Of a stretch of 64,000 nucleotides of DNA, positions 1 to 64,000 are shown piece after piece (the first letter of the stretch is position 1; each line of letters starts with the position of its first letter). This stretch comes from Muribaculaceae bacterium (lineage in GTDB: Bacteria; Bacteroidota; Bacteroidia; Bacteroidales; Muribaculaceae): NCBI GenBank assembly GCA_017409345.1, contig JAFQSX010000012.1, positions 81,388 through 145,387 on the forward strand, written 5' to 3'. The position numbers and the translations under genes are program-made. The notes below the pieces were generated by a model. The model saw nothing but the letters and a program-made list of their open reading frames with translations. It was not told the DNA's origin and did no database searches.

Positions 1-10
1 TTTGTGGTTG

Positions 11-41
11 CAAAAGTACTATTATTTTTGACTAGGTGCAA
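11..41 (-). promoter_or_regulatory. Promoter of a divergent gene left of the window
   Basis: Read on the minus strand, TTG (39-41) and TACTTTTG (11-18) are separated by 20 bases, matching the Bacteroidetes -33/-7 pattern. Transcription would begin near position 4 and run off the left edge, so a divergent gene or RNA probably lies just outside. The rest of 1-187 is AT-rich leader. A weaker TATCTTTA at 156-163 could serve the gene starting at 188. Confidence 0.5.
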
Positions 42-187
42 GTTTTTGCAAGAAAAATGAAAAAAAAGTAACAAAATAATGGCAAATGGCTATTGATTTA
101 ATATATATTAACAATGAGCATAAAAAAACATATATTAGGATATTTTTTTATTTTGTATCTTTACACATTATTTTTTATTGAACTAAT

Positions 188-1390
188 ATGAAGCGCAAAA
201 TCTCTTTATTAACATTGCTATTTGTGTTATTATCTTGTTTCGTTCTATCGGCTCAAGAAGTAGTGGTAGGAGCGGCTCAAGTAGATAAATATGTGTCATT
301 GTTGAAAGGGAAAAAGATAGGTCTGTTCTCAAATCACACCGGAATGGTGGGAAAACGTCACACCCTTGATATTATGTTGGAAAATGGGTTGGATGTAGAA
401 TTGATTTTCTCTCCAGAACATGGATTTAGAGGTACGGCTGATGCCGGTGAGTCGGTAAATAGTTCGGTTGATTCAAAAACCGGGATACGTATTGAATCAC
501 TCTATGGTAGCAATAAAAAGAATGCGTTGTCATCAAAGACCATAAGCAAGATTGATATAATTGTGACCGATATACAGGATGTAGGGTTGCGTTTTTATAC
601 TTATTACTGCACAATGGTCGATTTGATGAATGCAGCTGTTGCCAATGGCAAAGAATTCATGGTGCTCGACCGTCCTAATCCCAATGGCATGTATGTCGAT
701 GGTCCTATTTTGGATATGAAATACAAATCGGGAGTGGGGAAATTGCCTATTCCGGTTGTTCATGGTCTCACACTTGGCGAACTTGCATTGATGGTAAATG
801 GAGAGGGTTGGCTCAATAATGGTGCCGAAGTGCCATTGCATGTGGTGAAATGTGAAAATTATACTCACCAAACACGATATGTGTTGCCTGTGGCTCCATC
901 GCCCAATTTGCGTACAATGAAGTCAATATATCTTTATCCTTCAATATGTTACTTTGAAGGGACTTCGGTGAGTCTTGGTCGTGGCACAGATGCTCCTTTT
1001 GAAATTTATGGACATCCCGACATGAAAGGGTGTGATTTTGAGTTTACTCCTCGCAGTGTTGAAGGTGCAAAAAATCCTCCATTACTTGATAAAAAATGCT
1101 TTGGTCGCGATCTTCGCACTCTAGAAGATGATGAGATTATTGCCAAGGGGCTTAATCTTGAATATCTCATAGATGCCTATAAATGTATGGGAGTCTCGGT
1201 TGATGAATTTTTTGATAATGGATATACCTATAAGGGCGCAAAGGAATTTTTTGAAAAACTCATTGGCGATGGAAGTATTCGTGGCATGATTGCAAAAGGT
1301 ATGACTGCCGATGAAATAAAGGCTACATGGGCCGATGATGTAGAGATATTTAAAATACAACGCAAGCCTTATTTGCTTTATTTGGAATGA
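188..1390 (+). CDS. namZ: Exo-beta-N-acetylmuramidase NamZ-like (DUF1343)
   Basis: A 400-residue secreted protein of the DUF1343 family. Characterised members such as NamZ release N-acetylmuramic acid from non-reducing ends of peptidoglycan glycan fragments. Residues 1-22 form a signal peptide ending LSAQ. Family hallmarks include FSPEHGFRGTADAGE (about residues 75-89), TDIQDVGLRFYTYY and VLDRPNPNG. The length fits single-domain members. It lies 25 bp upstream of a sodium:solute symporter, and the pair suggests scavenging of MurNAc from peptidoglycan debris. No MurK or MurQ is present in the window. The family call is firm; the exact substrate is inferred from characterised relatives. The ATG at 188 directly precedes a basic signal-peptide start (MKRK). 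Confidence 0.85.
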   Translation: MKRKISLLTLLFVLLSCFVLSAQEVVVGAAQVDKYVSLLKGKKIGLFSNHTGMVGKRHTLDIMLENGLDVELIFSPEHGFRGTADAGESVNSSVDSKTGIRIESLYGSNKKNALSSKTISKIDIIVTDIQDVGLRFYTYYCTMVDLMNAAVANGKEFMVLDRPNPNGMYVDGPILDMKYKSGVGKLPIPVVHGLTLGELALMVNGEGWLNNGAEVPLHVVKCENYTHQTRYVLPVAPSPNLRTMKSIYLYPSICYFEGTSVSLGRGTDAPFEIYGHPDMKGCDFEFTPRSVEGAKNPPLLDKKCFGRDLRTLEDDEIIAKGLNLEYLIDAYKCMGVSVDEFFDNGYTYKGAKEFFEKLIGDGSIRGMIAKGMTADEIKATWADDVEIFKIQRKPYLLYLE

Positions 1391-1415
1391 TTTAAAATTT
1401 AATTAAGATATAATT

Positions 1416-2876
1416 ATGCAGAACCATTGGATAGTAATTATTACGATAATCGCATATTTTGCACTATTGTTGTTGATATCTTATTTTGCTTCACGTAAGT
1501 CGGATAATGCCACCTTCTTTTCGGGTAATCGTAGAAACCCATGGGTATTGGTTTCGATTGCAACTATTGGAGCCGCAATATCGGGAGTTACATTTATTTC
1601 AGTCCCCGGTATGGTTGAAGCAAAAGGCTATTCATATCTGCAGATGTGTCTAGGTTTTATTGTGGGTTATTTCTTGATAGCCTTTGTGTTGGTCCCAATG
1701 TTTTATAAACGCAATTTGGTTTCAATATATGGGTATCTGGGAGAAAGATTTGGCGTGGCGACATATCGCAGTGGCGCATGGTTCTTCTTTGTGTCAAAAA
1801 TTCTTGGAGCCTCGGTTCGATTCTTGGTAGTGTGTGCTACATTGCAGATTCTTGTTTTCGGCCCACTGGGGATTCCGTTTGTACTCAATGTTGTTGCAAC
1901 GATTGCACTAATATGGCTATATACGGCTCAAGGAGGAGTTAAATCGGTTATATGGACCGATGTGTTGAAGAGTTGTTGCTTGGTGCTTTCGGTCGTGTTG
2001 TGTATCTATTTTATTGCCGAAGGTCTCGGCTTCTCATTTGGTGAAATGGTTAGTGCCATTACCGGCGATAGCACATCACAAGTATTTTTCTTTGATAACC
2101 CTAAAGAGGGTACATATTTTTGGAAACAATTTCTTGCCGGTGTGTTTATGGTGATTGCTACTACCGGTCTTGATCAAGATATGATGCAACGCAACCTTGC
2201 ATGTAAGGATTCAAAAGAGTCGCAAAAGAATATGATTGTGAGTAGTATTGTTCAGTTCTTTGTGATTGCATTGTTCCTTGTGTTGGGTACATTACTTGTG
2301 ATGTATATGGCTAAAGTGAATATCGCAATGCCTGAAAAACCCGATGAAATATTTGGTATAGTGGCACAAAGTGAAGGGATGCCGGTAGTGGTATTGGTGT
2401 TGTTTGTGTTGGGATTGATTTCGGCAGCATATTCGGCAGCAGGGTCGGCAATTACGTCGCTAACAACATCGTTTACGGTTGATATTCTAGATGGACAGAA
2501 AAAATATGACGATGCAAAACTCACCAAGGTGCGCAAAACAGTGCATGTCATGATGTCGGTGTTGATGGGATTGGTAATAATTGTATTCTATTATGCAAGT
2601 AACCAGGATGCCATCAGCGCGGTTTACACGCTTGCTTCATATACCTATGGTCCTATCTTGGGATTGTTTGTATTTGGAATGTTTAGTAAACTTCAAGTGC
2701 GCGACAAGTTGGTTCCTATAGTGTGTGTGTTGGCTCCAGCATTGTCGTGGGTTGTGCAATGGCAACTCAAAGAGCAATTTGGGTATGAAACAAGTTTTGA
2801 ATTATTGATAATAAATGCAGTACTAACAGTAATAGGATTAGCATTGCTTACTAAAGGAAAAATAGAAAAGAAATAA
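1416..2876 (+). CDS. Sodium:solute symporter (SSS family), possible MurNAc importer
   Basis: A 486-residue polytopic inner-membrane protein with about 13 hydrophobic segments, beginning with the helix at residues 4-24. The conserved early region (TFFSGNRRNPWVLVSIATIG, then SGVTFISVPG) is typical of SSS transporters, which couple solute uptake to sodium. It follows the NamZ-like gene by 25 bp, so the two are probably co-transcribed. From memory, a sodium-solute symporter serves as MurNAc transporter (MurT) in Tannerella, another Bacteroidales organism lacking a MurNAc phosphotransferase system. The same substrate here is an inference from adjacency. Sugar, sialic acid or amino-acid transport cannot be excluded by sequence alone. 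Confidence 0.85.
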   Translation: MQNHWIVIITIIAYFALLLLISYFASRKSDNATFFSGNRRNPWVLVSIATIGAAISGVTFISVPGMVEAKGYSYLQMCLGFIVGYFLIAFVLVPMFYKRNLVSIYGYLGERFGVATYRSGAWFFFVSKILGASVRFLVVCATLQILVFGPLGIPFVLNVVATIALIWLYTAQGGVKSVIWTDVLKSCCLVLSVVLCIYFIAEGLGFSFGEMVSAITGDSTSQVFFFDNPKEGTYFWKQFLAGVFMVIATTGLDQDMMQRNLACKDSKESQKNMIVSSIVQFFVIALFLVLGTLLVMYMAKVNIAMPEKPDEIFGIVAQSEGMPVVVLVLFVLGLISAAYSAAGSAITSLTTSFTVDILDGQKKYDDAKLTKVRKTVHVMMSVLMGLVIIVFYYASNQDAISAVYTLASYTYGPILGLFVFGMFSKLQVRDKLVPIVCVLAPALSWVVQWQLKEQFGYETSFELLIINAVLTVIGLALLTKGKIEKK

Positions 2877-2930
2877 AAGTGATGCATATATCTCCTTTTT
2901 AATAACCAAAATTAATATAACCAAACTTCT

Positions 2931-3827
2931 ATGTCAAAAGACCTATTTAACCGCTATATATGGTTGGTTGATACAATTAAGCGTTATGGGCACATTACTC
3001 GCGAAGAGTTAAATGCTCGTTGGAAAAAATCTCCATTTTCAAATGGAGAGCCATTGCCTCGTCGCACATTCTATAACTATCGAATGGCGATAGAAGAGTT
3101 ATTTAAGGTAAATATTGAGTGTAATCCGTCAACATTTGAGTATTATATAGACGAAGGAGATACTCATAATGAGAGTGTTACGAATTGGCTACTTAACACT
3201 ACTGCCATGAGCAATGTGTTGAGTGAATCACGTAATATTTCAAATCGGATATTTATTGAAGATGTGCCGTCGGCTCGAGAATTTCTTGCGACAGTGATTG
3301 ATGCTCTAAAAGAGTTTCATCAAATAAAATTTACTTATCAACCCTATTCGCGAACAAATGCCACTCCCGACATTGTAGTTGAGCCATATTTCTTGAAGAT
3401 ATTCCGTCAACGCTGGTATGTGACCGGTCGCAATGTGAAAGAGGATAAGATTAAAACGTATGCACTAGATCGAATGAAGGATGTGGTAGTGTTGCAAGAA
3501 ACATTTGATATGCCTGAAGATTTTGATGCCGAGGTCTATACGAAATATAGTTATGGTATAATATTCTCTCAAGGTGAGATAAAAAATGTATCAATAAAAA
3601 CCGATTCTCGTCAAGCAAAATATCTTCGTGCATTGCCATTGCACTCGTCGCAACAAGAAATGATACATGACTCATATTCAATATTTAATTATCGCTTGCG
3701 TATTACTCCTGATTTTCTTCAAGAATTATTATCTCACGGACCAAATATCACGGTACTTGATCCTCCAGAATTAAAGGCGATGATAATAACAAGTCTCGAA
3801 GAAACCCTAGCTAACTATAAAAAATGA
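2931..3827 (+). CDS. WYL-domain transcriptional regulator
   Basis: A 298-residue cytoplasmic protein. The N-terminal 60 residues form a winged helix-turn-helix (ITREELNARWKKS, then PRRTFYNYRMAIEELF). Residues about 125-210 look like a WYL ligand-sensing domain (IKFTYQPYS, VEPYFLKIFRQRWYVTGR, KTYALDRM), and the C-terminus resembles the WCX extension. WYL proteins bind nucleic-acid-like ligands and often control stress or accessory loci; the target here is unknown. It lies 54 bp downstream of the symporter on the same strand and may be part of that unit. A hairpin at 3871-3899 terminates it. Confidence 0.85.
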   Translation: MSKDLFNRYIWLVDTIKRYGHITREELNARWKKSPFSNGEPLPRRTFYNYRMAIEELFKVNIECNPSTFEYYIDEGDTHNESVTNWLLNTTAMSNVLSESRNISNRIFIEDVPSAREFLATVIDALKEFHQIKFTYQPYSRTNATPDIVVEPYFLKIFRQRWYVTGRNVKEDKIKTYALDRMKDVVVLQETFDMPEDFDAEVYTKYSYGIIFSQGEIKNVSIKTDSRQAKYLRALPLHSSQQEMIHDSYSIFNYRLRITPDFLQELLSHGPNITVLDPPELKAMIITSLEETLANYKK

Positions 3828-3870
3828 AATAATAGTTGATTCTTAAACAAGAAAAGAATACAAATCAATA

Positions 3871-3899
3871 AAAATGGGAGTGAATTTCACTCCCATTTT
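3871..3899. terminator. Bidirectional intrinsic terminator
   Basis: An 11-12 bp stem (ATGGGAGTG pairing with CACTCCCAT, extended by A/T pairs) closes a small AATTT loop and is flanked by A and T runs. It sits between the convergent WYL regulator and rubredoxin genes and can serve both. Confidence 0.8.
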
Positions 3900-3949
3900 C
3901 GTTTATAAAAAGCAATGTGTATCTAATTAACAAAACTTACTAATATAAT

Positions 3950-4114
3950 CTATTCTTCTACTAATTCAAAGTCTTCTTTGGTAACTCCACATAGAGGGCA
4001 ACTCCAATCGTCGGGAATGTCTTCAAATGCAGTTCCGGGTGCGATACCACCATCAGGGTCACCTACTTCGGGGTCATAAATCCAATCACATACAGTGCAA
4101 CGATACTTTTTCAT
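3950..4114 (-). CDS. Rubredoxin
   Basis: A 54-residue soluble electron carrier, starting [19 protein letters not shown]. Cysteines at 6, 9, 39 and 42 (CTVC and CPLC) form the iron site; the [21 protein letters not shown] pattern is classic. Length is normal for the family. In anaerobic Bacteroidales rubredoxins feed electrons to oxygen and peroxide detoxification enzymes (rubrerythrin and similar). None of those partners is adjacent here. It is monocistronic, with its own promoter at 4187-4216 and a shared terminator at 3871-3899. Confidence 0.95.
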
Positions 4115-4186
4115 AATCTTATTATTTAAATGGTTATTAATCTTTATTATTTAACAAATAAAACTTGTTGTTTGTTTTATCCATTG

Positions 4187-4216
4187 CAAAGATAATGATA
4201 TCTTTCAATCCCCACA
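4187..4216 (-). promoter_or_regulatory. Rubredoxin promoter
   Basis: On the minus strand TTG (4214-4216), a 19-base spacer and TATCTTTG (4187-4194) match the Bacteroidetes housekeeping consensus. The predicted start is near 4180, giving a leader of about 65 bases. Confidence 0.65.
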
Positions 4217-4320
4217 ACCGATAAAATCTATTTCTTGATAGAAATTCTCAATAGTTGTTGACAAAGTCTTTATTATTAGGTTGTTGGAGGTGTATTATGT
4301 CTAATGCTAATCAGATAAAT

Positions 4321-4351
4321 TTGTTATATATTAAAATTATATATATATTTG
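4321..4351 (+). promoter_or_regulatory. Promoter of an orphan RNA unit
   Basis: TTG (4321-4323), a 20-base spacer and a perfect TATATTTG (4344-4351) predict transcription from about 4358. No ORF follows before the structured element and terminator that end near 4582, so this promoter appears to serve a non-coding RNA. Confidence 0.6.
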
Positions 4352-4357
4352 TAAAAA

Positions 4358-4582
4358 ATAATACTAACTCGTTAAATCATTTTGCCTATGTAGCATAGAC
4401 ACAAAAGACATATTAGATAAAAAGCGTTAGCTTATATTTCGGTTATCCAAAATCGCCAATTTTGAACCAGCAACCTGAAGTAGAAGTTGATGCTCACGGT
4501 CTATCCGTGGGCTTTTACTTGTTTGGTTGCAACGTGTTTGGCGATACGTGGATAACAAATAAAGTTTGAGTCCACGTTTTTT
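4358..4582 (+). ncRNA. Candidate structured non-coding RNA with long imperfect hairpin
   Basis: The region lies between rubredoxin and an OM protein gene and has no credible ORF. Predicted transcript about 225 nt. A small hairpin, CTATG-tag-CATAG, lies near 4387-4399. The core at 4442-4556 folds into one long interrupted hairpin. Paired blocks are GTTATCC (4442-4448) with 4550-4556, ATCGCCAA (4452-4459) with 4538-4545, GCAACC (4470-4475) with 4525-4530, 4478-4485 with 4513-4520, and GCTCACGG (4492-4499) with 4505-4512, around the loop TCTAT. A central internal loop (4460-4469 against 4531-4537) gives a 6S-RNA-like outline. ACGTGGA (4546-4552) can instead pair with TCCACGT (4571-4577), followed by T6, as a terminator. 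Family not recognised; a 6S-type or Bacteroidales-1-like RNA is one possibility. Confidence 0.55.
4546..4582 (+). terminator. Terminator of the orphan RNA
   Basis: ACGTGGA (4546-4552) pairs with TCCACGT (4571-4577), with an inner CAAA/TTTG pairing and a run of six T at 4577-4582. Its left arm overlaps the outer stem of the long hairpin, so the two folds are partly exclusive. Confidence 0.55.
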
Positions 4583-4631
4583 ATTTGTCTGCCTTCAATA
4601 TTTTGGACTAAAATTAAATGGATGAAATGGA

Positions 4632-4664
4632 TTGAGCCCATTTGATAAAGATGCGTTAGATTTG
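4632..4664 (+). promoter_or_regulatory. Promoter of the OM barrel / lipoprotein pair
   Basis: TTG (4632-4634), a 22-base spacer and a perfect TAGATTTG (4657-4664) precede the 4712 gene. The predicted start is near 4671, giving a leader of about 40 bases. Confidence 0.5.
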
Positions 4665-4711
4665 TATAAATTATCACGCATTATAATTATTAATTCATTA
4701 AAATTACAAAA

Positions 4712-5197
4712 ATGAAAAAGTATTTTATTACAATGTGCATTGCACTTGTCGGATTTTGTGCATTTGCACAGAAAGGAGAAAAGTCTGTTGGCTTGAATTT
4801 TAGTTATGGTACGCCTCATTCCGATTTAGGTATTGGTATAAAAGGTCAGTATAATTTCACAGATGCGATAAGAGGAGAATTATCAGGAGACTATTTCCTT
4901 GGAGATGATATGTTGAACATGTGGGATATTAATATCAATGCTCACTATTTATTTAATGTAGCCGAGAAGATTAAGGTTTATCCTTTGGTCGGTGTTACTT
5001 ATACAAATTGGAATGTTGATTTTGACTTTTGGGGAGAGTCTTACTCAGAGAGTACCGGAAGATTTGGAGCAAATCTTGGTGGAGGTGTTCAATATGACAT
5101 CAATGATATATTTGCAGTTGATTTTGAAGCAAAATATCAACTCATCGGAGATTGGAATCAATTAGTATTTGGCATTGGTGCCGTTTATAAATTTTAA
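4712..5197 (+). CDS. Small outer-membrane beta-barrel protein
   Basis: A 161-residue exported protein. Residues 1-19 are a signal peptide (MKKYFITMCIALVGFCAFAQ). The mature part alternates hydrophobic and polar residues as in an eight-stranded OmpX/OmpA-like barrel and ends in an aromatic strand (GIGAVYKF), the usual barrel C-terminus. No specific substrate can be read. It is followed after 5 bp by a lipoprotein gene, so the two are likely co-transcribed from the promoter at 4632-4664. Confidence 0.7.
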   Translation: MKKYFITMCIALVGFCAFAQKGEKSVGLNFSYGTPHSDLGIGIKGQYNFTDAIRGELSGDYFLGDDMLNMWDININAHYLFNVAEKIKVYPLVGVTYTNWNVDFDFWGESYSESTGRFGANLGGGVQYDINDIFAVDFEAKYQLIGDWNQLVFGIGAVYKF

Positions 5198-5202
5198 TCA
5201 CA

Positions 5203-6480
5203 ATGAAAAAGTTTATCAATAAGTTTATATATGTGGCATTTGTTGTTGCCACATCATTAGTGTTTGTGGCTTGTAGCGAAGATGATGAGCCGGGAACAGG
5301 TGGAACCGGAAATATAAAAGAAGGTCAATTGGTTGATTTAGGATTGTCTGTGGATTGGGCCGGGTGGAATGTCGGTGCATCATCTCCTGAAGGATATGGT
5401 GATTATTTTGCTTGGGGTGAAACTAAATCTAAAAAAGACTATTCACTTTATGAATATAAATACTTTAATTCAGAAGATGGAGTGATTGATATTGGTGCCA
5501 ATATCAGTGGAACAAAATATGATGTTGCTCGTCACAAATGGGGAGGTGAATGGCGAATGCCTACTAAAGAGGAATTTAACGAATTGATAAATAAATGTCA
5601 ATGGGAATGGACTCAAGAAAAAGGAATAAGTGGCTATAAAGTTACTGGTCCAAATGGCAATAGCATCTTCCTTCCTGCTGCCGGTAATTATGATGGGGAG
5701 ACCAATGAAGATAAAGGTTCAGATGTCTCTTATTGGAGTGCCACGGTTGTAGTAACTCCCGGATATTCTTCTGAAGAAGCATATGCTCTTTTAAGTTCTA
5801 AACAGGTGAATCAAAGTATGAATGGAACTTACCGATGTGAAGGGCTCCCTGTTCGTCCGGTAATGACAAAGAAAGTAAATGAGCAACCTGAAGAAGAAGG
5901 CTCCGAGGAAGGCGACTCTGAAGAAGGTTCCGAAGACGAATCTGGTTTAGGGGTTAATCTTAAATTGACAAGTGGCACAATTTGGGCCAAGTGGAATGTG
6001 GGCGCCATCACTCCTGAAGGATATGGAGAATACTATGCTTGGGGGGAAACAATGGAAAAATCGGATTATTCTTTAGAAACATATGAATATTTTAAACAAG
6101 ATGTAGGCTATGTTGATAAGGGATATGATTATGATGTCGCTAGTCAAAAGTGGGGAGATGGATGGCGAATGCCTACTAAAGAGGAGTTTGAAGAATTAAA
6201 GAGAGAATGTGAATGGGATTGGACTCAACTCAATGGTGTGTATGGCTACGAAGTTACCGGTTCTAATGGCAAGAGTATCTTCCTCCCTGCAGCTGGATAT
6301 CGTGATGGATGTTTGCATTATGATGCAGGTAATGGAGGTAATTATTGGAGTGCCTCGTTGACAAATGGTGGGTTAGAACCCACAGCATGGGGCTTTGGTT
6401 TCAGTAGTAACTACTACGGATGTTCTGATGGATGTTATCGTATCTTAGGGCACACGATTCGTCCTGTAAAAAGCAAATGA
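5203..6480 (+). CDS. Lipoprotein with two tandem FISUMP-like domains
   Basis: A 425-residue surface or periplasmic lipoprotein. The lipobox FVACSED places the acylated Cys near residue 24. Two homologous domains follow, about residues 42-225 and 252-425. Each has VDLGLSVDWAGWNVG-like or LTSGTIWAKWNVG openings, PEGYGxYxAWGET, a HKWGGEWRMPTKEEF block, and a SIFLPAAGxxDG...YWSA core ending VRPV. This resembles the FISUMP / Fibrobacter major paralogous domain found in many Bacteroidales lipoproteins, of unknown function. A Glu/Ser-rich linker separates the copies. Probably co-expressed with the preceding barrel, from which it is 5 bp away. Confidence 0.7.
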   Translation: MKKFINKFIYVAFVVATSLVFVACSEDDEPGTGGTGNIKEGQLVDLGLSVDWAGWNVGASSPEGYGDYFAWGETKSKKDYSLYEYKYFNSEDGVIDIGANISGTKYDVARHKWGGEWRMPTKEEFNELINKCQWEWTQEKGISGYKVTGPNGNSIFLPAAGNYDGETNEDKGSDVSYWSATVVVTPGYSSEEAYALLSSKQVNQSMNGTYRCEGLPVRPVMTKKVNEQPEEEGSEEGDSEEGSEDESGLGVNLKLTSGTIWAKWNVGAITPEGYGEYYAWGETMEKSDYSLETYEYFKQDVGYVDKGYDYDVASQKWGDGWRMPTKEEFEELKRECEWDWTQLNGVYGYEVTGSNGKSIFLPAAGYRDGCLHYDAGNGGNYWSASLTNGGLEPTAWGFGFSSNYYGCSDGCYRILGHTIRPVKSK

Positions 6481-6526
6481 AGTTATTTGTTTAAAATAAA
6501 GTCAAGTTATAAGTTTTAGTGATTTA

Positions 6527-6553
6527 GGGGCAGCCTGTTTAGACTGCCCCTTT
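6527..6553 (+). terminator. Terminator of the lipoprotein gene
   Basis: GGGGCAG (6527-6533) pairs with CTGCCCC (6544-6550), followed by TTT. It lies 46 bp after the lipoprotein stop. Confidence 0.75.
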
Positions 6554-6579
6554 AATAACCTCAAAGTTGTAAGAAGAAA

Positions 6580-6604
6580 GAGGCTGAGTTAACGACTCAG
6601 CCTC
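6580..6604 (-). terminator. Terminator of the acyl-CoA synthetase gene
   Basis: A 10-bp stem, GAGGCTGAGT (6580-6589) with its complement (6595-6604) around a TAACG loop, lies just past the minus-strand stop at 6612. The adjoining purine-rich + strand becomes a pyrimidine tract on the transcript. Confidence 0.75.
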
Positions 6605-6611
6605 AAATTGT

Positions 6612-8282
6612 TTATGATGTCTTTTTGATACGTTGATATAAGTATCGTTTAATACTCTTTTTAGGAGTTCTTTCAAATGCTTCCGACATGACTTCGATTT
6701 TCTTCAAACGAGCATAATTTGGGAGGTCTTTGTTGATGTCGGGTAGGGTTGATTTGATGTATTTTGCAAATTCTTTTTGGCTCATTCCGTCTTTTGCCCC
6801 TTGGTCAAAGTCGGGGAATATCAATGCGGTGAGTCCTCCTTCATCTTCAATCACCAATGACTCTACGAAATAGGGTCTTACATCGAGCATCGCTTCAATT
6901 TCTTCGGGGTAGATATTTTGACCTGAAGGACCTAAAATCATACATTTTGAACGACCACGAAGGAATAGACTGCCATCGGCATCGATTATACCCATGTCGC
7001 CTGTGTGCAACCATCCATCTTCATCAAGAGCCTCGGCAGTGGCTTCGGGATTTTTGTAATACCCAAGGAATACGTTGGCTCCTCTAACAAGCAATTCTCC
7101 CGGAATGTTTTGAGGATCGGGAGAGTCGATTTTCATTTCCATGTTAGGGACAATCTCTCCACAAGAATATAGTTTTTCGGTTTTCCAATCGGAGTATGTG
7201 ATAATAGGAGCACATTCGGTCATGCCATAGCCCACGGTGAATGGGAATCCCATTCTCTTGAAGAATGTTTCAACCTCTTTGTTGAATGCTGCACCACCAA
7301 TAATCACTTCATAGAATTCGCCGCCAAATGCTTTGATGAGTTCGGCTTTTATCTTATTGGTAATCATTTGGTCAAGGCCGGGCACTTTTAATGCAAATCT
7401 TATTCCGGCTTTTTCCAATATCGGTTTTACCTTGTTTTTGTAAATCTTTTCAATAATAAGTGGAACGGCAATAACTACCGAAGGTTTTACTTCGGCAAGT
7501 GCTTGCAATATAATCTTAGGACTTGGAAGGCGAGAGAGGAAATGAACGTGACAACCTCTTGACAGTTCATATAAAACTTCAAACATGAGCCCATACATGT
7601 GTGCGCAAGGCAACATCGAAACTACATTTGACGTGTTGTTGATGGAAGGAAGTGCTTTTGCTCCAAACTCAAGATTTGAAGCAATGGCTCTAAAAGGAAT
7701 CATCACACCTTTAGAGAAACCGGATGTTCCCGAAGTGTAGTTTATGATAGCCAATTCATTGGGTTGGTCTTCGTGGTAGTCTAATAAATCGGGAGTGAAA
7801 GCCGTTGGATACTTTCGACCGAAAAACTCGTTAAGACGTGCTCTTGCTTCGGTGATTCTATCATTGGCTGAATATAATAGACTGAAATTATTGACCTGAA
7901 TGATTGCTTGTAATTCAGGCATTTCCGATTCGATGACATTTTCCCATATAACTTCGTCAACAAACAAAACTTTTGCTTCAGAGTGGTTGACAAGATGATG
8001 AATGTTTGAAGGTTTGAATTCATGCATCAATGGTACGGGTACTGCACCATAAGTTAGTGTTGCGAGAAATGATACAGCCCAATTGGCTTGGTTCCGAGAG
8101 CATATTGCAACTTTGTCGCCTTTCTCAAGACCACATTCCTCAAACATGATGTGTAGTTTTGCGATAAGGCGAGCAACATCGCGATAGTGTAAAGTGGCGC
8201 CTTGGTAGTTTGAAATAGCCGGGCGATCCCAGTTTTCGCGAAAAGAAGCCTCAAAAGTTTTGTTTACTGATATAAAGTTCAT
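6612..8282 (-). CDS. AMP-forming acyl-CoA (or acyl-ACP) synthetase
   Basis: A 556-residue ANL-superfamily enzyme that activates a carboxylic acid, probably a fatty acid, via an acyl-adenylate. Motifs visible include the ATP loop INYTSGTSGFSKGV (about 179-192), the FAD/ADP-type GYGMTECAPI, TGDMG, and GRSKCMILGPSGQNIYPEEIE near the C-terminal hinge. The start at 8282 (MNFISVNKTF) is chosen because AAGGA lies 8 bases upstream. A promoter at 8309-8339 would also overlap any longer 5' extension. It is monocistronic. Long-chain acyl-CoA ligase is the best guess from overall form; acyl-ACP synthetase is an alternative. Confidence 0.85.
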   Translation of the reverse strand: MNFISVNKTFEASFRENWDRPAISNYQGATLHYRDVARLIAKLHIMFEECGLEKGDKVAICSRNQANWAVSFLATLTYGAVPVPLMHEFKPSNIHHLVNHSEAKVLFVDEVIWENVIESEMPELQAIIQVNNFSLLYSANDRITEARARLNEFFGRKYPTAFTPDLLDYHEDQPNELAIINYTSGTSGFSKGVMIPFRAIASNLEFGAKALPSINNTSNVVSMLPCAHMYGLMFEVLYELSRGCHVHFLSRLPSPKIILQALAEVKPSVVIAVPLIIEKIYKNKVKPILEKAGIRFALKVPGLDQMITNKIKAELIKAFGGEFYEVIIGGAAFNKEVETFFKRMGFPFTVGYGMTECAPIITYSDWKTEKLYSCGEIVPNMEMKIDSPDPQNIPGELLVRGANVFLGYYKNPEATAEALDEDGWLHTGDMGIIDADGSLFLRGRSKCMILGPSGQNIYPEEIEAMLDVRPYFVESLVIEDEGGLTALIFPDFDQGAKDGMSQKEFAKYIKSTLPDINKDLPNYARLKKIEVMSEAFERTPKKSIKRYLYQRIKKTS

Positions 8283-8308
8283 AAATATCCTTAATTTAAT
8301 TGCGACTG

Positions 8309-8339
8309 CAAAATTAATACATATTGACATTATTAACAA
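8309..8339 (-). promoter_or_regulatory. Acyl-CoA synthetase promoter
   Basis: On the minus strand TTG (8337-8339), 20 bases and TAATTTTG (8309-8316) match the consensus. Predicted start near 8302 gives a 20-base leader and supports the start codon at 8282. Confidence 0.65.
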
Positions 8340-8724
8340 ATAAAAAACGAAAAAACGAACAAAAAATAAGAAAAAAGTATGAAAATGGCATATTTCTTAT
8401 TTTATCCCCCAAAAATATTGCCAATATTTATAGTCCTCTTCGCCCTGAAAAATGAAGAGTGTTGTATAATTATGTATAGACGTTATTTAGTGATAAGGAG
8501 AAAATTTACAAGAAAAATGCAATTCATTTCAAAAACTTTTCAATTTTGCATGAAAAATGAAATGAATTTCATTTTTAGTTTGCATTTCTTGGTGTGAGGA
8601 TGATGGTTTGCGAGGATTGAGTCTTGACAAAAGCCGGCTTATTAGTCAAAATAGTATAAACGGCTGTAATTGATTGGTTTTCTCAAATTAGTACTATTCG
8701 AGTTAGAAGTATATATAAAAAGTA
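8340..8724. other. Intergenic region without a gene
   Basis: I see no credible coding sequence here; the short frames lack any recognisable protein pattern. One notable item is an A/T hairpin, AAAAATGAAAT (8553-8563) with ATTTCATTTTT (8566-8576). It competes with a second pairing between AATTCATTTC (8521-8530) and GAAATGAATT (8559-8568). No promoter consensus was found on either strand to drive it. Confidence 0.5.
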
Positions 8725-8758
8725 AAAGCGAGAGTTTCTTATTAGAAACTCTCGCTTT
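8725..8758 (-). terminator. Terminator of tRNA-Leu
   Basis: A 15-bp perfect stem (8725-8739 with 8744-8758, loop TATT) abuts the tRNA 3' end. Its A/T-rich base provides U residues on the transcript. Confidence 0.85.
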
Positions 8759-8759
8759 G

Positions 8760-8841
8760 TACCCAGACCCGGGATCGAACCGGGATGGGTTGCCCCACTG
8801 GTGTTTGAGACCAGCGCGTCTACCGATTCCGCCATCTGGGC
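8760..8841 (-). tRNA. tRNA-Leu (anticodon CAA)
   Basis: An 82-base cloverleaf. The acceptor stem GCCCAGA pairs with TCTGGGT, with discriminator A. The D-arm contains ATCGGTAGACGC, the anticodon loop reads CTCAAAC (CAA, decoding UUG), there is a variable arm, and the T-loop is TTCGATC. CCA is not encoded. Confidence 0.95.
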
Positions 8842-8854
8842 TTAAATGCGAGGA

Positions 8855-8885
8855 CAAAGGTAGTGAAAGTTTTTATTATGAGCAA
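8855..8885 (-). promoter_or_regulatory. tRNA-Leu promoter
   Basis: On the minus strand TTG (8883-8885), a 20-base spacer and TACCTTTG (8855-8862). The predicted start is about 7 bases upstream of the mature tRNA. Confidence 0.7.
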
Positions 8886-9048
8886 AAAAATGTGTTGTTT
8901 TTTGCTTTTAGGCATAAAAATGAGTCTATTTTTTGATTTTTCACATAGTAGAGTGTAAAAATATGGGGCTATGATGAAGGAAATGCCGAATAAATTCATT
9001 AAGTTTGTATGTTATTAGTTTTTTTATTAAAGAATAAAACCTTGACGA

Positions 9049-11118
9049 ATGAAACCATTAAACATCATTAAAAATGATCCATGGCTAGAACCTTATGCCG
9101 GAGCCATAATCGGTCGATATCAAGATGCAGTAAATAAAGAACGCGAATTGGTGGGCGAGGGAGGCTCGCTTGTTGATTTTGCCAATGCACACAATTATTT
9201 CGGACTTCATCGCACTGCCGATGGGTGGGTGTTTCGTGAATGGGCTCCAAATGCAACAGATATTGTTTTGATAGGCGATTTTACTCGTTGGCAAGAGATG
9301 GCAAAATATCGCTTGACACGAAAAGAAAATGGCGTATGGGAGTTGAAATTGAAACCTAATGATGTTAATCATGGTGATTTATATAAGATGATAGTTTATT
9401 GGGAAGGTGGAATGGGTGAACGTATTCCAGCCTATGCCAATCGAGTGGTGCAAGATGAAGTGTCGCACATCTTCTCGGCTCAAGTGTGGGCTCCTGAAAC
9501 CCAATATAATTGGCAAATTGAGGAATTCAAACCAAATGTTTCGCCATTGCTCATATATGAATGTCACATAGGAATGGCGCAAGAGAGAGAAGGAGTGGGA
9601 ACTTATGTGGAGTTCCGCGACAAGGTGCTTCCTCGCATAGCACAAGATGGATATAATGCCATTCAGATTATGGCTATCCAGGAGCATCCCTATTATGGCT
9701 CGTTTGGATATCATGTGTCAAGTTTCTATGCACCATCAAGCCGATTTGGTACTCCTGAAGAGTTGAAGTCGTTGATTGATGAGGCTCACCGATTGGGTAT
9801 CGCTGTGATAATGGACATTGTACATTCTCACGCAGTTAAAAATGAGGTAGAGGGGCTTGGACGTCTTGATGGTAGTTATAATCAATATTTCTATGGCGAT
9901 CATCGCCGTGAGCACCCTGCTTGGGATTCGCTTTGTTTTGATTATGGGAAGAATGACGTGTTGAATTTCTTGTTGTCAAATTGTAAATATTGGCTTGAGG
10001 AGTTTAAGTTTGACGGATTCCGTTTCGATGGTGTAACCTCGATGCTTTATTATAATCATGGTCTCGGTCAGGCGTTTGGTTCTTATGGCGATTATTATAA
10101 TGGTGGTCAAGATACAAATGCTATCACATATCTCACACTTGCCAACAAACTTATTCATGAAATCAATCCCAATGCAATTACTATTGCTGAGGAGATGAGT
10201 GGTATGCCCGGATTGGCAACTAAGATTAAAGATGGAGGAATGGGATTTGACTATCGCATGGCAATGGGTATTCCCGATTATTGGATTAAGATGCTCAAAG
10301 AGAAGAAAGATGAAGATTGGCATCCAACATCAATATATTGGGAATTGACCAACCGTCGAGCCGATGAAAAGACTGTTTCCTATGTTGAAAGTCATGACCA
10401 AGCGTTGGTGGGGGATAAGACTGTGATTTTCCGTCTTATTGACGATAAGATGTATTGGCACATGACCAAGGGCGATGATGATATGACAGTGGCTCGAGGC
10501 CTTGCGCTCCATAAGATGATACGTCTTGTTACATTAGCCTCTATCAATGGCGCATATCTCAACTTTATGGGCAATGAGTTTGGCCATCCCGAATGGATTG
10601 ACTTCCCACGCGAAGGAAATGGCTGGTCATATAAATATGCACGACGTCAATGGGATTTGGTTGATCGCAAAGAGTTGAAATATCACTATCTAAATGATTT
10701 TGACAATGCGATGATTGCACTTGTGAAAAAAGTGCGTAATTTCCAATCGTTGCCGGTTGAAAAACTTTGGGAAAAGGATGATGACCAAGTGTTGGCATTC
10801 AAACGTGGTGATTATGTGTTTGTGTTTAACTTCAATCCTTATAAGTCATTCTCTGATTATGGTATTCTTGCTCCGGCCGGCGAATATTCGGTGGTATTAT
10901 CAAGTGACAACCCTGATTTTGGCGGTTATGGCAATATTGATGAAACGGTGTCACACTTCACCAACTATGATGAATTGTATGCACCTCATGGCGTAGAGTG
11001 GTTGAAACTCTATCTCCCTGCACGTTCAGCGATGGTTTTGAAAAAGAAACGCACGCGAGCCAAATGCGGAGAAAAGCAGTCGGCAGCACCTAAACGCAAA
11101 TGTGCAAAAAAGAAATAA
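9049..11118 (+). CDS. glgB: 1,4-alpha-glucan (glycogen) branching enzyme
   Basis: A 689-residue cytoplasmic GH13 enzyme that makes alpha-1,6 branches in glycogen. An N-terminal CBM48-like module (YFGLHRTADGWVFREWAPNA, about 50-70) precedes the TIM barrel. Catalytic signatures are DGFRFDGVTSM (nucleophile Asp near residue 327), TIAEEMSGMPG (acid/base Glu) and SYVESHDQALVGDKT (third Asp). The form resembles the eukaryote-like GBE1 type rather than E. coli GlgB. The C-terminus ends in an unusual Lys/Arg/Cys-rich tail (KKKRTRAKCGEK and onward), possibly disordered. TAAGTTTG at 9000-9007 is a plausible -7 element. No other glycogen gene is adjacent. Confidence 0.93.
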   Translation: MKPLNIIKNDPWLEPYAGAIIGRYQDAVNKERELVGEGGSLVDFANAHNYFGLHRTADGWVFREWAPNATDIVLIGDFTRWQEMAKYRLTRKENGVWELKLKPNDVNHGDLYKMIVYWEGGMGERIPAYANRVVQDEVSHIFSAQVWAPETQYNWQIEEFKPNVSPLLIYECHIGMAQEREGVGTYVEFRDKVLPRIAQDGYNAIQIMAIQEHPYYGSFGYHVSSFYAPSSRFGTPEELKSLIDEAHRLGIAVIMDIVHSHAVKNEVEGLGRLDGSYNQYFYGDHRREHPAWDSLCFDYGKNDVLNFLLSNCKYWLEEFKFDGFRFDGVTSMLYYNHGLGQAFGSYGDYYNGGQDTNAITYLTLANKLIHEINPNAITIAEEMSGMPGLATKIKDGGMGFDYRMAMGIPDYWIKMLKEKKDEDWHPTSIYWELTNRRADEKTVSYVESHDQALVGDKTVIFRLIDDKMYWHMTKGDDDMTVARGLALHKMIRLVTLASINGAYLNFMGNEFGHPEWIDFPREGNGWSYKYARRQWDLVDRKELKYHYLNDFDNAMIALVKKVRNFQSLPVEKLWEKDDDQVLAFKRGDYVFVFNFNPYKSFSDYGILAPAGEYSVVLSSDNPDFGGYGNIDETVSHFTNYDELYAPHGVEWLKLYLPARSAMVLKKKRTRAKCGEKQSAAPKRKCAKKK

Positions 11119-11139
11119 TAGCAATATATTATAACGAAA

Positions 11140-11181
11140 AAGAATCTGTGTCGAGATAAACCTTGGCGCAGATTCTTGTTT
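11140..11181 (+). terminator. Terminator after glgB
   Basis: AAGAATCTG (11140-11148) pairs with CAGATTCTT (11169-11177), followed by a T-rich tract. It lies just past the glgB stop. Confidence 0.7.
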
Positions 11182-11192
11182 TATATTCTAAT

Positions 11193-11248
11193 ACATTAAG
11201 AATTAAGCATTAAGAATTATGAATTATGCATTATGAATTATGCATTAT
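11193..11248. repeat. AATTATGCATTAT-type repeat at the trmD stop
   Basis: Several units of the motif (ATTAAGAATTA, AATTATGCATTATG) in tandem. The last unit supplies the trmD stop codon (TAA at 11245-11247 on the minus strand). Same family as the repeats at 11964-11987, 12111-12153, 39776-39823, 40199-40267, 42089-42102, 43031-43051 and 47484-47511. Confidence 0.8.
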
Positions 11249-11919
11249 TTAAGCAGGTCGGGGCGAAGGCGGCGTGTGCGTTCTATCGCTTGTTCATGTT
11301 TCCAATCGTCGATGCGTGCTTGGTGTCCCGAAAGGAGAATGTCGGGCACTCTCCAACCATTGTATTCGGCCGGGCGAGTATAAACTGGAGGAGCCAGAAG
11401 ATTGTCTTGAAAAGAGTCGCTCAATGCACTTTGTTCATCGCCTATAGCGCCGGGGATTAGTCGCACAATTGCGTCAGTTATGATTACTGCGGGAATTTCT
11501 CCACCGGTAAGCACGTAATCGCCAATCGAGATTTCTTTGGTTATAAGGTGTTCACGGATGCGATAATCAATTCCCTTGTAATGTCCGCATAGGATTATGA
11601 TATTTTCAAGCATAGATAAACTGTTGGCCATAGGCTGGTTGAATACCTCGCCATCGGGTGAAGTGAAAATCACTTCGTCGTAGTTTCGTTCACTTTTGAG
11701 TTGAGCAATGGCACGATCAATCGGCTCAATCTGCATCACCATCCCGGCCTCGCCACCGAAAGGGTAGTCATCAACTTTTCGATGCTTATTGGTCGAGTAG
11801 TCGCGAAGATTGTGAACGACCAACTCGGCAAGCCCTTTCTCTTGAGCGCGCTTAAGAATAGAACAACCAAACGGAGATTCAAACATTTCGGGCAATACAG
11901 TGAGGATATCTATGCGCAT
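11245..11919 (-). CDS. trmD: tRNA (guanine-37-N1)-methyltransferase TrmD
   Basis: A 224-residue SPOUT-class enzyme that methylates G37 next to the anticodon, preventing frameshifts. The start [13 protein letters not shown], the SAM-knot region [32 protein letters not shown] (about residues 110-140, read in two parts) and [11 protein letters not shown] are diagnostic. The start at 11919 is chosen because a -7 element, TATCTTTG (11947-11954 minus), lies directly upstream, inside any longer N-terminus. It stands alone rather than in the rpsP-rimM-trmD-rplS operon common elsewhere. Its stop codon lies within the last unit of an AT-rich repeat. Confidence 0.95.
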
Positions 11920-11946
11920 AACAAATAAGCGATTTAAATTAATGTT

Positions 11947-11954
11947 GCAAAGAT
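11947..11954 (-). promoter_or_regulatory. trmD -7 element
   Basis: TATCTTTG on the minus strand, about 28 bases upstream of the chosen start. No good -33 TTG at the expected distance. Confidence 0.45.
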
Positions 11955-11963
11955 AGCACAAAT

Positions 11964-11987
11964 CTTAATTCATAATTCATAATTCGC
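11964..11987. repeat. AATTCATAATTCATAATT repeat
   Basis: Two to three units of the dispersed AT-rich motif, between the trmD promoter and a hairpin at 11996-12012. Confidence 0.6.
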
Positions 11988-11990
11988 GAT

Positions 11991-12230
11991 TAAAAATGAG
12001 AAAAGGTCTCATAGATTCATTGTTTCATATCCTGTATGTAACATTATGCTTTTCGAAAATTCCAGCCCCTCGAATTAATCATGCATTAAGTATTACGAGA
12101 TTTACACATTTATGCATTATGAATTATGCATTATGAATTATGAATTATGAATAATCCTTCTATATATAATTAATGTGTAGAAGAATTAAATTAAAATCAT
12201 TTGATAAAATTAGACAGCGATGTTAAATTT
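11991..12230 (-). ncRNA. Possible orphan transcript divergent from susC
   Basis: On the minus strand TTG (12267-12269), 22 bases and TATCTTTG (12237-12244) predict a start near 12230, back-to-back with the susC promoter. A hairpin, ATGAGA (12007-12012 on +) with its complement (11996-12001), is followed on the minus strand by about five U, near 11992. The 240-base interval holds no credible ORF. It contains the AT repeat at 12111-12153 and an imperfect hairpin around 12150-12190. It may be a small RNA, or simply a second upstream promoter for trmD that reads through a weak terminator. Confidence 0.35.
12111..12153. repeat. AATTATGCATTATG repeat array
   Basis: Four to five tandem units of TATGCATTATGAATTATG type upstream of the susC operon; same family as at 11193-11248. 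Confidence 0.75.
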
Positions 12231-12270
12231 TGTTTGCAAAGATAAAATATGCTAAATAATAATTAACAAC

Positions 12271-12303
12271 TTGCTTTTATTCTGAAAAAATGTGTTAGTT
12301 TTG
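12271..12303 (+). promoter_or_regulatory. susC operon promoter
   Basis: TTG (12271-12273), a 22-base spacer and TAGTTTTG (12296-12303), a full TAnnTTTG match. Predicted start about 12310, giving a long leader of about 260 bases before the susC ATG at 12571. Confidence 0.55.
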
Positions 12304-12309
12304 TATTAA

Positions 12310-12343
12310 ATACCGTGTGTACCGACGTGTCGGTATGTGGTAT
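12310..12343 (+). promoter_or_regulatory. Hairpin at the 5' end of the susC leader
   Basis: ATACC (12310-12314) pairs with GGTAT (12339-12343), and an inner TACCGAC-GT-GTCGGTA closes the top. It begins at the predicted transcription start, so it could stabilise the mRNA 5' end or bind a regulator. The remaining leader to 12570 shows no other clear element. Confidence 0.5.
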
Positions 12344-12570
12344 CGCCTATGCTCTAATTGACATAAGCGTTTGACTAACAGATACTAACCTAAAAAGATG
12401 AGGAATGGCACTAAATTACAATTTTTGTCTAAAAAATTGAAATATAGGTCGTTATAATCATTCTGAAAAAAGGACTGTTTTTAAGATGCTTAAGCCATGA
12501 AGAAAGTGGTAGATAATGTTAAAAAATGCAAGTGATAAATAACCTTGAATATAAACAAATTAAAGTAAGT

Positions 12571-15500
12571 ATGAAAAAACAGTTATTGCTTCTGTTATTT
12601 TCCCTCTTCGCAGTTGCCGGCTTTGCTCGCACTGTGACAGGTACGGTTACCGGTGCCTCTGATGGTGAGCCATTAATTGGTGTTACCGTTATGGTAAAAG
12701 GTACTGCAAATGGTGTCGATACCGATTTTGACGGGAATTATTCAATCGAAGTTCCTAACGACAATGCCGTTTTGAACTTTAGTTATGTGGGTATGAAACC
12801 ACAAAGTATTAAAGTTGGGAGTCAAAGTGTCATCAATGTGGTGATGCAAGAAGACTCTGAAGTATTGGGCGAAATCGTCGTAACAGCGATGGGTCAAACC
12901 CAAGAAAAGAAAAAACTTAACTTTGCCGTTCAATCATTGAACAGTGACGCGGTAACAGCAGGTCAATCGGCCAACTTCGTTAACGGTCTTCAAGGTAAAG
13001 TTGCCGGTGTGCAAGTATCAATGGCAGGGGGTTCTCCAAACTCTGCATCACAAATCGTGGTACGTGCCATCTCTTCTATCAACTCAGGCCAAAGCAACGA
13101 GCCATTGTTCGTAATCGACGGTATGCCTGTTCGTGGTGGTGCATCTGCTGCTGCCGACATCAACCCTAACGATATCGAAACAATGTCAGTGTTGAAAGGT
13201 GCTGCTGCTTCTGCTCTTTATGGTCAAGAAGGTGCCAACGGTGTAATCTTGATTACTACCAAGAGCGGTAAAGAAGGTACAGTTACAGTAACTGCATCAG
13301 GTGGCTGGGAAATCTCAGAAGTTGCTCGCACTCCAAAATTGCAACGCAAATATGTAGGTGGTGGTAGCGGTATCTACACAACCAACGCTTCAGGTGGTTG
13401 GGGTCCTATCGCTAAACCCGATGAACAACTTTATGATAACGTAGGTGACTTCCTTGGCACAGGCTTTATGCAAAAATATGACGTTGCTATTTCGGGTGGT
13501 AACGAAAAATTCTCTGCTTATGCATCTGCCAACTACATGAATAACGAAGGTGTTGTTCCTGAAGACTACAAAAACCGTCTTGGTGTATATGTAAAAGGTG
13601 AATTCAATCCTTCTGAACAAATCAAGTTTGTGTTATCAACTAACTACATTGATACTAAATCTCGTGGTTTCGGTAACTCAATGTCAACTGTATATGGTTG
13701 GTCAATCAACCGCAACATGGCTGACTATAAATTACCTAATGGTCTTCCTAACTGGAGCAACCGTTACGATGCTTGGGACGAATTGACAAATGATGGTCGT
13801 CTTGGTGCTACAGTTTCTCCTTATTATGGTCGTTATATGGATCATTCAGTAAGCGAAGGTAATCGTGTAATCATCAACGGATCTATTTCTTATGAACCAA
13901 TCAAAAACTTGGTATTCACTGCTAAGGTAGGTTATGACAAGGGCCATTCTTCACAAGATGCTTACAGTGTGCCTCGCTTCTCTCGCGAACTTACAGAATT
14001 TGATGGTGCGCTTGAAGAAGGTCAATTACCAATTCTTGCAGAACGCCAAGGTTCTTACACTTATACTCCATCTAGTAGCGAACGTCTTACAGTTCAAGGT
14101 AACGTTAACTACTTCTGGAAAATCAATGATGATTTCAACTTGAACTTCTTCCTCGGTGGTGAATATTCTGAAACTAAGAGTACTTCTGCGTCAATGTATG
14201 GTGATAACTTCATTCTTGGTGGTGAATTCTATTCATTTAACAATATTGATCCTGATCGTATGGACTTGACCGACTTCAGTCTTTACCACACTGACCGTAA
14301 CAAATTCGGTTACTTCGGTGAAATTCGTTTCGACTACAAAGGTATGGCTCAATTGTCAGTAACAGGTCGTATGGACGGATCTTCTACATTGGTTAACTAT
14401 ATGAATCCTGAATCAGTAGATCCGGTTTACTTCTATCCTTCAGTAACTGCCGGTGTTATCTTCTCAGAACTTTTCAAACTTCGCAATAATTGGTTCTCTT
14501 ATGGTAAGATCCGTGGTAACTGGGCAAAAGTAGGTAAGGACGCACCTAACTATTTGTTCTCAAATAACTTCAAACAATGGTCAACATTCCCTGATGGTGG
14601 TTATGGTGTAGACCCAACTGTTTCTTCTGCTAACTACCTTGAACCTGAAATGACAAGTTCTTGGGAAATTGGTGCTGACCTTCGTTTCTTCAACGAACGC
14701 ACTCGTTTAGATGTTGCTTACTACTCAACTACAGTTGACAACCAAATCATCTCAATGCGTGTATCTCCTGCAGCAGGTGTGATCCTTCAAACATTCAACT
14801 CAGGTTCTATTGAAAACTACGGTATTGAAGCAACTCTTTCTCAAGACATTCTCAAAGGTGGTGATTTCACTTGGACTGCTAATGCAAACTTCTCTTTCAA
14901 CCGTGGTCGTCTTCGTGAACTTCCTAATAACCAAACAGAATACCTCGGTATGCAAGTTTCTAACCGTATGTACTGTTCTTCTAACGTAGGTGGTTCTACT
15001 ACTGCTATGGTGGGTACCGACTATGAACGTACACCTGACGGTCAAGTTATTTGTGACGAAAATGGTTACCCTTTGATTTCTCCTGAAAAGAATAATTTCC
15101 TCGGTGATCGTGAGCCTGATTTCCTTCTTGGTCTTGGTTCTACTTTCACTTGGAAAGACCTTTCTCTTTCATTCTTGTTTGATGGACGTTGTGGTGGTGA
15201 CGTTTACAACTACACCGGTGAGAACTTGATTGCTAATGGTATGAGTGGTTATCTTGAAAAATATCGAAACCGTGAAGTTGTCATGAAAGGTGTTGTCGCA
15301 AATGGTGATGGAACTTATCGTCCTAACACTACTCCTGTTATCTTTGACTCTCAATTCTATTCTAACTATTATTCAATTCCTTCTAACTTTATTGAAGATG
15401 GTTCATATATCCGTTTGAGCTATGTAACTCTTGCTTACGACTTCGGTAAATTGATGAAGAAACTTGGTTCAAAGAATCCTATCAAAGGTCTTCGTGCGTC

Positions 15501-15657
15501 TTTGACAGGTCGTAACCTCTTCCTATTGACCAAATATACAGGTGTTGATCCTCAAGTTATGCCCGCTGCTACAGGTGGTGCCGGTTCAATGGGTATTGAT
15601 AACTTCAGTGTCCCTGCTACTCGCAGTTTCAACTTTAACGTTAACTTAACATTCTAA
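12571..15657 (+). CDS. SusC/RagA-family TonB-dependent outer-membrane receptor
   Basis: A 1028-residue OM importer of glycans or peptides, energised by TonB. Residues 1-20 are the signal peptide (MKKQLLLLLFSLFAVAGFAR). Next comes a carboxypeptidase-regulatory-like domain (TVTGTVTGASDGEPLIGVTV), the TonB-box region EIVVTAMGQTQEKKK, the plug (LFVIDGMPVRGG, LKGAAASALYGQEGANGVILITTK) and a 22-strand barrel ending FNFNVNLTF. The start at 12571 is chosen because the signal peptide begins there; 15 upstream codons add only leader sequence. Codon use is strongly biased (AAC, GGT, CGT), suggesting high expression. SusD follows after 10 bp. Substrate unknown. Confidence 0.93.
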   Translation: MKKQLLLLLFSLFAVAGFARTVTGTVTGASDGEPLIGVTVMVKGTANGVDTDFDGNYSIEVPNDNAVLNFSYVGMKPQSIKVGSQSVINVVMQEDSEVLGEIVVTAMGQTQEKKKLNFAVQSLNSDAVTAGQSANFVNGLQGKVAGVQVSMAGGSPNSASQIVVRAISSINSGQSNEPLFVIDGMPVRGGASAAADINPNDIETMSVLKGAAASALYGQEGANGVILITTKSGKEGTVTVTASGGWEISEVARTPKLQRKYVGGGSGIYTTNASGGWGPIAKPDEQLYDNVGDFLGTGFMQKYDVAISGGNEKFSAYASANYMNNEGVVPEDYKNRLGVYVKGEFNPSEQIKFVLSTNYIDTKSRGFGNSMSTVYGWSINRNMADYKLPNGLPNWSNRYDAWDELTNDGRLGATVSPYYGRYMDHSVSEGNRVIINGSISYEPIKNLVFTAKVGYDKGHSSQDAYSVPRFSRELTEFDGALEEGQLPILAERQGSYTYTPSSSERLTVQGNVNYFWKINDDFNLNFFLGGEYSETKSTSASMYGDNFILGGEFYSFNNIDPDRMDLTDFSLYHTDRNKFGYFGEIRFDYKGMAQLSVTGRMDGSSTLVNYMNPESVDPVYFYPSVTAGVIFSELFKLRNNWFSYGKIRGNWAKVGKDAPNYLFSNNFKQWSTFPDGGYGVDPTVSSANYLEPEMTSSWEIGADLRFFNERTRLDVAYYSTTVDNQIISMRVSPAAGVILQTFNSGSIENYGIEATLSQDILKGGDFTWTANANFSFNRGRLRELPNNQTEYLGMQVSNRMYCSSNVGGSTTAMVGTDYERTPDGQVICDENGYPLISPEKNNFLGDREPDFLLGLGSTFTWKDLSLSFLFDGRCGGDVYNYTGENLIANGMSGYLEKYRNREVVMKGVVANGDGTYRPNTTPVIFDSQFYSNYYSIPSNFIEDGSYIRLSYVTLAYDFGKLMKKLGSKNPIKGLRASLTGRNLFLLTKYTGVDPQVMPAATGGAGSMGIDNFSVPATRSFNFNVNLTF

Positions 15658-15667
15658 TCACACGACT

Positions 15668-17590
15668 ATGAATAAGTTTAAAACAATATCATTGTCATTA
15701 TTGCTTGGACTTTCATTTGCGAGTTGCGAAGACATTCTCAATGACAACGTGAATGTTGACCGTGCTCACAATAACACAATTGATCAGGCAATGCCTGTAA
15801 TTGTGTTCTATGCGAGCCAAACAGTATATGACCACGCAGAATATAATGTATATCTTTCTCAATGTTTGACTACAACAGGTAAGAGTCAAACAGGTTCTTA
15901 TCCTTACAAGCAAGGTTGGGAGTTTCTAAATGTGAACCGTCACCCACAATGGCGTCGTCACTTCTACGACTTGGCTAAAAATGCTCGCTCGGTTTGCAAT
16001 CTTGCGGGAACTACAAACACTGACTTGATTGCACGTGCAATTATGTTGATGTCAACACAATTGACTACCGATACATTTGGTGAAATGCCAATGCTTCCTG
16101 AATGTTATATGGAAGCAACCGGTAAATATGGTGATGCTCACTTGGCAACAACTCCTCACTATGAAGAGCAAGTTGATGTATATAACTGGATGTTCCGTGA
16201 AGCAGATGCCCTTATCGAAGCATTTGAAAATCATGATTCTTCAGATGACGTTGCTATTGACCAACGTATGGATCGCATCTATGGTGGTGATCTTAATAAA
16301 TGGAAAGGTCTTGTGTATGCTGTAAAAGCACGTCTTTTGCTTCGTAACATTCCTAACGTAGATATGTCAAAATGTCAAGAAATTATTGATATGGCTCAAA
16401 AAGCTATTGATACTTGGCGTTCAGGTGACCTTCTTTATGGTTCTTGGTTTGGTAACGAACCTCGTTATAACTATGATAACGAAGGTGGAACTGAATCTTA
16501 TTCTCCTTGGAGTATTGCTCAACCAAAAATCAACAACTGGGAGTCTCGTGATAATCGTCTAGCTGCTGATGCTGTTCCTTCTAAATTCTTTATGGAATCA
16601 TGTCTTGGTGTAAGTTTCCAAGGCAATGAACGTAAACAAGGAACTTGGGATCGTTCAAATGGTTTCGGTAATGACCCACGTATCGTGCTTCTTATGAAAC
16701 CGGAAAAAGGGCCAATCTCGGCTGCTGTTGCTAACGAGGCAATTATGTATCGTTACCTTGAGAATAACATTGGTTCTGGTGCTACTTTCAAACGTACTCA
16801 CTATCCCGACCTATATGCCGGTGCTTATGCAGGTGGAGTTGATGCCTACAACCCATTGTTTACAATGGAAGAACTTTACTTCATGCAAGCTGAAGCATAC
16901 TATTGGTTAGGTAACAAGGCTAAAGCATGTCAATTGGCTAAAGAAGCAACACAATGGAATATCCAACGTCACCTCGACTTCTATCTTTGGAAGAGTGGTG
17001 GCATCTATCCAACTGATTTCTCTGACGAAAATGATAAATTGGTTACTGATGAATACAAAGCAAATATGTGGAAAGCTCGTTTCGAATCTTACGTAGGTGC
17101 ATTCCTTAACAACGAAAAAACAGTTGTTGAATATGTATCAGGGGAAGGAAAAACATCTAAAGCAACTGCAAAAGCATGTACTGAATTCGGTAACGAACGT
17201 TGGTTCTTCAATGAATCAGAATATACTCTTTCTGACTTGATGATGCAAAAATACATCGCAATGTATATGCAACCAGAGCAATGGAACGACCTTCGTCGCT
17301 ATCACTATTCTAACAACCGTAACGGTTATGGTATAGGTGGTAACAACGAAATCGTTTATCCTTCATTACGTCGTCCTTACAACCTCTACTCTGCTTATTG
17401 GGTAGATGGTTATACCGATGCTCAAAAGGAAAATTTATGGGTACAACGCCTCAACTATGACCCACAAACTGAAGATATCTACAACAAGGACGAAGTTGTT
17501 CGTGTAGGTGCTTACAAAGACTTCAAGTGGTTGCAAAAACCAATGATTTGGGCTCAAGAAGCAGGTGCTCGCACTTCATTGACAAAATAA
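15668..17590 (+). CDS. SusD/RagB-family nutrient-binding lipoprotein
   Basis: A 640-residue surface lipoprotein that forms the lid of the SusC transporter and captures substrate. The lipobox FASCEDILND places the lipid Cys near residue 20. The N-terminal TPR-rich region includes YGGDLNKWKGLVYAVKARLLLR, a SusD-like helix signature, and the later NPLFTMEELYFMQAEAYYWLGNKAKACQLA is also typical. Somewhat longer than the classical 550 residues. It is 10 bp after susC and shares its codon bias. Confidence 0.9.
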   Translation: MNKFKTISLSLLLGLSFASCEDILNDNVNVDRAHNNTIDQAMPVIVFYASQTVYDHAEYNVYLSQCLTTTGKSQTGSYPYKQGWEFLNVNRHPQWRRHFYDLAKNARSVCNLAGTTNTDLIARAIMLMSTQLTTDTFGEMPMLPECYMEATGKYGDAHLATTPHYEEQVDVYNWMFREADALIEAFENHDSSDDVAIDQRMDRIYGGDLNKWKGLVYAVKARLLLRNIPNVDMSKCQEIIDMAQKAIDTWRSGDLLYGSWFGNEPRYNYDNEGGTESYSPWSIAQPKINNWESRDNRLAADAVPSKFFMESCLGVSFQGNERKQGTWDRSNGFGNDPRIVLLMKPEKGPISAAVANEAIMYRYLENNIGSGATFKRTHYPDLYAGAYAGGVDAYNPLFTMEELYFMQAEAYYWLGNKAKACQLAKEATQWNIQRHLDFYLWKSGGIYPTDFSDENDKLVTDEYKANMWKARFESYVGAFLNNEKTVVEYVSGEGKTSKATAKACTEFGNERWFFNESEYTLSDLMMQKYIAMYMQPEQWNDLRRYHYSNNRNGYGIGGNNEIVYPSLRRPYNLYSAYWVDGYTDAQKENLWVQRLNYDPQTEDIYNKDEVVRVGAYKDFKWLQKPMIWAQEAGARTSLTK

Positions 17591-17621
17591 TTATTGTGCC
17601 AATAATAAAAGAATAAAAATT

Positions 17622-18758
17622 ATGAAATTACAATATAAATTAGGAATTATGGCTTTGGGTCTTTTCGCATTCACTTCTTGCGAAAAGAACGACCCATTTG
17701 CAGACCCCTTGGAGATAGGCCCACGTGTTCCTACTTGCTACTGGGAAGTCGGTTCTACAACATGTAAAGCTGGTGGATATTTCTCTTTCAAAGGTCAATA
17801 CTATACCGAAGATGGTCACACTCCTTCTCATAGTGAAGTGTGGTACAATGTGACACGTACCGACGAAGGTGAAGCTACTGCTAAATTGGCTGGTTCAAGT
17901 TTCGCTTACAAAAAATCATATTCTTTTACCGATACAGTGCGTATGAATCAATCTATTTACAAATTTGAACATTCGTTAGCTGTATGGGATGGTTATGAAT
18001 TTGTTTTGACTGATTCAGTACCAGTATCAGAAACTCTAACTCCTGTTAATTGGAACAATCCTAAAGAATGGGAAGATGGTGAAGTTAAGAAATTTAATCT
18101 TTATTTCCCTACCGGTTATGCTGAAGAGTTTGAAAAAACTGTTGATTCTCTTATCGTAACTAATGCAAACTACAACGCATTACGTTATCTTTATATCAAC
18201 TATGCGTTCACAAATGAACGTTTTGGAGAAATCAATACTCAATTTGGTACTGATTTCCCAACAGATATTAAGTATAGCGAAACAGATGCACAAGAAGGCG
18301 CAACAGATAAATCAACTCGTTGGATTGACTACAATAATCCTAAAGTATCTGGAAAAGCGGCTCCTATAGTAGGTTACTACTATCAAACAATTGATGAAGC
18401 AGGTAATCCTGTTTATAGCGAAGTTGCTACAGAAGATGTCTATGCCGATGAATCAGGCAATATGATTTTGGCAAGTGACTCAACTACTAGAACTTATGCA
18501 GTATATGAATCAGCTCCTTGGGTATTTAGCCGTTATGACGACGATTTAGGTTCTGTTGTGAGCACTGTGCGTCCTGAATATATTGAAGCATTCAAAGCAT
18601 TGGTTGAACCTATCACTTTCAAAGAGTGGATTGGTAGCAACGATGGTTATGCTATCTCTTTCAAACGTAAGTACTTCCTCGATGCTAACTTCCGTGTATA
18701 TGACACTGAAGGTAATTGTGGTAAAGCTCACACAAATTATTCAATTGAAATAAATTAA
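17622..18758 (+). CDS. Accessory lipoprotein of the SusCD locus, unknown family
   Basis: A 378-residue protein with a lipoprotein signal (LGLFAFTSCEKNDP, Cys near residue 20). I do not recognise a named domain. The mature part is rich in Tyr, Asp and Thr and looks beta-rich, as in other extracellular accessory lipoproteins. It occupies the place where DUF4843-type or SusE-like binding lipoproteins sit in comparable loci, after SusD and before a PKD-like lipoprotein. A role in binding substrate at the cell surface is inferred from position only. It is 31 bp after susD on the same strand. Confidence 0.65.
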   Translation: MKLQYKLGIMALGLFAFTSCEKNDPFADPLEIGPRVPTCYWEVGSTTCKAGGYFSFKGQYYTEDGHTPSHSEVWYNVTRTDEGEATAKLAGSSFAYKKSYSFTDTVRMNQSIYKFEHSLAVWDGYEFVLTDSVPVSETLTPVNWNNPKEWEDGEVKKFNLYFPTGYAEEFEKTVDSLIVTNANYNALRYLYINYAFTNERFGEINTQFGTDFPTDIKYSETDAQEGATDKSTRWIDYNNPKVSGKAAPIVGYYYQTIDEAGNPVYSEVATEDVYADESGNMILASDSTTRTYAVYESAPWVFSRYDDDLGSVVSTVRPEYIEAFKALVEPITFKEWIGSNDGYAISFKRKYFLDANFRVYDTEGNCGKAHTNYSIEIN

Positions 18759-18777
18759 GATTTAAATTTTGAGCATT

Positions 18778-20565
18778 ATGAAATTTTTAAATAAACTTGG
18801 TATTTTTGGACTTCTTGCGTTTGCTATGTCGGCATGCGTTGACCAAGATCCCGAAATTCAAAACTTCCCCGATCCAGATGTAGATTTTACCTACGAAGTG
18901 GCTGGTGGTGATTCGGCTGATTATAAATATGACTACTATGTAGTGTCTCATATTCAATTTAACAATACTTCGGCTAAAACAGGTAATGTTTCTTGGGACT
19001 TTGGTGCTCCTGAAGGTGAATATGAAGTGACAAATGAAGACATCAATAACCCTATCGTTAAATACAAAAACGCAGGTCGTTATGATGTAACGTTGACAAT
19101 AGATGGTGTGGGTTCTCGTACTTATCCTATCCTTATTTATGACATTGTTCCAAAAATGTCTATCTCTGAACAATCAATGGAACTTGTTGAGTTGAATGAG
19201 TGTAAAGTTTCTTTTGGCGTCCGTTTGCCTAACCCTGAGAACAAAGTGGTTAGATATACTTGGACTTTCCCTGAAGGAGCTAAAGATGCTGATGGCAATC
19301 CTATTACTACTTTTGTTCGTGAATCAGACCCAGAAACAGGAGCAGTAGAATGTCCTCAAAATGTAACATTCAGCAACCTTGGTTCTCAACAAGTAACAGT
19401 TGATGCTATATTTGACCTTGGAAGTGATGAAGAACGCCAACTTGAGCAATCTTATATTAATGTACAAGTTGCGTCTCCAATCGAGGCTCCTACATTGTAC
19501 TATGCTCAAGTCGGTGGTAATATCAAAGCGATAAAACTTATCGATGAATCTTTACTCCCTTCTGGTACAAAAGTTCTTCCTTACGACATGGGCGTAAGTG
19601 CAGGTGAAAATCCATTCAATATTCTTTATGGTAAGGCTACTGATACTAATGAAGAAACCGGTGCAGTAAGCGAATCTCATTGGATTTATATCCTTGATGC
19701 TGGTAAGCAATACTATTACATCAATGACGAAGCTGGTGTTCTCGGTGATGGTAAAATCACTGCAATGCGTGTGAATGGTACTGATGTAAATACAGTTATC
19801 TCTAATGTAGGTGGGCCTGCATTCTCGGATCCATACCAAGGTTGTATCTATGGTGATTATATTTATTATAATGACCGTAACCGTGGGTTCTCAAAAGTAA
19901 AAATGACAGATCGTGGTTTACAAGAAGGTAAATCAACTGATAATTTCCGTCTCTCATACGTGGCTACAAATGAGTTTATTCCACAATATGACCAACAAAT
20001 CTCTTATGGTGCAATTTCTAATGGATTGTATCGTTCGTCAAAGGGACTTTGGTGGTGGGGTAAAAACTATTCTGGTAACGGTATTTTACGTTTCTCAGAT
20101 AAGGAAATTTTCTCATCTAAAGCTGAGGCTGATGTCGTAACAGAAATGCTCCCTGAATTGTTAGATGGTTTGAAATTTACTTCATTTGCTGTTGATGAAT
20201 CAAGAAACGCTCTTTATGTTTGGTCAATAGGTGGAGGAAAAGGTGTTGGTTTCGTTGAATATTCAATAGCAGACGAAGATGCGATTAAACTTGCGCCTAC
20301 AGCTACACCTACAGCCGTAGTGGCAATGGATGCTAAACCTGTAAATACAACAGCAGATGAAGGAGTGTATGTAAAACAATTGGTAGTTGACCAAACTAGT
20401 GGTCGTGTTTACTTTGGTTTCCGTGCTGAAGAAGGTGATCCTTCTGGTATTGGTACAGGTCTTGTTTACTACGATCCAGTAACTAAAAAATGTCAACGTT
20501 ATGGTGTAACCGATGACGAAATCCTTGGTGTAACCATTAATCCAACTGCTACTAAACTCTTCTAA
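18778..20565 (+). CDS. PKD-like family lipoprotein of the SusCD locus
   Basis: A 595-residue surface lipoprotein; lipobox AMSACVDQD with Cys near residue 19. Residues about 60-125 form a PKD-like Ig fold (VSWDFGAPEGEY, KYKNAGRYDVTLTIDG), with a second similar unit to about 220. The C-terminal 350 residues resemble the beta-rich remainder of PKD-like family lipoproteins that accompany SusC/SusD pairs. The ATG at 18778 is preferred over an upstream TTG because it starts the lipoprotein signal (MKFLNKLG). It is the last gene before the terminator at 20596-20627. Confidence 0.75.
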   Translation: MKFLNKLGIFGLLAFAMSACVDQDPEIQNFPDPDVDFTYEVAGGDSADYKYDYYVVSHIQFNNTSAKTGNVSWDFGAPEGEYEVTNEDINNPIVKYKNAGRYDVTLTIDGVGSRTYPILIYDIVPKMSISEQSMELVELNECKVSFGVRLPNPENKVVRYTWTFPEGAKDADGNPITTFVRESDPETGAVECPQNVTFSNLGSQQVTVDAIFDLGSDEERQLEQSYINVQVASPIEAPTLYYAQVGGNIKAIKLIDESLLPSGTKVLPYDMGVSAGENPFNILYGKATDTNEETGAVSESHWIYILDAGKQYYYINDEAGVLGDGKITAMRVNGTDVNTVISNVGGPAFSDPYQGCIYGDYIYYNDRNRGFSKVKMTDRGLQEGKSTDNFRLSYVATNEFIPQYDQQISYGAISNGLYRSSKGLWWWGKNYSGNGILRFSDKEIFSSKAEADVVTEMLPELLDGLKFTSFAVDESRNALYVWSIGGGKGVGFVEYSIADEDAIKLAPTATPTAVVAMDAKPVNTTADEGVYVKQLVVDQTSGRVYFGFRAEEGDPSGIGTGLVYYDPVTKKCQRYGVTDDEILGVTINPTATKLF

Positions 20566-20595
20566 ACCTCGGTTTAGTTGAAATAATCTAAATCA

Positions 20596-20635
20596 AAAGG
20601 TAACTGCCGCGAAAGGCGGTTACCTTTGATTTTAT
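20596..20635 (+). terminator. Terminator of the SusCD operon
   Basis: AAAGGTAAC-t-GCC (20596-20608) pairs with GGC-g-GTTACCTTT (20615-20627) around GCGAAA, followed by T-rich sequence. It closes the four-gene unit. Confidence 0.8.
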
Positions 20636-20675
20636 AAAAATAAGTGGGCTATTACTTAATTGGTACAAGTGAGAA

Positions 20676-20819
20676 TTACCCCTCCGTCACTTCGTGCCAC
20701 CTCCCCTAAAAATTTAATAAAATTTTCAGAGGAGGAGTTATTTCCCATAATACAAAGCAAACTCTCCCTCTATTTTCGAAGAAAAAAGTGGGAGTACGGC
20801 AAAACCGGGAGGGGGTTAA
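20676..20819. repeat. Structured repeat-like element before the GHL10 gene
   Basis: About 144 bp. The ends TTACCCCTCC (20676-20685) and GGAGGGGGTTAA (20808-20819) are near inverted repeats. Inside are two hairpins: 20701-20715 with about 20719-20736, and CTCCC (20764-20768) with GGGAG (20790-20794), both with A/T extensions. The translated frame ITPPSLRATSP looks like short frames I recall being annotated across many gut genomes. That suggests a dispersed non-coding repeat rather than a gene. It ends 19 bp upstream of an ATG, so it forms the leader of that gene. Confidence 0.5.
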
Positions 20820-20838
20820 AGAAAGAATGGTATAAATT

Positions 20839-23484
20839 ATGAATAAGATATTAAAAACAATAGGACTTGCCGCAATCGCGTCAATGGCGTTGATGACAAC
20901 GAGTGTAGATGCTCAAGCCGAAACTACTCGTGAGCACCGCGCTATATGGTGTACTCCATTCCTTAGCCACTGGCCCTCTGCATCAATAACCTCGGGTAAT
21001 GCCGAGTCACACAAGAATGTGCTACGCAAGCGTATGGCTACATACAAAGCACAAGGCATTAACGTGATTTATTATCATGTGCGTTCGGAGTGTGATGCTA
21101 CATATAAATCATCATACGAGCCATGGGCTGAATCAGTGTCAGGAAAGCGTGGCTCAGCTCCAGCTTTCGACCCATTTGAATTCATGATTCAAACATGTCA
21201 TGAATATGGTATCGAATGTTATGCATGGATTAACCCATATCGTTACCACACAAGCAAAAACGGTACTCACGGTGGTGGTGCATTGGATTATGAAGTAACT
21301 CACCCCGAATGGTTGATGAGTGGTACAACAAGCAATACAGTGCTCAACCCTGCTAAACCTGAAGTATTGCAACGTATCCTTGATGTAACACGTGAAATTG
21401 TTACAAACTATGATGTTGATGGTGTGGTTTTCGATGACTATTTCTATCCTCAAGGTGGTACTGCTGAAAACTCTACAGCACCCGACTGGGCCGACTATCA
21501 AGCAAGCGGAACATCATTGTCTATTGGCGATTGGCGTCGTGCCAATATCAACCACATGGTGGGTGAAGTGAATAAAACTATTAAGAGCGTGAAACCTTAT
21601 GTATGTTTTGGTATCTCACCAGCTGGTAAGTCATCTCCTCCTAATGTGGAAACAGAGTATGGTATGCCCGCTCTTGGTGGTGACTTCCAATACAACTCAA
21701 TCTACTCAGATCCTCTTTATTGGTTGAAACATCAACAACTCGACTTCGTTTCTCCTCAAGTTTATTGGGTGAGCGAATTCAAGAAACGTAGCGAATGGTG
21801 GATTGATGCTGCAATCAAGTTTGATCGTCACATGTATATCTCTACATCGCCAACCGACTACACCTCTGATGCAAGTGCCGGTGCTCAAGCAATGATTGAT
21901 GAGATTAACATGACTCGTGATTTCAACCGTCAAGATGAAACAGGTCTTGTATATTTTGAATACAAAACATTCAATAACTACACCGAAAAATATGATGGTA
22001 CTAATCGTCAAGATCTTGGTGACATCTTGTATCAATATGCTTATCAAAACAAAGCGTTGACACCATTGCGCCACTGGAACAATGTGCGTGAGCCTAAAAT
22101 GACTTCAAACGTTAAAGTTTCGGGAACAACATTGACATGGGATGCAGTAGCCGGAGCGCGCTACACTGTGTATGCCGTGCCAACTACTTTGAGCGAATCG
22201 GAATTTACATGCCAAAAACAATATCTCGAACAAGTGTGCTATACTAATAGTTATGCTATCCCAACTGATAAAGCATCGGGATATACTTGGGCAGTGTGTG
22301 TATATGACCGCTATGGTAACGAATATGCACCATTGTTTGCCGGCAAATCAGTAGGAACTGCTGCTACTCCAACTCTCACATATCCTATTAATGGAGAAAA
22401 GGCTCCCGACTTGTTCACATTTACATGGAACGCCGACGGAACAATGTATCGCGTGGAAATGGCAGAAGATGCTGCATTTACAAAGATTATAGGTGATGCC
22501 GAAACCGATGAAAAGAAAGTTTCAATCACTGCTCTTGAAAAGAATCTCGAATCGGGTAAAACTTACTACTGGCGTGTGATTTCAAAGAAACCTAATGCTC
22601 TTGATAAAACATCGGCAGTGGGTTCATTCGTGGCTTCTCGCCTTGCAATCACTGCTCCGGCAGCCGAATCAACAGGTGTGTCATTGACTCCAACTATCAC
22701 TTGGACTCCAATCGATGGTTGTGAATTTACACTAGAAATTTGCAAAACTGCATCATTTGAAGATATAGTTTACTCTGTTAAAACAAAAGGTTCATCGGCA
22801 ACTATTCCTGCACGCACTCTTTCTTCTTATAATGACTATTATGTGCGTGTAATTGCTGCTAAAGATGGTCAAACTTCAACAAGTGATGCAGTTGTATTCA
22901 AAACTCTTGAAATGACCGACTTTGCTGCTCCTGAATTTGCTCGTCCTCTTACTGATGGAGCAACAGTATATAGCAACGAAGCAATTGAAGTGAAACCTTA
23001 TGATGGTCTCACATCGGTAACTATCGAAATTGCTGCTGATAAATCAATGCCAAGTCGTAAGAAAACTTCTTATACTATTTATAATCTCGAATGTAAAACT
23101 CCAAAGACAGCCGGCGAAATCGCAATTTCATCGGCAAGTCTTGTAAATGGTACTACTTACTATGTGCGTGCTCGCGGTGTATACAAAACTGCTGCCGGCA
23201 ACAAGAATACAGCATATTCACCTGTAGTATCATTTGTTTACAATTCAGATACCGGAGTTGAAGGTATTACCAACGACGAGGCAAAAGTATATGTAAGCAA
23301 TGAAAATGTAGTGGTATTTGGCGCTGCTCAAGCGGTTGAAATCTATAATATTGGAGGTCAGCTTATTGAACAAGCCAATGTTGAAGGTCAATCAACATTT
23401 GATATTAACCACCTCGCAACAGGTGCTTATATCATCAAGGTTATTTCTGATAACGATGTAGTGACATTGAAACATGTGAAATAA
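20839..23484 (+). CDS. Secreted GHL10 (DUF187) glycosidase with Fn3-like modules and sorting tail
   Basis: An 881-residue exported protein. A signal peptide covers residues 1-27 (ending VDAQAE). The GHL10/DUF187 barrel spans about 30-410: REHRAIWCTPFLSHWP, NVIYYHVRSECDATY, YGIECYAWINPYRY, DVDGVVFDDYFYPQ (likely catalytic acidic cluster), VCFGISPAGK, DFVSPQVYW. Three or four Fn3-like modules cover about 420-800. Residues about 810-881 resemble a type A sorting domain (VEIYNIGGQL...LATGAYIIKVI). GHL10 proteins are thought to cleave glycan or peptidoglycan-like substrates. It lies downstream of the SusCD operon but behind its terminator, so joint function is a hypothesis. Confidence 0.8.
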   Translation: MNKILKTIGLAAIASMALMTTSVDAQAETTREHRAIWCTPFLSHWPSASITSGNAESHKNVLRKRMATYKAQGINVIYYHVRSECDATYKSSYEPWAESVSGKRGSAPAFDPFEFMIQTCHEYGIECYAWINPYRYHTSKNGTHGGGALDYEVTHPEWLMSGTTSNTVLNPAKPEVLQRILDVTREIVTNYDVDGVVFDDYFYPQGGTAENSTAPDWADYQASGTSLSIGDWRRANINHMVGEVNKTIKSVKPYVCFGISPAGKSSPPNVETEYGMPALGGDFQYNSIYSDPLYWLKHQQLDFVSPQVYWVSEFKKRSEWWIDAAIKFDRHMYISTSPTDYTSDASAGAQAMIDEINMTRDFNRQDETGLVYFEYKTFNNYTEKYDGTNRQDLGDILYQYAYQNKALTPLRHWNNVREPKMTSNVKVSGTTLTWDAVAGARYTVYAVPTTLSESEFTCQKQYLEQVCYTNSYAIPTDKASGYTWAVCVYDRYGNEYAPLFAGKSVGTAATPTLTYPINGEKAPDLFTFTWNADGTMYRVEMAEDAAFTKIIGDAETDEKKVSITALEKNLESGKTYYWRVISKKPNALDKTSAVGSFVASRLAITAPAAESTGVSLTPTITWTPIDGCEFTLEICKTASFEDIVYSVKTKGSSATIPARTLSSYNDYYVRVIAAKDGQTSTSDAVVFKTLEMTDFAAPEFARPLTDGATVYSNEAIEVKPYDGLTSVTIEIAADKSMPSRKKTSYTIYNLECKTPKTAGEIAISSASLVNGTTYYVRARGVYKTAAGNKNTAYSPVVSFVYNSDTGVEGITNDEAKVYVSNENVVVFGAAQAVEIYNIGGQLIEQANVEGQSTFDINHLATGAYIIKVISDNDVVTLKHVK

Positions 23485-23507
23485 TTCACTCTGATAAATA
23501 TTCATTG

Positions 23508-23540
23508 AAGGAGATGCTCATGATGAGCATCTCCTTTCAT
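23508..23540 (+). terminator. Terminator of the GHL10 gene
   Basis: AAGGAGATGCTCAT (23508-23521) pairs with 23523-23536 as a nearly perfect palindrome, followed by T-rich sequence, 24 bp after the stop. Confidence 0.8.
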
Positions 23541-23673
23541 TTTGTAGCAAAGATTTGCACAAATAAAATTTTCTTGTGCATAAAATGATGATTTTCTTGC
23601 AAAGTGCTATAATAACAATGAAAAATGTATTACTTTTGTCGGTAATATAGTAAAATATAAAAACATATAGCGT

Positions 23674-24225
23674 ATGAATCATATAAAAGAAGTGGCAACT
23701 CGATTGCGAGGATTGCGTGATGCACTTGATTTATCGGTAGAACAAATTGCTGCAGATTGTGCAGTAACTCCACAAGAATATGCCGACTATGAGGGGGGAG
23801 CAAAAGATATCCCCGTGAGCTTTTTGCATCGCATTGCGGCAAAATATGGCGTAGAATTAACAGCATTGTTGTTTGGCGAAGAGCCTAAAATGCAAGCCTA
23901 TTTTGTGACTCGTGCAGGAAAGGGTGTAAAAGTAGAGCGCACGAAGGCATATAGTTATCAAGATCTCGCAGCCGGATTTGCTCATCGTGTGGTGTCGCCT
24001 TTTATTGTGACAGTAGATCCCTCTGATGCTGATAAACCCATGACAATGAATTCGCATCAAGGTCAAGAATTTAACTATGTGTTGCAAGGAAAGATGGAGA
24101 TTGTGGTGGGTGGAAAATCTACGATACTCAATCCCGGCGACAGTATCATGTTTGATGCAACATTGCCCCATGGAATGCGCACCACAGGTGGCGAAACAGT
24201 AAAATTTCTCGCTGTAATTTCATAA
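23674..24225 (+). CDS. XRE-type HTH regulator with cupin domain
   Basis: A 183-residue cytoplasmic regulator. Residues about 8-62 form a Cro/CI-type HTH (LRGLRDALDLSVEQIAADCAVTPQEYADYEGG). Residues about 105-180 form a cupin (NSHQGQEFNYVLQGKMEIVVGGKSTILNPGDSIMFDATLPHGM). It begins an operon with an acyl-CoA synthetase 34 bp downstream and proBA beyond. This pairing with an AMP-binding enzyme recurs in Bacteroidetes, so it likely senses an acid or acyl ligand and controls that enzyme. TACTTTTG at 23631-23638 is a probable -7 element. Confidence 0.88.
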   Translation: MNHIKEVATRLRGLRDALDLSVEQIAADCAVTPQEYADYEGGAKDIPVSFLHRIAAKYGVELTALLFGEEPKMQAYFVTRAGKGVKVERTKAYSYQDLAAGFAHRVVSPFIVTVDPSDADKPMTMNSHQGQEFNYVLQGKMEIVVGGKSTILNPGDSIMFDATLPHGMRTTGGETVKFLAVIS

Positions 24226-24259
24226 CCAAAAGAATATCCCTTCAAAATAATACATAGAT

Positions 24260-25909
24260 ATGTTAGATAAGTTTTTAGAAAAAGCCTCATTTGATTCTTA
24301 TGAGGATTTTATGCAAAACTTTAAGATCAATGTACCCGAAAATTTTAATTTCGGATATGATGTAGTAGATGCATGGGCCGAAAAAGAACCCGATAAAAAG
24401 GCCTTGCTTTGGACAAATGACCAAGGCGAAGAAATTCAATTTACATTTGCCGACATCAAGCGTGAAAGCGATAAAACAGCATCATTCTTTGCGTCTCAAG
24501 GTATTGGCCGTGGAGATATGGTAATGTTGATTCTAAAACGCCATTATCAATTCTGGTTCTCGATTGTGGCACTTCATAAACTCGGAGCCACAGTAATCCC
24601 CGCAACACACCTATTAACAGAAAAAGATATAATTTATCGTTGCGAAAAAGCCGATATTAAGGCAATAGTGGCCACCGGTGATGAAATTGTAATTAATCAC
24701 ATTCAGAATTCATTGCCCAAATGCCCTACGTTGAAAACTCTTATCTCAACAGGTCCTATCGTGCCTGAAGGATGGTTTGATTTCAACAAGGAAATTGAGG
24801 CTGCAGCACCATTTGTTCGCCCTGAATTGGCTAATACCAATGATGATGTGTCATTGATGTATTTTACTTCGGGAACAACAGGAAATCCTAAGATGGTTGC
24901 TCACGACTTCACATATCCTCTTGGTCATATTATCACAGGCTCATTTTGGCACAATGTGAAGGAAGATAGTCTTCACTTGACTCTCGCCGATACAGGTTGG
25001 GGTAAGGCTGTGTGGGGTAAGTTGTATGGCCAATGGATAGCCGGTGCAAATGTGTTTGTCTATGATTTTGAAAAATTTGAGCCGGTTGATGTGCTTCACA
25101 TGATTCAAAAATATGGCATCACATCATTCTGCGCACCTCCCACTGTGTTCCGTTTCCTCATACGCGAGGACCTCACAAAGTTCGATATATCGACATTGAA
25201 ATATTGTACCATTGCAGGCGAAGCCCTCAATCCTAAAGTGTATGATGAGTGGAAACGCTTGACAGGGATTAAATTGATGGAAGGTTTTGGCCAAACCGAA
25301 ACGACCCTCACTATTGCCACATATCCATGGCTTGAACCAAAACCCGGTTCAATGGGTTGCAAAGGGCCTGTTTATGATATTGACCTTCTCACTGCCGATG
25401 GACGATGGGCTGAAGATGGTGAACAAGGCGAAATCGTGGTGCGCACTAATGGAGTGAAACCAGTGGGCTTGTTTAAGGAATATCTTAAGGATCCGGAATT
25501 GACCTATGAGGCTTATCATGACGATATTTATCACACCGGCGACGTGGCTTGGCGTGATGAAGATGGCTACTTCTGGTTTGTGGGTCGCACCGACGATGTT
25601 ATCAAATCATCGGGTTATCGCATTGGCCCATTTGAGGTAGAAAGCGCATTGATGACACACCCTGCAGTAGTGGAATGTGCCATCACAGGTGTGCCTGATG
25701 AGATTCGTGGTCAAGTTGTAAAGGCTACCATTGTATTGTCAAAGGATTATAAAGATAAAGCGGGCGAAGCGTTAATCAAGGAAATTCAAAACCATGTGAA
25801 ACGCGTTACTGCTCCATATAAGTACCCTCGCATTGTGGAATTTGTTGACGAATTGCCTAAAACTATCAGTGGGAAAATTCGTCGTGTGGAAATTCGCAAC
25901 AAGAAATAA
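24260..25909 (+). CDS. AMP-forming acyl-CoA synthetase (medium-chain/acetyl-CoA synthetase-like)
   Basis: A 549-residue ANL enzyme. Motifs are [18 protein letters not shown] (ATP loop, about 195-212), [63 protein letters not shown] and the C-terminal [13 protein letters not shown] with the catalytic Lys. This set is typical of medium-chain acyl-CoA synthetases, which form acyl-CoA from fatty or aromatic acids. The upstream XRE-cupin regulator probably controls it. proB follows after 5 bp, so all four genes may share a transcript, although the metabolic link to proline is not obvious. Confidence 0.88.
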
Positions 25910-25914
25910 TAAAG

Positions 25915-26997
25915 ATGAAAAATCGCTATACACGCATTGCCGTAAAGATAGGTAGTAATGTGCTTACTCGTAAGGATGGCACGCTCGATATAACTCGTAT
26001 GAGTGCACTCGTGGATCAAATTGCCGAGTTGCACCATCGTGGCATAGGGGTGATTATGGTATCATCAGGGGCTGTTGCATCGGGACGAAGCGAATTGAAA
26101 GAGAATAAAAAACTAGATGCAGTGTCGGCTCGTCAGTTATATAGCGCAGTAGGTCAGGCTAAACTTATCAATCGTTATTATGAACTCTTTCGTGAACATG
26201 GCATAGCATGTGGACAGGTCTTGACAACCAAAGAGAATTTCTCAACTCGTCGTCATTATCTCAATCAGAAACATTGCATGGAAGTGATGCTCGGAAATGG
26301 GGTAATACCTATTGTGAATGAAAATGACACGGTGTCGGTAACCGAACTGATGTTTACCGATAATGATGAATTGTCGGGTCTTATCGCTACGATGATGGAT
26401 ATGCAGGCGCTTGTGATATTGAGCAATATTGATGGCGTTTATGATGGGAATCCTAACGATGCCTCATCGAAAGTTATCACGGATATCGAACAGCAAAACG
26501 ATGTGTCGGAATATATTCAAGATGGCAAATCGTCGCTCGGCCGGGGTGGTATGGCTACAAAATATCGCATAGCACGCAAAGTGGCGTCAGAAGGTATTGC
26601 TGTGATTATCGCTAATGGCAAGCGCGATAATATATTGCTTGATGTGGTAGCACCGGAGCGAAAGGTCCCTTATACGATGTTTCATCCTGCAACGCAGACT
26701 ACTTCGGGAGTGAAGAAATGGATTGCTCATAGTGAAGGGTTTGCAAAGGGAGAGTTGCATATCAATCAAGGTGCCACTGAAGCATTATTGTCGGCTCGTG
26801 GAGCAAGCCTGTTGCCTGTGGGCGTAACTGCAATAAAAGGTGATTTTGAAAAAGATGATATCGTGAAGGTAATTGCACCAAGTGGCGAAATGATTGCCGT
26901 TGGAAAAGTGGGATGCGACTCTGAATCGGCTCGCCAGGTGATAGGGGAAAGTGGAGCCCGTCCGCTTGTTCATAGCGATTATCTATATATTGATTAA
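25915..26997 (+). CDS. proB: Glutamate 5-kinase
   Basis: A 360-residue enzyme for the first step of proline synthesis, phosphorylating glutamate to gamma-glutamyl phosphate. The amino-acid kinase domain (about 5-255) carries RIAVKIGSNVLT, VSSGAVASGR, IPIVNENDTVSV, NIDGVYDGNP and SSLGRGGMATK. A C-terminal PUA domain follows (about 278-350: KGELHINQGATEALLSARGAS). Full length for the PUA-bearing class. proA is 15 bp downstream. Confidence 0.96.
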   Translation: MKNRYTRIAVKIGSNVLTRKDGTLDITRMSALVDQIAELHHRGIGVIMVSSGAVASGRSELKENKKLDAVSARQLYSAVGQAKLINRYYELFREHGIACGQVLTTKENFSTRRHYLNQKHCMEVMLGNGVIPIVNENDTVSVTELMFTDNDELSGLIATMMDMQALVILSNIDGVYDGNPNDASSKVITDIEQQNDVSEYIQDGKSSLGRGGMATKYRIARKVASEGIAVIIANGKRDNILLDVVAPERKVPYTMFHPATQTTSGVKKWIAHSEGFAKGELHINQGATEALLSARGASLLPVGVTAIKGDFEKDDIVKVIAPSGEMIAVGKVGCDSESARQVIGESGARPLVHSDYLYID

Positions 26998-27012
26998 TAA
27001 AAAATTAGCATA

Positions 27013-28251
27013 ATGAGTAACGAGATATATAAATCGGCCCGAATCGCAGCCCGAAAACTGAATCGCATATCGGCCGAAAAAATCAATGCATTATTGATGA
27101 ATCTTGCCGATGCAGTAGAGGCAAATATAGAACAAATTCTTGATGCCAATGCTCTTGATTTGCAACGAATGAGTCAAGATGATCCAAAATATGACCGTTT
27201 GAAATTGACCGATGGTCGTTTGCGCGACATTGCTTCCGATATGCGTTCGGTGGCATCGTTGCCCTCGCCATTGAATGTGACATTATCAAGCGTGACTCGT
27301 CCCAATGGAATGGTTATTAATAAAGTGACAGTTCCATTTGGAGTTATAGGTGTGATTTATGAGGCTCGTCCTAATGTAACCTTTGATGTGTTCTCGTTAT
27401 GCGTAAAAGCCGGTAGCGCTTGCTTGCTCAAAGGAGGTAGCGATGCTCGCGACACAAATGAATGTGCCGCTGCGTTAATTCGCCGAGTTCTTGTAGAGCA
27501 AGGTTTCGACGAAAATACAGTAACCTTGTTGCCAGCATCGCGCGAAGCGACTGCCGAAATGCTCGCTGCGGTGGGTGAGGTTGACCTTATAATCCCTCGT
27601 GGAAGCAAGCAATTGATTAATTTTGTGCGCGATAACTCACGAGTTCCTGTGATTGAAACCGGAGCAGGAGTGTGTCACACCTATGTGCATCAATCGGGAT
27701 TAATAGACCATGCGCGTGAGATTGTGTTGAATGCTAAAACACGCCGAGTGAGTGTGTGTAACTCGCTCGATACATTGATTATCGACCGCTCACGATTAAG
27801 TGATTTGGAGCAGATATGCGCTCCGCTTGCCGAAAAAGCAGTTACGATATATGCCGATGACGACGCATATGCTGTTCTTGAAGGGAAATATGAAAAATTA
27901 GAGCGTGCCACAGCCGATGATTTTGGTCGTGAGTGGCTCGACTATAAGATGTCGGTTAAAACAGTTGCCGATATTGACGAAGCAATAGAATTTGTTGAAA
28001 CACACACCTCGCGTCATAGTGAATCAATCGTAGCACAAGATAAAGAGATTATTGAACGATTCTGTCGTGATGTTGATGCCGCATGTGTTTATGCCAACGT
28101 ATCTACAGCCTTTACCGATGGCGGTCAGTTTGGGTTCGGAGCCGAAATAGGTATTTCAACTCAGAAACTTCATGCTAGAGGCCCGATGGCGTTGCCCGAA
28201 ATCACCACTTATAAATATGTTATAACCGGCGATGGGCAAGTGAGATGGTAG
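27013..28251 (+). CDS. proA: Gamma-glutamyl phosphate reductase
   Basis: A 412-residue ALDH-superfamily enzyme that reduces gamma-glutamyl phosphate to glutamate-5-semialdehyde. Visible signatures: [54 protein letters not shown], and the active-site Cys in [13 protein letters not shown] (about residue 255). [20 protein letters not shown] lies near the end. It is the last gene of the unit, followed by a terminator at 28273-28307. Confidence 0.96.
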
Positions 28252-28272
28252 AATTTTTTTGAAAAATAAAGG

Positions 28273-28307
28273 AATTGCTAAAATAAATAGTTTTAGCAAT
28301 TTTTTTT
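28273..28307 (+). terminator. Terminator after proA
   Basis: AATTGCTAAAA (28273-28283) pairs with TTTTAGCAATT (28291-28301) and runs into eight T. Confidence 0.85.
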
Positions 28308-28340
28308 GATATTAAATATCAATATAATCTAAAAGGATTG

Positions 28341-28348
28341 TATCTTTG
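28341..28348 (+). promoter_or_regulatory. -7 element of the TPR/OM-protein operon
   Basis: TATCTTTG is a full consensus match; no clear -33 TTG. Predicted start about 28355 favours the ATG at 28396 and rules out an upstream GTG at 28348. Confidence 0.5.
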
Positions 28349-28395
28349 TGAAAAGAAACAAAAAGAAATATATTTCATTAACGAGATTCAGTTTT

Positions 28396-31368
28396 ATGAA
28401 TAAAAAACTCATAATTTCGGCTATTGCAGCAACAGCATTATTAAGTGCCACCGGTCAAATAAATTCTCCAAAGAATGATGGGTATTATGACCGAGCGATG
28501 TTTATGTATCAAGATGAAAATTATCAAGGATGCATTGACCAGATGTCGCGCCTATTGAAAATGAATCCTACGATTCAACAACAAGAGGTGGCTGAATATT
28601 TTATTGCAATGTCATCAATGCAACAAGGAGACAAAAATGCGATAAAAAAGTTGGCTGAATTTTTAGAAAAATATCCGGCATCACTTTATCGAATGAATGT
28701 TGTGATGGCAATAGGAGATTGTCATTTTGCCGACGGAAACTATTATGAGGCATTGAATCAATATAAAAAGGTTGAACCCGAAGCATTGGAAGAATCACGG
28801 GCGCAAGATTATGCATATCGTATGTCATATTCCTATTTGAAAGTGGGTGATTCACTTGAGGCTGCCAAAGGCTTTCAACCATTGTTGACATCTTCAAAAT
28901 ATGGTAATTCGGCTAAATTTTATACCGGATATATTGCATATACCAATAAGGATTATGATACTGCTCTAAAATTCTTCAATCAAGTAGATGGCAACTCTGA
29001 ATTAGGAGATATGACATCATATTACAAGAGTCAAATCTATTATTTGAAAAACGATTATGCAAAGGCATTGCCATTGGCTCGTAAGATGCTTGATAAAGAT
29101 GTAGATCAGTCGTATATTGCCGAGGCTAATCGTATAGTAGGCGAATCATTATATCATCAAGGAGATTTTACTGCTGCTATACCATATTTGCAACAATATG
29201 TGCAAGGAGTTGATATGCCGATAACTACTACTCGTTATATACTTGGGGTGTGCCAATTCAAGACTAAAGACTATTCTAATGCAGTAGAAAGTCTTGAGGG
29301 AGTGATAGGCGAGGATAATGCAATGGGGCAAAGTGCCTACCTCATTATCGGTCAGTCATTGTTGAAACAAAATGACACGCATGCGGCTGTAATGGCTCTT
29401 GATAAAGCGGTGAAGATGAATCATGATATTGAGATACAAGAAGTCGCTTTCTACAATTATGCAGTGGCAAGTTTGCAAGGTGGATCAATCCCATTTGGCA
29501 ACTCGGTAGAGAATTTTGAAGAGTTTCTTCGTCGTTATCCCAATAGCAAATATGTGCCCAAAGTGCAAGAATATATTGTGACAGGATATATGACCGATAA
29601 TAACTATGAACGCGCATACCGTAGTATTGAAAGAATCAACAATCCGAGTGATGCGATATTGAAAGCCAAACAGAGAGTTTTGTATTCTTTGGCTACTCGT
29701 AATTATGCAAATGGGAATGTTGATGAAGCATTAAATCAATTCCTTGGTTCAAAGGAATTATCACAATATGATGCCGAATTATCGCGTGAAACCGATTTGT
29801 GGATTGGAGATTGTTATTATGCAAGAGGTGATTATGATGCTGCTGCCGATAAATATTTATCATTTGCAGAGGCTTCTTCCGATGATGCAATCAATTTGTC
29901 GTTGGCATATTACAATTTGGGATATGCTCGCTTGAAGAGCAAGCGTTATGATGATGCCATAACTAATTTTGAAAATGCGCTCGATGACACTAAAAATCTT
30001 GAAAAAGAGGTTGTTGCCGATGCTTATTGTCGTATAGGTGATTGCTATTATTATAACTCTGATTTTAGTGAGGCAATCAAAAATTATGAAAAAGCCTATA
30101 AAGCAAATCCTGAAACCGGGGATTATGCGTTGTATCAAAAGGCAATGATGAGTGGCAATCGACGAGATTATGGCACAAAAGTTAAGGTGTTAAATGAGGT
30201 GCTTGAGCAATTTCCTACTTCGGGATTAATACCATCGGTTTTATTGCAAAAAGCCGAATGCTATATCGAACAACAAAAATATGGTAATGCAATAGAAACT
30301 TATAAACAACTTGTAAAAGAATATCCAACAACCTCTCAAGGGCGAAATGGATATTTACAGTTGGCAATTGCTTATCTTAACCAAGGAAATAAAAGCAAAG
30401 CCATTGATGCATATAAAAGCGTAATAATAGATTATCCAACAAGTGACGAAGCACGAGTGGCAAGCCAAGATCTTATGCGCATATATGCCAATGATAATAT
30501 GCTTGAAACATATACAGCATTCATGTCAACCGTGCCCGGCGCATTGCCTATAGAAAAATCAGAATTGGAAGAGGCAGCCTTTATAGCTGCCGAGAACGCT
30601 TATCTTGATGGGAAAGGTGATCAACAACTTAAATCATATTTAAAACAATATCCCGGTGCAGCTCATGAACCGGCAGTGTTGTCACTTCTTGCTGTTAGCG
30701 CATATAATAACGATAATGAAAAAGACGCATTGAAATATGCCAACGATGTTATTACTCGATATCCCGACAATGTAGCAGTTGAATCAGCATTAGCGGTAAA
30801 AGCAGAGGTTGAATATAATCGAGGTGATTTAAAAAATGCTCTTGTTGATTATACAAAATTGGAAGCGCACGCATCAACTACCAAGATGTTGACTGAAGCG
30901 CGTGCCGGAGTATTAAGATCATCTTACGATTTGGCTAAATATGATGAAGTAATCGTTGTTGCCGATAAATTATTGGCTTCACAAATCAGCGGAGAATTAA
31001 AATCAGAGGTTTTATTCAAGAAGGCAACTTCGATGAGCAATAGAGGAAAATCAACAAATGCAGTTGAAATATGGACATCGCAGCGTGATAATGTTGAGAG
31101 TGTCTATGGCGCAATGAGTGCAATTGAATTAGGTCAATATTATTATGACAATGACCAATTAGATAAGGCCCGCAAGGTAGTTGAGGATTTTGTCGGATCA
31201 TCTACTCCATATCAATATTGGGTAGCACGAGGATTTATACTCCTTTCAGATATAAATCGAAAGGAAGGTCGCTTGTTTGAGGCAAATGAATATTTACGCA
31301 CGTTGCGTGAAAATTACCCTAATTCGGATGCTGATATATTTAAAATGATTGACGAACGTCTTAAATAA
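28396..31368 (+). CDS. Exported tetratricopeptide-repeat protein
   Basis: A 990-residue periplasmic protein. The signal peptide is about residues 1-21 (MNKKLIISAIAATALLSATGQ). The whole remainder is TPR/Sel1-like helical repeats with the alternating pattern seen in blocks such as LSLAYYNLGYARLKSKRYDDAITNF (written here as one repeat of about 25 residues), AYCRIGDCYYYNSDFSEAIK and YLQLAIAYLNQGNKSKAIDA. I count roughly 20 units. Such scaffolds link envelope complexes. It precedes an OM barrel gene by 2 bp; the two must be translated together, so the TPR protein may be the periplasmic partner of that barrel. No enzymatic domain seen. Confidence 0.85.
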   Translation: MNKKLIISAIAATALLSATGQINSPKNDGYYDRAMFMYQDENYQGCIDQMSRLLKMNPTIQQQEVAEYFIAMSSMQQGDKNAIKKLAEFLEKYPASLYRMNVVMAIGDCHFADGNYYEALNQYKKVEPEALEESRAQDYAYRMSYSYLKVGDSLEAAKGFQPLLTSSKYGNSAKFYTGYIAYTNKDYDTALKFFNQVDGNSELGDMTSYYKSQIYYLKNDYAKALPLARKMLDKDVDQSYIAEANRIVGESLYHQGDFTAAIPYLQQYVQGVDMPITTTRYILGVCQFKTKDYSNAVESLEGVIGEDNAMGQSAYLIIGQSLLKQNDTHAAVMALDKAVKMNHDIEIQEVAFYNYAVASLQGGSIPFGNSVENFEEFLRRYPNSKYVPKVQEYIVTGYMTDNNYERAYRSIERINNPSDAILKAKQRVLYSLATRNYANGNVDEALNQFLGSKELSQYDAELSRETDLWIGDCYYARGDYDAAADKYLSFAEASSDDAINLSLAYYNLGYARLKSKRYDDAITNFENALDDTKNLEKEVVADAYCRIGDCYYYNSDFSEAIKNYEKAYKANPETGDYALYQKAMMSGNRRDYGTKVKVLNEVLEQFPTSGLIPSVLLQKAECYIEQQKYGNAIETYKQLVKEYPTTSQGRNGYLQLAIAYLNQGNKSKAIDAYKSVIIDYPTSDEARVASQDLMRIYANDNMLETYTAFMSTVPGALPIEKSELEEAAFIAAENAYLDGKGDQQLKSYLKQYPGAAHEPAVLSLLAVSAYNNDNEKDALKYANDVITRYPDNVAVESALAVKAEVEYNRGDLKNALVDYTKLEAHASTTKMLTEARAGVLRSSYDLAKYDEVIVVADKLLASQISGELKSEVLFKKATSMSNRGKSTNAVEIWTSQRDNVESVYGAMSAIELGQYYYDNDQLDKARKVVEDFVGSSTPYQYWVARGFILLSDINRKEGRLFEANEYLRTLRENYPNSDADIFKMIDERLK

Positions 31369-31370
31369 CA

Positions 31371-33128
31371 ATGATTATGAAAACAATACAATATACAATT
31401 ATATCATTTGCTATTGCCGTAGCGACATCCTTAGGCTCCTCGGCACAAGACTTGAATAAAGAAATATCTATAGATAAAGATATAGTCCCTGAAATGAAGG
31501 AATCAGATAGGATTTATTCAAGCCCGACAGTGCCTCAAATGAAAATTAAAAATGTAAAACTTAATTACAATGAAAAGGCCAAAGTGACCGATGTCGTGTC
31601 ATCTATCGTAATGCTTGATGCTGCTGAGAATATTGATACTATGAAAATTTCACCATATAAGGGCTATGCAATGTTGGGTTATTTCCCGGTGTATAACTTG
31701 GATTTTTCAGCAGGATATCGTTTTATTGATAATGAAAAAATGAAACTAAATGCATGGGCGCAATATAATGGGTTGTCGTATGATGCTACTCCTAGAAGTG
31801 GAAAAGAGATGTCTTTATATGACCATGAGGTAACGCTCGATGTGAATTATGCACAACGCATCAATAATAAATCTATATTGAAGTTAAATGCTGATTATTC
31901 TTATAATCACTTCAGTTGTCCTTGGTGGGGGAGTGATTATACTCAAAATGTAAATCAATTTAATATCGGGGGTAAATGGTATTCATCAATAGATGGCCTC
32001 AAATATAATGTTGATGCAAGATATAATTACTTTGGTTATGGTAAAGATGCTAATTATAATTTAACTAAATATGAACACTCCGGATCGGGATTTGATGCGG
32101 TTAAAGAACATAATGTAAATGTCAATGCCGGAGCGTCACTAGAGATTGCTGATGATGCGTCAGTGGCATTGGATTTGGGTGTTGCAATCGCTCACGACAA
32201 CCACTTTTTAAAACCTTCATGGGGACTATGGAATGAAAACAGCCATTGGCATGGATATAAAGATAATGATGGATATACTCATTCTATATTGACATTGATA
32301 CCTCATTATGATTTTAAATGGCGTGATGTTACTGCCAAAATTGGAGCAAGAGTAGATTTGCAATTAGATATTGACACAGAGATAAATTTTGCCCCCGATG
32401 TATATGTTAATTGGGATGCAACGAAGTTTATATCGGCTTATGCTCGATTTGCAGGAGGGGTTTATCAAAATACACTGTCATCGGTATTTGATGAGTCACA
32501 TTATTTTATGTCATCGGTAGCGTATGGTAATTCAAAACTGCCATTTGTGATTGATGCAGGGGTATATCTTGGTCCATTTAAGAATGCAACAATAGAGGTG
32601 TTTGGAGGATATGCTCATGCAAATGACTGGTTGATGCCTATTGTGATAAAAGAGAATGAACATTTGATGGATGAAGTAGATCTCAAAGGTTGGCATGTAG
32701 GAGTTGCGGCATCTTATAGATATAAAAATTGGGGTAAGATGCGAGTAAGTTATGAAATGGCACCCCAATCACATGATAAAGGATATTATATGTGGCGTGA
32801 CCGAGCAAAACATGTCGTTAAAGCATCGGCAGTGATAACACCTATTGCTCCACTTGATGTGACTTTGGATTATGAATATCGTGGAAGTCGTTGTTCTTAT
32901 AAGCAATCGGTTATCTATAATCAACCTCAAAATGAATTATATCCATCCTACTCTCGTCTATCACTTGGCCAAATGAATAATTTGTCAATAGGGGGATTAT
33001 ATCGTTATACCGACCAAATAAGTTTCTTTGCACGATTGGAAAATATACTTAATCGCAAGTATGATTTATTATATGATATTCCTTCACAGGGATTTACCGG
33101 ATTGGTCGGTGCAACATATAAATTTTAA
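31371..33128 (+). CDS. TonB-receptor-like outer-membrane barrel lacking a plug
   Basis: A 585-residue exported protein. The signal peptide ends at SSAQ (about residue 25). It has no plug domain or TonB box; the mature protein starts with about 80 residues, then alternating amphipathic strands from GYAMLGYFPVYNLDFSAGYRF to the end. The final part, FFARLENILNRKYDLLYDIPSQGFTGLVGATYKF (in two strands), is exactly the TonB-dependent receptor C-terminal signature. It therefore looks like a receptor-derived barrel that lost its plug and is paired with the TPR protein 2 bp upstream. Start may be either 31371 or 31377. Function unknown. Confidence 0.7.
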   Translation: MIMKTIQYTIISFAIAVATSLGSSAQDLNKEISIDKDIVPEMKESDRIYSSPTVPQMKIKNVKLNYNEKAKVTDVVSSIVMLDAAENIDTMKISPYKGYAMLGYFPVYNLDFSAGYRFIDNEKMKLNAWAQYNGLSYDATPRSGKEMSLYDHEVTLDVNYAQRINNKSILKLNADYSYNHFSCPWWGSDYTQNVNQFNIGGKWYSSIDGLKYNVDARYNYFGYGKDANYNLTKYEHSGSGFDAVKEHNVNVNAGASLEIADDASVALDLGVAIAHDNHFLKPSWGLWNENSHWHGYKDNDGYTHSILTLIPHYDFKWRDVTAKIGARVDLQLDIDTEINFAPDVYVNWDATKFISAYARFAGGVYQNTLSSVFDESHYFMSSVAYGNSKLPFVIDAGVYLGPFKNATIEVFGGYAHANDWLMPIVIKENEHLMDEVDLKGWHVGVAASYRYKNWGKMRVSYEMAPQSHDKGYYMWRDRAKHVVKASAVITPIAPLDVTLDYEYRGSRCSYKQSVIYNQPQNELYPSYSRLSLGQMNNLSIGGLYRYTDQISFFARLENILNRKYDLLYDIPSQGFTGLVGATYKF

Positions 33129-33157
33129 ATAAATAATCATAACGACATAAGAGATAG

Positions 33158-33195
33158 AGATGTGTGTGGATTTATCCATGCACATCTTTGTTTTG
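33158..33195 (+). terminator. Terminator of the TPR/OM-protein operon
   Basis: A 13-bp stem including two G-T pairs (33158-33170 with 33175-33187), loop TTTA, followed by TTGTTTTG, 30 bp after the stop. Confidence 0.7.
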
Positions 33196-33257
33196 TGTCT
33201 AAAATTGCGTAAAATAAAGATATCTGAGCCGATAAAATGCAAAAAACAGCGCTTGAC

Positions 33258-33289
33258 TTGGTGTAATACAAAGAAAAGTTGTATATTTG
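33258..33289 (+). promoter_or_regulatory. secDF promoter
   Basis: TTG (33258-33260), 21 bases, TATATTTG (33282-33289). Predicted start about 33296, giving a leader of about 50 bases. Confidence 0.7.
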
Positions 33290-33344
33290 CAAATTGAAAT
33301 ATTCTCGAAATATATTAATAACTTAAAATAATTTTAACAACAAA

Positions 33345-36248
33345 ATGCAAAGTAAAGGAACATTAGGAACCGTCGTTTCAGGCGTTATTGCCATTTTCTT
33401 GGTAATAGTGTGTCTTTTCTACATGTCTTTCTCTTTTGTTTCAAGTAGTTATGAGTCAAAAGCAGAAGAGTATGCCCTTAAAATGGCAGGAAAAGAAGGA
33501 AGCGAATCTGAGACTTACAACAAGGCTTATAACCAATACCTTAAAAGCCATGGTGATTCAACAGTTTATCTCGGTTATACTCTCAACGAGGTGCGCAAAT
33601 GGGGTGTAAACCTCGGTCTTGACCTCAAAGGTGGTATGAACGTGATTCTTCAATTAGATATGCCCGATGTAGTTCGTGGTATGGCTAATGTTGCTGCAAA
33701 TGACAGCGTATTTGAAAAAGCACTTAAATTTGCTGATGAACAAGTTGCTAATCATCAATCAGACGACTTCGTGGGCTCATTCCTCGAAGAGTATAGCAAA
33801 CTTAACCCAAAAGCCAATTATGCTGAATTATTTAAAGATAAAGTGGCTAAAGGCGATGGTATTGATGCAGTAAGAAATAAAATTAAAGCAGAGGTAAAAA
33901 GCCTCGTTGAAACATCGGCAACAAACGTACTCCGTAGCCGTATCGACCAATTTGGTGTTGTTTCTCCTAACATTCAAGTCCTTAAAGATAAAGACGGCCA
34001 AATTCTTCTTGAACTTCCTGGTGTAAAAGACCACGACCGCGTACGCGATCTTTTGCTCCGTTCGGCTGCTCTTGAATTCTATACAGCCTACAAGCAAGAT
34101 GAACGTCAAACAGCATTCAATGCTCTTACTCAACTCAATGATGCATTTGCTGCTGATTCAGTAAACGCTGGTAAGAAAAAACTTTATGAAATTCTTGCAA
34201 ATGCTAATCCCGGTGCTTCAATTGCCGGTTATGTAGCCGACGAAATGGCTATTGCATCGGTTGATTCTATTTTGGCATATGGCGAAGCAAAGAAAATCCT
34301 TCCTGCCGATATGGAACTCCGTTGGAGTGTTAAACCTGAAAAATTCACTGACCGTTCAACAGGTGAAGAAGTTGTTCTCGGTTATGGTTTATATGTATTG
34401 AAATCAACAAATGGCAAGCCTGCACTTGATGGTGATTGTGTAGTTGATGCTTCTACCGGTCTTGATGACTTCAAAGGTAGCACAGTATCAATGACAATGG
34501 ATGGTGAAGGTGCTAAAGGTTGGGCTCGCGTAACAGGCGCTAACGTAGGTAACCAAATTGCTATCGTACTTGACGACCGTGTATATTCAGCACCTAATGT
34601 GAACGATGCTATCGAAGGTGGCCGTTCTGAAATCACAGGTGACTTCTCAGTTGAAGAAGCAAAAGACTTGGCAAACGTGTTGAAGAGTGGTAAAATGACT
34701 GCTAAAGTTGAAATCATCTCTGACATGGTTATCGGTCCATCACTTGGTCAACAAGCAATTGAAGCAGGTTTCATTTCATTCATCGTGGCACTCGTGTTGT
34801 TGATGATCTTCATGATGGCATACTATGGTGTAATCCCCGGTATGGTAGCCAACTTCGCATTGATTTGTAACTTGTTCTTTACATTTGGAATCCTTTCTTC
34901 ATTCCAAGCAGTATTGACAATGTCGGGTATTGCCGGTATCGTACTTTCTCTTGGTATGGCTGTGGATGCTAACGTGCTTATCTTTGAACGTACCAAAGAA
35001 GAACTTCGTGCAGGTAAAGGCGTGCGTGCTGCTATCGCTGATGGTTATAGCAACGCATTCTCTGCAATCTTTGACTCTAACTTAACTTCAATCATCACAG
35101 GTGTTATCTTGATGTCGTATGGAACAGGTCCTATCAAAGGTTTCGCTACTACATTGATTATTGGTATCGTTTGCTCATTCTTCACAGCAGTATATTTGAG
35201 CCGTATCATCTTTATCTGGTGGGGTAAAACAAAAGCATTCCAAAAACTTACATTCACAACTGCTATTTCAAAGAATGTGTTTACTAATGCTAAATATAAC
35301 TTCCTCGGTGGTCGCAAGATTGGATTCTCAGTATGCGCAGTATTTATCGCAATTGTAATAGCATCATTCTTCTTCAAAGGACTTAACCAAGGTATCGACT
35401 TCTCAGGTGGTCGCAACTATGTTGCTAAATTTGAACAAAGTGTTGATCCTGTTAAACTTCAAGAAGAACTTGCACCTGAATTCCCTGATGCATCGGTTTC
35501 AGTTATTACAATTGAAAACTCTAACCAAGTGCGTATCTCTACCAACTATAAAATCAATGATGAAAATGCAAGCGTAGATAAAGAAATTACTGACAAGTTG
35601 TTTAAGGTATTGAAACCTTATCTACGTCAAGGTATGACTGCTGAAGAGTTCTCTACTACCGACGCAAACCAAGGTATCATCAGTTCTCAAAAGGTAGGTC
35701 CTACAGTGGCAGATGATATGCGTACAGGTGCTATCATAGCAGTGATTCTTTCACTTATTGCTATGTTCTTGTACATTTTGGTACGTTTCCGCAATGTCGC
35801 ATTCTCTGTAGGTGCGCTTGCCGCTGTTGCATTTACTGCATTTTCAATTATTGGTGTTTACTCACTTTGTTGGGGTTGGTTGCCATTTGCAATGGAAATT
35901 GACCAAAACTTCATCGCTGCAATATTGACAATCATCGGTTATCAAATCAATGACACCGTGGTGGTATTTGACCGTGTGCGTGAAAATGTAGGTCTTTATC
36001 CTAAACAAGACTTCTTTACAACAATCAATAATTCAATTAACGCTACATTGGGTCGTACAGTGATGACTTCAGGTACTACATTGCTCGTATTGCTTTGTAT
36101 CTTCATCCTTGGTGGTGATGCAATTCGCAGTTTCGTATTTGCAATGTTGATTGGTGTAATCATCGGTACTCTTGCAACTATGTTCGTTGCATCTCCCGTT
36201 GCTTACCTTACTGACAGCCGTCGCAAAGCAAAAAAGGCTTCAAAGTAA
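33345..36248 (+). CDS. secDF: Fused SecDF protein-export membrane protein
   Basis: A 967-residue inner-membrane protein that uses the proton gradient to pull exported proteins from SecYEG. The SecD half (about 1-625) has a TM at 8-30, the marker NLGLDLKGGMNVILQLD, a large periplasmic P1 region, and TM4 with LGMAVDANVLIFERTKEEL. The SecF half (about 660-960) starts near GLNQGIDFSGGRNYV and has TIIGYQINDTVVVFDRVREN. Twelve TM segments are expected. Fusion is normal for Bacteroidetes. Codon use is biased towards high expression. It is monocistronic, with the promoter at 33258-33289 and a strong terminator. Confidence 0.96.
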   Translation: MQSKGTLGTVVSGVIAIFLVIVCLFYMSFSFVSSSYESKAEEYALKMAGKEGSESETYNKAYNQYLKSHGDSTVYLGYTLNEVRKWGVNLGLDLKGGMNVILQLDMPDVVRGMANVAANDSVFEKALKFADEQVANHQSDDFVGSFLEEYSKLNPKANYAELFKDKVAKGDGIDAVRNKIKAEVKSLVETSATNVLRSRIDQFGVVSPNIQVLKDKDGQILLELPGVKDHDRVRDLLLRSAALEFYTAYKQDERQTAFNALTQLNDAFAADSVNAGKKKLYEILANANPGASIAGYVADEMAIASVDSILAYGEAKKILPADMELRWSVKPEKFTDRSTGEEVVLGYGLYVLKSTNGKPALDGDCVVDASTGLDDFKGSTVSMTMDGEGAKGWARVTGANVGNQIAIVLDDRVYSAPNVNDAIEGGRSEITGDFSVEEAKDLANVLKSGKMTAKVEIISDMVIGPSLGQQAIEAGFISFIVALVLLMIFMMAYYGVIPGMVANFALICNLFFTFGILSSFQAVLTMSGIAGIVLSLGMAVDANVLIFERTKEELRAGKGVRAAIADGYSNAFSAIFDSNLTSIITGVILMSYGTGPIKGFATTLIIGIVCSFFTAVYLSRIIFIWWGKTKAFQKLTFTTAISKNVFTNAKYNFLGGRKIGFSVCAVFIAIVIASFFFKGLNQGIDFSGGRNYVAKFEQSVDPVKLQEELAPEFPDASVSVITIENSNQVRISTNYKINDENASVDKEITDKLFKVLKPYLRQGMTAEEFSTTDANQGIISSQKVGPTVADDMRTGAIIAVILSLIAMFLYILVRFRNVAFSVGALAAVAFTAFSIIGVYSLCWGWLPFAMEIDQNFIAAILTIIGYQINDTVVVFDRVRENVGLYPKQDFFTTINNSINATLGRTVMTSGTTLLVLLCIFILGGDAIRSFVFAMLIGVIIGTLATMFVASPVAYLTDSRRKAKKASK

Positions 36249-36271
36249 TAAACTAATAAACTTTATATTTC

Positions 36272-36308
36272 AAACTACCGCAATCTCGTGATTGCGGTAG
36301 TTTTTTTA
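36272..36308 (+). terminator. secDF terminator
   Basis: ACTACCGCAATC (36274-36285) pairs perfectly with 36290-36301 around TCGT, followed by seven or more T. Confidence 0.9.
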
Positions 36309-36506
36309 TGTTTATTGGTTTGCGCAAAATAGAAAGAAGAGGCATTTCCTATATAATAATGTGTATTTTGTCATGATTTTTACTCCAATATGGGAAAACA
36401 ATGTTAAAAAATGCCCGATAATTTGTTGATAATAGTAACTATATGATTTCTTTTTTCTAATTTTGTCGGTCGAAAAAATTAAAATGGATTAAAATAGGAA
36501 AAATAT

Positions 36507-38849
36507 ATGCTGAAAAATCTTGTAATAGTCGAATCTCCAGCCAAAGCCAAAACAATTGAAAAATTTCTTGGCAAAGATTATAAAGTAATGTCAAGTTACG
36601 GACATATCCGTGATTTGCGAAAAAAGAATTTCAGCATTGATGTTGAAAATAATTTCGCACCTATATACGAAATACCCGAAGACAAGAAAGAACTTGTCGC
36701 TACATTGAAAAAAATGGCAAGTGAGGCACAGATGGTGTGGCTCGCATCCGATGAAGACCGTGAAGGGGAGGCTATCTCATGGCACCTTTATGAAGTGCTG
36801 GGTTTAAAACCCGAAAACACTCGTCGCATTGTATTTCATGAAATTACCAAAAATGCGATCCTTAATGCAATCGAGAATCCTCGTTCGATAGATATGAATC
36901 TTGTTGATGCGCAACAAGCGCGCCGTGTGCTTGACCGCATTGTGGGCTTTGAACTATCACCTGTGTTATGGAAAAAAATAAAACCTGCATTGTCGGCCGG
37001 TCGTGTGCAATCGGTGGCTGTGCGTCTCATCGTAGAGCGTGAAGAAGAAATAAAAGCATTTAAGTCGGAGCCTTACTTCAGAGTGAATGCGGTGTTTACT
37101 ACAACTGACGGTGCTGAAGTTAAAGCCGAGTTGTCAAAACGCTTGGCAAGTGAAGAAGAAGCACAGAAGTTTCTTACCGATTGTATCAGTGCAACATATA
37201 AAGTGGGGGATGTGAATGTGAAACCGATGAAAAAATCTCCCGCTCCTCCATTTACGACTTCAACTCTCCAACAAGAAGCATCGCGTAAACTAGGTTTTAC
37301 CGTGTCACAAACAATGATGGTGGCTCAACGTCTATATGAAGCAGGGCATATCACATATATGCGTACCGACTCGGTAAATCTTTCATCGCTTGCAATAAAT
37401 ACCATCTCAAAAGAGATTAAAGATAAACTAGGCGAGCAATATCTCAAGGTGCGTCGCTATCACACTAATTCTAAAGGTGCACAAGAGGCTCACGAGGCTA
37501 TCCGACCAACTTATATTGATAAACATGAAATCGACGGCACGTCGCAAGAAAAACGCCTTTATGCGCTTATCTGGAAACGTACTATTGCATCGCAAATGGC
37601 CGATGCCGAATTGGAAAAAACCACAATAGATATTTTGCCCTCTACTCGTAGCGAAAATTTCATTGCTATCGGTGAGGTTATCAAGTTTGATGGGTTCCTA
37701 AATGTATATATAGAAGGCCACGACGATGATAATGCTGAGGCAGAGTCAGAAGGCTTATTGCCAATGATGAAAGTCGGTGATGGCTTGGCAAATAAATCTA
37801 TTGTGGCAACTCAACGCTTTACTCAACAACCCATTCGTTACACTGAAGCATCGTTGGTAAAAAAGATGGAAGAGTTGGGAATAGGACGTCCTTCAACATA
37901 CGCGCCTACTATTTCAACAATTCAACAGCGTGAGTATGTTGAAAAAGGAGACAAGCAAGGCGAAAAACGTGAATTTGTCACTCTCACTCTCAAAGCGGGA
38001 AAAATTGCTACTCGCACAAAGAGTGAAACAGTGGGAGCCGATAAAGGGAAACTCATACCGACCGATATAGGGGTTGTCGTTAATGAGTTCTTGACTAAAT
38101 ATTTCCCTAATATTCTTGATTATAATTTTACTGCCAATGTTGAAGAGAAATTTGACGATGTGGCCGAAGGAAAATTACAATGGAGCGATGAAATAGGGGA
38201 ATTCTATACAATGTTCCACCCCGGAGTAGAAGAGGCTATGAATATGCGTCTCGAACACAAAGTCGGGGAGCGACAATTGGGAGTAGATCCCAAAACCGGT
38301 AAACCAGTTTCGGTAAAAATCGGTCGATTTGGTCCTTTAGTGCAATTAGGCGAAGGTGATGTAGAAGAAAAACCACAATTTGCTTCGTTGTTGAAAGGGC
38401 AATCGGTGTCAACTATCACGCTTGAAGAAGCGTTGAAACTATTTGAATTCCCTCGCACAATAGGTGAATATGAAGATAAAGATGTGACAGTGGCTATAGG
38501 CCGATTCGGACCATATATTAAGCACGACAATAAATTTGTATCAATTCCTAAAGCATATGCTCCAGCAGCCATCACTCTTGAAGAGGCAATACAGTTGATT
38601 GTGGATAAACGTGAAGCCGAAACCAAGAAAGTGGTTAAAACATTTGATGAAGATGCCGACTTGCAAATTCTCAATGGTCGTTATGGGGTTTATATCGCTT
38701 ATAAGAAATCAAATTATAAGATACCCAAGACGGTGAAAGAACCGGCTAATCTCACTTATGATGAGTGTAAAGAGATTATCGAATCGCAAGATTCAACTCC
38801 AAAGAAGTCAACTACTCGTCGCCGTGTAACTACTCGTAAAAAAGCATAA
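36507..38849 (+). CDS. topA: DNA topoisomerase I
   Basis: A 780-residue type IA topoisomerase that relaxes negative supercoils. The Toprim domain includes LVIVESPAKAKTIEKFLG, SYGHIRDL and the acidic triad SDEDREGEAI (81-90). The catalytic Tyr284 lies in HITYMRTDSVNLS. The C-terminus has Topo_C repeats (GRFGPLVQLG, GRFGPYIKHD, GRYGVYIAYKKSNYKIPKT) instead of zinc fingers, as usual in Bacteroidetes, and a basic tail. A pseudouridine synthase follows after 5 bp, an apparent two-gene operon. TAATTTTG at 36458-36465 is a possible -7 element. Confidence 0.96.
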   Translation: MLKNLVIVESPAKAKTIEKFLGKDYKVMSSYGHIRDLRKKNFSIDVENNFAPIYEIPEDKKELVATLKKMASEAQMVWLASDEDREGEAISWHLYEVLGLKPENTRRIVFHEITKNAILNAIENPRSIDMNLVDAQQARRVLDRIVGFELSPVLWKKIKPALSAGRVQSVAVRLIVEREEEIKAFKSEPYFRVNAVFTTTDGAEVKAELSKRLASEEEAQKFLTDCISATYKVGDVNVKPMKKSPAPPFTTSTLQQEASRKLGFTVSQTMMVAQRLYEAGHITYMRTDSVNLSSLAINTISKEIKDKLGEQYLKVRRYHTNSKGAQEAHEAIRPTYIDKHEIDGTSQEKRLYALIWKRTIASQMADAELEKTTIDILPSTRSENFIAIGEVIKFDGFLNVYIEGHDDDNAEAESEGLLPMMKVGDGLANKSIVATQRFTQQPIRYTEASLVKKMEELGIGRPSTYAPTISTIQQREYVEKGDKQGEKREFVTLTLKAGKIATRTKSETVGADKGKLIPTDIGVVVNEFLTKYFPNILDYNFTANVEEKFDDVAEGKLQWSDEIGEFYTMFHPGVEEAMNMRLEHKVGERQLGVDPKTGKPVSVKIGRFGPLVQLGEGDVEEKPQFASLLKGQSVSTITLEEALKLFEFPRTIGEYEDKDVTVAIGRFGPYIKHDNKFVSIPKAYAPAAITLEEAIQLIVDKREAETKKVVKTFDEDADLQILNGRYGVYIAYKKSNYKIPKTVKEPANLTYDECKEIIESQDSTPKKSTTRRRVTTRKKA

Positions 38850-38854
38850 TCATA

Positions 38855-39778
38855 ATGGCAAAGAAACTTACGCATAAGCCGGGTGCCGAACGTCAACGCT
38901 TTCGCCCCGACATTATAGAAACCTATAAGGTTGAGACTGAAACTACGTTGTTGCCATTCTTGTTTGAGTCAATGCCTCAACGAAAACGTGTTACCGTTAA
39001 AGATTATCTTAAGCATAATCAAGTGGCAGTGAATAATGTGCCATTGACGCAGTTTAACACCGAGTTGCATCCCGGAGATGAGGTGAAAGTAAATATTTCG
39101 CGTGAGTTTCAAGTGTTTTATCATCGACGTATGCAATTAGTATATGAAGATGATGATATCATTGTAGTAAATAAGGGTTATGGCTTGTTATCAATGGGAA
39201 CCGATAAGGTGAAGGATGGTACAGCCTATTCAATTGTCCGTGACTATGTAAAATGGCAAGACCCTCGAAATAAGATATTTATTGTGCATCGTCTTGATCG
39301 CGACACATCGGGGCTGATGATGTTTGCTAAAAGCATTGAGGCTAAAGAAGCAATGCAGCATAATTGGAATAATATGGTGCTCAATCGCAAATATTTGGCC
39401 GTCGTAGAAGGTAAGGTTGAAGAAACTGAAGGTACAATAAAAAGTTATCTTGCCGAGAATACTCAGTTTGAAGTATATTCAACCGAAAACCCCGAAGAAG
39501 GTCAACTCGCGGTAACTCGTTATAAAACACTAAAATGCAAAAACGGATATACGTTGCTTGAGGTGGAACTTGATACCGGTCGTAAAAATCAGATTCGTGT
39601 TCACATGAAAGACCTTGGGCACCCCATCGTTGGCGACCGCAAATATGGTGCGAGAACAAGCCCCATACATCGTCTGGCACTTCATGCACAGACACTCCGT
39701 TTTATCCACCCCATCACTCGCAAAGAGATGAATTTTACAACCCCCATCCCATCTTCATTTGACTCAATCGTCAAGTAA
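38855..39778 (+). CDS. RluA/RluD-family rRNA or tRNA pseudouridine synthase
   Basis: A 307-residue enzyme converting uridine to pseudouridine in structured RNA. An S4-like RNA-binding segment (RVTVKDYLKHNQVAVNNVPL, about 43-62) precedes the catalytic domain, which has DDDIIVVNKGYGLLSMG, the catalytic Asp in VHRLDRDTSGLMMFAKS, and RKNQIRVHMKDLGHPIVGDRKYG. The exact target (RluD, RluC or other) cannot be read. It is 5 bp after topA. Its stop codon directly abuts the AT-rich dispersed repeat at 39776-39823. Confidence 0.92.
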   Translation: MAKKLTHKPGAERQRFRPDIIETYKVETETTLLPFLFESMPQRKRVTVKDYLKHNQVAVNNVPLTQFNTELHPGDEVKVNISREFQVFYHRRMQLVYEDDDIIVVNKGYGLLSMGTDKVKDGTAYSIVRDYVKWQDPRNKIFIVHRLDRDTSGLMMFAKSIEAKEAMQHNWNNMVLNRKYLAVVEGKVEETEGTIKSYLAENTQFEVYSTENPEEGQLAVTRYKTLKCKNGYTLLEVELDTGRKNQIRVHMKDLGHPIVGDRKYGARTSPIHRLALHAQTLRFIHPITRKEMNFTTPIPSSFDSIVK

Positions 39779-39823
39779 TTCATAATGCATAATTTATCAA
39801 GTGATAATTTATAATTCATAATG
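39776..39823. repeat. TAATTCATAATGCATAAT repeat at the pseudouridine synthase stop
   Basis: The repeat begins with the TAA stop codon itself (39776-39778) and includes TTCATAATGCATAAT plus a second ATTCATAAT. It separates this gene from the four-helix-bundle gene. Confidence 0.75.
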
Positions 39824-39825
39824 GA

Positions 39826-40200
39826 ATGAGTGGGTATAATGAAGGAAATATTATTGTACATAAAAGTAAATTGTTTGCTATAAGGAGCATAAATTTATAT
39901 AAATTTTTATGTAAAGAGCATGCCGAGTATGTGATTTCAAAGCAACTTCTGAGAAGTGGAACGAGTATAGGAGCAAACGTAAAAGAGGCAATAAGAGCTC
40001 AGACTCTCCCCGATTTTATTACTAAGATGAATGTTGCATTAAAAGAGGCAAGCGAAAGTGAGTATTGGATTGAGTTGCTTCAAGAAACAAATTTTATAGA
40101 TAATGCAAGCGCAGGTAGCCTTTTAGCAGATTGTGTTGAATTGATAAAGTTGCTCACTGCAATAATTAAAACCTCAAAAGAAAAGCAATGCAATATGTAG
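39826..40200 (+). CDS. Four-helix-bundle protein (23S rRNA intervening-sequence family)
   Basis: A 124-residue protein of the S23/IVP-like four-helix-bundle family, related to bAvd. Markers are KLFAIRSINLYKFLCKEH, SKQLLRSGTSIGANVKEAIRAQTLPDFITKM, ALKEASESEYWIELL and ELIKLLTAIIKTSK. Family members occur inside 23S rRNA intervening sequences, with diversity-generating retroelements, or as orphans; this is an orphan, with no rRNA or reverse transcriptase nearby. It is bracketed on both sides by AT-rich repeats of the same family (39776-39823 and 40199-40267), which suggests it may have arrived as a unit. Role unknown; probably nucleic-acid binding. Confidence 0.85.
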   Translation: MSGYNEGNIIVHKSKLFAIRSINLYKFLCKEHAEYVISKQLLRSGTSIGANVKEAIRAQTLPDFITKMNVALKEASESEYWIELLQETNFIDNASAGSLLADCVELIKLLTAIIKTSKEKQCNM

Positions 40201-40267
40201 CATAATGCATTATGAATTATGCATTAATAATAGCAAATAGTTAATTATGAATTATGCATTATGAATT
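40199..40267. repeat. AATTATGCATTATG repeat spanning the pfkB start
   Basis: Two blocks (40199-40226 and 40242-40267) of the dispersed motif. The first abuts the four-helix-bundle stop. The second contains the ATG of the sugar-kinase gene. Confidence 0.75.
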
Positions 40268-41102
40268 AATAATAGGTTTGGGAGAGGTATTGTGGGATAT
40301 GCTCCCACAAGGGCGTCAATTGGGGGGTGCACCGGCTAATTTTGCCTATCATGTGAGCCAATTAGGCTATCAAGGCATTATTGTGAGTGCAGTGGGGAAT
40401 GATGCGCTTGGGAATGACATTGTTAAAGAGTTAGATTCTCATGGCATTGCGTCGCGCATATCTATCGTTGATGCTCCCACCGGAGTTGTAAATGTGTCGG
40501 TCGATGATAAGGGGATTCCCTCTTATGAAATCGTTGAAAATGTGGCATGGGATAATATCCCATATAGTGAAGATCTGCAATATTTAGCATCACAAGCGGT
40601 TGCGGTGTGTTTTGGGTCACTTGCACAACGTGAGGTCGTGTCACGTGATACCATAATACAATTTATTGAGTCCTTACCCCCTACATGTTTGAAAGTCTTT
40701 GATATAAACCTACGTCAGAGATACTATACTCGCGAGATTATAGAGTGGTCATTGGAACATTGCGACGTGTTGAAACTCAATGATGACGAGTTGGCGATTA
40801 TAAAGGAAATGCTAGAAGCCACTACATTGAGTGATGACTCATTTGTGGCAAAATTGAAGCAACTCTATGATTTAAAGATTGTAATACTCACATGTGGAGA
40901 AAAGGGTAGTAGTGTATATTATGACGATGAGGTGAATTTTGAATTAACCCCACAGGTAGAGGTGGTTGACACCGTTGGAGCAGGAGATTCGTTTACTGCC
41001 GCATTTGTAGCAACCTTATTGCAAGGAAAATCGGTCGTCGAAGCACATCGCCAAGCCGTAGCGACCTCCGCTACTACTTGCACCCACAAGGGGGCAATAT
41101 AA
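40254..41102 (+). CDS. PfkB-family sugar kinase (fructokinase-like)
   Basis: A 282-residue ribokinase-family enzyme that phosphorylates a sugar. IIGLGEVLWDMLPQGRQLGGAPANFAYHVSQLG (the N-terminal lid and sugar-binding region, in consecutive stretches) and the C-terminal DTVGAGDSFTAAFVATLL (general base Asp near residue 245) mark the family; the GEVLWDxLPxGxxLGGAPxNF form favours fructokinase. The first five codons (MHYEL) are encoded by the AT-rich repeat at 40242-40267. The native start was either replaced or absorbed by the repeat. Confidence 0.9.
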   Translation: MHYELIIGLGEVLWDMLPQGRQLGGAPANFAYHVSQLGYQGIIVSAVGNDALGNDIVKELDSHGIASRISIVDAPTGVVNVSVDDKGIPSYEIVENVAWDNIPYSEDLQYLASQAVAVCFGSLAQREVVSRDTIIQFIESLPPTCLKVFDINLRQRYYTREIIEWSLEHCDVLKLNDDELAIIKEMLEATTLSDDSFVAKLKQLYDLKIVILTCGEKGSSVYYDDEVNFELTPQVEVVDTVGAGDSFTAAFVATLLQGKSVVEAHRQAVATSATTCTHKGAI

Positions 41103-41290
41103 ATGAAATGAAAGAGGATAGAGTAGAAAGCAAAAATAAGTCTTTCAGCGCTTGTTTGAGCGAATCCTATGTAATTAAATTTTAATGGATTTGTTATATT
41201 TAACTATGTCAGATTTTAATTTTCCTGTTTCCTCTTTTCATTTTCCTCTTTAAATACTATCTTTGTAAGAAATTATAACCCTCTACACTC

Positions 41291-42085
41291 ATGAAACAAT
41301 ATCTCGACCTCCTAAGCCATATAATGGAACATGGCACTCAAAAGAGTGACCGAACAGGTACCGGAACGCGAAGCGTATTTGGTTATCAAATGCGTTTTAA
41401 TCTTGCCGATGGTTTCCCATTGCTCACCACAAAGAAACTACACCTCAAATCAATCATTCATGAATTGTTGTGGTTCCTCAAAGGGGATACAAATGCAAGG
41501 TATCTTCAAGAAAACGGTGTGAGAATATGGAATGAGTGGGCCGATGAAAATGGCGATCTTGGTCATATCTATGGCTATCAATGGCGTTCATGGCCCGATT
41601 ATAATGGAGGACATATCGACCAAATTTCGGAAGTGATTGAAACAATCAAAAATAACCCCGATTCGCGTCGCATAATTGTGAGTGCATGGAATGTGGCAGA
41701 TCTTCCCAATATGAATTTGCCTCCTTGTCACGCATTCTTCCAATTCTATGTGGCCGATGGCAAATTGAGTCTTCAGCTTTACCAACGAAGTGCCGACACA
41801 TTCCTCGGTGTGCCGTTCAATATTGCATCTTATGCGCTATTGCTCATGATGGTGGCGCAAGTAACCGGTCTTGAGGTGGGCGATTTTGTTCACACCCTTG
41901 GCGATGCTCATATCTATAACAACCACTTTGAGCAGATTCAAGAACAATTATCGCGCGAACCACGCAAATTGCCTCGCATGGTAATTAATCCCGAAGTGAA
42001 AAATATTTTTGATTTCAAATACGAAGATTTTACACTCGAAGATTACGACCCACACCCCCACATCAAAGGCATTGTAGCAGTCTAA
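41291..42085 (+). CDS. thyA: Thymidylate synthase
   Basis: A 264-residue enzyme that methylates dUMP to dTMP with methylenetetrahydrofolate, standard E. coli-type length. Cys146 in PPCHAFFQF is the nucleophile. [45 protein letters not shown] and [16 protein letters not shown] are all conserved. TATCTTTG (41258-41265) is a good -7 element. It is followed by folA, which regenerates its oxidised folate product, a classic pairing. Confidence 0.97.
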
Positions 42086-42088
42086 CTT

Positions 42089-42102
42089 TAATGCATAATT
42101 AA
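42089..42102. repeat. Short TAATGCATAATTAA repeat after thyA
   Basis: One unit of the dispersed AT-rich motif, 3 bp after the thyA stop. A short hairpin ACCCC-TTT-GGGGT follows at 42121-42133 without a T run. Confidence 0.5.
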
Positions 42103-42254
42103 CTCGGTCAAGCCTCGTTGACCCCTTTGGGGTTCATAATGCTTTCTTGTTGTCATCTGTCTTTTAGAATGCTTGGAGTTAGGAAGGGACAAAAAGTAAA
42201 TAAAATATATCATTAAGAATGATGAATAATAACCATAATGAGATTTTAGGTAAG

Positions 42255-42746
42255 ATGGATATATCAATAATAGTTGCAGTGGCTCGTGATAATGCTATTG
42301 GGCGAAAGGGAGATTTGTTGTTTCATATCAGTGCCGATTTGCGTCGATTTAAAGAGATAACAATGGGTCACCCCATCATTATGGGGCGTAAAACCTTTGA
42401 ATCATTCCCCAAAGGGCCGCTTCCCGGACGTCAAAATATCGTTATTACTCGTCAAAGCGACTATACTCGCGAGGGAATAACTGTTGTGGGCTCATTTGCC
42501 GATGCTCTCACGGCGGCAAATGACGTAGATGGAGTATTTGTTATCGGAGGTGGAGAAATCTATCGTGAGGCGATTAAAAGCGCTTCAAAACTATATCTTA
42601 CCGAGATTGACGCATCGGTTGATGATGCCGACACATTTTTCCCTGCAATAGATACAAAAGAATGGCAGGTAACCGAAGAAGGGGAGTGGATTGTCGATGA
42701 ACGCACCGGAGCACGTTATCGCTTCATTTGTTTATCTCGCCAATAA
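42255..42746 (+). CDS. folA: Dihydrofolate reductase
   Basis: A 163-residue enzyme reducing dihydrofolate to tetrahydrofolate. ISIIVAVARDNAIGRKGDLLFHISADLRRFKE holds the active-site Asp-equivalent region and M20-like loop (in consecutive stretches). GHPIIMGRKTFESFP and FVIGGGEIYREAI (nucleotide-binding) are also clear. The ATG at 42255 is preferred because the family begins with MxISIIVAVA and AGGTAAG lies just upstream; 42219 is possible and adds 12 residues. The promoter of tRNA-Arg overlaps its 3' end. Confidence 0.95.
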   Translation: MDISIIVAVARDNAIGRKGDLLFHISADLRRFKEITMGHPIIMGRKTFESFPKGPLPGRQNIVITRQSDYTREGITVVGSFADALTAANDVDGVFVIGGGEIYREAIKSASKLYLTEIDASVDDADTFFPAIDTKEWQVTEEGEWIVDERTGARYRFICLSRQ

Positions 42747-42758
42747 CCACTATCTTTG
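42728..42758 (+). promoter_or_regulatory. tRNA-Arg promoter within folA 3' end
   Basis: TTG (42728-42730), exactly 20 bases, TATCTTTG (42751-42758). The -33 element lies in the last codons of folA. Confidence 0.7.
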
Positions 42759-42774
42759 CCACGCAAATAGAGAA

Positions 42775-42846
42775 GCCTCGGTAGTTCAACGGATAGAATA
42801 GAAGTTTCCTAAACTTTTGATAGCAGTTCGATTCTGCTCCGAGGTA
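42775..42846 (+). tRNA. tRNA-Arg (anticodon CCT)
   Basis: A 72-base cloverleaf. The acceptor GCCTCGG pairs with CCGAGGT (first pair G-U); discriminator A. The D-loop is AGTTCAACGGATAGAAT, the anticodon loop TTCCTAA reads CCT (decoding AGG), and the T-loop is TTCGATT. CCA not encoded. Confidence 0.93.
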
Positions 42847-42857
42847 CAAAGTGATGT

Positions 42858-42897
42858 CAAGAAGAGCAGTGCCAATGGCGCTGCTCTTCTTGTTTTT
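42858..42897 (+). terminator. Terminator of tRNA-Arg
   Basis: A 16-bp stem with one mismatch (42858-42873 with 42877-42892, loop AAT) followed by TTTTT. Confidence 0.9.
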
Positions 42898-42922
42898 AGT
42901 GAAGTTGGAATGGGAGATTAAG

Positions 42923-42952
42923 GTCCTTAAGGACTTTAACGACCTTAAGGAC
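42923..42952. repeat. Palindromic CCTTAAGG repeats
   Basis: GTCCTTAAGGAC (42923-42934) is a perfect 12-bp palindrome, followed by GACCTTAAGGAC (42941-42952). Purpose unknown; may be a decayed microsatellite-like intergenic repeat. Confidence 0.55.
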
Positions 42953-42981
42953 TCTAAAGAGCAACGATGTCCGAGAGGGAG

Positions 42982-43014
42982 AAAAAAAGCGAGCAACCCA
43001 TGTGGGTTGCTCGC
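42982..43014 (-). terminator. Terminator of the RCC1/LRR gene
   Basis: GCGAGCAACCCA (42989-43000) pairs perfectly with 43003-43014; the seven A at 42982-42988 give a U run on the minus-strand transcript. Confidence 0.88.
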
Positions 43015-43030
43015 CGTTACTTGCCCGAAG

Positions 43031-43051
43031 GCAATTATGTATTATGCATTA
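43031..43051. repeat. AATTATGTATTATGCATTAT repeat at a stop codon
   Basis: One to two units of the dispersed motif; its end supplies the TAA stop (43049-43051, minus strand) of the RCC1/LRR gene. Confidence 0.7.
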
Positions 43052-45772
43052 TTTCACGAGAACTTTAGAAGCTTTGTTACCTTGAACTTTGATGAATACA
43101 CCATTTTCAGGGTTAGCAACTTTCACACCTTGGAGGTTGTAGTAAACAGCAGGAGCATTGTTGTCGATTTCAATATTTTCAACACCAGCTTCACTTGCTT
43201 TCACAAGGTTGAATTTTGCCCATTTAGCATTGGCTTTGAATGCATCAAAAGCTGCATCGGGGACGATGATTGTGATGTCGGCAAATTTAACATCAAATTC
43301 ATCTAAAATAGACACGTAGGCAGGAGCTTCTACACCAAAGTAATTACTCCAATCAATTGTTTGCATAGAGGTGCAGTCATCAAACATATTTGAACCGAGT
43401 TTCATGCCTGGAGCAAAAATTGCTTTTGTGAGCGAAGTACAACCTGAGAATGCATATTCAGTGTCGGTGAGGCTAACACATCCACTCAAGTCAATTTCTT
43501 TCAATGCAGAACATCCAAGGAATGCAGAGTTGAAGTCGCCAAATTTAGCAGCTTCAGTAGCTGTAGGCATAATTACAGTGTGAAGAGCGCGACAGCCAAA
43601 GAACACACCTGTTTTAGAGAAACCGGCAGGAACATAAAGGTCGGTCAATGCTACGAGGGTAGCTTGGCTCATGTCAACAACTTCAAGAACGTCATTGCCG
43701 GCTTTGGGCAATCCCATATTATTGCCTATTGCATTTGTTAAAGCGGTAAATCCGGCAGTATTCCATTCACCGGTGAGAACAATCTTGCGAGCATTGGCAA
43801 GTGATGAAGGGATGTTGTTTGCTCCAAATTTAAATACTCCTTCTTCGGGTTTTGCTATTGTGAGTTTATTCCATTTGGCATCAGCGACAAACGCATCGTA
43901 AGCGGCAACAGGGACAGTTACAGTAATCGCTTTCAAATCACTGATGTATTGGAATGCATCGCTACCCATTGCTGGAGCAGTTGTGCCAGAGTAAGAAGTC
44001 CAATCGATTGATTTAAGAGATTGGCAATCGCCAAACATAAATTTACCAATAGAGATATAAGCAGGAAGGACAACGCTTTCAAGAGACATACATTTGTCAA
44101 ATGCGCTTTCGGTACCTGTTGTGATTGATTCACAGTCAGAGAGGTCTATTGATGTGATTGCACATTCATAGAATGCGTCAACGATAGATGTTACGTTTGA
44201 GCAACCTTTCAAGCTGATGTTAGCCAAAGAAGAGCAGTTTTGGAATGCAGAACGAAGACTTGTAAAGTTTGCGGCTTGGTCTTCAACAGGCATAACCACA
44301 GTGTGAAGAGCCTTAAGCCCACGGAATGTGCCGTATGAACCTGCGCCTATTGTTACGTATAATGATGTGCCATATTCAATTTCAGCTTGGCTCATGTCAA
44401 TTTCTTCGATAGTGCTATTTCCTGCAGGAGGCCATCCTGTGTTGTTGCCGATAGACGCCGAAAGGTTAGTGAAATCGGCAGTAGTCCACATACCTGTGAG
44501 AATGAGTTTCTTTGCCGAAGCAAGTCCCGAAGGAATGCTTTTTGCGTCGAAAGTATAAATGCCATCACCGGTTTCTTGACGTTTTTCGCCAACGGCTATA
44601 GGAGATGTGGCAAATGTCATTTGGTCTTCTGATGAGTGGTCGCCAAGTTGTCCTGCACGGTTGTTACCCCAACCAAGAAGTTTCCCTTCTTCAGTGAGGA
44701 TTGTTGTGAATCGTTGTCCCGATGCGATGAGTTTTATTGTTACATCACCAAGGGGAACTTCTATAGGAGTGGTTTCAAATGGGATATTGCTCAAATCGGC
44801 AGAAACGCCTTCGCCATTACCAAGTGCTCCATCAGCATTAGACCCCCAAGCATAAACTTTAGAGATAACGCCATTTTCGCCAACACCTACAACGCGTACG
44901 TTTTCGCAACCCGACATAGTGATAACCTTGCCGGGAATATTGACTTTAACAGGTGTTTGAACATAATGAACTGATGTGTCATTGAGACCAAGCATATTAT
45001 TGTCGTTAGCACCCCAAGCCCAAAGAGAACCATCGGCTTTTATGCCATATGAACTACGGTCAACAGCAAATACTTCAACCCAATCGGTTTCAGTGCCTAT
45101 TTGAGTGGGGACTTTCACATTTTGAGGAAGAGAACTCAATTGATCACAATCATTGAAGCCCCAGCCCCATAATGAACCGTCGGTTTTTAGAGCAAGAGTA
45201 TGTGATGCTCCTACTGTAGCTTGTTTCCAATCGGTGTCAGTGCCAATTTGCTTAGGAGTTGATTGGTTGGCGTAGTTGCCAAGCCCAAGGGCACCCATTT
45301 CACCTTCGCCCCAAGCCCAAAGGGTTCCATCTGCTTTTAATCCGATTGCACTACGACCAAAGAAACGAGTAACAGCAACCGATACCCAATTATTATCTGT
45401 TCCAATTTGTGTAGGGGTTTTATGACTGATTCCGTCACCAACACCTTGAATACCTTTAGAATTGTCGCCAACAGCCCATAATGTGCCGTCTTCTTTGAGG
45501 AAGAATGCGTATGCTTGTCCAGATACTACACTATTCCAATTGGTATCAGTTCCTACTTGTTGAGGAACGGCCGTTTTTTCTGGACCATCAGCGCCAATGC
45601 CAAGTTGGCCACTTTCATTCCAGCCCCAAGCCCAGAGAGAACCATCGGCTTTAATAGCATAAGTACTACCATCGCCCGCAGTTACAAATTTCCATGTTTG
45701 AGTTTCGGCCGATGTACTTAATGAGATAGCCAAGCCACAAAGGGCAAGACCTAATTTTTTTAATTTTTTCAT
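43049..45772 (-). CDS. Secreted RCC1-repeat / leucine-rich-repeat protein with sorting tail
   Basis: A 907-residue exported protein; signal peptide about 1-22 (ending SLSTSA). Residues about 25-400 hold seven RCC1 blades (for example KADGSLWAWGWNESGQLGIG, KADGTLWAWGEGEMGALGLG), enough for one propeller. Two homologous BspA-type LRR blocks follow, about 405-645 and 655-860, each starting FxAxxIPSxLAxAxKxxLTG and containing FxxCxSLxxIDxS repeats. The C-terminal 40 residues (AVYYNLQGVKVANPENGVF, ending SKVLVK) form a type-A-like sorting tail identical to that of the gene at 47509-50622. Probably displayed at the cell surface for protein or glycan binding. It lies 25 bp after the 45798-47228 gene, likely one operon. 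Confidence 0.85.
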   Translation of the reverse strand: MKKLKKLGLALCGLAISLSTSAETQTWKFVTAGDGSTYAIKADGSLWAWGWNESGQLGIGADGPEKTAVPQQVGTDTNWNSVVSGQAYAFFLKEDGTLWAVGDNSKGIQGVGDGISHKTPTQIGTDNNWVSVAVTRFFGRSAIGLKADGTLWAWGEGEMGALGLGNYANQSTPKQIGTDTDWKQATVGASHTLALKTDGSLWGWGFNDCDQLSSLPQNVKVPTQIGTETDWVEVFAVDRSSYGIKADGSLWAWGANDNNMLGLNDTSVHYVQTPVKVNIPGKVITMSGCENVRVVGVGENGVISKVYAWGSNADGALGNGEGVSADLSNIPFETTPIEVPLGDVTIKLIASGQRFTTILTEEGKLLGWGNNRAGQLGDHSSEDQMTFATSPIAVGEKRQETGDGIYTFDAKSIPSGLASAKKLILTGMWTTADFTNLSASIGNNTGWPPAGNSTIEEIDMSQAEIEYGTSLYVTIGAGSYGTFRGLKALHTVVMPVEDQAANFTSLRSAFQNCSSLANISLKGCSNVTSIVDAFYECAITSIDLSDCESITTGTESAFDKCMSLESVVLPAYISIGKFMFGDCQSLKSIDWTSYSGTTAPAMGSDAFQYISDLKAITVTVPVAAYDAFVADAKWNKLTIAKPEEGVFKFGANNIPSSLANARKIVLTGEWNTAGFTALTNAIGNNMGLPKAGNDVLEVVDMSQATLVALTDLYVPAGFSKTGVFFGCRALHTVIMPTATEAAKFGDFNSAFLGCSALKEIDLSGCVSLTDTEYAFSGCTSLTKAIFAPGMKLGSNMFDDCTSMQTIDWSNYFGVEAPAYVSILDEFDVKFADITIIVPDAAFDAFKANAKWAKFNLVKASEAGVENIEIDNNAPAVYYNLQGVKVANPENGVFIKVQGNKASKVLVK

Positions 45773-45797
45773 ACGACTGATTATATTTAGTTATAAA

Positions 45798-47228
45798 TTA
45801 TTTTATTGCGATTTTTTGAGCGTTTCCACGCGGACCTTTCACAACATATACTCCGGTTGCGACATTTTCGAGTGAAATTGATGATTGTCCTTCGGTGATT
45901 TGTTGAGAATTGATTACTTTTCCGGTGAGGTCAAAAATGTTTAATTCTCCTGAAACAGATGAATTGATATTAATTGTGCTGCCGGCAACCATTACTTCAA
46001 ATTCATTGTCGGTATCAATAGCAATGCTTTCAATACCGGCCTCAGAAATAGCCGAGCGAATCACCGGGCATATAGCAAATGTGGCATTTCCTCCACCATA
46101 ACTTGCCACAGGACGCATATAATCGTTTTCGCCATTCATGCGGGCGAATGAGTTGTGTGAAAGGAGGTTGCTTTGTTCTACTTCATCCATTTTCTTGCCC
46201 ATTAAGTCGGTCAAGAGGCATAAATCATCGTTTGCGGGGTTATTAGAGAAACCTTCAACCGAGATAAAGAAATAAGGTTTTCCATAAAGGTCGATAGGTT
46301 CATCAAGCACAATATTCCCAACGGCACCATCATAAGTCAATGCCCATGCTCCATTTTCGCCGTCAGCTTTGATATCGGTGTATTTGAGGTAGGCACCATT
46401 TAAAGGTAGGCTTGTCAATATCATTGCTGATTCGGTGATAGTGGGCAACCACACTTGAACGGTAAGTTTTGCGCCTTCGGCATATTTTGTCGGTTTTTTA
46501 TAGAAATAAATGTTTATGCCATCGAGATAGGTGTCATCTTGTCCCACCATAAATAGGTTTCCCCAACCTTTAATATCTTTGGTGTTGGAACCGCCAAGGA
46601 ATCCTTGACCATCGCCATACGACATAGCTCCTAATGAATAAGTGGCGTTTTCAGGGATTACATAATCTCCAACAGCTTGTCCATGTACACGCATGTCAAT
46701 TGTTGTGATTTCAGCGATGCCTCCGGTTTTTACTTTTTCATTGCCTCCGGCCGAGGTCATTGACATAGATGGGGTAAATGAACTTGTACCGTTGGCAGTG
46801 GTTACTGTGAGAGTAGGCATGTCATAAAGACCTGCTTTGTTGTATTTTACTACTGCGTCTTGTGTTGTCAATGTTGCATTGTCTCCACCGGGCACTGACC
46901 ATGACCAAGCAGAAGGAACGCCTGTTGATTGATCTTTATACACAACATCGGTTCCTAACGGAGCCCACAAAAATGCACCTTCGTTTATCGCCTTGTGGCG
47001 AGCCAACATATTGCATACAGGAATGCTTTCTGAAGAATGAGTCCCCAAATTGGCTAATACTGCCGGCATTGCATAATGTGCATCGCTTATAGCATAAGTT
47101 GTCATTGGTACTTTTGTTTCAGCTTCTTTTGGTTGACTCTGAAGCTTTGTGACAGAATAGTCTTGAGCCGAAATGGTTGACATTGACGTTACAGCCGCCA
47201 TTAATGATACGAGTAATTGTTTATTCAT
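45798..47228 (-). CDS. Secreted protein with PKD-like module and type A sorting domain
   Basis: A 476-residue exported protein; signal peptide ends near ISAQ (residue 22). Residues about 90-155 form a PKD-like fold (AWSWSVPGGDNATLTTQDAVVKYNKAGLYDMPTLTV, a PKD pattern in two strands). The middle is beta-rich without a recognised domain. Residues about 405-476 resemble a type A sorting domain (GELNIFDLTGKVINSQQI, ATGVYVVKGPRGN), different in sequence from the tail of its two neighbours. No catalytic motif seen. Upstream are a -7 element TATCTTTG (47317-47324 minus) and an 18-bp palindrome (47273-47290) in the leader. Confidence 0.7.
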   Translation of the reverse strand: MNKQLLVSLMAAVTSMSTISAQDYSVTKLQSQPKEAETKVPMTTYAISDAHYAMPAVLANLGTHSSESIPVCNMLARHKAINEGAFLWAPLGTDVVYKDQSTGVPSAWSWSVPGGDNATLTTQDAVVKYNKAGLYDMPTLTVTTANGTSSFTPSMSMTSAGGNEKVKTGGIAEITTIDMRVHGQAVGDYVIPENATYSLGAMSYGDGQGFLGGSNTKDIKGWGNLFMVGQDDTYLDGINIYFYKKPTKYAEGAKLTVQVWLPTITESAMILTSLPLNGAYLKYTDIKADGENGAWALTYDGAVGNIVLDEPIDLYGKPYFFISVEGFSNNPANDDLCLLTDLMGKKMDEVEQSNLLSHNSFARMNGENDYMRPVASYGGGNATFAICPVIRSAISEAGIESIAIDTDNEFEVMVAGSTININSSVSGELNIFDLTGKVINSQQITEGQSSISLENVATGVYVVKGPRGNAQKIAIK

Positions 47229-47272
47229 ATATAATTATTTATAGTTATTGCAATGATTGTCAATGAGTAAAA

Positions 47273-47290
47273 ATTGCATATATATGCAAT
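47273..47290. promoter_or_regulatory. Perfect palindrome in the leader of the 45798-47228 gene
   Basis: ATTGCATATATATGCAAT is an exact 18-bp palindrome about 45 bases upstream of the ATG and about 20 bases past the predicted start. It could be an operator or an RNA hairpin. Confidence 0.4.
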
Positions 47291-47316
47291 TATGTAATAT
47301 TTTGATTTTTATGCGC

Positions 47317-47324
47317 CAAAGATA
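47317..47324 (-). promoter_or_regulatory. -7 element of the two-gene secreted-protein operon
   Basis: TATCTTTG on the minus strand, predicting a start near 47310 and a leader of about 80 bases. No clear -33 TTG. Confidence 0.45.
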
Positions 47325-47442
47325 ATGTATTTCGTGCTTTTTTACATATATTTTGATGTAAAAAATGTATAATTGTGATGAATTTTTATAATTTTGATCA
47401 TTGACTCAAAATTCAATTGATTAAGATTTTTACACAACAAAA

Positions 47443-47467
47443 GCGAGCAGCCCATTGGACTGCTCGC
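47443..47467 (-). terminator. Terminator of the duplicated-module gene
   Basis: GCGAGCAG (47443-47450) pairs with CTGCTCGC (47460-47467) with partly paired CC/GG inside; A-rich sequence upstream on + gives U on the transcript. Closely related to the hairpin at 42989-43014. Confidence 0.75.
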
Positions 47468-47483
47468 CGTTACTTGCCCGAAG

Positions 47484-47511
47484 GCAGTTATGAATTATGC
47501 ATTATGCATTA
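47484..47511. repeat. AATTATGCATTATGCATTAT repeat at a stop codon
   Basis: Two units of the dispersed motif; the last supplies the TAA stop of the minus-strand gene. Confidence 0.7.
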
Positions 47512-50500
47512 TTTCACGAGAACTTTAGAAGCTTTGTTACCTTGAACTTTGATGAATACACCATTTTCAGGGTTAGCAACTTTCACACCTTGGAGGTTGT
47601 AGTAAACAGCAGGAGCGTTTTCTTCAGTTTCGATACCTTCTACACCTGATGCTTCTTTGATAGTGATTGTGTTGTTGTTAAGATCTACAGTAACTGTATA
47701 GTCTTTACCGGTTTCGATGTTAGCTTTACAGTTAGTGTCGGCATATTTGTAGATAGCAGTAGCTACGTTGAGTTCTACAGTTTTGTCACCATCAATACAC
47801 ATAGCCTTAGCATTGAATTCATCCCAAGTACCTTTTGTTTCAGAAAGTTTGAATTCTTTGTTGTCAAATTTGAGAGTAGCTTCGTAAACGCCAGCTTCTT
47901 CTGTCATAGCAAGAACTGCAGGATTAGCAGGATCCCAAGCGTTGTCGTGACCTACTATGTAAAGTTCAGCAGGACCTTCAAATGGTTTAGCAGGAGCGAA
48001 TGTGTATTTACCAGCGAGTACACCAGGAATGAAGCGGTAGATAGCAACAGCTTCTTCGTTGATAGTTTCAACTGCGATAGAACCCATTTGACCCATACCG
48101 GTAGCAATACCTTCAGGAACATAAGTAGCGTGGAGTTTACCTGTTTCATCGTAAACACCGAAAGCAGCACTACGAGCAGAACCGTCGAGTGACATAGGAA
48201 CAGCGAAGTAAGTTACATCACCAATTTTGAATGTAGCGAAACCTTCAGCACCGGCACCCTTAGTAGTTACACCGTTAGCATCGTTTTCAGTCAATGAAAG
48301 AACAACTTGTTCAGTAGCTTCTTCGTTCCAACCATACATTGATTGAGCAGAACCACGGTTACGTGACCAGAATGAAGCAGAAAGGTTACCGTTTTCGTCC
48401 ATAAGGGCGTCGATTTCTTCAACTGTGAATAGAGCTGGTTGAGCAAGAGTTGAAGAGTTCATTGCAACTTTCACGTTTTCAGAAGCTTGGCTATAGTCTT
48501 CTACTTGTTCGCCATTAGCAACTTTGATAACAGCAACTTTAGTTTGAGCATTGATAGCCAACCAGAAGTAAGCACCAGTTTCAGAAAGGAGGTCACCAAC
48601 TACTTTACCATATTGGTCGATACGATTTGCAGCTACGCCTTCAGGAAGAGTGATTTGAAGTTTGTAAGAGTTCTTGAGGTCAGCAGAGATGATGATGAAG
48701 TCAGTAGAAGAACCTGCGTTAGGGAAGTTTGTACCAACGAGGATGTTACCTGCGTCGTCAACAGTAATACCTGTAGCAGCACCGGGAACGTTTCTTACAT
48801 CAACCCAAGTAGTGTCAAATGTAGAATCGTTAGTTTCGCTAACGATAGTGTCGATTTTAGAGATAGCTTTAGCATCTACACCATAGTGAGTGTCGATAGC
48901 AGCAGCAAGGTCGAAGATAGCTTCTTCAGCCATACCGTTTTCGTCGATAGTCATGATTTTCTTGTTAGCTTTGTCAGTAACAAGGATTTTGCCGTCGCGA
49001 GCAGTAGCGAAACGGAATTCACCACCTGAAGCAGATCCTGGAACGCCAGTAGTTACTTCCCAAACTTTGTTAAGACCTTCAGGAATTACAACTGGTTCTG
49101 GTTCTGGAGTAGGTTCTGGAGTTTCAGTAGCGAGAGTTAATTTGAGGTTAGCGATGTCAACAGTGATATCCCAAACGCCAGCATAAGGAACTTGGATAGC
49201 GCCAGCGCCTTTCACGATTTCGTTTTCACCTACAACAGCTTTAGCATTGTCAGTAGCGAAACCATAACGGTTAGCATTTACTTCGTCCCAATTGTCAGAT
49301 TTTACAGTAGAAAGACCGAAGTTACCACCTTCGCCAAATTCAACGTCTTCGATAGTGTAAACACCGTCAGCATAAGTCAATTCAAGACCTTCAGCAGGAG
49401 TCCAGCTATTGAATGAACCGAAGATATAAAGAGGATCTGCAGCAGGAGCTGGTTCGGGAACTGTGAAGAGGTAAGTACCTACAACTGTACCTGCGATGAA
49501 GTGGCTGATGTGAACTGAAGTTTCGTCAACTGGTTTCACATAGAAGCCGCCCATACCTTGACCTTTGCCTACTTGAGGATTTTCTTCCCAAGTAGCAACA
49601 AGTTTTTGGTCAGAAGCACGATAGATACCCCAGTTTGAACCACGACCGTTAGTAGTACCATCAGTTGTCATAGGAACTACGAAATAAGTTTCACCTTGAA
49701 GGTTGATAACTTCAAACCCTTCTTGAGAAGCGCCTTTAGATTGAGCACCTTCTGTAGCTTCTGTGAGTTCGATGATATTAGCAGCTGTGCCATCTTCATT
49801 CCATTGATATACGTATTGTGGATTTGAACGGTTACGCAACCAGAAAGAAGGAGTCAAGTCGTTTAATTCGTCCATAAGGGCGTCAATTTCAGCAACTGTG
49901 TAGTAAAGAGGTTGAGCTACACAAGATGTAGAAAGATTGAAAGTGAAAGCAGTAGAAGCTTGAGTATAATCCATATCTTGAACACCTGCAACGACTTTAA
50001 CGATAGCTACTTGAGGAAGAGTGTTGTTTATGATCCACATGTAAGCACCTTCATCGCCGAGCATGTCACCTACGATACGACCCATTTGGTCACAACGAAC
50101 AGCAGAGAGACCTTCAGGCATTGTAAGTTGAAGTTTATAAGTGTTTTTGAGGTCGGCAGAGATGATGATGAAATCAGTTGCTGAAGCCGCATTGGGGAAA
50201 CCGGTGTTAACAAGGATGTTGCCGGCATCGTCAGTTGCGATAAGAGTACCTACAGAAGGAACGTTTCTAACGTCAACCCAAGTAGTGTCGTAAGTAGAGT
50301 CGTTAGTTTCGCTAACGATTGTGTCGATTTTTTCGATTTTCTTAGCATCTACACCATAGTGAGTGTCGAGAGCTTCGCTAAGATCATAGTAATCTTGAGC
50401 ACCGAAAATAGCGTTGAATGTTTTAATCTTGTTAGTAGATTTGTCATTAACAAGAATCTTGCCGTCTTTGTCACATGTCATAAAACGCATGTCACCACCA

Positions 50501-50622
50501 CCAGCAGCACCGGGAACGCCAGAGTTCTTTTCCCAAACTTTTTCAAGAGTTTGAGCTGACGCACCTGTAGCAAGGAGTGCAGCAGCACTCGCAAGCATCA
50601 AATTACGTAAAAATTTTTTCAT
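47509..50622 (-). CDS. Large secreted protein with two tandem propeller-like plus SusE/F-like modules
   Basis: A 1037-residue exported protein; signal peptide ends GASAQ (about residue 24). Two homologous halves follow. Half 1 covers about 25-510 and half 2 about 520-1000. Each starts with a propeller-like block (LEKVWEKNSGVPGAAGGGDM; LNKVWEVTTGVPGSASGGEF) containing ATDDAGNILV- or TVDDAGNILV-type turns. Each ends with a domain resembling SusE/SusF starch-binding modules (LYIFGSFNSWTPAEGLEL; LYIVGHDNAWDPANPAVLA). A Pro/Glu linker joins the halves, and the C-terminus is the tail shared with the RCC1/LRR protein. Likely surface-exposed and glycan-binding by analogy; no catalytic motif. Biased codon use suggests strong expression. 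Confidence 0.7.
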   Translation of the reverse strand: MKKFLRNLMLASAAALLATGASAQTLEKVWEKNSGVPGAAGGGDMRFMTCDKDGKILVNDKSTNKIKTFNAIFGAQDYYDLSEALDTHYGVDAKKIEKIDTIVSETNDSTYDTTWVDVRNVPSVGTLIATDDAGNILVNTGFPNAASATDFIIISADLKNTYKLQLTMPEGLSAVRCDQMGRIVGDMLGDEGAYMWIINNTLPQVAIVKVVAGVQDMDYTQASTAFTFNLSTSCVAQPLYYTVAEIDALMDELNDLTPSFWLRNRSNPQYVYQWNEDGTAANIIELTEATEGAQSKGASQEGFEVINLQGETYFVVPMTTDGTTNGRGSNWGIYRASDQKLVATWEENPQVGKGQGMGGFYVKPVDETSVHISHFIAGTVVGTYLFTVPEPAPAADPLYIFGSFNSWTPAEGLELTYADGVYTIEDVEFGEGGNFGLSTVKSDNWDEVNANRYGFATDNAKAVVGENEIVKGAGAIQVPYAGVWDITVDIANLKLTLATETPEPTPEPEPVVIPEGLNKVWEVTTGVPGSASGGEFRFATARDGKILVTDKANKKIMTIDENGMAEEAIFDLAAAIDTHYGVDAKAISKIDTIVSETNDSTFDTTWVDVRNVPGAATGITVDDAGNILVGTNFPNAGSSTDFIIISADLKNSYKLQITLPEGVAANRIDQYGKVVGDLLSETGAYFWLAINAQTKVAVIKVANGEQVEDYSQASENVKVAMNSSTLAQPALFTVEEIDALMDENGNLSASFWSRNRGSAQSMYGWNEEATEQVVLSLTENDANGVTTKGAGAEGFATFKIGDVTYFAVPMSLDGSARSAAFGVYDETGKLHATYVPEGIATGMGQMGSIAVETINEEAVAIYRFIPGVLAGKYTFAPAKPFEGPAELYIVGHDNAWDPANPAVLAMTEEAGVYEATLKFDNKEFKLSETKGTWDEFNAKAMCIDGDKTVELNVATAIYKYADTNCKANIETGKDYTVTVDLNNNTITIKEASGVEGIETEENAPAVYYNLQGVKVANPENGVFIKVQGNKASKVLVK

Positions 50623-50726
50623 TTTGATATTAATTTAGTTAAACAAAAAAAGTAATTTCTTCTATTTAATTAATGTGTTTTAACTGGTTTTGGTTAGTAT
50701 AGTTACAAATAGCCAATTAAACAGGG

Positions 50727-50757
50727 TAAAGATAAGACTTTTTTTGTTGATGACCAA
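50727..50757 (-). promoter_or_regulatory. Promoter of the duplicated-module gene
   Basis: On the minus strand TTG (50755-50757), 20 bases and TATCTTTA (50727-50734), one mismatch from consensus. Predicted start near 50720, a leader of about 100 bases. The rest of 50623-50928 holds only the hairpin at 50791-50813 and no credible ORF. Confidence 0.45.
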
Positions 50758-50790
50758 ATTTTTAACAAAAAAAGGGATAATAAAGCAAAT

Positions 50791-50813
50791 TTCCACCCCA
50801 AAAGGGGGTGGAA
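50791..50813 (-). terminator. Strong hairpin after dnaX (possible terminator)
   Basis: TTCCACCCC (50791-50799) pairs with GGGGTGGAA (50805-50813), loop AAAAG. It lies 116 bp beyond the dnaX stop and lacks a U run, so termination is uncertain. Confidence 0.4.
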
Positions 50814-50928
50814 TTAGTAACGCATAGTGTTTAACCGGATTTAATGGGGAATTATTGACTGAAGATTTTGTTTTGTTCAATCCCTGGCTATCAAGGAAAG
50901 GTTCGTGGGTCTTTCTTGTCTAAATCAT

Positions 50929-52689
50929 CTAACTTAACGTGAGGTCAAATCGTTTGACTAATTCTTGCATGTGAGGAACTTCTTGCAACATGTGTGCGAA
51001 AACTTCGCGGGAGTTCCATACATGGGGAGAACTTTCGCCTTCGTTTATTGTGATTTCAAATGAGATATGATCGTTAGATAATTGATTGGCAAGATATGAG
51101 ATAATGTCAGGGAGGGCATTTTTCATCAATTCAACTTGTCCCGGATTTTCCACCATAATCACAAAACGATTTCCTTCGATGCGTTGAGGTCGCGCTACGC
51201 GCATAGTGTTAATGAGAATGTGGGCAGTGGGGTGGGATGAAATATATGTTTCCCAAGCCGAGTCAAGTGCTTGATCGGAGAAGTTGTTGTTTCGGTCTTG
51301 TTGTTTGACGGCTGCTTGTGCCACATCCTCGGCTTTTTTTAATCCTCCTTTTAAAGAAATATTGGGGGTTTTGAGCCCTGTGCGGCGTTGTGGAGGATGA
51401 ATTGGTTGTGGAATGCGAGAATAAGTAGCAGTAACCACCACCGGTTGTTGGACGGTTGCAGTAGGGGCTGGGTCAATAGGTTGTGTTTGTGGTTGAGGTT
51501 GTGGCTGTTGCTGTGGTTGTTGAGGTTGAGGCGTAGCATTGGCCGGCGTAATCTTTTTTAGTTGCCCCTCTCCGTCGCCGGCATCTATAGGCGAGGGGCT
51601 AAGCAGTTGGCACAGTTTGATAAGTAACAATTCGACAAGGAATTGTTTGTTTGATGCAGTACGATAGTTTAGGTCGGCATCGTTACAAAGAGCCATTGCT
51701 TTGTAGAAGAATTGAGGCGAGCATTTGACTGCTTGTTGAGCCATTGATTGACGAGCCTCATCGCTTGCTTCAAGCAAACAAAGAGTCTTTGGGTCGCGAG
51801 CCACCATGAGGTCGCGAAGATGTGAAGCCAAGCCATTTATGAAAAATAACGAGTCAAACCCTTTTTCGCGTATCTCTTTGTATATCAATAACGCTTGTGG
51901 CACATCTTGATTGAGAAATGCGTCGAGCAAGCGAGTGTAGTATTCGTAATCGAGTATATTTAGGTTCTCAATGGTTGATTGATAAGTGATGTTCCCCATT
52001 GATGATGCTGCTACTTGGTCGAAAATTGATAGGGCATCGCGCATGGCACCGTCGGCTTTGCGAGCAATGACATTGAGTGCTGATGATTCAACCGAAATGC
52101 CCTCTTGGGAAGCCACATAGGTGAGGTGATCGACCATATCTTGTATGGTGATGCGATTGAAGTCATATATTTGGCACCGAGAGAGGATGGTGGGTATGAT
52201 TTTATGTTTTTCGGTTGTAGCAAGGATAAACACTACATAGCCGGGTGGCTCTTCAAGAGTTTTGAGGAATGCGTTGAACGCTGCTTGAGAGAGCATGTGA
52301 ACCTCATCGACGATAAACACGCGATAGCGTCCGGTAGTGGGAGGAATCTGCACTTGATCAACGAGTGCACGGATATCGTCAACGCTATTATTGGAAGCAG
52401 CGTCGAGTTCAATTATATTTAGCGAACGATTTTCGTTAAAAGCACGACAAGATTCACACTCGTTGCAGGCATCGCCTTCGGGAGTGCGATTGGTGCAGTT
52501 GATTGTCTTTGCAAATATGCGGGCGCACGATGTTTTTCCTACACCTCGAGAGCCACAAAAAAGGTAGGCGTGAGCCAATCGGTCGGTGGCAATGGAGTTG
52601 CGCAAGGTGGCCGTAAGGGCTTTTTGTCCCACAACCGAATTGAAGGTTGATGGGCGATATTTACGTGCTGATACTAAATATTTTTCCAT
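50929..52689 (-). CDS. dnaX: DNA polymerase III subunit gamma/tau
   Basis: A 586-residue clamp-loader ATPase. MEKYLVSARKYRPSTFNSVVGQ opens the protein; Walker A is GSRGVGKT (46-53). A zinc-binding Cys cluster follows (INCTNRTPEGDACNECESC), then the Walker B/DExx block (VFIVDEVHML) and the sensor 1 region (ILATTEKHKI). Domain III runs to about residue 365. A Pro/Gln-rich linker (PQPQQPQQQPQPQPQTQ) leads to a divergent C-terminal tau-like domain. A -7 element TATCTTTG (52715-52722 minus) lies just upstream. No frameshift signal for a short gamma form was evident to me. Confidence 0.95.
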   Translation of the reverse strand: MEKYLVSARKYRPSTFNSVVGQKALTATLRNSIATDRLAHAYLFCGSRGVGKTSCARIFAKTINCTNRTPEGDACNECESCRAFNENRSLNIIELDAASNNSVDDIRALVDQVQIPPTTGRYRVFIVDEVHMLSQAAFNAFLKTLEEPPGYVVFILATTEKHKIIPTILSRCQIYDFNRITIQDMVDHLTYVASQEGISVESSALNVIARKADGAMRDALSIFDQVAASSMGNITYQSTIENLNILDYEYYTRLLDAFLNQDVPQALLIYKEIREKGFDSLFFINGLASHLRDLMVARDPKTLCLLEASDEARQSMAQQAVKCSPQFFYKAMALCNDADLNYRTASNKQFLVELLLIKLCQLLSPSPIDAGDGEGQLKKITPANATPQPQQPQQQPQPQPQTQPIDPAPTATVQQPVVVTATYSRIPQPIHPPQRRTGLKTPNISLKGGLKKAEDVAQAAVKQQDRNNNFSDQALDSAWETYISSHPTAHILINTMRVARPQRIEGNRFVIMVENPGQVELMKNALPDIISYLANQLSNDHISFEITINEGESSPHVWNSREVFAHMLQEVPHMQELVKRFDLTLS

Positions 52690-52765
52690 TTAAGTAGAGT
52701 TGTGCTATTTAGGGCAAAGATAATGAAACTTTTCGAGAAAATATGTAGGAGTATGGATAAAATAA

Positions 52766-52796
52766 AAAAAGAAATTCCGATTTTGGAATTTCTTTT
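52766..52796 (-). terminator. Terminator of tRNA-Lys
   Basis: A 12-bp stem, AAAAGAAATTCC (52767-52778) with 52785-52796, ends in a U run on the minus strand, just past the tRNA. Confidence 0.85.
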
Positions 52797-52801
52797 CTGA
52801 G

Positions 52802-52874
52802 TGACCCCGGAGAGGCTCGAACTCTCGACCCAATGATTAAGAGTCATTTGCTCTACCAACTGAGCTACGGAGTC
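52802..52874 (-). tRNA. tRNA-Lys (anticodon CTT)
   Basis: A 73-base cloverleaf. GACTCCG pairs with CGGGGTC, discriminator A. The D-arm is GCTCAGTTGGTAGAGC, the anticodon loop CTCTTAA reads CTT (decoding AAG), and the T-loop is TTCGAGC. CCA not encoded. Confidence 0.95.
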
Positions 52875-52896
52875 ATAGCATTTTGCAAATGCGATG

Positions 52897-52926
52897 CAAA
52901 GGTAGTGCTATTTTTTTATTTCACAA
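52897..52926 (-). promoter_or_regulatory. tRNA-Lys promoter
   Basis: On the minus strand TTG (52924-52926), 19 bases and TACCTTTG (52897-52904), ending about 22 bases before the tRNA. Confidence 0.7.
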
Positions 52927-53158
52927 AACTTTTTGCACCTTTTTATATGATAAACATAATGACACAATGGGCAAAATGACAAAAGTATTTATTTCTCATG
53001 CGTTTTTATAATGCCTTTGCGAGAATCTTTATATAGTCGATATTTACGATTTACTTCAAGTCGCTCAGCCCCAAAAATTCTCAATATCCATTTTTGTTTA
53101 ATTAAACTTTAATTATGTTATTCTGCACATTATGTCATTTTGTTCTTAAATCCACACG

Positions 53159-53701
53159 CTACTCCTTCTCGATGATGAAGATTGAGAAGTTGACGCTACC
53201 ATAGGTGCGATGTGATGAAAAGTGTGGCAAATGTGAGAAATCATAATTGCGCGAGTGCTCAATGACGAATATTGTCCCCGGTTTGAGCATCTGTGAATTA
53301 AGAATTTTTTCGGGAATTTCACCAAATCCTTTTAAATCATAAGGTGGGTCGGCAAAGATTAAGTCGTATTTAACCAATGTCAAATCAATATATTTTAAAG
53401 CGTCTCCACGAATGAGGTTGAAGTTGTCGCACCCTAATTGAGCGGCCACCTTTTTCATGAATGCATATTGAGTGTTGGCTTTTTCTACTGCTGTAACCGA
53501 TGCACATTCTCTTGATAGTAATTCAAAACTAATGGCACCTGTTCCGGCAAATAGGTCGAGGGCTGTCAACCCTTCAAAATCAACAATGTTTTCAAGTACG
53601 TTAAATAGGTTTTCGCGAGCAAAGTCGGTAGTTGGACGGGCGGTTATGTTGGTAGGCACATCAAAGCGACGGCGACCATATTTTCCTCGAATTATTCGCA
53701 T
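53159..53701 (-). CDS. rsmD: 16S rRNA (guanine966-N2)-methyltransferase RsmD
   Basis: A 180-residue SAM-dependent enzyme modifying 16S rRNA. MRIIRGKYGRRRF, the motif I segment ALDLFAGTGAISFELLSRE and the catalytic DLIFADPPYDLK are diagnostic. Its start overlaps the end of the DUF3822 gene by 10 bp, so the two are translationally coupled; the same pairing is common in Bacteroidetes. Confidence 0.95.
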   Translation of the reverse strand: MRIIRGKYGRRRFDVPTNITARPTTDFARENLFNVLENIVDFEGLTALDLFAGTGAISFELLSRECASVTAVEKANTQYAFMKKVAAQLGCDNFNLIRGDALKYIDLTLVKYDLIFADPPYDLKGFGEIPEKILNSQMLKPGTIFVIEHSRNYDFSHLPHFSSHRTYGSVNFSIFIIEKE

Positions 53702-54522
53702 AATGGTAAAACTATTAAGTCAAATGGAGCATTCATCGCATCTTTGCCGGCTTTAAACATTGCAGATGGGAAGATGACCGGCATCACATAGGCAAGGTAT
53801 TCGCGAAGGGTGGGGGTGATGGCTTCGCGAGTGGCATTGTCTCCGGCAATGAGCAGTTCGTAGCTATCGGCTTCCAAATTGAGCATCTGTCGGCATGCAA
53901 GGATGTAATAGATGGCATCAATCGGTTCGCGAAAATCAAATGTGTTAGCCAATTTTATAGAATTGGAGCCGAATACAAGAAGGTCAATTCGGTTGTCGTG
54001 TATGTGAGCATACATTTTTCCATTAGAACCAAGTTGGTCTTTGTGATGGAAATATATGCATTGGGGTGTGAGGTGGTGTTGTATTTTGGGGTTGTTAAAT
54101 GTGCGTCGTAAGAAGTTGAGCAATTCTTCTTGCATGCCCATTAATATTGTGGCATTTAACGAATCAATGCGGTTGTCAATGACTACGCCGTCAAAAGAAG
54201 GGAATGTCTCGTTGAATATCTTTTCTTGAATGTCGGAGTTATCAATTTCGGCCGGAATGATAGTAAATTTATTGGTCTCAATAATACAATCAACTCGGGC
54301 GAAATCACTCAACAGCAATGGATTGTCATATATGGCTTCTTCGATGGCTTTTTGTAATGATTGGGCTGCTGAATCAAGTAGAATTTCGCGATATATTAGG
54401 GAGTTATCCTCTACCGAACAAAGTAACACCACATGCAATTTTCTCTCACTAATACGCAACGCCAATCGCCATAAGCGAGGATCATTGATGAGATTTTTAT
54501 CTAAACGGTCTTGTTGATTCAT
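53692..54522 (-). CDS. DUF3822 family protein
   Basis: A 276-residue cytoplasmic protein of the Bacteroidetes-specific DUF3822 family, whose fold resembles actin-like ATPases. Recognised mainly by its fixed position before rsmD and by its opening and closing patterns (RLALRISERKLHVVLL, GSNSIKLANTFDFREPIDAIYYIL, VMPVIFPSAMFKAG, MNAPFDLIVLPLCE). Function unknown; probably linked to rRNA modification or cell-envelope physiology. It overlaps rsmD by 10 bp and follows the Ig-like lipoprotein by 32 bp. Confidence 0.75.
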   Translation of the reverse strand: MNQQDRLDKNLINDPRLWRLALRISERKLHVVLLCSVEDNSLIYREILLDSAAQSLQKAIEEAIYDNPLLLSDFARVDCIIETNKFTIIPAEIDNSDIQEKIFNETFPSFDGVVIDNRIDSLNATILMGMQEELLNFLRRTFNNPKIQHHLTPQCIYFHHKDQLGSNGKMYAHIHDNRIDLLVFGSNSIKLANTFDFREPIDAIYYILACRQMLNLEADSYELLIAGDNATREAITPTLREYLAYVMPVIFPSAMFKAGKDAMNAPFDLIVLPLCE

Positions 54523-54554
54523 TTTGATTTAGAGTTGATTACGGTTTCCGATAA

Positions 54555-56543
54555 TTAATAGCCGTTATTGCGACGTAGTCCACTACGATTGATCGATGAG
54601 CCTGATGAATTGTTTTGACGATTAGGATTTGTGTAATATTCATCGTCAAATTCATCATATTCATCTTCTTCCTCTTCTTGGTTTTGTTCGTTTTTGCCTG
54701 ATTTCTTTTGAGCCGGTTTGTTTTTCTTTATTTGTAGAGGCTTTTGAAGATCAAGAGGTTGCTCGTAGATGTTCCACGATTGTTCTATATCCCAATTCTT
54801 TTTTGCATTTATGATTTTTGGGTAGTAATATACTTCTTCAGGCTGTTGCTTGTCGAGTAGTTTTCCTGTGTCATACTCTCCATTGTTGTTATTGTCAATG
54901 AATGCACGAGCAAAATATTTGCCGGGGAGTAGGAAGTTGAATGAGGCTTTCCCCTCAATGACGGGAGCCGTTGCCACAACTTTATCACTGCCGTCAAGCA
55001 ATTCAACGATGATAGGCAATTCTGTTCCTGAAACATTAAAGTATAAGTTCACATAATCCTCAATGGGGCGAACTGAGAATTCTTGTTTGTAAGGCTTGTT
55101 ACATTCGTTATAAATGCCAATCAATGAGGCGGAATCAATTTCGAGTTTATATTTTTCACCTGCTTGCCACTCGTATGGGATTGTGTATTTAAGTATATAG
55201 CCCGAAGTGTCGGGAAGAATGCGAGGAGAGGGGAGCGATTCCCATATTGTGTCACGTTTGATAGATAATTTTATGCCATTATTATCAATAAATGCTAATG
55301 GTTGCGAAGATAGAAAGCGTAAAGGCTTATTTACATCTTGAGGATTTGCTGCTTGGAGAGTCCAATTTAAGAATTTTACCTCCGGAATAGAGTCGGTTTC
55401 TTCATCCTTGTCTTTTTTCTTCTTTTTCTTTGGCTCTTTATAAAATAATTTCAGAGTGTCGGTAGTCCAAGATAGGTTTTCATTGGTATCGGTACGAAGG
55501 TATCTTGCTGCAACAAGGATTGAATCTTGAGCCAATATAACAGAGTCGTTAATCCAATACTCAAGGGTGTCAAGAGTCTCTCCTGCGTTAAGTAGAGCCC
55601 ATTCATCAATATCCAATCCCGCTTTTTTGCCATTAATGATTGTTATCTGAGGAAGAGTATCGGCTTTGGTTGCAAAGTCAAAAGTAATGCGGTTGCGTTC
55701 AGGGCGTTTGTAGTCTTTAAGGTATTGTGCGGCATATCCTTCATTGAACCATGTTAATAATACATTGTTTGGTAAGAACTTCACTCCTTGTCGAGAAACT
55801 AAAGAGTCTTTGCCGTCGGATGCACGAAGTGTGTCCATAACCTCAATCGGTTCAACTGATGGAGATAATGCGACATCATAGAAAGCCACATCTTCGCTTC
55901 GGTCCCAATGGTAGTCACGATTTTTGTCGTTGAGGGCGAATATTCGATAATATCCCGGTTTTAATCCTCTAATGGTAAATTGTCCGAGTTGATTGGTTTT
56001 TGAAATACGCTCAAGAGGGAGGGTTGAAATAGCAGAGTCGGCAAGATTGCTATATACGCCAACAATCATACCTTGTGCCGGCTCTAAGTTGCGTGCTTCA
56101 AATAGCATCCCCGAAATGCGGAGAGAGTCAATAGAGTCTCCTGTTGAAAAATCAAGAGCAAAACCATCTACAGGATTCCCTTCATTTAGGTCGCGAATGG
56201 CATCGGAAAAATCAATTGTGTATGTAGTGTTGGGAATCAGTGTGTCGCGAAGTTCAACACTGACTTTTTTGCCATTGGCAATGATTGATGGCATTGCTTT
56301 TTGCACCGGAGAGATGACTACTTTATTAGACGCATCATCAACTTTGAGGTTTTCATCAAAGAAGATTTCAATTTTGTTGCTTTTGACGTTTGTTTGCCCT
56401 TGTGTTGGATTACTTTTAATAAATACCGGGGGCATTTCATCCCGAGGGCCACCTTCAGGGCGTCCGATACTTGCGCATGCCACCATGATGAATGCGATAA
56501 TAGTACCGGCAAAAAATAGTATATGTCGTTGATATTTTTTCAT
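54555..56543 (-). CDS. Ig-like (Big_5) domain lipoprotein
   Basis: A 662-residue exported lipoprotein; lipobox IMVACASIGRPEGGPRDE places the Cys near residue 23. This N-terminus, with PEGGPRDEMPPVFIKSNP, followed by an SbsA-type Ig domain to about residue 125 (FFDENLKVDD, TIDFSDAIRDLNEGNPV), is typical of a widespread Bacteroidetes lipoprotein class. A transthyretin-like segment (GQFTIRGLKPGYYRIFALND) follows. A low-complexity Glu/Asp/Lys- and Asn/Ser-rich tail ends the protein. First gene of the DUF3822-rsmD operon; role in the envelope unknown. Confidence 0.8.
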   Translation of the reverse strand: MKKYQRHILFFAGTIIAFIMVACASIGRPEGGPRDEMPPVFIKSNPTQGQTNVKSNKIEIFFDENLKVDDASNKVVISPVQKAMPSIIANGKKVSVELRDTLIPNTTYTIDFSDAIRDLNEGNPVDGFALDFSTGDSIDSLRISGMLFEARNLEPAQGMIVGVYSNLADSAISTLPLERISKTNQLGQFTIRGLKPGYYRIFALNDKNRDYHWDRSEDVAFYDVALSPSVEPIEVMDTLRASDGKDSLVSRQGVKFLPNNVLLTWFNEGYAAQYLKDYKRPERNRITFDFATKADTLPQITIINGKKAGLDIDEWALLNAGETLDTLEYWINDSVILAQDSILVAARYLRTDTNENLSWTTDTLKLFYKEPKKKKKKDKDEETDSIPEVKFLNWTLQAANPQDVNKPLRFLSSQPLAFIDNNGIKLSIKRDTIWESLPSPRILPDTSGYILKYTIPYEWQAGEKYKLEIDSASLIGIYNECNKPYKQEFSVRPIEDYVNLYFNVSGTELPIIVELLDGSDKVVATAPVIEGKASFNFLLPGKYFARAFIDNNNNGEYDTGKLLDKQQPEEVYYYPKIINAKKNWDIEQSWNIYEQPLDLQKPLQIKKNKPAQKKSGKNEQNQEEEEDEYDEFDDEYYTNPNRQNNSSGSSINRSGLRRNNGY

Positions 56544-56639
56544 TCAGGCTTCAAAGTTACTCAAAATTTTAGTCTTTTGAATTGTTTGTCGCAAAATATT
56601 CGTATATTTACAAAAATATTAATATTTAAATTTATTATC

Positions 56640-59600
56640 ATGAAGAAATTTACGCTACTATTATTGAGCCTATTTGCTGTAATATATGCATCGGCACAGC
56701 CCAAACTTATTGGCCACCGAGGTAGTTGGTGGGGAGTTGAGAATACTGCCGAGGCTTTTATTAATGGAGCCAAAAAAGGTTATCACTGTCTTGAAACCGA
56801 TGTGAAGGTGACTAAAGATGGCGTTCATGTGTGTTGTCACAACGATGACTTGAAAAGTTGGGGTGGTACACTAACGATTGCAGATAACACTCTTGAAGCA
56901 CTCAAGGCCGAAACTTTGTCGCAAACGCATAGCAATGTAACATATACAGGAAATATTTGTACTCTTGCTGAATATCTTGATATCTGTAAGGAATATAATG
57001 TAATACCTATTATTGAATTAAAATGGGCTACCGGCATTAATTCAAGCGACACTTCCGGCATTCCCAATCTTATTAAACTTATAGAGGAAAAAGGATTTCG
57101 CAACTCATGTTACATCTTCACCTCGATGAAGCCATGTCTTCAATATATTCACGACAACTATCCCGATATTCAGCTGATGCTTTTGGTTTATTCTGAGAGT
57201 TTTGAGAGTAGTTTGTTGTGGTGTAGTGAACGTGGCATTCACATGGGTGTGGGCGTAGGTGCTGAAATCACAAAAGATGGAGTGCGTCGTTACCACGATG
57301 CAGGGTTGAAAGTTAATGCGTGGTCGTGCAACACTAATAATGCATATAAAACCTATGGCAACTATGGTTGCGATTTTATCACTACCGACTATCTTGAACC
57401 TGATGAGTTGCCCGAACTCAACCCTGATGTTTTGTTCCCTCCCAATTTTGTCGATTATCCGGAAGTAGAGGGTGCGATAAGAGGCAATTATGATCCCACA
57501 TATGAGGCAAGTGCCAATGTGCCCGAATTTTTATCAGGAATGAATATTCGTCGAGCATTGATGCGTGATGGGAAATGGTATGTTCTTGCTCAAGATGCCG
57601 GTCAAAAACCACTATTGAGTATTGTCAATCCCGAAACCGGAGCCGAAATCAAGCGAATGAAACTCGATGGTATTGACAATCTTAACGATATTGCTTTCAG
57701 TGCCGATGGAGTGTTGCTCGGCTGTAATGAGGTAATTATGACTTATGATGCAACAGATGCGACAGCATGGAAAGTGTATAAATGGGATAATGATGATGCC
57801 GCACCTCAACTGTTGGTGTCTCAATCCAAGGACGATTTGCCTTTTGAGGTGGGGAGTTCAATGGAAGTAGGTAGCAGCTTTGCCGTGAGTGGAAGAATGA
57901 AAGATTTATATCTCTACTCAATGGTAACTGTTGAGGGTGTAAATGAATATATGTTTTTAGGAACAAAAGTTGCTAATGGCGTGATTATAGCAACAACATA
58001 CGCTGCCGACAATTCTAACTACAATGCTACAAAATGGGGTGAAGATGTGTCAATTATGGTTACTCCATTTTCTCGCAACAACATATTGATTGACAGTAAA
58101 TCAATCACTCCCGAACAATACTCCTTCGATTGGGCAAAAACGGGTCAACCAATGGCGTTACATTCTCTATGGAAAGAGGGGCACCTCGACAAAGAAGCCG
58201 AAGGGCATTCATTTCTTCGTCTTGCCAACAAAGTGTATTCATATACGGCCAATTATGGAGCCGGGATAGATGTAAAAATGTATGACGTTACCAATGGCAT
58301 TGAATCGCCTAAAGCTATTTCTCCCTCAATGCCCAATCCGGCTTCGGCTGTTGCCGAGATAAATGATTATGTATTTACCGGTATAGAATATATCGAAGGG
58401 GATATATTCTTATATTATTTCACTGCAAATGAGGGTTTGGGAAAATATGCGATAAAGGGCAAGACTGTTACTCCTTCGCCAAATGCCGACTTTGCGCTTG
58501 AACTCATATGGGAAACCTCTCGCAACAAAGGAAATGCTCCTGAACATATCGACGGAACAAATGCTCAACAAGGAGCCGCATATAACAAAATTTTCTATGT
58601 TAATGATTGCGAAGATAAAAAGGTGTATCTATTTGACAATTCGGGATGCATTGGCAATATCCCCGGTGGAAGTGGCTGGGGTATAGCTACCGACGATGCA
58701 GGTAATATAATTATTCGCGATGACAAAGCTACCGATGGCAAGCATAAATTTATCATTTATCCTTCAGGAGCAACTGTTGACAACCCCGGTGAAGCAATCA
58801 ACTTGGAAGTAACAGTTCCCCTCGCCGGTCAAACAAACTTCATAACTGCGTCAGGAGATGTCCTTGGCAATAATGGATATATCTATATGTTTCCAAATAA
58901 ACAAGACCAAATCAACATTATATCGATGGCTAACGGCACGATAACAGATGTTTATCCATCGGGTTATACTTCTCTCACCGGTACATCTGCAAGTCTTGTG
59001 ATTCCCATCGATAACAACTCTGAAGAATGGATTTACAATGTGCGCACAGGTGGATTCTATCGTTATCAAGGTGGTGCGAATACATCAATTCTTATCGGTC
59101 GTGGGACAACTACTGCACCCACACGAAACACTTCGGGTGGTGGTGATTTCTTCACTCTTTCAGGACATGAGATTTTAGTATATCCATCGGGGGCAAATTT
59201 CAGAGGTGGTTTCTCTATAAGAGATTTAACAACCGAGGAAGTTATTACATCGGTTGAGCCAATAGGCGACCTCGGCAATGTAACCGGTGGCAACAAATCA
59301 ACTTTCAACTGGCTTTTTGCTGAAAAAATTGATGAGTCAAGTTATTATATCTACTCTTATTGTCCGGCCAATGGTATGGCAATATATCGTTTCTATGATA
59401 AGAGTGCAGGAGTAGAAAGTGTGATAGCCGATAAGGAAGCAACACTTCGTTTATATCCTAATCCTGTTGTTGATGAATTCACAATTGAAACTAGTGCAGA
59501 TATTAATGCAATCATGATTTATAACCTTTCAGGAACTATGATTCAACCCGATGCTTGTGATATTGATGGAAGTAAAGCAGTGGTAAATGTAGGGTCATTG

Positions 59601-59666
59601 CCAACAGGTATATATTTCGTGAAAATGCAAGGGAATAACAATGTAGGTAAATTTATTAAGAAATAA
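56640..59666 (+). CDS. Secreted glycerophosphodiester phosphodiesterase fused to propeller-like module and sorting domain
   Basis: A 1008-residue exported protein; signal peptide about 1-20 (FAVIYASAQ). Residues 21-265 form a GDPD barrel: LIGHRGSWWGVENTAEAF (catalytic His), HCLETDVKVTKDGVHVCCHNDDL (metal-binding Glu/Asp and second His) and IIELKWATG. Residues about 295-915 are a beta-propeller-like region with GIATDDAGNIIIRDD turns that echo the module in the 47509-50622 protein. The last 75 residues are a type A sorting domain (LRLYPNPVVDEFTIE, LPTGIYFVKMQGN). The start at 56640 is set by the signal peptide. Probably degrades phosphodiesters such as lipid head groups or teichoic acid at the surface. 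Confidence 0.85.
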   Translation: MKKFTLLLLSLFAVIYASAQPKLIGHRGSWWGVENTAEAFINGAKKGYHCLETDVKVTKDGVHVCCHNDDLKSWGGTLTIADNTLEALKAETLSQTHSNVTYTGNICTLAEYLDICKEYNVIPIIELKWATGINSSDTSGIPNLIKLIEEKGFRNSCYIFTSMKPCLQYIHDNYPDIQLMLLVYSESFESSLLWCSERGIHMGVGVGAEITKDGVRRYHDAGLKVNAWSCNTNNAYKTYGNYGCDFITTDYLEPDELPELNPDVLFPPNFVDYPEVEGAIRGNYDPTYEASANVPEFLSGMNIRRALMRDGKWYVLAQDAGQKPLLSIVNPETGAEIKRMKLDGIDNLNDIAFSADGVLLGCNEVIMTYDATDATAWKVYKWDNDDAAPQLLVSQSKDDLPFEVGSSMEVGSSFAVSGRMKDLYLYSMVTVEGVNEYMFLGTKVANGVIIATTYAADNSNYNATKWGEDVSIMVTPFSRNNILIDSKSITPEQYSFDWAKTGQPMALHSLWKEGHLDKEAEGHSFLRLANKVYSYTANYGAGIDVKMYDVTNGIESPKAISPSMPNPASAVAEINDYVFTGIEYIEGDIFLYYFTANEGLGKYAIKGKTVTPSPNADFALELIWETSRNKGNAPEHIDGTNAQQGAAYNKIFYVNDCEDKKVYLFDNSGCIGNIPGGSGWGIATDDAGNIIIRDDKATDGKHKFIIYPSGATVDNPGEAINLEVTVPLAGQTNFITASGDVLGNNGYIYMFPNKQDQINIISMANGTITDVYPSGYTSLTGTSASLVIPIDNNSEEWIYNVRTGGFYRYQGGANTSILIGRGTTTAPTRNTSGGGDFFTLSGHEILVYPSGANFRGGFSIRDLTTEEVITSVEPIGDLGNVTGGNKSTFNWLFAEKIDESSYYIYSYCPANGMAIYRFYDKSAGVESVIADKEATLRLYPNPVVDEFTIETSADINAIMIYNLSGTMIQPDACDIDGSKAVVNVGSLPTGIYFVKMQGNNNVGKFIKK

Positions 59667-59707
59667 GAATTAACAAAGTAAATATTTCACATTCGCGAAA
59701 AAAGAGT

Positions 59708-59715
59708 TAACTTTG
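59708..59715 (+). promoter_or_regulatory. tRNA-Pro -7 element
   Basis: TAACTTTG, a full TAnnTTTG match about 22 bases before the tRNA; no matching -33 TTG seen. Confidence 0.5.
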
Positions 59716-59737
59716 CCCCGCTAACGAAAAAAGAGTG

Positions 59738-59810
59738 CGGGGTGTAGCACAGTTGGCAGCGCGCCACGTTCGGGACGTGGAGGTCGGAAGTTCGAGTCTT
59801 CTCACCCCGA
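59738..59810 (+). tRNA. tRNA-Pro (anticodon CGG)
   Basis: A 73-base cloverleaf. CGGGGTG pairs with CACCCCG, discriminator A. The D-arm is GCACAGTTGGCAGCGC, the anticodon loop TTCGGGA reads CGG (decoding CCG), and the T-loop is TTCGAGT. CCA not encoded. Confidence 0.94.
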
Positions 59811-59817
59811 CACGAAA

Positions 59818-59854
59818 TCAATAAAGCCGAGTCATAAAGACTCGGCTTTATTGA
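59818..59854 (+). terminator. Terminator of tRNA-Pro
   Basis: A 16-bp perfect stem (59818-59833 with 59839-59854, loop ATAAA) directly follows the tRNA. Confidence 0.85.
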
Positions 59855-59958
59855 TTAAATGGCTAAACGAAAATAAAAATGTGCGAAAATATTATGAAAC
59901 TAAAATATTGTTTTATACTTTTGTGTCAGAATCAATAATTTTCTAAAATTTTAAAAGT

Positions 59959-60540
59959 ATGAATTACTATATTATTCATAATGGACAGCAAGTGGGACCT
60001 ATGCCCAAGGAACAATTATTGGCGTATGGCTTGTGTCCTACATCAAAAGTGTGGTGTGAAGGAATGCCAAAGTGGGTTGATGCATCAACAGTCGCTGATT
60101 TGCAACCATTATTGGCATCACAACAACCTCCCACACCTCAACCTCCATATCAAAGTGGATATCAACAGCCTCCTTATGGCCAACCGGTAAATAATCAACC
60201 ACAAGAAATTGGTTTTGGCGATGCGATAAAAATTTGCTTTAATAAATTTGCCGATTTTGAAGGACGTGGTCGTCGTTCTGAATTTTGGTGGTGGTACTTG
60301 TTTACTGTTTTAGTAGGATGGGTGCCATATCTTGGATGGATTGCAAGTTTAGTATTCATAATTCCAACATTGGCCGCCGGTGCTCGTCGCCTTCATGATA
60401 CAGGTCGTAGTGGTTGGCTTCAGTTATTGATGTTTATACCTTGTATTGGTTTAATCATTTTGATTATTTGGTGGTGTGAGGATAGCAAAGGGGATAATGA
60501 ATATGGTCCTAGTCCCAAATATCCCGGAATGATAGGATAA
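59959..60540 (+). CDS. GYF_2-DUF805 membrane protein
   Basis: A 193-residue inner-membrane protein. The N-terminal GYF_2 domain (MNYYIIHNGQQVGPMPKEQL, about 1-52) is followed by a Pro/Gln-rich linker (PTPQPPYQSGYQQPPYGQPV). A DUF805 domain with about four hydrophobic segments follows (RRSEFWWWYLF, PTLAAGARRLHDTGRSGWL, DSKGDNEYGPSPKY). DUF805 function is unknown; the GYF-like domain suggests a peptide-binding role. TACTTTTG (59916-59923) is a possible -7 element. Confidence 0.85.
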   Translation: MNYYIIHNGQQVGPMPKEQLLAYGLCPTSKVWCEGMPKWVDASTVADLQPLLASQQPPTPQPPYQSGYQQPPYGQPVNNQPQEIGFGDAIKICFNKFADFEGRGRRSEFWWWYLFTVLVGWVPYLGWIASLVFIIPTLAAGARRLHDTGRSGWLQLLMFIPCIGLIILIIWWCEDSKGDNEYGPSPKYPGMIG

Positions 60541-60563
60541 TAACAAGACTATTAATAAAAATT

Positions 60564-60597
60564 ACGGTGTGTCAAATTGATTGATGCACCGTTTTTT
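60564..60597. terminator. Terminator between DUF805 and the RecD-like gene
   Basis: ACGGTGTGTCAA (60564-60575) pairs with TTGATGCACCGT (60581-60592) including G-T pairs, followed by six T. It lies between two convergent genes and overlaps the RecD-like stop. Confidence 0.75.
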
Positions 60598-62005
60598 ATT
60601 TCACTTCGACCGATGGATTGATGAGGTAGAGGCGATGTGTGGCACGAGTGATGGCTGTGTAGAGCCAGCGATAAAATTCCATGCCTTGTGCTTCGGGTGC
60701 AATATACCCCATGTCAATGAACACATTTTTCCATTGTCCACCTTGTGCTTTATGGCAAGTCACGGCATAAGCATATTTGATTTGCAAAGCATTGAAATAA
60801 GGGTCACTTTTGAGTTTTTTGAGCCTTGTTGACATTGGTGTTTCAGGAGTGAAGTTGTCGGGGTTATTAATGCATTTATTGTAAAGAGTTGATGCTTGTT
60901 CGGGAGGTAGTCCGGGAGATTCAAAAGTGAGTGTTGAAAGCATTAGTTTGGTCTCAAGTTCAATGTCACGGTCGGGGAGTTGTATCTTTGCATCGGCAAA
61001 TAGAAATCCATATTTTGTTTCGGTGCCGTAAATTTTTGTTACAAGTGCCACATCTCCGTTGGCAATGAAATCAATACCTTTTACTTTAGAACTCCACAAA
61101 TAGTTGTTTTTTGCTACGATAATCAATTCGTCATTACATAAGTATTCTTCTTTCTCAAGAATTGTGCTACGAATGGCTAAATTGAATTTTACGGCTCGCT
61201 GATTGGATCGAGTTATTAAGATTGTTTCCTCTATCCCGTCACGACAATAGGCATCATTGAGAACATCAATTAAGTCTTCACTTAAAACCGGAATAACATC
61301 GGCAAAGTTTGAAGCAAGAAGTTGAGGTGTGGGTAATGGGTCGGTGAGCATGGCGCGACGCAACCATGTAGCATTATATAATATCCCACTATCAGATGCT
61401 TGTCGGGCAGTAGCAGTGAGAGTGGCACGTGTTACTCTCAATCCGAGAGATTTCAGCACATTTACTGTCATTGCCGGAGAGAACTGACACCCCACCGGGG
61501 GTAATTGGGCGGTGTCGCCAAGTAATATTAATCGACAATTGTCACCGGTATATACATAGTGAATGAGGTCTTCGAGCAGATCGCTGCCATTGTCACCGCG
61601 TGAACCTATCATTGAAGCCTCATCGACGATGAAGATTGTGTTATGATGACGATTTTCGGCGACTGTGGCAATATATGAAATAGCATCGCCCGATGATGAT
61701 TGGCGATAGATTTTGCGATGGATAGTGTAGGCCGGGTGCTTGGCAAATCGTCCGAACACTTTTGCTGCTCTACCGGTAGGAGCAAGTAATACCGATGGGA
61801 TGTTAACCTCATTGAGCGAACGCACTAATGCACCGGTGAGGGATGTTTTCCCCGTCCCGGCATATCCGTTGAGAAGAAATGCCGAGTCGCTTGGCGATAA
61901 AGGAGAGCAAAAACGAGCCAATGCCGCAATGAGTTGAATTTGTTGCTCATTGGGGTCATAAGGCAAGTTTAATACAATCCGTTCGGCAAATTCCAATGCG
62001 TCCAT
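60596..62005 (-). CDS. RecD-like / AAA superfamily 1 DNA helicase
   Basis: A 469-residue ATPase. Walker A is NGYAGTGKTSL (about 46-56); the Walker B-like segment is TIFIVDEASMIG. GDTAQLPPVGCQFSP is motif III, and the C-terminal UvrD_C_2-type motif YAVTCHKAQGGQWKNVFID precedes YRWLYTAITRATHRLYLI. It resembles a compact stand-alone RecD2-type helicase without long N-terminal extension. The start at 62005 (MDALEFAERIV) is supported by a decayed copy of the same 5' end at 63122-63163, which retains this ATG. The gene lies 49 bp downstream of a truncated Fic fragment. Confidence 0.88.
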   Translation of the reverse strand: MDALEFAERIVLNLPYDPNEQQIQLIAALARFCSPLSPSDSAFLLNGYAGTGKTSLTGALVRSLNEVNIPSVLLAPTGRAAKVFGRFAKHPAYTIHRKIYRQSSSGDAISYIATVAENRHHNTIFIVDEASMIGSRGDNGSDLLEDLIHYVYTGDNCRLILLGDTAQLPPVGCQFSPAMTVNVLKSLGLRVTRATLTATARQASDSGILYNATWLRRAMLTDPLPTPQLLASNFADVIPVLSEDLIDVLNDAYCRDGIEETILITRSNQRAVKFNLAIRSTILEKEEYLCNDELIIVAKNNYLWSSKVKGIDFIANGDVALVTKIYGTETKYGFLFADAKIQLPDRDIELETKLMLSTLTFESPGLPPEQASTLYNKCINNPDNFTPETPMSTRLKKLKSDPYFNALQIKYAYAVTCHKAQGGQWKNVFIDMGYIAPEAQGMEFYRWLYTAITRATHRLYLINPSVEVK

Positions 62006-62008
62006 AAT
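61974..62008. repeat. 35-bp direct repeat, copy 1 (helicase start)
   Basis: Identical at every base to 63132-63166. It covers the first 10 codons of the helicase gene and 3 bases upstream. Confidence 0.9.
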
Positions 62009-62054
62009 GTTCAAAGAGGTTGATAATCGCAATTATAACATAATTATAAAGACT

Positions 62055-62183
62055 TTAATGCAGCGTTAATCGGTTTGATAAAACGATTGAATATAGGTTG
62101 TCGTCATAGTCCCATGCCCCACGCACTTCTTTGTCGTTAAATAAGCGAATTAATATTTTATGTTGTTGATTGTGTTGTTCCAT
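62055..62183 (-). pseudogene. Truncated duplicate of the Fic gene 5' end
   Basis: A 42-codon frame whose first 28 residues (MEQHNQQHKILIRLFNDKEV, then RGAWDYDDN) closely match the start of the adjacent full Fic protein (MEQNNQQHKISIRFFNDKEV). Homology ends there and the frame runs into unrelated sequence and a stop. About 10 bases of leader (TTCTCATTT) are also shared. It lies 9 bp downstream of the full gene on the same strand, so it is a tandem partial copy or remnant. Confidence 0.85.
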
Positions 62184-62192
62184 AAATGAGAA

Positions 62193-63077
62193 TTAATTAT
62201 CTTGTTCATAATAATATGAATAATCAATACCTTTCATAAACATTTCACGGTCATTTATTTTGTCGGTTAAAGCATTAGCTATTAACTTCCGTATTTTTGT
62301 CGGATTTACCACACTTAAACGCATTGCTTCCATATATTCGGTTTTGTCGATTTTACTCCAATCTACACAACTTTTTAATGATTGTTTAAGCATTAAATCT
62401 AACCAAATTCGAGCACTTCTGCCGTTCCCTTCCATAAATGGGTGTGCAATATTCATTTCCACGTATTTATCAACAATTTCGTCAATAGTTGTCTCTGGCA
62501 TTTTATCAATCTGAGACATAGTTTGTCCAAGAAATTGAGATACTGCAAATTGAAAACCACCTTTAGAAATATTCTTTTGGCGTATTTGTCCGGCAAAGTC
62601 ATATAGCCCACCAAAAAGATAAGCATGTATTTGTTGCAATCCTCGTGTAGTACCAATCTCAATAGTTTGTAACAAGGAGCTATCCCAAAGTTGGTATGCT
62701 TTATCTCGGCTCTTGCTGTCTATCTGGTCTTCACCGGTAATTATCCATTTTGCAAAAGTAATAGCATGTTGGCTTGGCACAGCTTCCACAAGACTAAGCA
62801 TTTCATTTTGTGGCAAACAATCAGTTAAATATCGCTTGCCGTCAGACGCAACGAGTTTCAGTTGGTTACAGCGTGTAACCAACTCATTGCCACTTTTGGT
62901 CAAGCGATGTTTCATTACTTTCCAATAGTTTCGAGGATTTTTACTGTCGGTAAGGACCGCAATAACATCAACGACAGAGAACAACCAACGGTTGCCATCA
63001 TAGTCCCATGCAGCACGCACTTCCTTGTCATTAAAGAAGCGAATGGATATTTTATGTTGTTGATTGTTTTGTTCCAT
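62193..63077 (-). CDS. Fic-domain protein with BRO/antirepressor-like N-terminus
   Basis: A 294-residue protein. Residues 1-120 resemble a BRO-N/phage-antirepressor-like domain (ISIRFFNDKEVRAAWDYDGN, FSVVDVIAVLTDS, RNYWKVMKHRL). Residues about 145-270 are a Fic domain with the motif HPFMEGNGR (212-220), which has the catalytic His and phosphate-binding loop of AMP-transferases. The C-terminus SYYYEQ (287-292) fits a class III inhibitory motif, [S/T]xxxE[G/N], with Q at the last position. Fic enzymes usually AMPylate target proteins; the target here is unknown. A promoter (63171-63201) precedes it, followed by a 13-codon helicase fragment. Confidence 0.85.
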   Translation of the reverse strand: MEQNNQQHKISIRFFNDKEVRAAWDYDGNRWLFSVVDVIAVLTDSKNPRNYWKVMKHRLTKSGNELVTRCNQLKLVASDGKRYLTDCLPQNEMLSLVEAVPSQHAITFAKWIITGEDQIDSKSRDKAYQLWDSSLLQTIEIGTTRGLQQIHAYLFGGLYDFAGQIRQKNISKGGFQFAVSQFLGQTMSQIDKMPETTIDEIVDKYVEMNIAHPFMEGNGRSARIWLDLMLKQSLKSCVDWSKIDKTEYMEAMRLSVVNPTKIRKLIANALTDKINDREMFMKGIDYSYYYEQDN

Positions 63078-63121
63078 AAATGAGAATTAAATTTGGAGTA
63101 AAAATTGCTAAAAGGGTATGT

Positions 63122-63163
63122 TTAATAATACACAATCCGTTCGGCAAATTCCAATGCGTCCAT
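63122..63163 (-). pseudogene. Decayed 5' fragment of the RecD-like gene
   Basis: The frame MDALEFAERIVYY-stop repeats the first 11 residues of the helicase at 60596-62005 (DNA identity 35 of 35 at 63132-63166), then diverges after a 5-bp insertion and stops. It sits just downstream of the promoter at 63171-63201 and upstream of the Fic gene. Confidence 0.85.
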
Positions 63164-63166
63164 AAT
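63132..63166. repeat. 35-bp direct repeat, copy 2
   Basis: Exact copy of 61974-62008; the two copies bracket 1,123 bp holding the Fic gene and its truncated duplicate. Confidence 0.9.
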
Positions 63167-63170
63167 ATTG

Positions 63171-63201
63171 CAAAGGTAGTGCAAGCCGAGCGCAAAAACA
63201 A
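63171..63201 (-). promoter_or_regulatory. Promoter upstream of the Fic cassette
   Basis: On the minus strand TTG (63199-63201), 20 bases and TACCTTTG (63171-63178). Predicted start near 63164, almost at the ATG of the helicase fragment. It was probably the original helicase promoter and now drives Fic. The -33 end lies in the first 85-bp repeat unit. Confidence 0.6.
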
Positions 63202-63402
63202 ATTAAGCTTGCTTAAATTTGTTTTGCCGAGGCGCAGCCTACCTAAGGCGCCAGCCAACGGTAGAAAAGAAAGAGCGCAAAAGCAAATTAAGTTTGTTTA
63301 AATTTGTTTTGCCGAGGCGCGGCCTACCTAAGGCGCCAGCCAACGGTAGAAAAGAAAGAGCGCAAAAGCAAATTAAGCTTGCTTAAATTTGTTTTGCCGA
63401 GG
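63188..63402. repeat. 85-bp tandem repeat, two and a half copies
   Basis: Copies start at 63188, 63273 and 63358 (period exactly 85), the last breaking off near 63402. Each contains the imperfect palindrome CAAATTAAGCTTGCTTAAATTTG. In the middle copy two C-to-T changes convert AAGC/GCTT to AAGT/GTTT, which still pairs as G-U RNA. The array lies between the divergent Fic promoter and the porin-like gene. Confidence 0.9.
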
Positions 63403-63417
63403 TGGTGCATATCTTTG
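63388..63417 (+). promoter_or_regulatory. Possible promoter of the porin-like gene
   Basis: TTTG (63388-63391), 18 bases, TATCTTTG (63410-63417); TACCTTTG at 63452-63459 is a second -7 candidate. The last repeat copy ends between the elements. Confidence 0.45.
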
Positions 63418-63481
63418 CTTGTTGCTTTTTTATTTTGTGTATTATTTTCAATACCTTTGTATCGTGAAATAAAATTAAGAA

Positions 63482-64000
63482 ATGATGAAGAAAATCTTTT
63501 TGATAGTTGTGATGTTGTTGGGCGTTGGAGTTGTGTTGAATGCACAGGAAACGCAAGATACAACAAAAAACGAACCTAAGGGTAAGGCCATTATTCAAGT
63601 ATTTGCCAATGCTCACACCGGTTTTGGTGCCGATAATGATGACCGCGGATTTGAACTCGATCGCAGTTATGTGGGGTATCAATATCAATTAACCAAAGAT
63701 TTGTCAATCAAGGCAGTGCTTGAGGTGGGACAGTCGAGTGATGTAGATGATTATCACCATATCGCTTATGTGAAGAACGCACAAGTTACTTGGAAGCCCG
63801 GACGTTGGACCCTCGACGGCGGTCTCATCTCTACCACTCAATTCAAGGTGCAAGAGAAGCATTGGGGCTATCGCTATATAATGAAATCGTTTCAAGACGA
63901 GTATAAATTTGGTAGCAGTGCCGACCTCGGTATCTCGGCGGCATATAAGTTTAATGATGTGGTAAGTGCCGATGCTATTATCGTTAATGGTGAGGGGTAC
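63482..64000 (+). CDS. Porin-like outer-membrane protein (C-terminus outside window)
   Basis: At least 173 codons, open to the window edge. Begins MMKKIFLIVVMLLGVGVVLN with a signal peptide ending near LNAQ. The mature part has FANAHTGFGADNDDRGFELDRSYVGYQYQLTKDLSIKAVLEVGQ-like strands (given in consecutive pieces), as in Bacteroidetes porin or phosphate-selective-porin-like proteins. Start could be 63482 or 63485. Substrate unknown. Confidence 0.7.
   Translation, partial: MMKKIFLIVVMLLGVGVVLNAQETQDTTKNEPKGKAIIQVFANAHTGFGADNDDRGFELDRSYVGYQYQLTKDLSIKAVLEVGQSSDVDDYHHIAYVKNAQVTWKPGRWTLDGGLISTTQFKVQEKHWGYRYIMKSFQDEYKFGSSADLGISAAYKFNDVVSADAIIVNGEGY

Follow-up and report, generated by a model that had tools for sequence, protein, structure and literature searches.

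The stretch of DNA analysed here (the window) covers 64,000 nt of a Muribaculaceae genome, referred to below as G000. On its minus strand the promoter comes first, followed by one copy of the helicase start (A', the outer copy), the fic gene, the relic of another fic start (B'), a further copy of the helicase start (A, the inner copy), and finally the intact helicase. This is an SF1 helicase of 469 aa (60596-62005; Pfam UvrD_C_2 and AAA_30), the frame of which runs from an ATG at 62005 down to 60596; the initial annotation had also placed an intact helicase at the inner copy. The direct repeat and the early death of the outer frame that it had claimed were likewise recovered. Positions 61974-62011 and 63132-63169 match over 38 nt at 97% and are exact across the 35 nt originally claimed, and the outer frame (MDALEFAERIVYY, 63122-63163) starts with an ATG at 63163 and comprises 13 codons and a stop ending at 63122. 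By our own estimate, which assumes uniform bases, the chance of such a 35-mer recurring within 64 kb is about 2e-12. The original promoter assigned to the outer copy, TTG-N20-TACCTTTG at 63171-63201, also stands, and a matching promoter is kept at the insert-free locus of the relative G011. The assignment uses the Bacteroidota promoter consensus.

The duplicated unit is better described as 46 nt, extending from the -7 box to about codon 11, a point absent from the initial annotation. The outer target copy A' then spans 63132-63177 and is identical at 46 of 46 positions to the inner copy of another relative, G003; the inner copy A, with which the intact helicase begins, lies at 61974-62011. Between A and A' is an insert of 1120 bp (63131-62012). 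Its ORFs are fic and chance frames, none of them a transposase gene, and no integrase gene occurs between the repeats; its other feature is the fic relic. This relic forms part of a second direct repeat, newly recognised here, in which the fic start (B, 62990-63090) recurs behind fic (B', 62096-62196) over 101 nt at 90%. B' is present in G006 too. Because the duplicated helicase start occurs in three separate assemblies (G000, G006, and G003), an assembly error is unlikely. Fic relics take several forms: no more than a start in the window, a shortened fic in G006 (C40:65711-65794), and in G004 a start fused to an end (C4:123967-124208). Upstream of the insert, 63171-63425 holds three tandem copies of an 85-nt unit, which is part of a repeat of about 105 bp.

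The cargo encodes a Bro-N/Fic fusion of 294 aa (62193-63077). Pfam recognises the Fic domain, and the Bro-N-like N-terminal part matches at E 0.001, below its cut-off. NCBIfam NF046029 is matched at 271 bits (cut-off 230), and PADLOC assigns the gene to PDC-S04 with a match that covers almost all of it. Among solved structures, NmFic matches best; HPF-EGNGR and a C-terminal SYYYE are found in both proteins, and we read the SYYYE of the window protein as a self-inhibition motif. We infer that the window Fic is a self-inhibited adenylyltransferase with a candidate defence role. It agrees with NmFic-type enzymes in sequence (NF046029 above cut-off, both motifs) and, unlike NmFic, it has an added Bro-N-like part at the N terminus; a full-text literature search returned no paper combining a Fic domain with Bro-N.

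Several possible origins of the gene were considered. A plasmid origin was rejected, as 1364 plasmid records match and only one of them covers at least 80% of the protein. As to a phage origin, two of 42 viral stretches matching a pattern encode a relative. Conserved cassette ends were ruled out, since the fic genes of the nearest relatives have only about nine bases in common after the stop (TTCTCATTT or close); little sequence is common before the start, which argues against transposon-like ends. A defence label for the neighbours of the fic gene in G009 (L199) was dropped, with 0 PADLOC families among the two proteins scanned.

The helicase start in related genomes

A helicase match was found in 114 of 118 genomes, the window's own included, and window positions 61501-63600 were compared with 29 of the relatives' helicase loci. 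Two start copies were seen at 2 of these 29 loci (L004 in G006 and L007 in G003), in a comparison at the DNA level in which a second copy could escape notice where loci are more diverged. G006 has the same Fic arrangement as the window. G007 and G011, which belong to the same genus, have one helicase start and no insert. The upstream gene in G007 is that of the window (76.6% over 440 nt), and because it sits about 190 nt from the helicase, this locus is a direct empty site. The G011 promoter agrees with the outer copies in G000 and G003 but not with the inner ones; the outer copy therefore represents the 5' side of the original target and the inner copy its 3' side. Such a polarity is what target duplication requires.

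G003 shares with the window both the duplicated start and the inner flanks, which measure 54 nt on the left side and about 45 nt on the right side; there they surround an unrelated gene of the DUF1016_N/YhcG_C type, which PADLOC assigns to PDC-S02. The flanks correspond to 63078-63131 and 62012-62056 in the window, and the left match stops at 63078, one base before the fic ATG. The fic gene of G003 is located on a different contig (L198, G003:C14:80000-93000), where a type III methyltransferase and restriction gene lie nearby, as does a fragment that matches TaqI_C weakly and below cut-off. Since G003 encloses DUF1016/YhcG, the duplication marks an insertion site at which the cargo has been exchanged, and it need not be the doing of Fic. 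The earlier suggestion that Fic itself made the duplication is thus not upheld: G003 has no Fic at this site, yet it has the outer fragment, with DUF1016/YhcG inside the same duplication and between the same inner flanks. The initial annotation had expected relatives without Fic to lack the outer fragment; this holds for the cargo-free G007 and G011 and fails for G003, which is Fic-free at the site and has the fragment. These loci show the helicase start to be a place of insertion open to more than one kind of lone gene.

Between G000 and G006, DNA identity is 97.1% in fic, 94.2% on the upstream side, and 80.3% in the helicase, where it amounts to 85.7% in the first 300 bases and 78-79% beyond. 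This mosaic fits an import of cargo and upstream flank by recombination. A tree of the helicase DNA joins G007 and G011 at 1.0 and does not group the carriers G000, G003, and G006; G000 is placed nearer the empty pair with a support of 0.545. Either one insertion followed by losses or several gains may be compatible with this tree.

Duplication of the helicase 5' region in tandem, followed by decay, was the other origin put forward in the initial annotation; fic would then have entered between the copies at a later time and by chance. Local duplications do exist here, as the second repeat B/B' and the tandem 85-nt array show, but the cargo-free relatives have a single start, the insert consists of foreign genes and not of upstream helicase DNA, and similar repeats flank other lone genes. 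This scenario is not needed, and we regard it as very improbable. The insertion that the same annotation proposed, with a long duplication of its target and here placed near codon 11-12, is supported by the empty loci of G007 and G011 and by an independent case at ychF (L064, below).

What is observed at this locus is a duplicated start, relatives with an empty site, a different cargo in G003, and a fic gene more alike between two species than the adjoining helicase. The best explanation, to which we assign a probability of about 80%, is that the 5' end of the helicase gene received a lone candidate defence gene, with about 46 bp of target left on both sides, and that the cargo was later exchanged. 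On entry, the target from the -7 box to about codon 11 would have been doubled, so that the outer copy would retain the original promoter and start, now leading into the cargo, and the inner copy would keep the helicase frame whole. The cargo would since have been swapped, giving Bro-N/Fic in G000 and G006 and DUF1016/YhcG in G003. The old helicase promoter would drive fic, and transcription would reach the helicase by read-through or start at a weak promoter within the insert. Because the insert contains no recombinase gene and fic genes elsewhere have no clear common ends, the first joining was probably illegitimate, with two distant nicks filled in or by template switching. Homologous recombination, with either the flanks or the two copies as its substrates, could have brought about later spread and exchange.

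Direct repeats around other lone candidate defence genes

A total of 81 fic loci (L063-L143) were tested for flanking repeats; L144, a viral partial match, was not entered. Four were dropped: L143 (viral), L070 (repeat coordinates equal to those of L069), and L067 and L136 (no closed fic ORF). Fifteen of the remaining 77 had less than 600 bp of flank, which left 62 to be scored. Direct repeats of at least 50 bits within 600 bp on both sides were counted, with limits set after seeing early results, and 197 other ORFs of 150-450 aa from the same loci served as controls, these being neighbours and not matched accessory genes. Long direct repeats flanked 13/62 fic genes vs 3/197 control ORFs (Fisher p 9e-7). 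With bit limits from 40 to 100, the counts were 9 to 13 of 62 for fic and 2 to 3 of 197 for controls. Another 30 fic loci, taken from whole genomes, yielded 6/25, 5 being too short; among the six are the locus in the window, that of G006, and L039, the same locus as L064.

Two further families, of which only the 30 loci returned for each were tested, gave similar results. Repeats flanked 5/26 DUF1016 genes (4 too short; p 7e-4) and 3/24 genes for RhuM (6 too short; p 0.018), the protein of which PADLOC assigns to PDC-S05. One of the five DUF1016 positives, L154, adjoins a paralogue, which may explain its repeat. Helicase and ychF loci used as controls had repeats in 0/28 (2 too short) and 0/10 (2 too short) cases, respectively. 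When fic, DUF1016, and RhuM are pooled, the count is 21/112 vs 3/197 (p 1e-7). The tested rows are not all independent, as L113 and L123 share junction bases and probably stem from one event. Some of the fic repeats may be dispersed ones, since that of L082 looks palindromic and that of L076 looks to be of low complexity. At L082, three repeat copies (4529-4600, 6230-6299, 6915-6986) separate fic from a gene for a 23S rRNA-intervening-sequence protein. As judged from these counts, the recurrence of long repeats around lone candidate defence genes is the new point here.

The repeats at the 13 other fic loci are 35-302 bp long and differ in sequence, which also bears on whether A' and A could be attachment-site copies of a former integrase-based element of which a single gene is left after decay. 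An identical core of 46 bp by which the host gene is rebuilt is reminiscent of attachment sites, and two different cargoes share the same inner flanks at the helicase. The lack of an integrase in the insert and the unlike repeats at other fic loci speak against such an element, and we consider it unlikely.

The initial annotation had asked whether other fic genes are flanked by copies of host 5' ends. This is true of a minority: the downstream copy carries the start codon of another same-strand ORF in 4/62 fic cases vs 1/197 controls, the fic cases being ychF (L064), hsdR (L083), and a DUF3298 gene (L113 and L123), and it covers no ORF start in the other 9 of the 13 repeat cases. At L064, the sequence ahead of fic copies the ychF promoter together with some 34 codons, at 94% over 175 nt. 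Loci from 11 relatives each have a single ychF start. An empty site for ychF was sought among these loci and rejected, as the L064 upstream gene was not found beside the single start; the relatives therefore show only the single-copy status of ychF. In the two Flavobacteriales loci (L113 and L123), fic follows a copy of 140-149 nt of the DUF3298 gene start, in which a truncated frame of 34 codons ends in a TGA that overlaps the fic ATG, suggesting coupled translation. L083 has three copies of the hsdR start (1908-1987, 3015-3049, 4406-4484), between which lie, in this order, a Y1 (IS200-like) transposase gene and fic; intact hsdR lies downstream of fic and the start fragments upstream.

Shorter copies across the start of the next gene were found at L038 (21 nt) and L055 (34 nt). 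These two were the only ones of 48 fic/next-gene pairs to score at least 14, compared with 0/2256 swapped pairs and 1/92 other neighbours, and copied starts were rejected as a general rule.

The enrichment of repeats around fic, DUF1016, and RhuM might reflect nothing more than accessory genes in repeat-rich regions, in which case the window would be a true insertion that belongs to no class. This account is possible, if somewhat doubtful: it is favoured by the nine repeat cases that cover no ORF start, by L082, which at least looks dispersed, and by the use of neighbour ORFs instead of matched accessory genes as controls. Against it, just 3/197 control ORFs, drawn from these very loci, have repeats, and repeats with another ORF's start also differ between fic (4/62) and controls (1/197).

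We tentatively consider, at a level well short of an even chance, that lone Fic/PDC-S04, DUF1016/PDC-S02, and RhuM/PDC-S05 genes form a class of one-gene mobile units entering behind host promoters with a copied host start. The host gene would be left whole, the newcomer would gain a promoter, and the copies would serve as recombination sites for its replacement. If this is true, such units would provide a general route for embedding defence genes in other operons.

Known systems and promoter capture

Insertion with long target duplication of restriction-modification genes was reportedly noted by Nobusato et al. 2000 (Gene 259:99). By its sequence, the window pattern is this known type of event. 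The insert is flanked by direct repeats of the target, the repeat is single at the unoccupied G007 and G011 loci, and the repeats, which are long and differ in length (on the scale of 100 bp in known cases), measure 46 bp here and 35-302 bp at the 13 other fic loci. The process is described for restriction-modification genes (PMC3031569, PMC1643837, PMC3874152), a cargo which we take as usual and not as defining. Unlike those insertions, the cargo at the window site is a lone Fic or DUF1016 gene, the copied target comprises a promoter end and a start codon, and the cargo has been swapped at one site. A full-text literature search for Fic or DUF1016 with duplication terms found nothing for most term combinations.

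Many candidate defence genes are recognised via their embedding in other defence operons. PDC-S04, S02, and S05 are such candidates from "guilt-by-embedding" (PMC12988326, PMC12255303), and validation is pending for most core-set embedding candidates (PMC12988326). The window fic (PDC-S04), the G003 cargo (PDC-S02), and RhuM (PDC-S05) match the models of these candidates; unlike them, the window gene precedes a helicase gene. The duplication suggests how embedding can spare a host gene, as a copied gene start explains how newcomer and host gene can both stay usable. A copied start is moreover a searchable footprint, and relatives with an empty site provide a test of insertion.

Promoter capture fits the anatomy of the window locus. 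In an author-picked set of 22 upstream copies, the forward -7 motif TANNTTTG is present in only 8 and the reversed motif in 2, so promoter capture does not appear general and was rejected as a rule. The inner copy A does not contain the full TANNTTTG, and the helicase is therefore probably expressed by read-through or from a new promoter.

The repeat of about 105 bp, to which the tandem 85-nt units upstream of A' belong, has further copies on contigs C2, C6, and C8 of the window genome. It ends at a -7 box, followed by unrelated sequence. A 25-nt pattern from this end has six matches with at most 2 mismatches on five contigs, and the reversed pattern has 0. The element looks like a dispersed repeat carrying a promoter.
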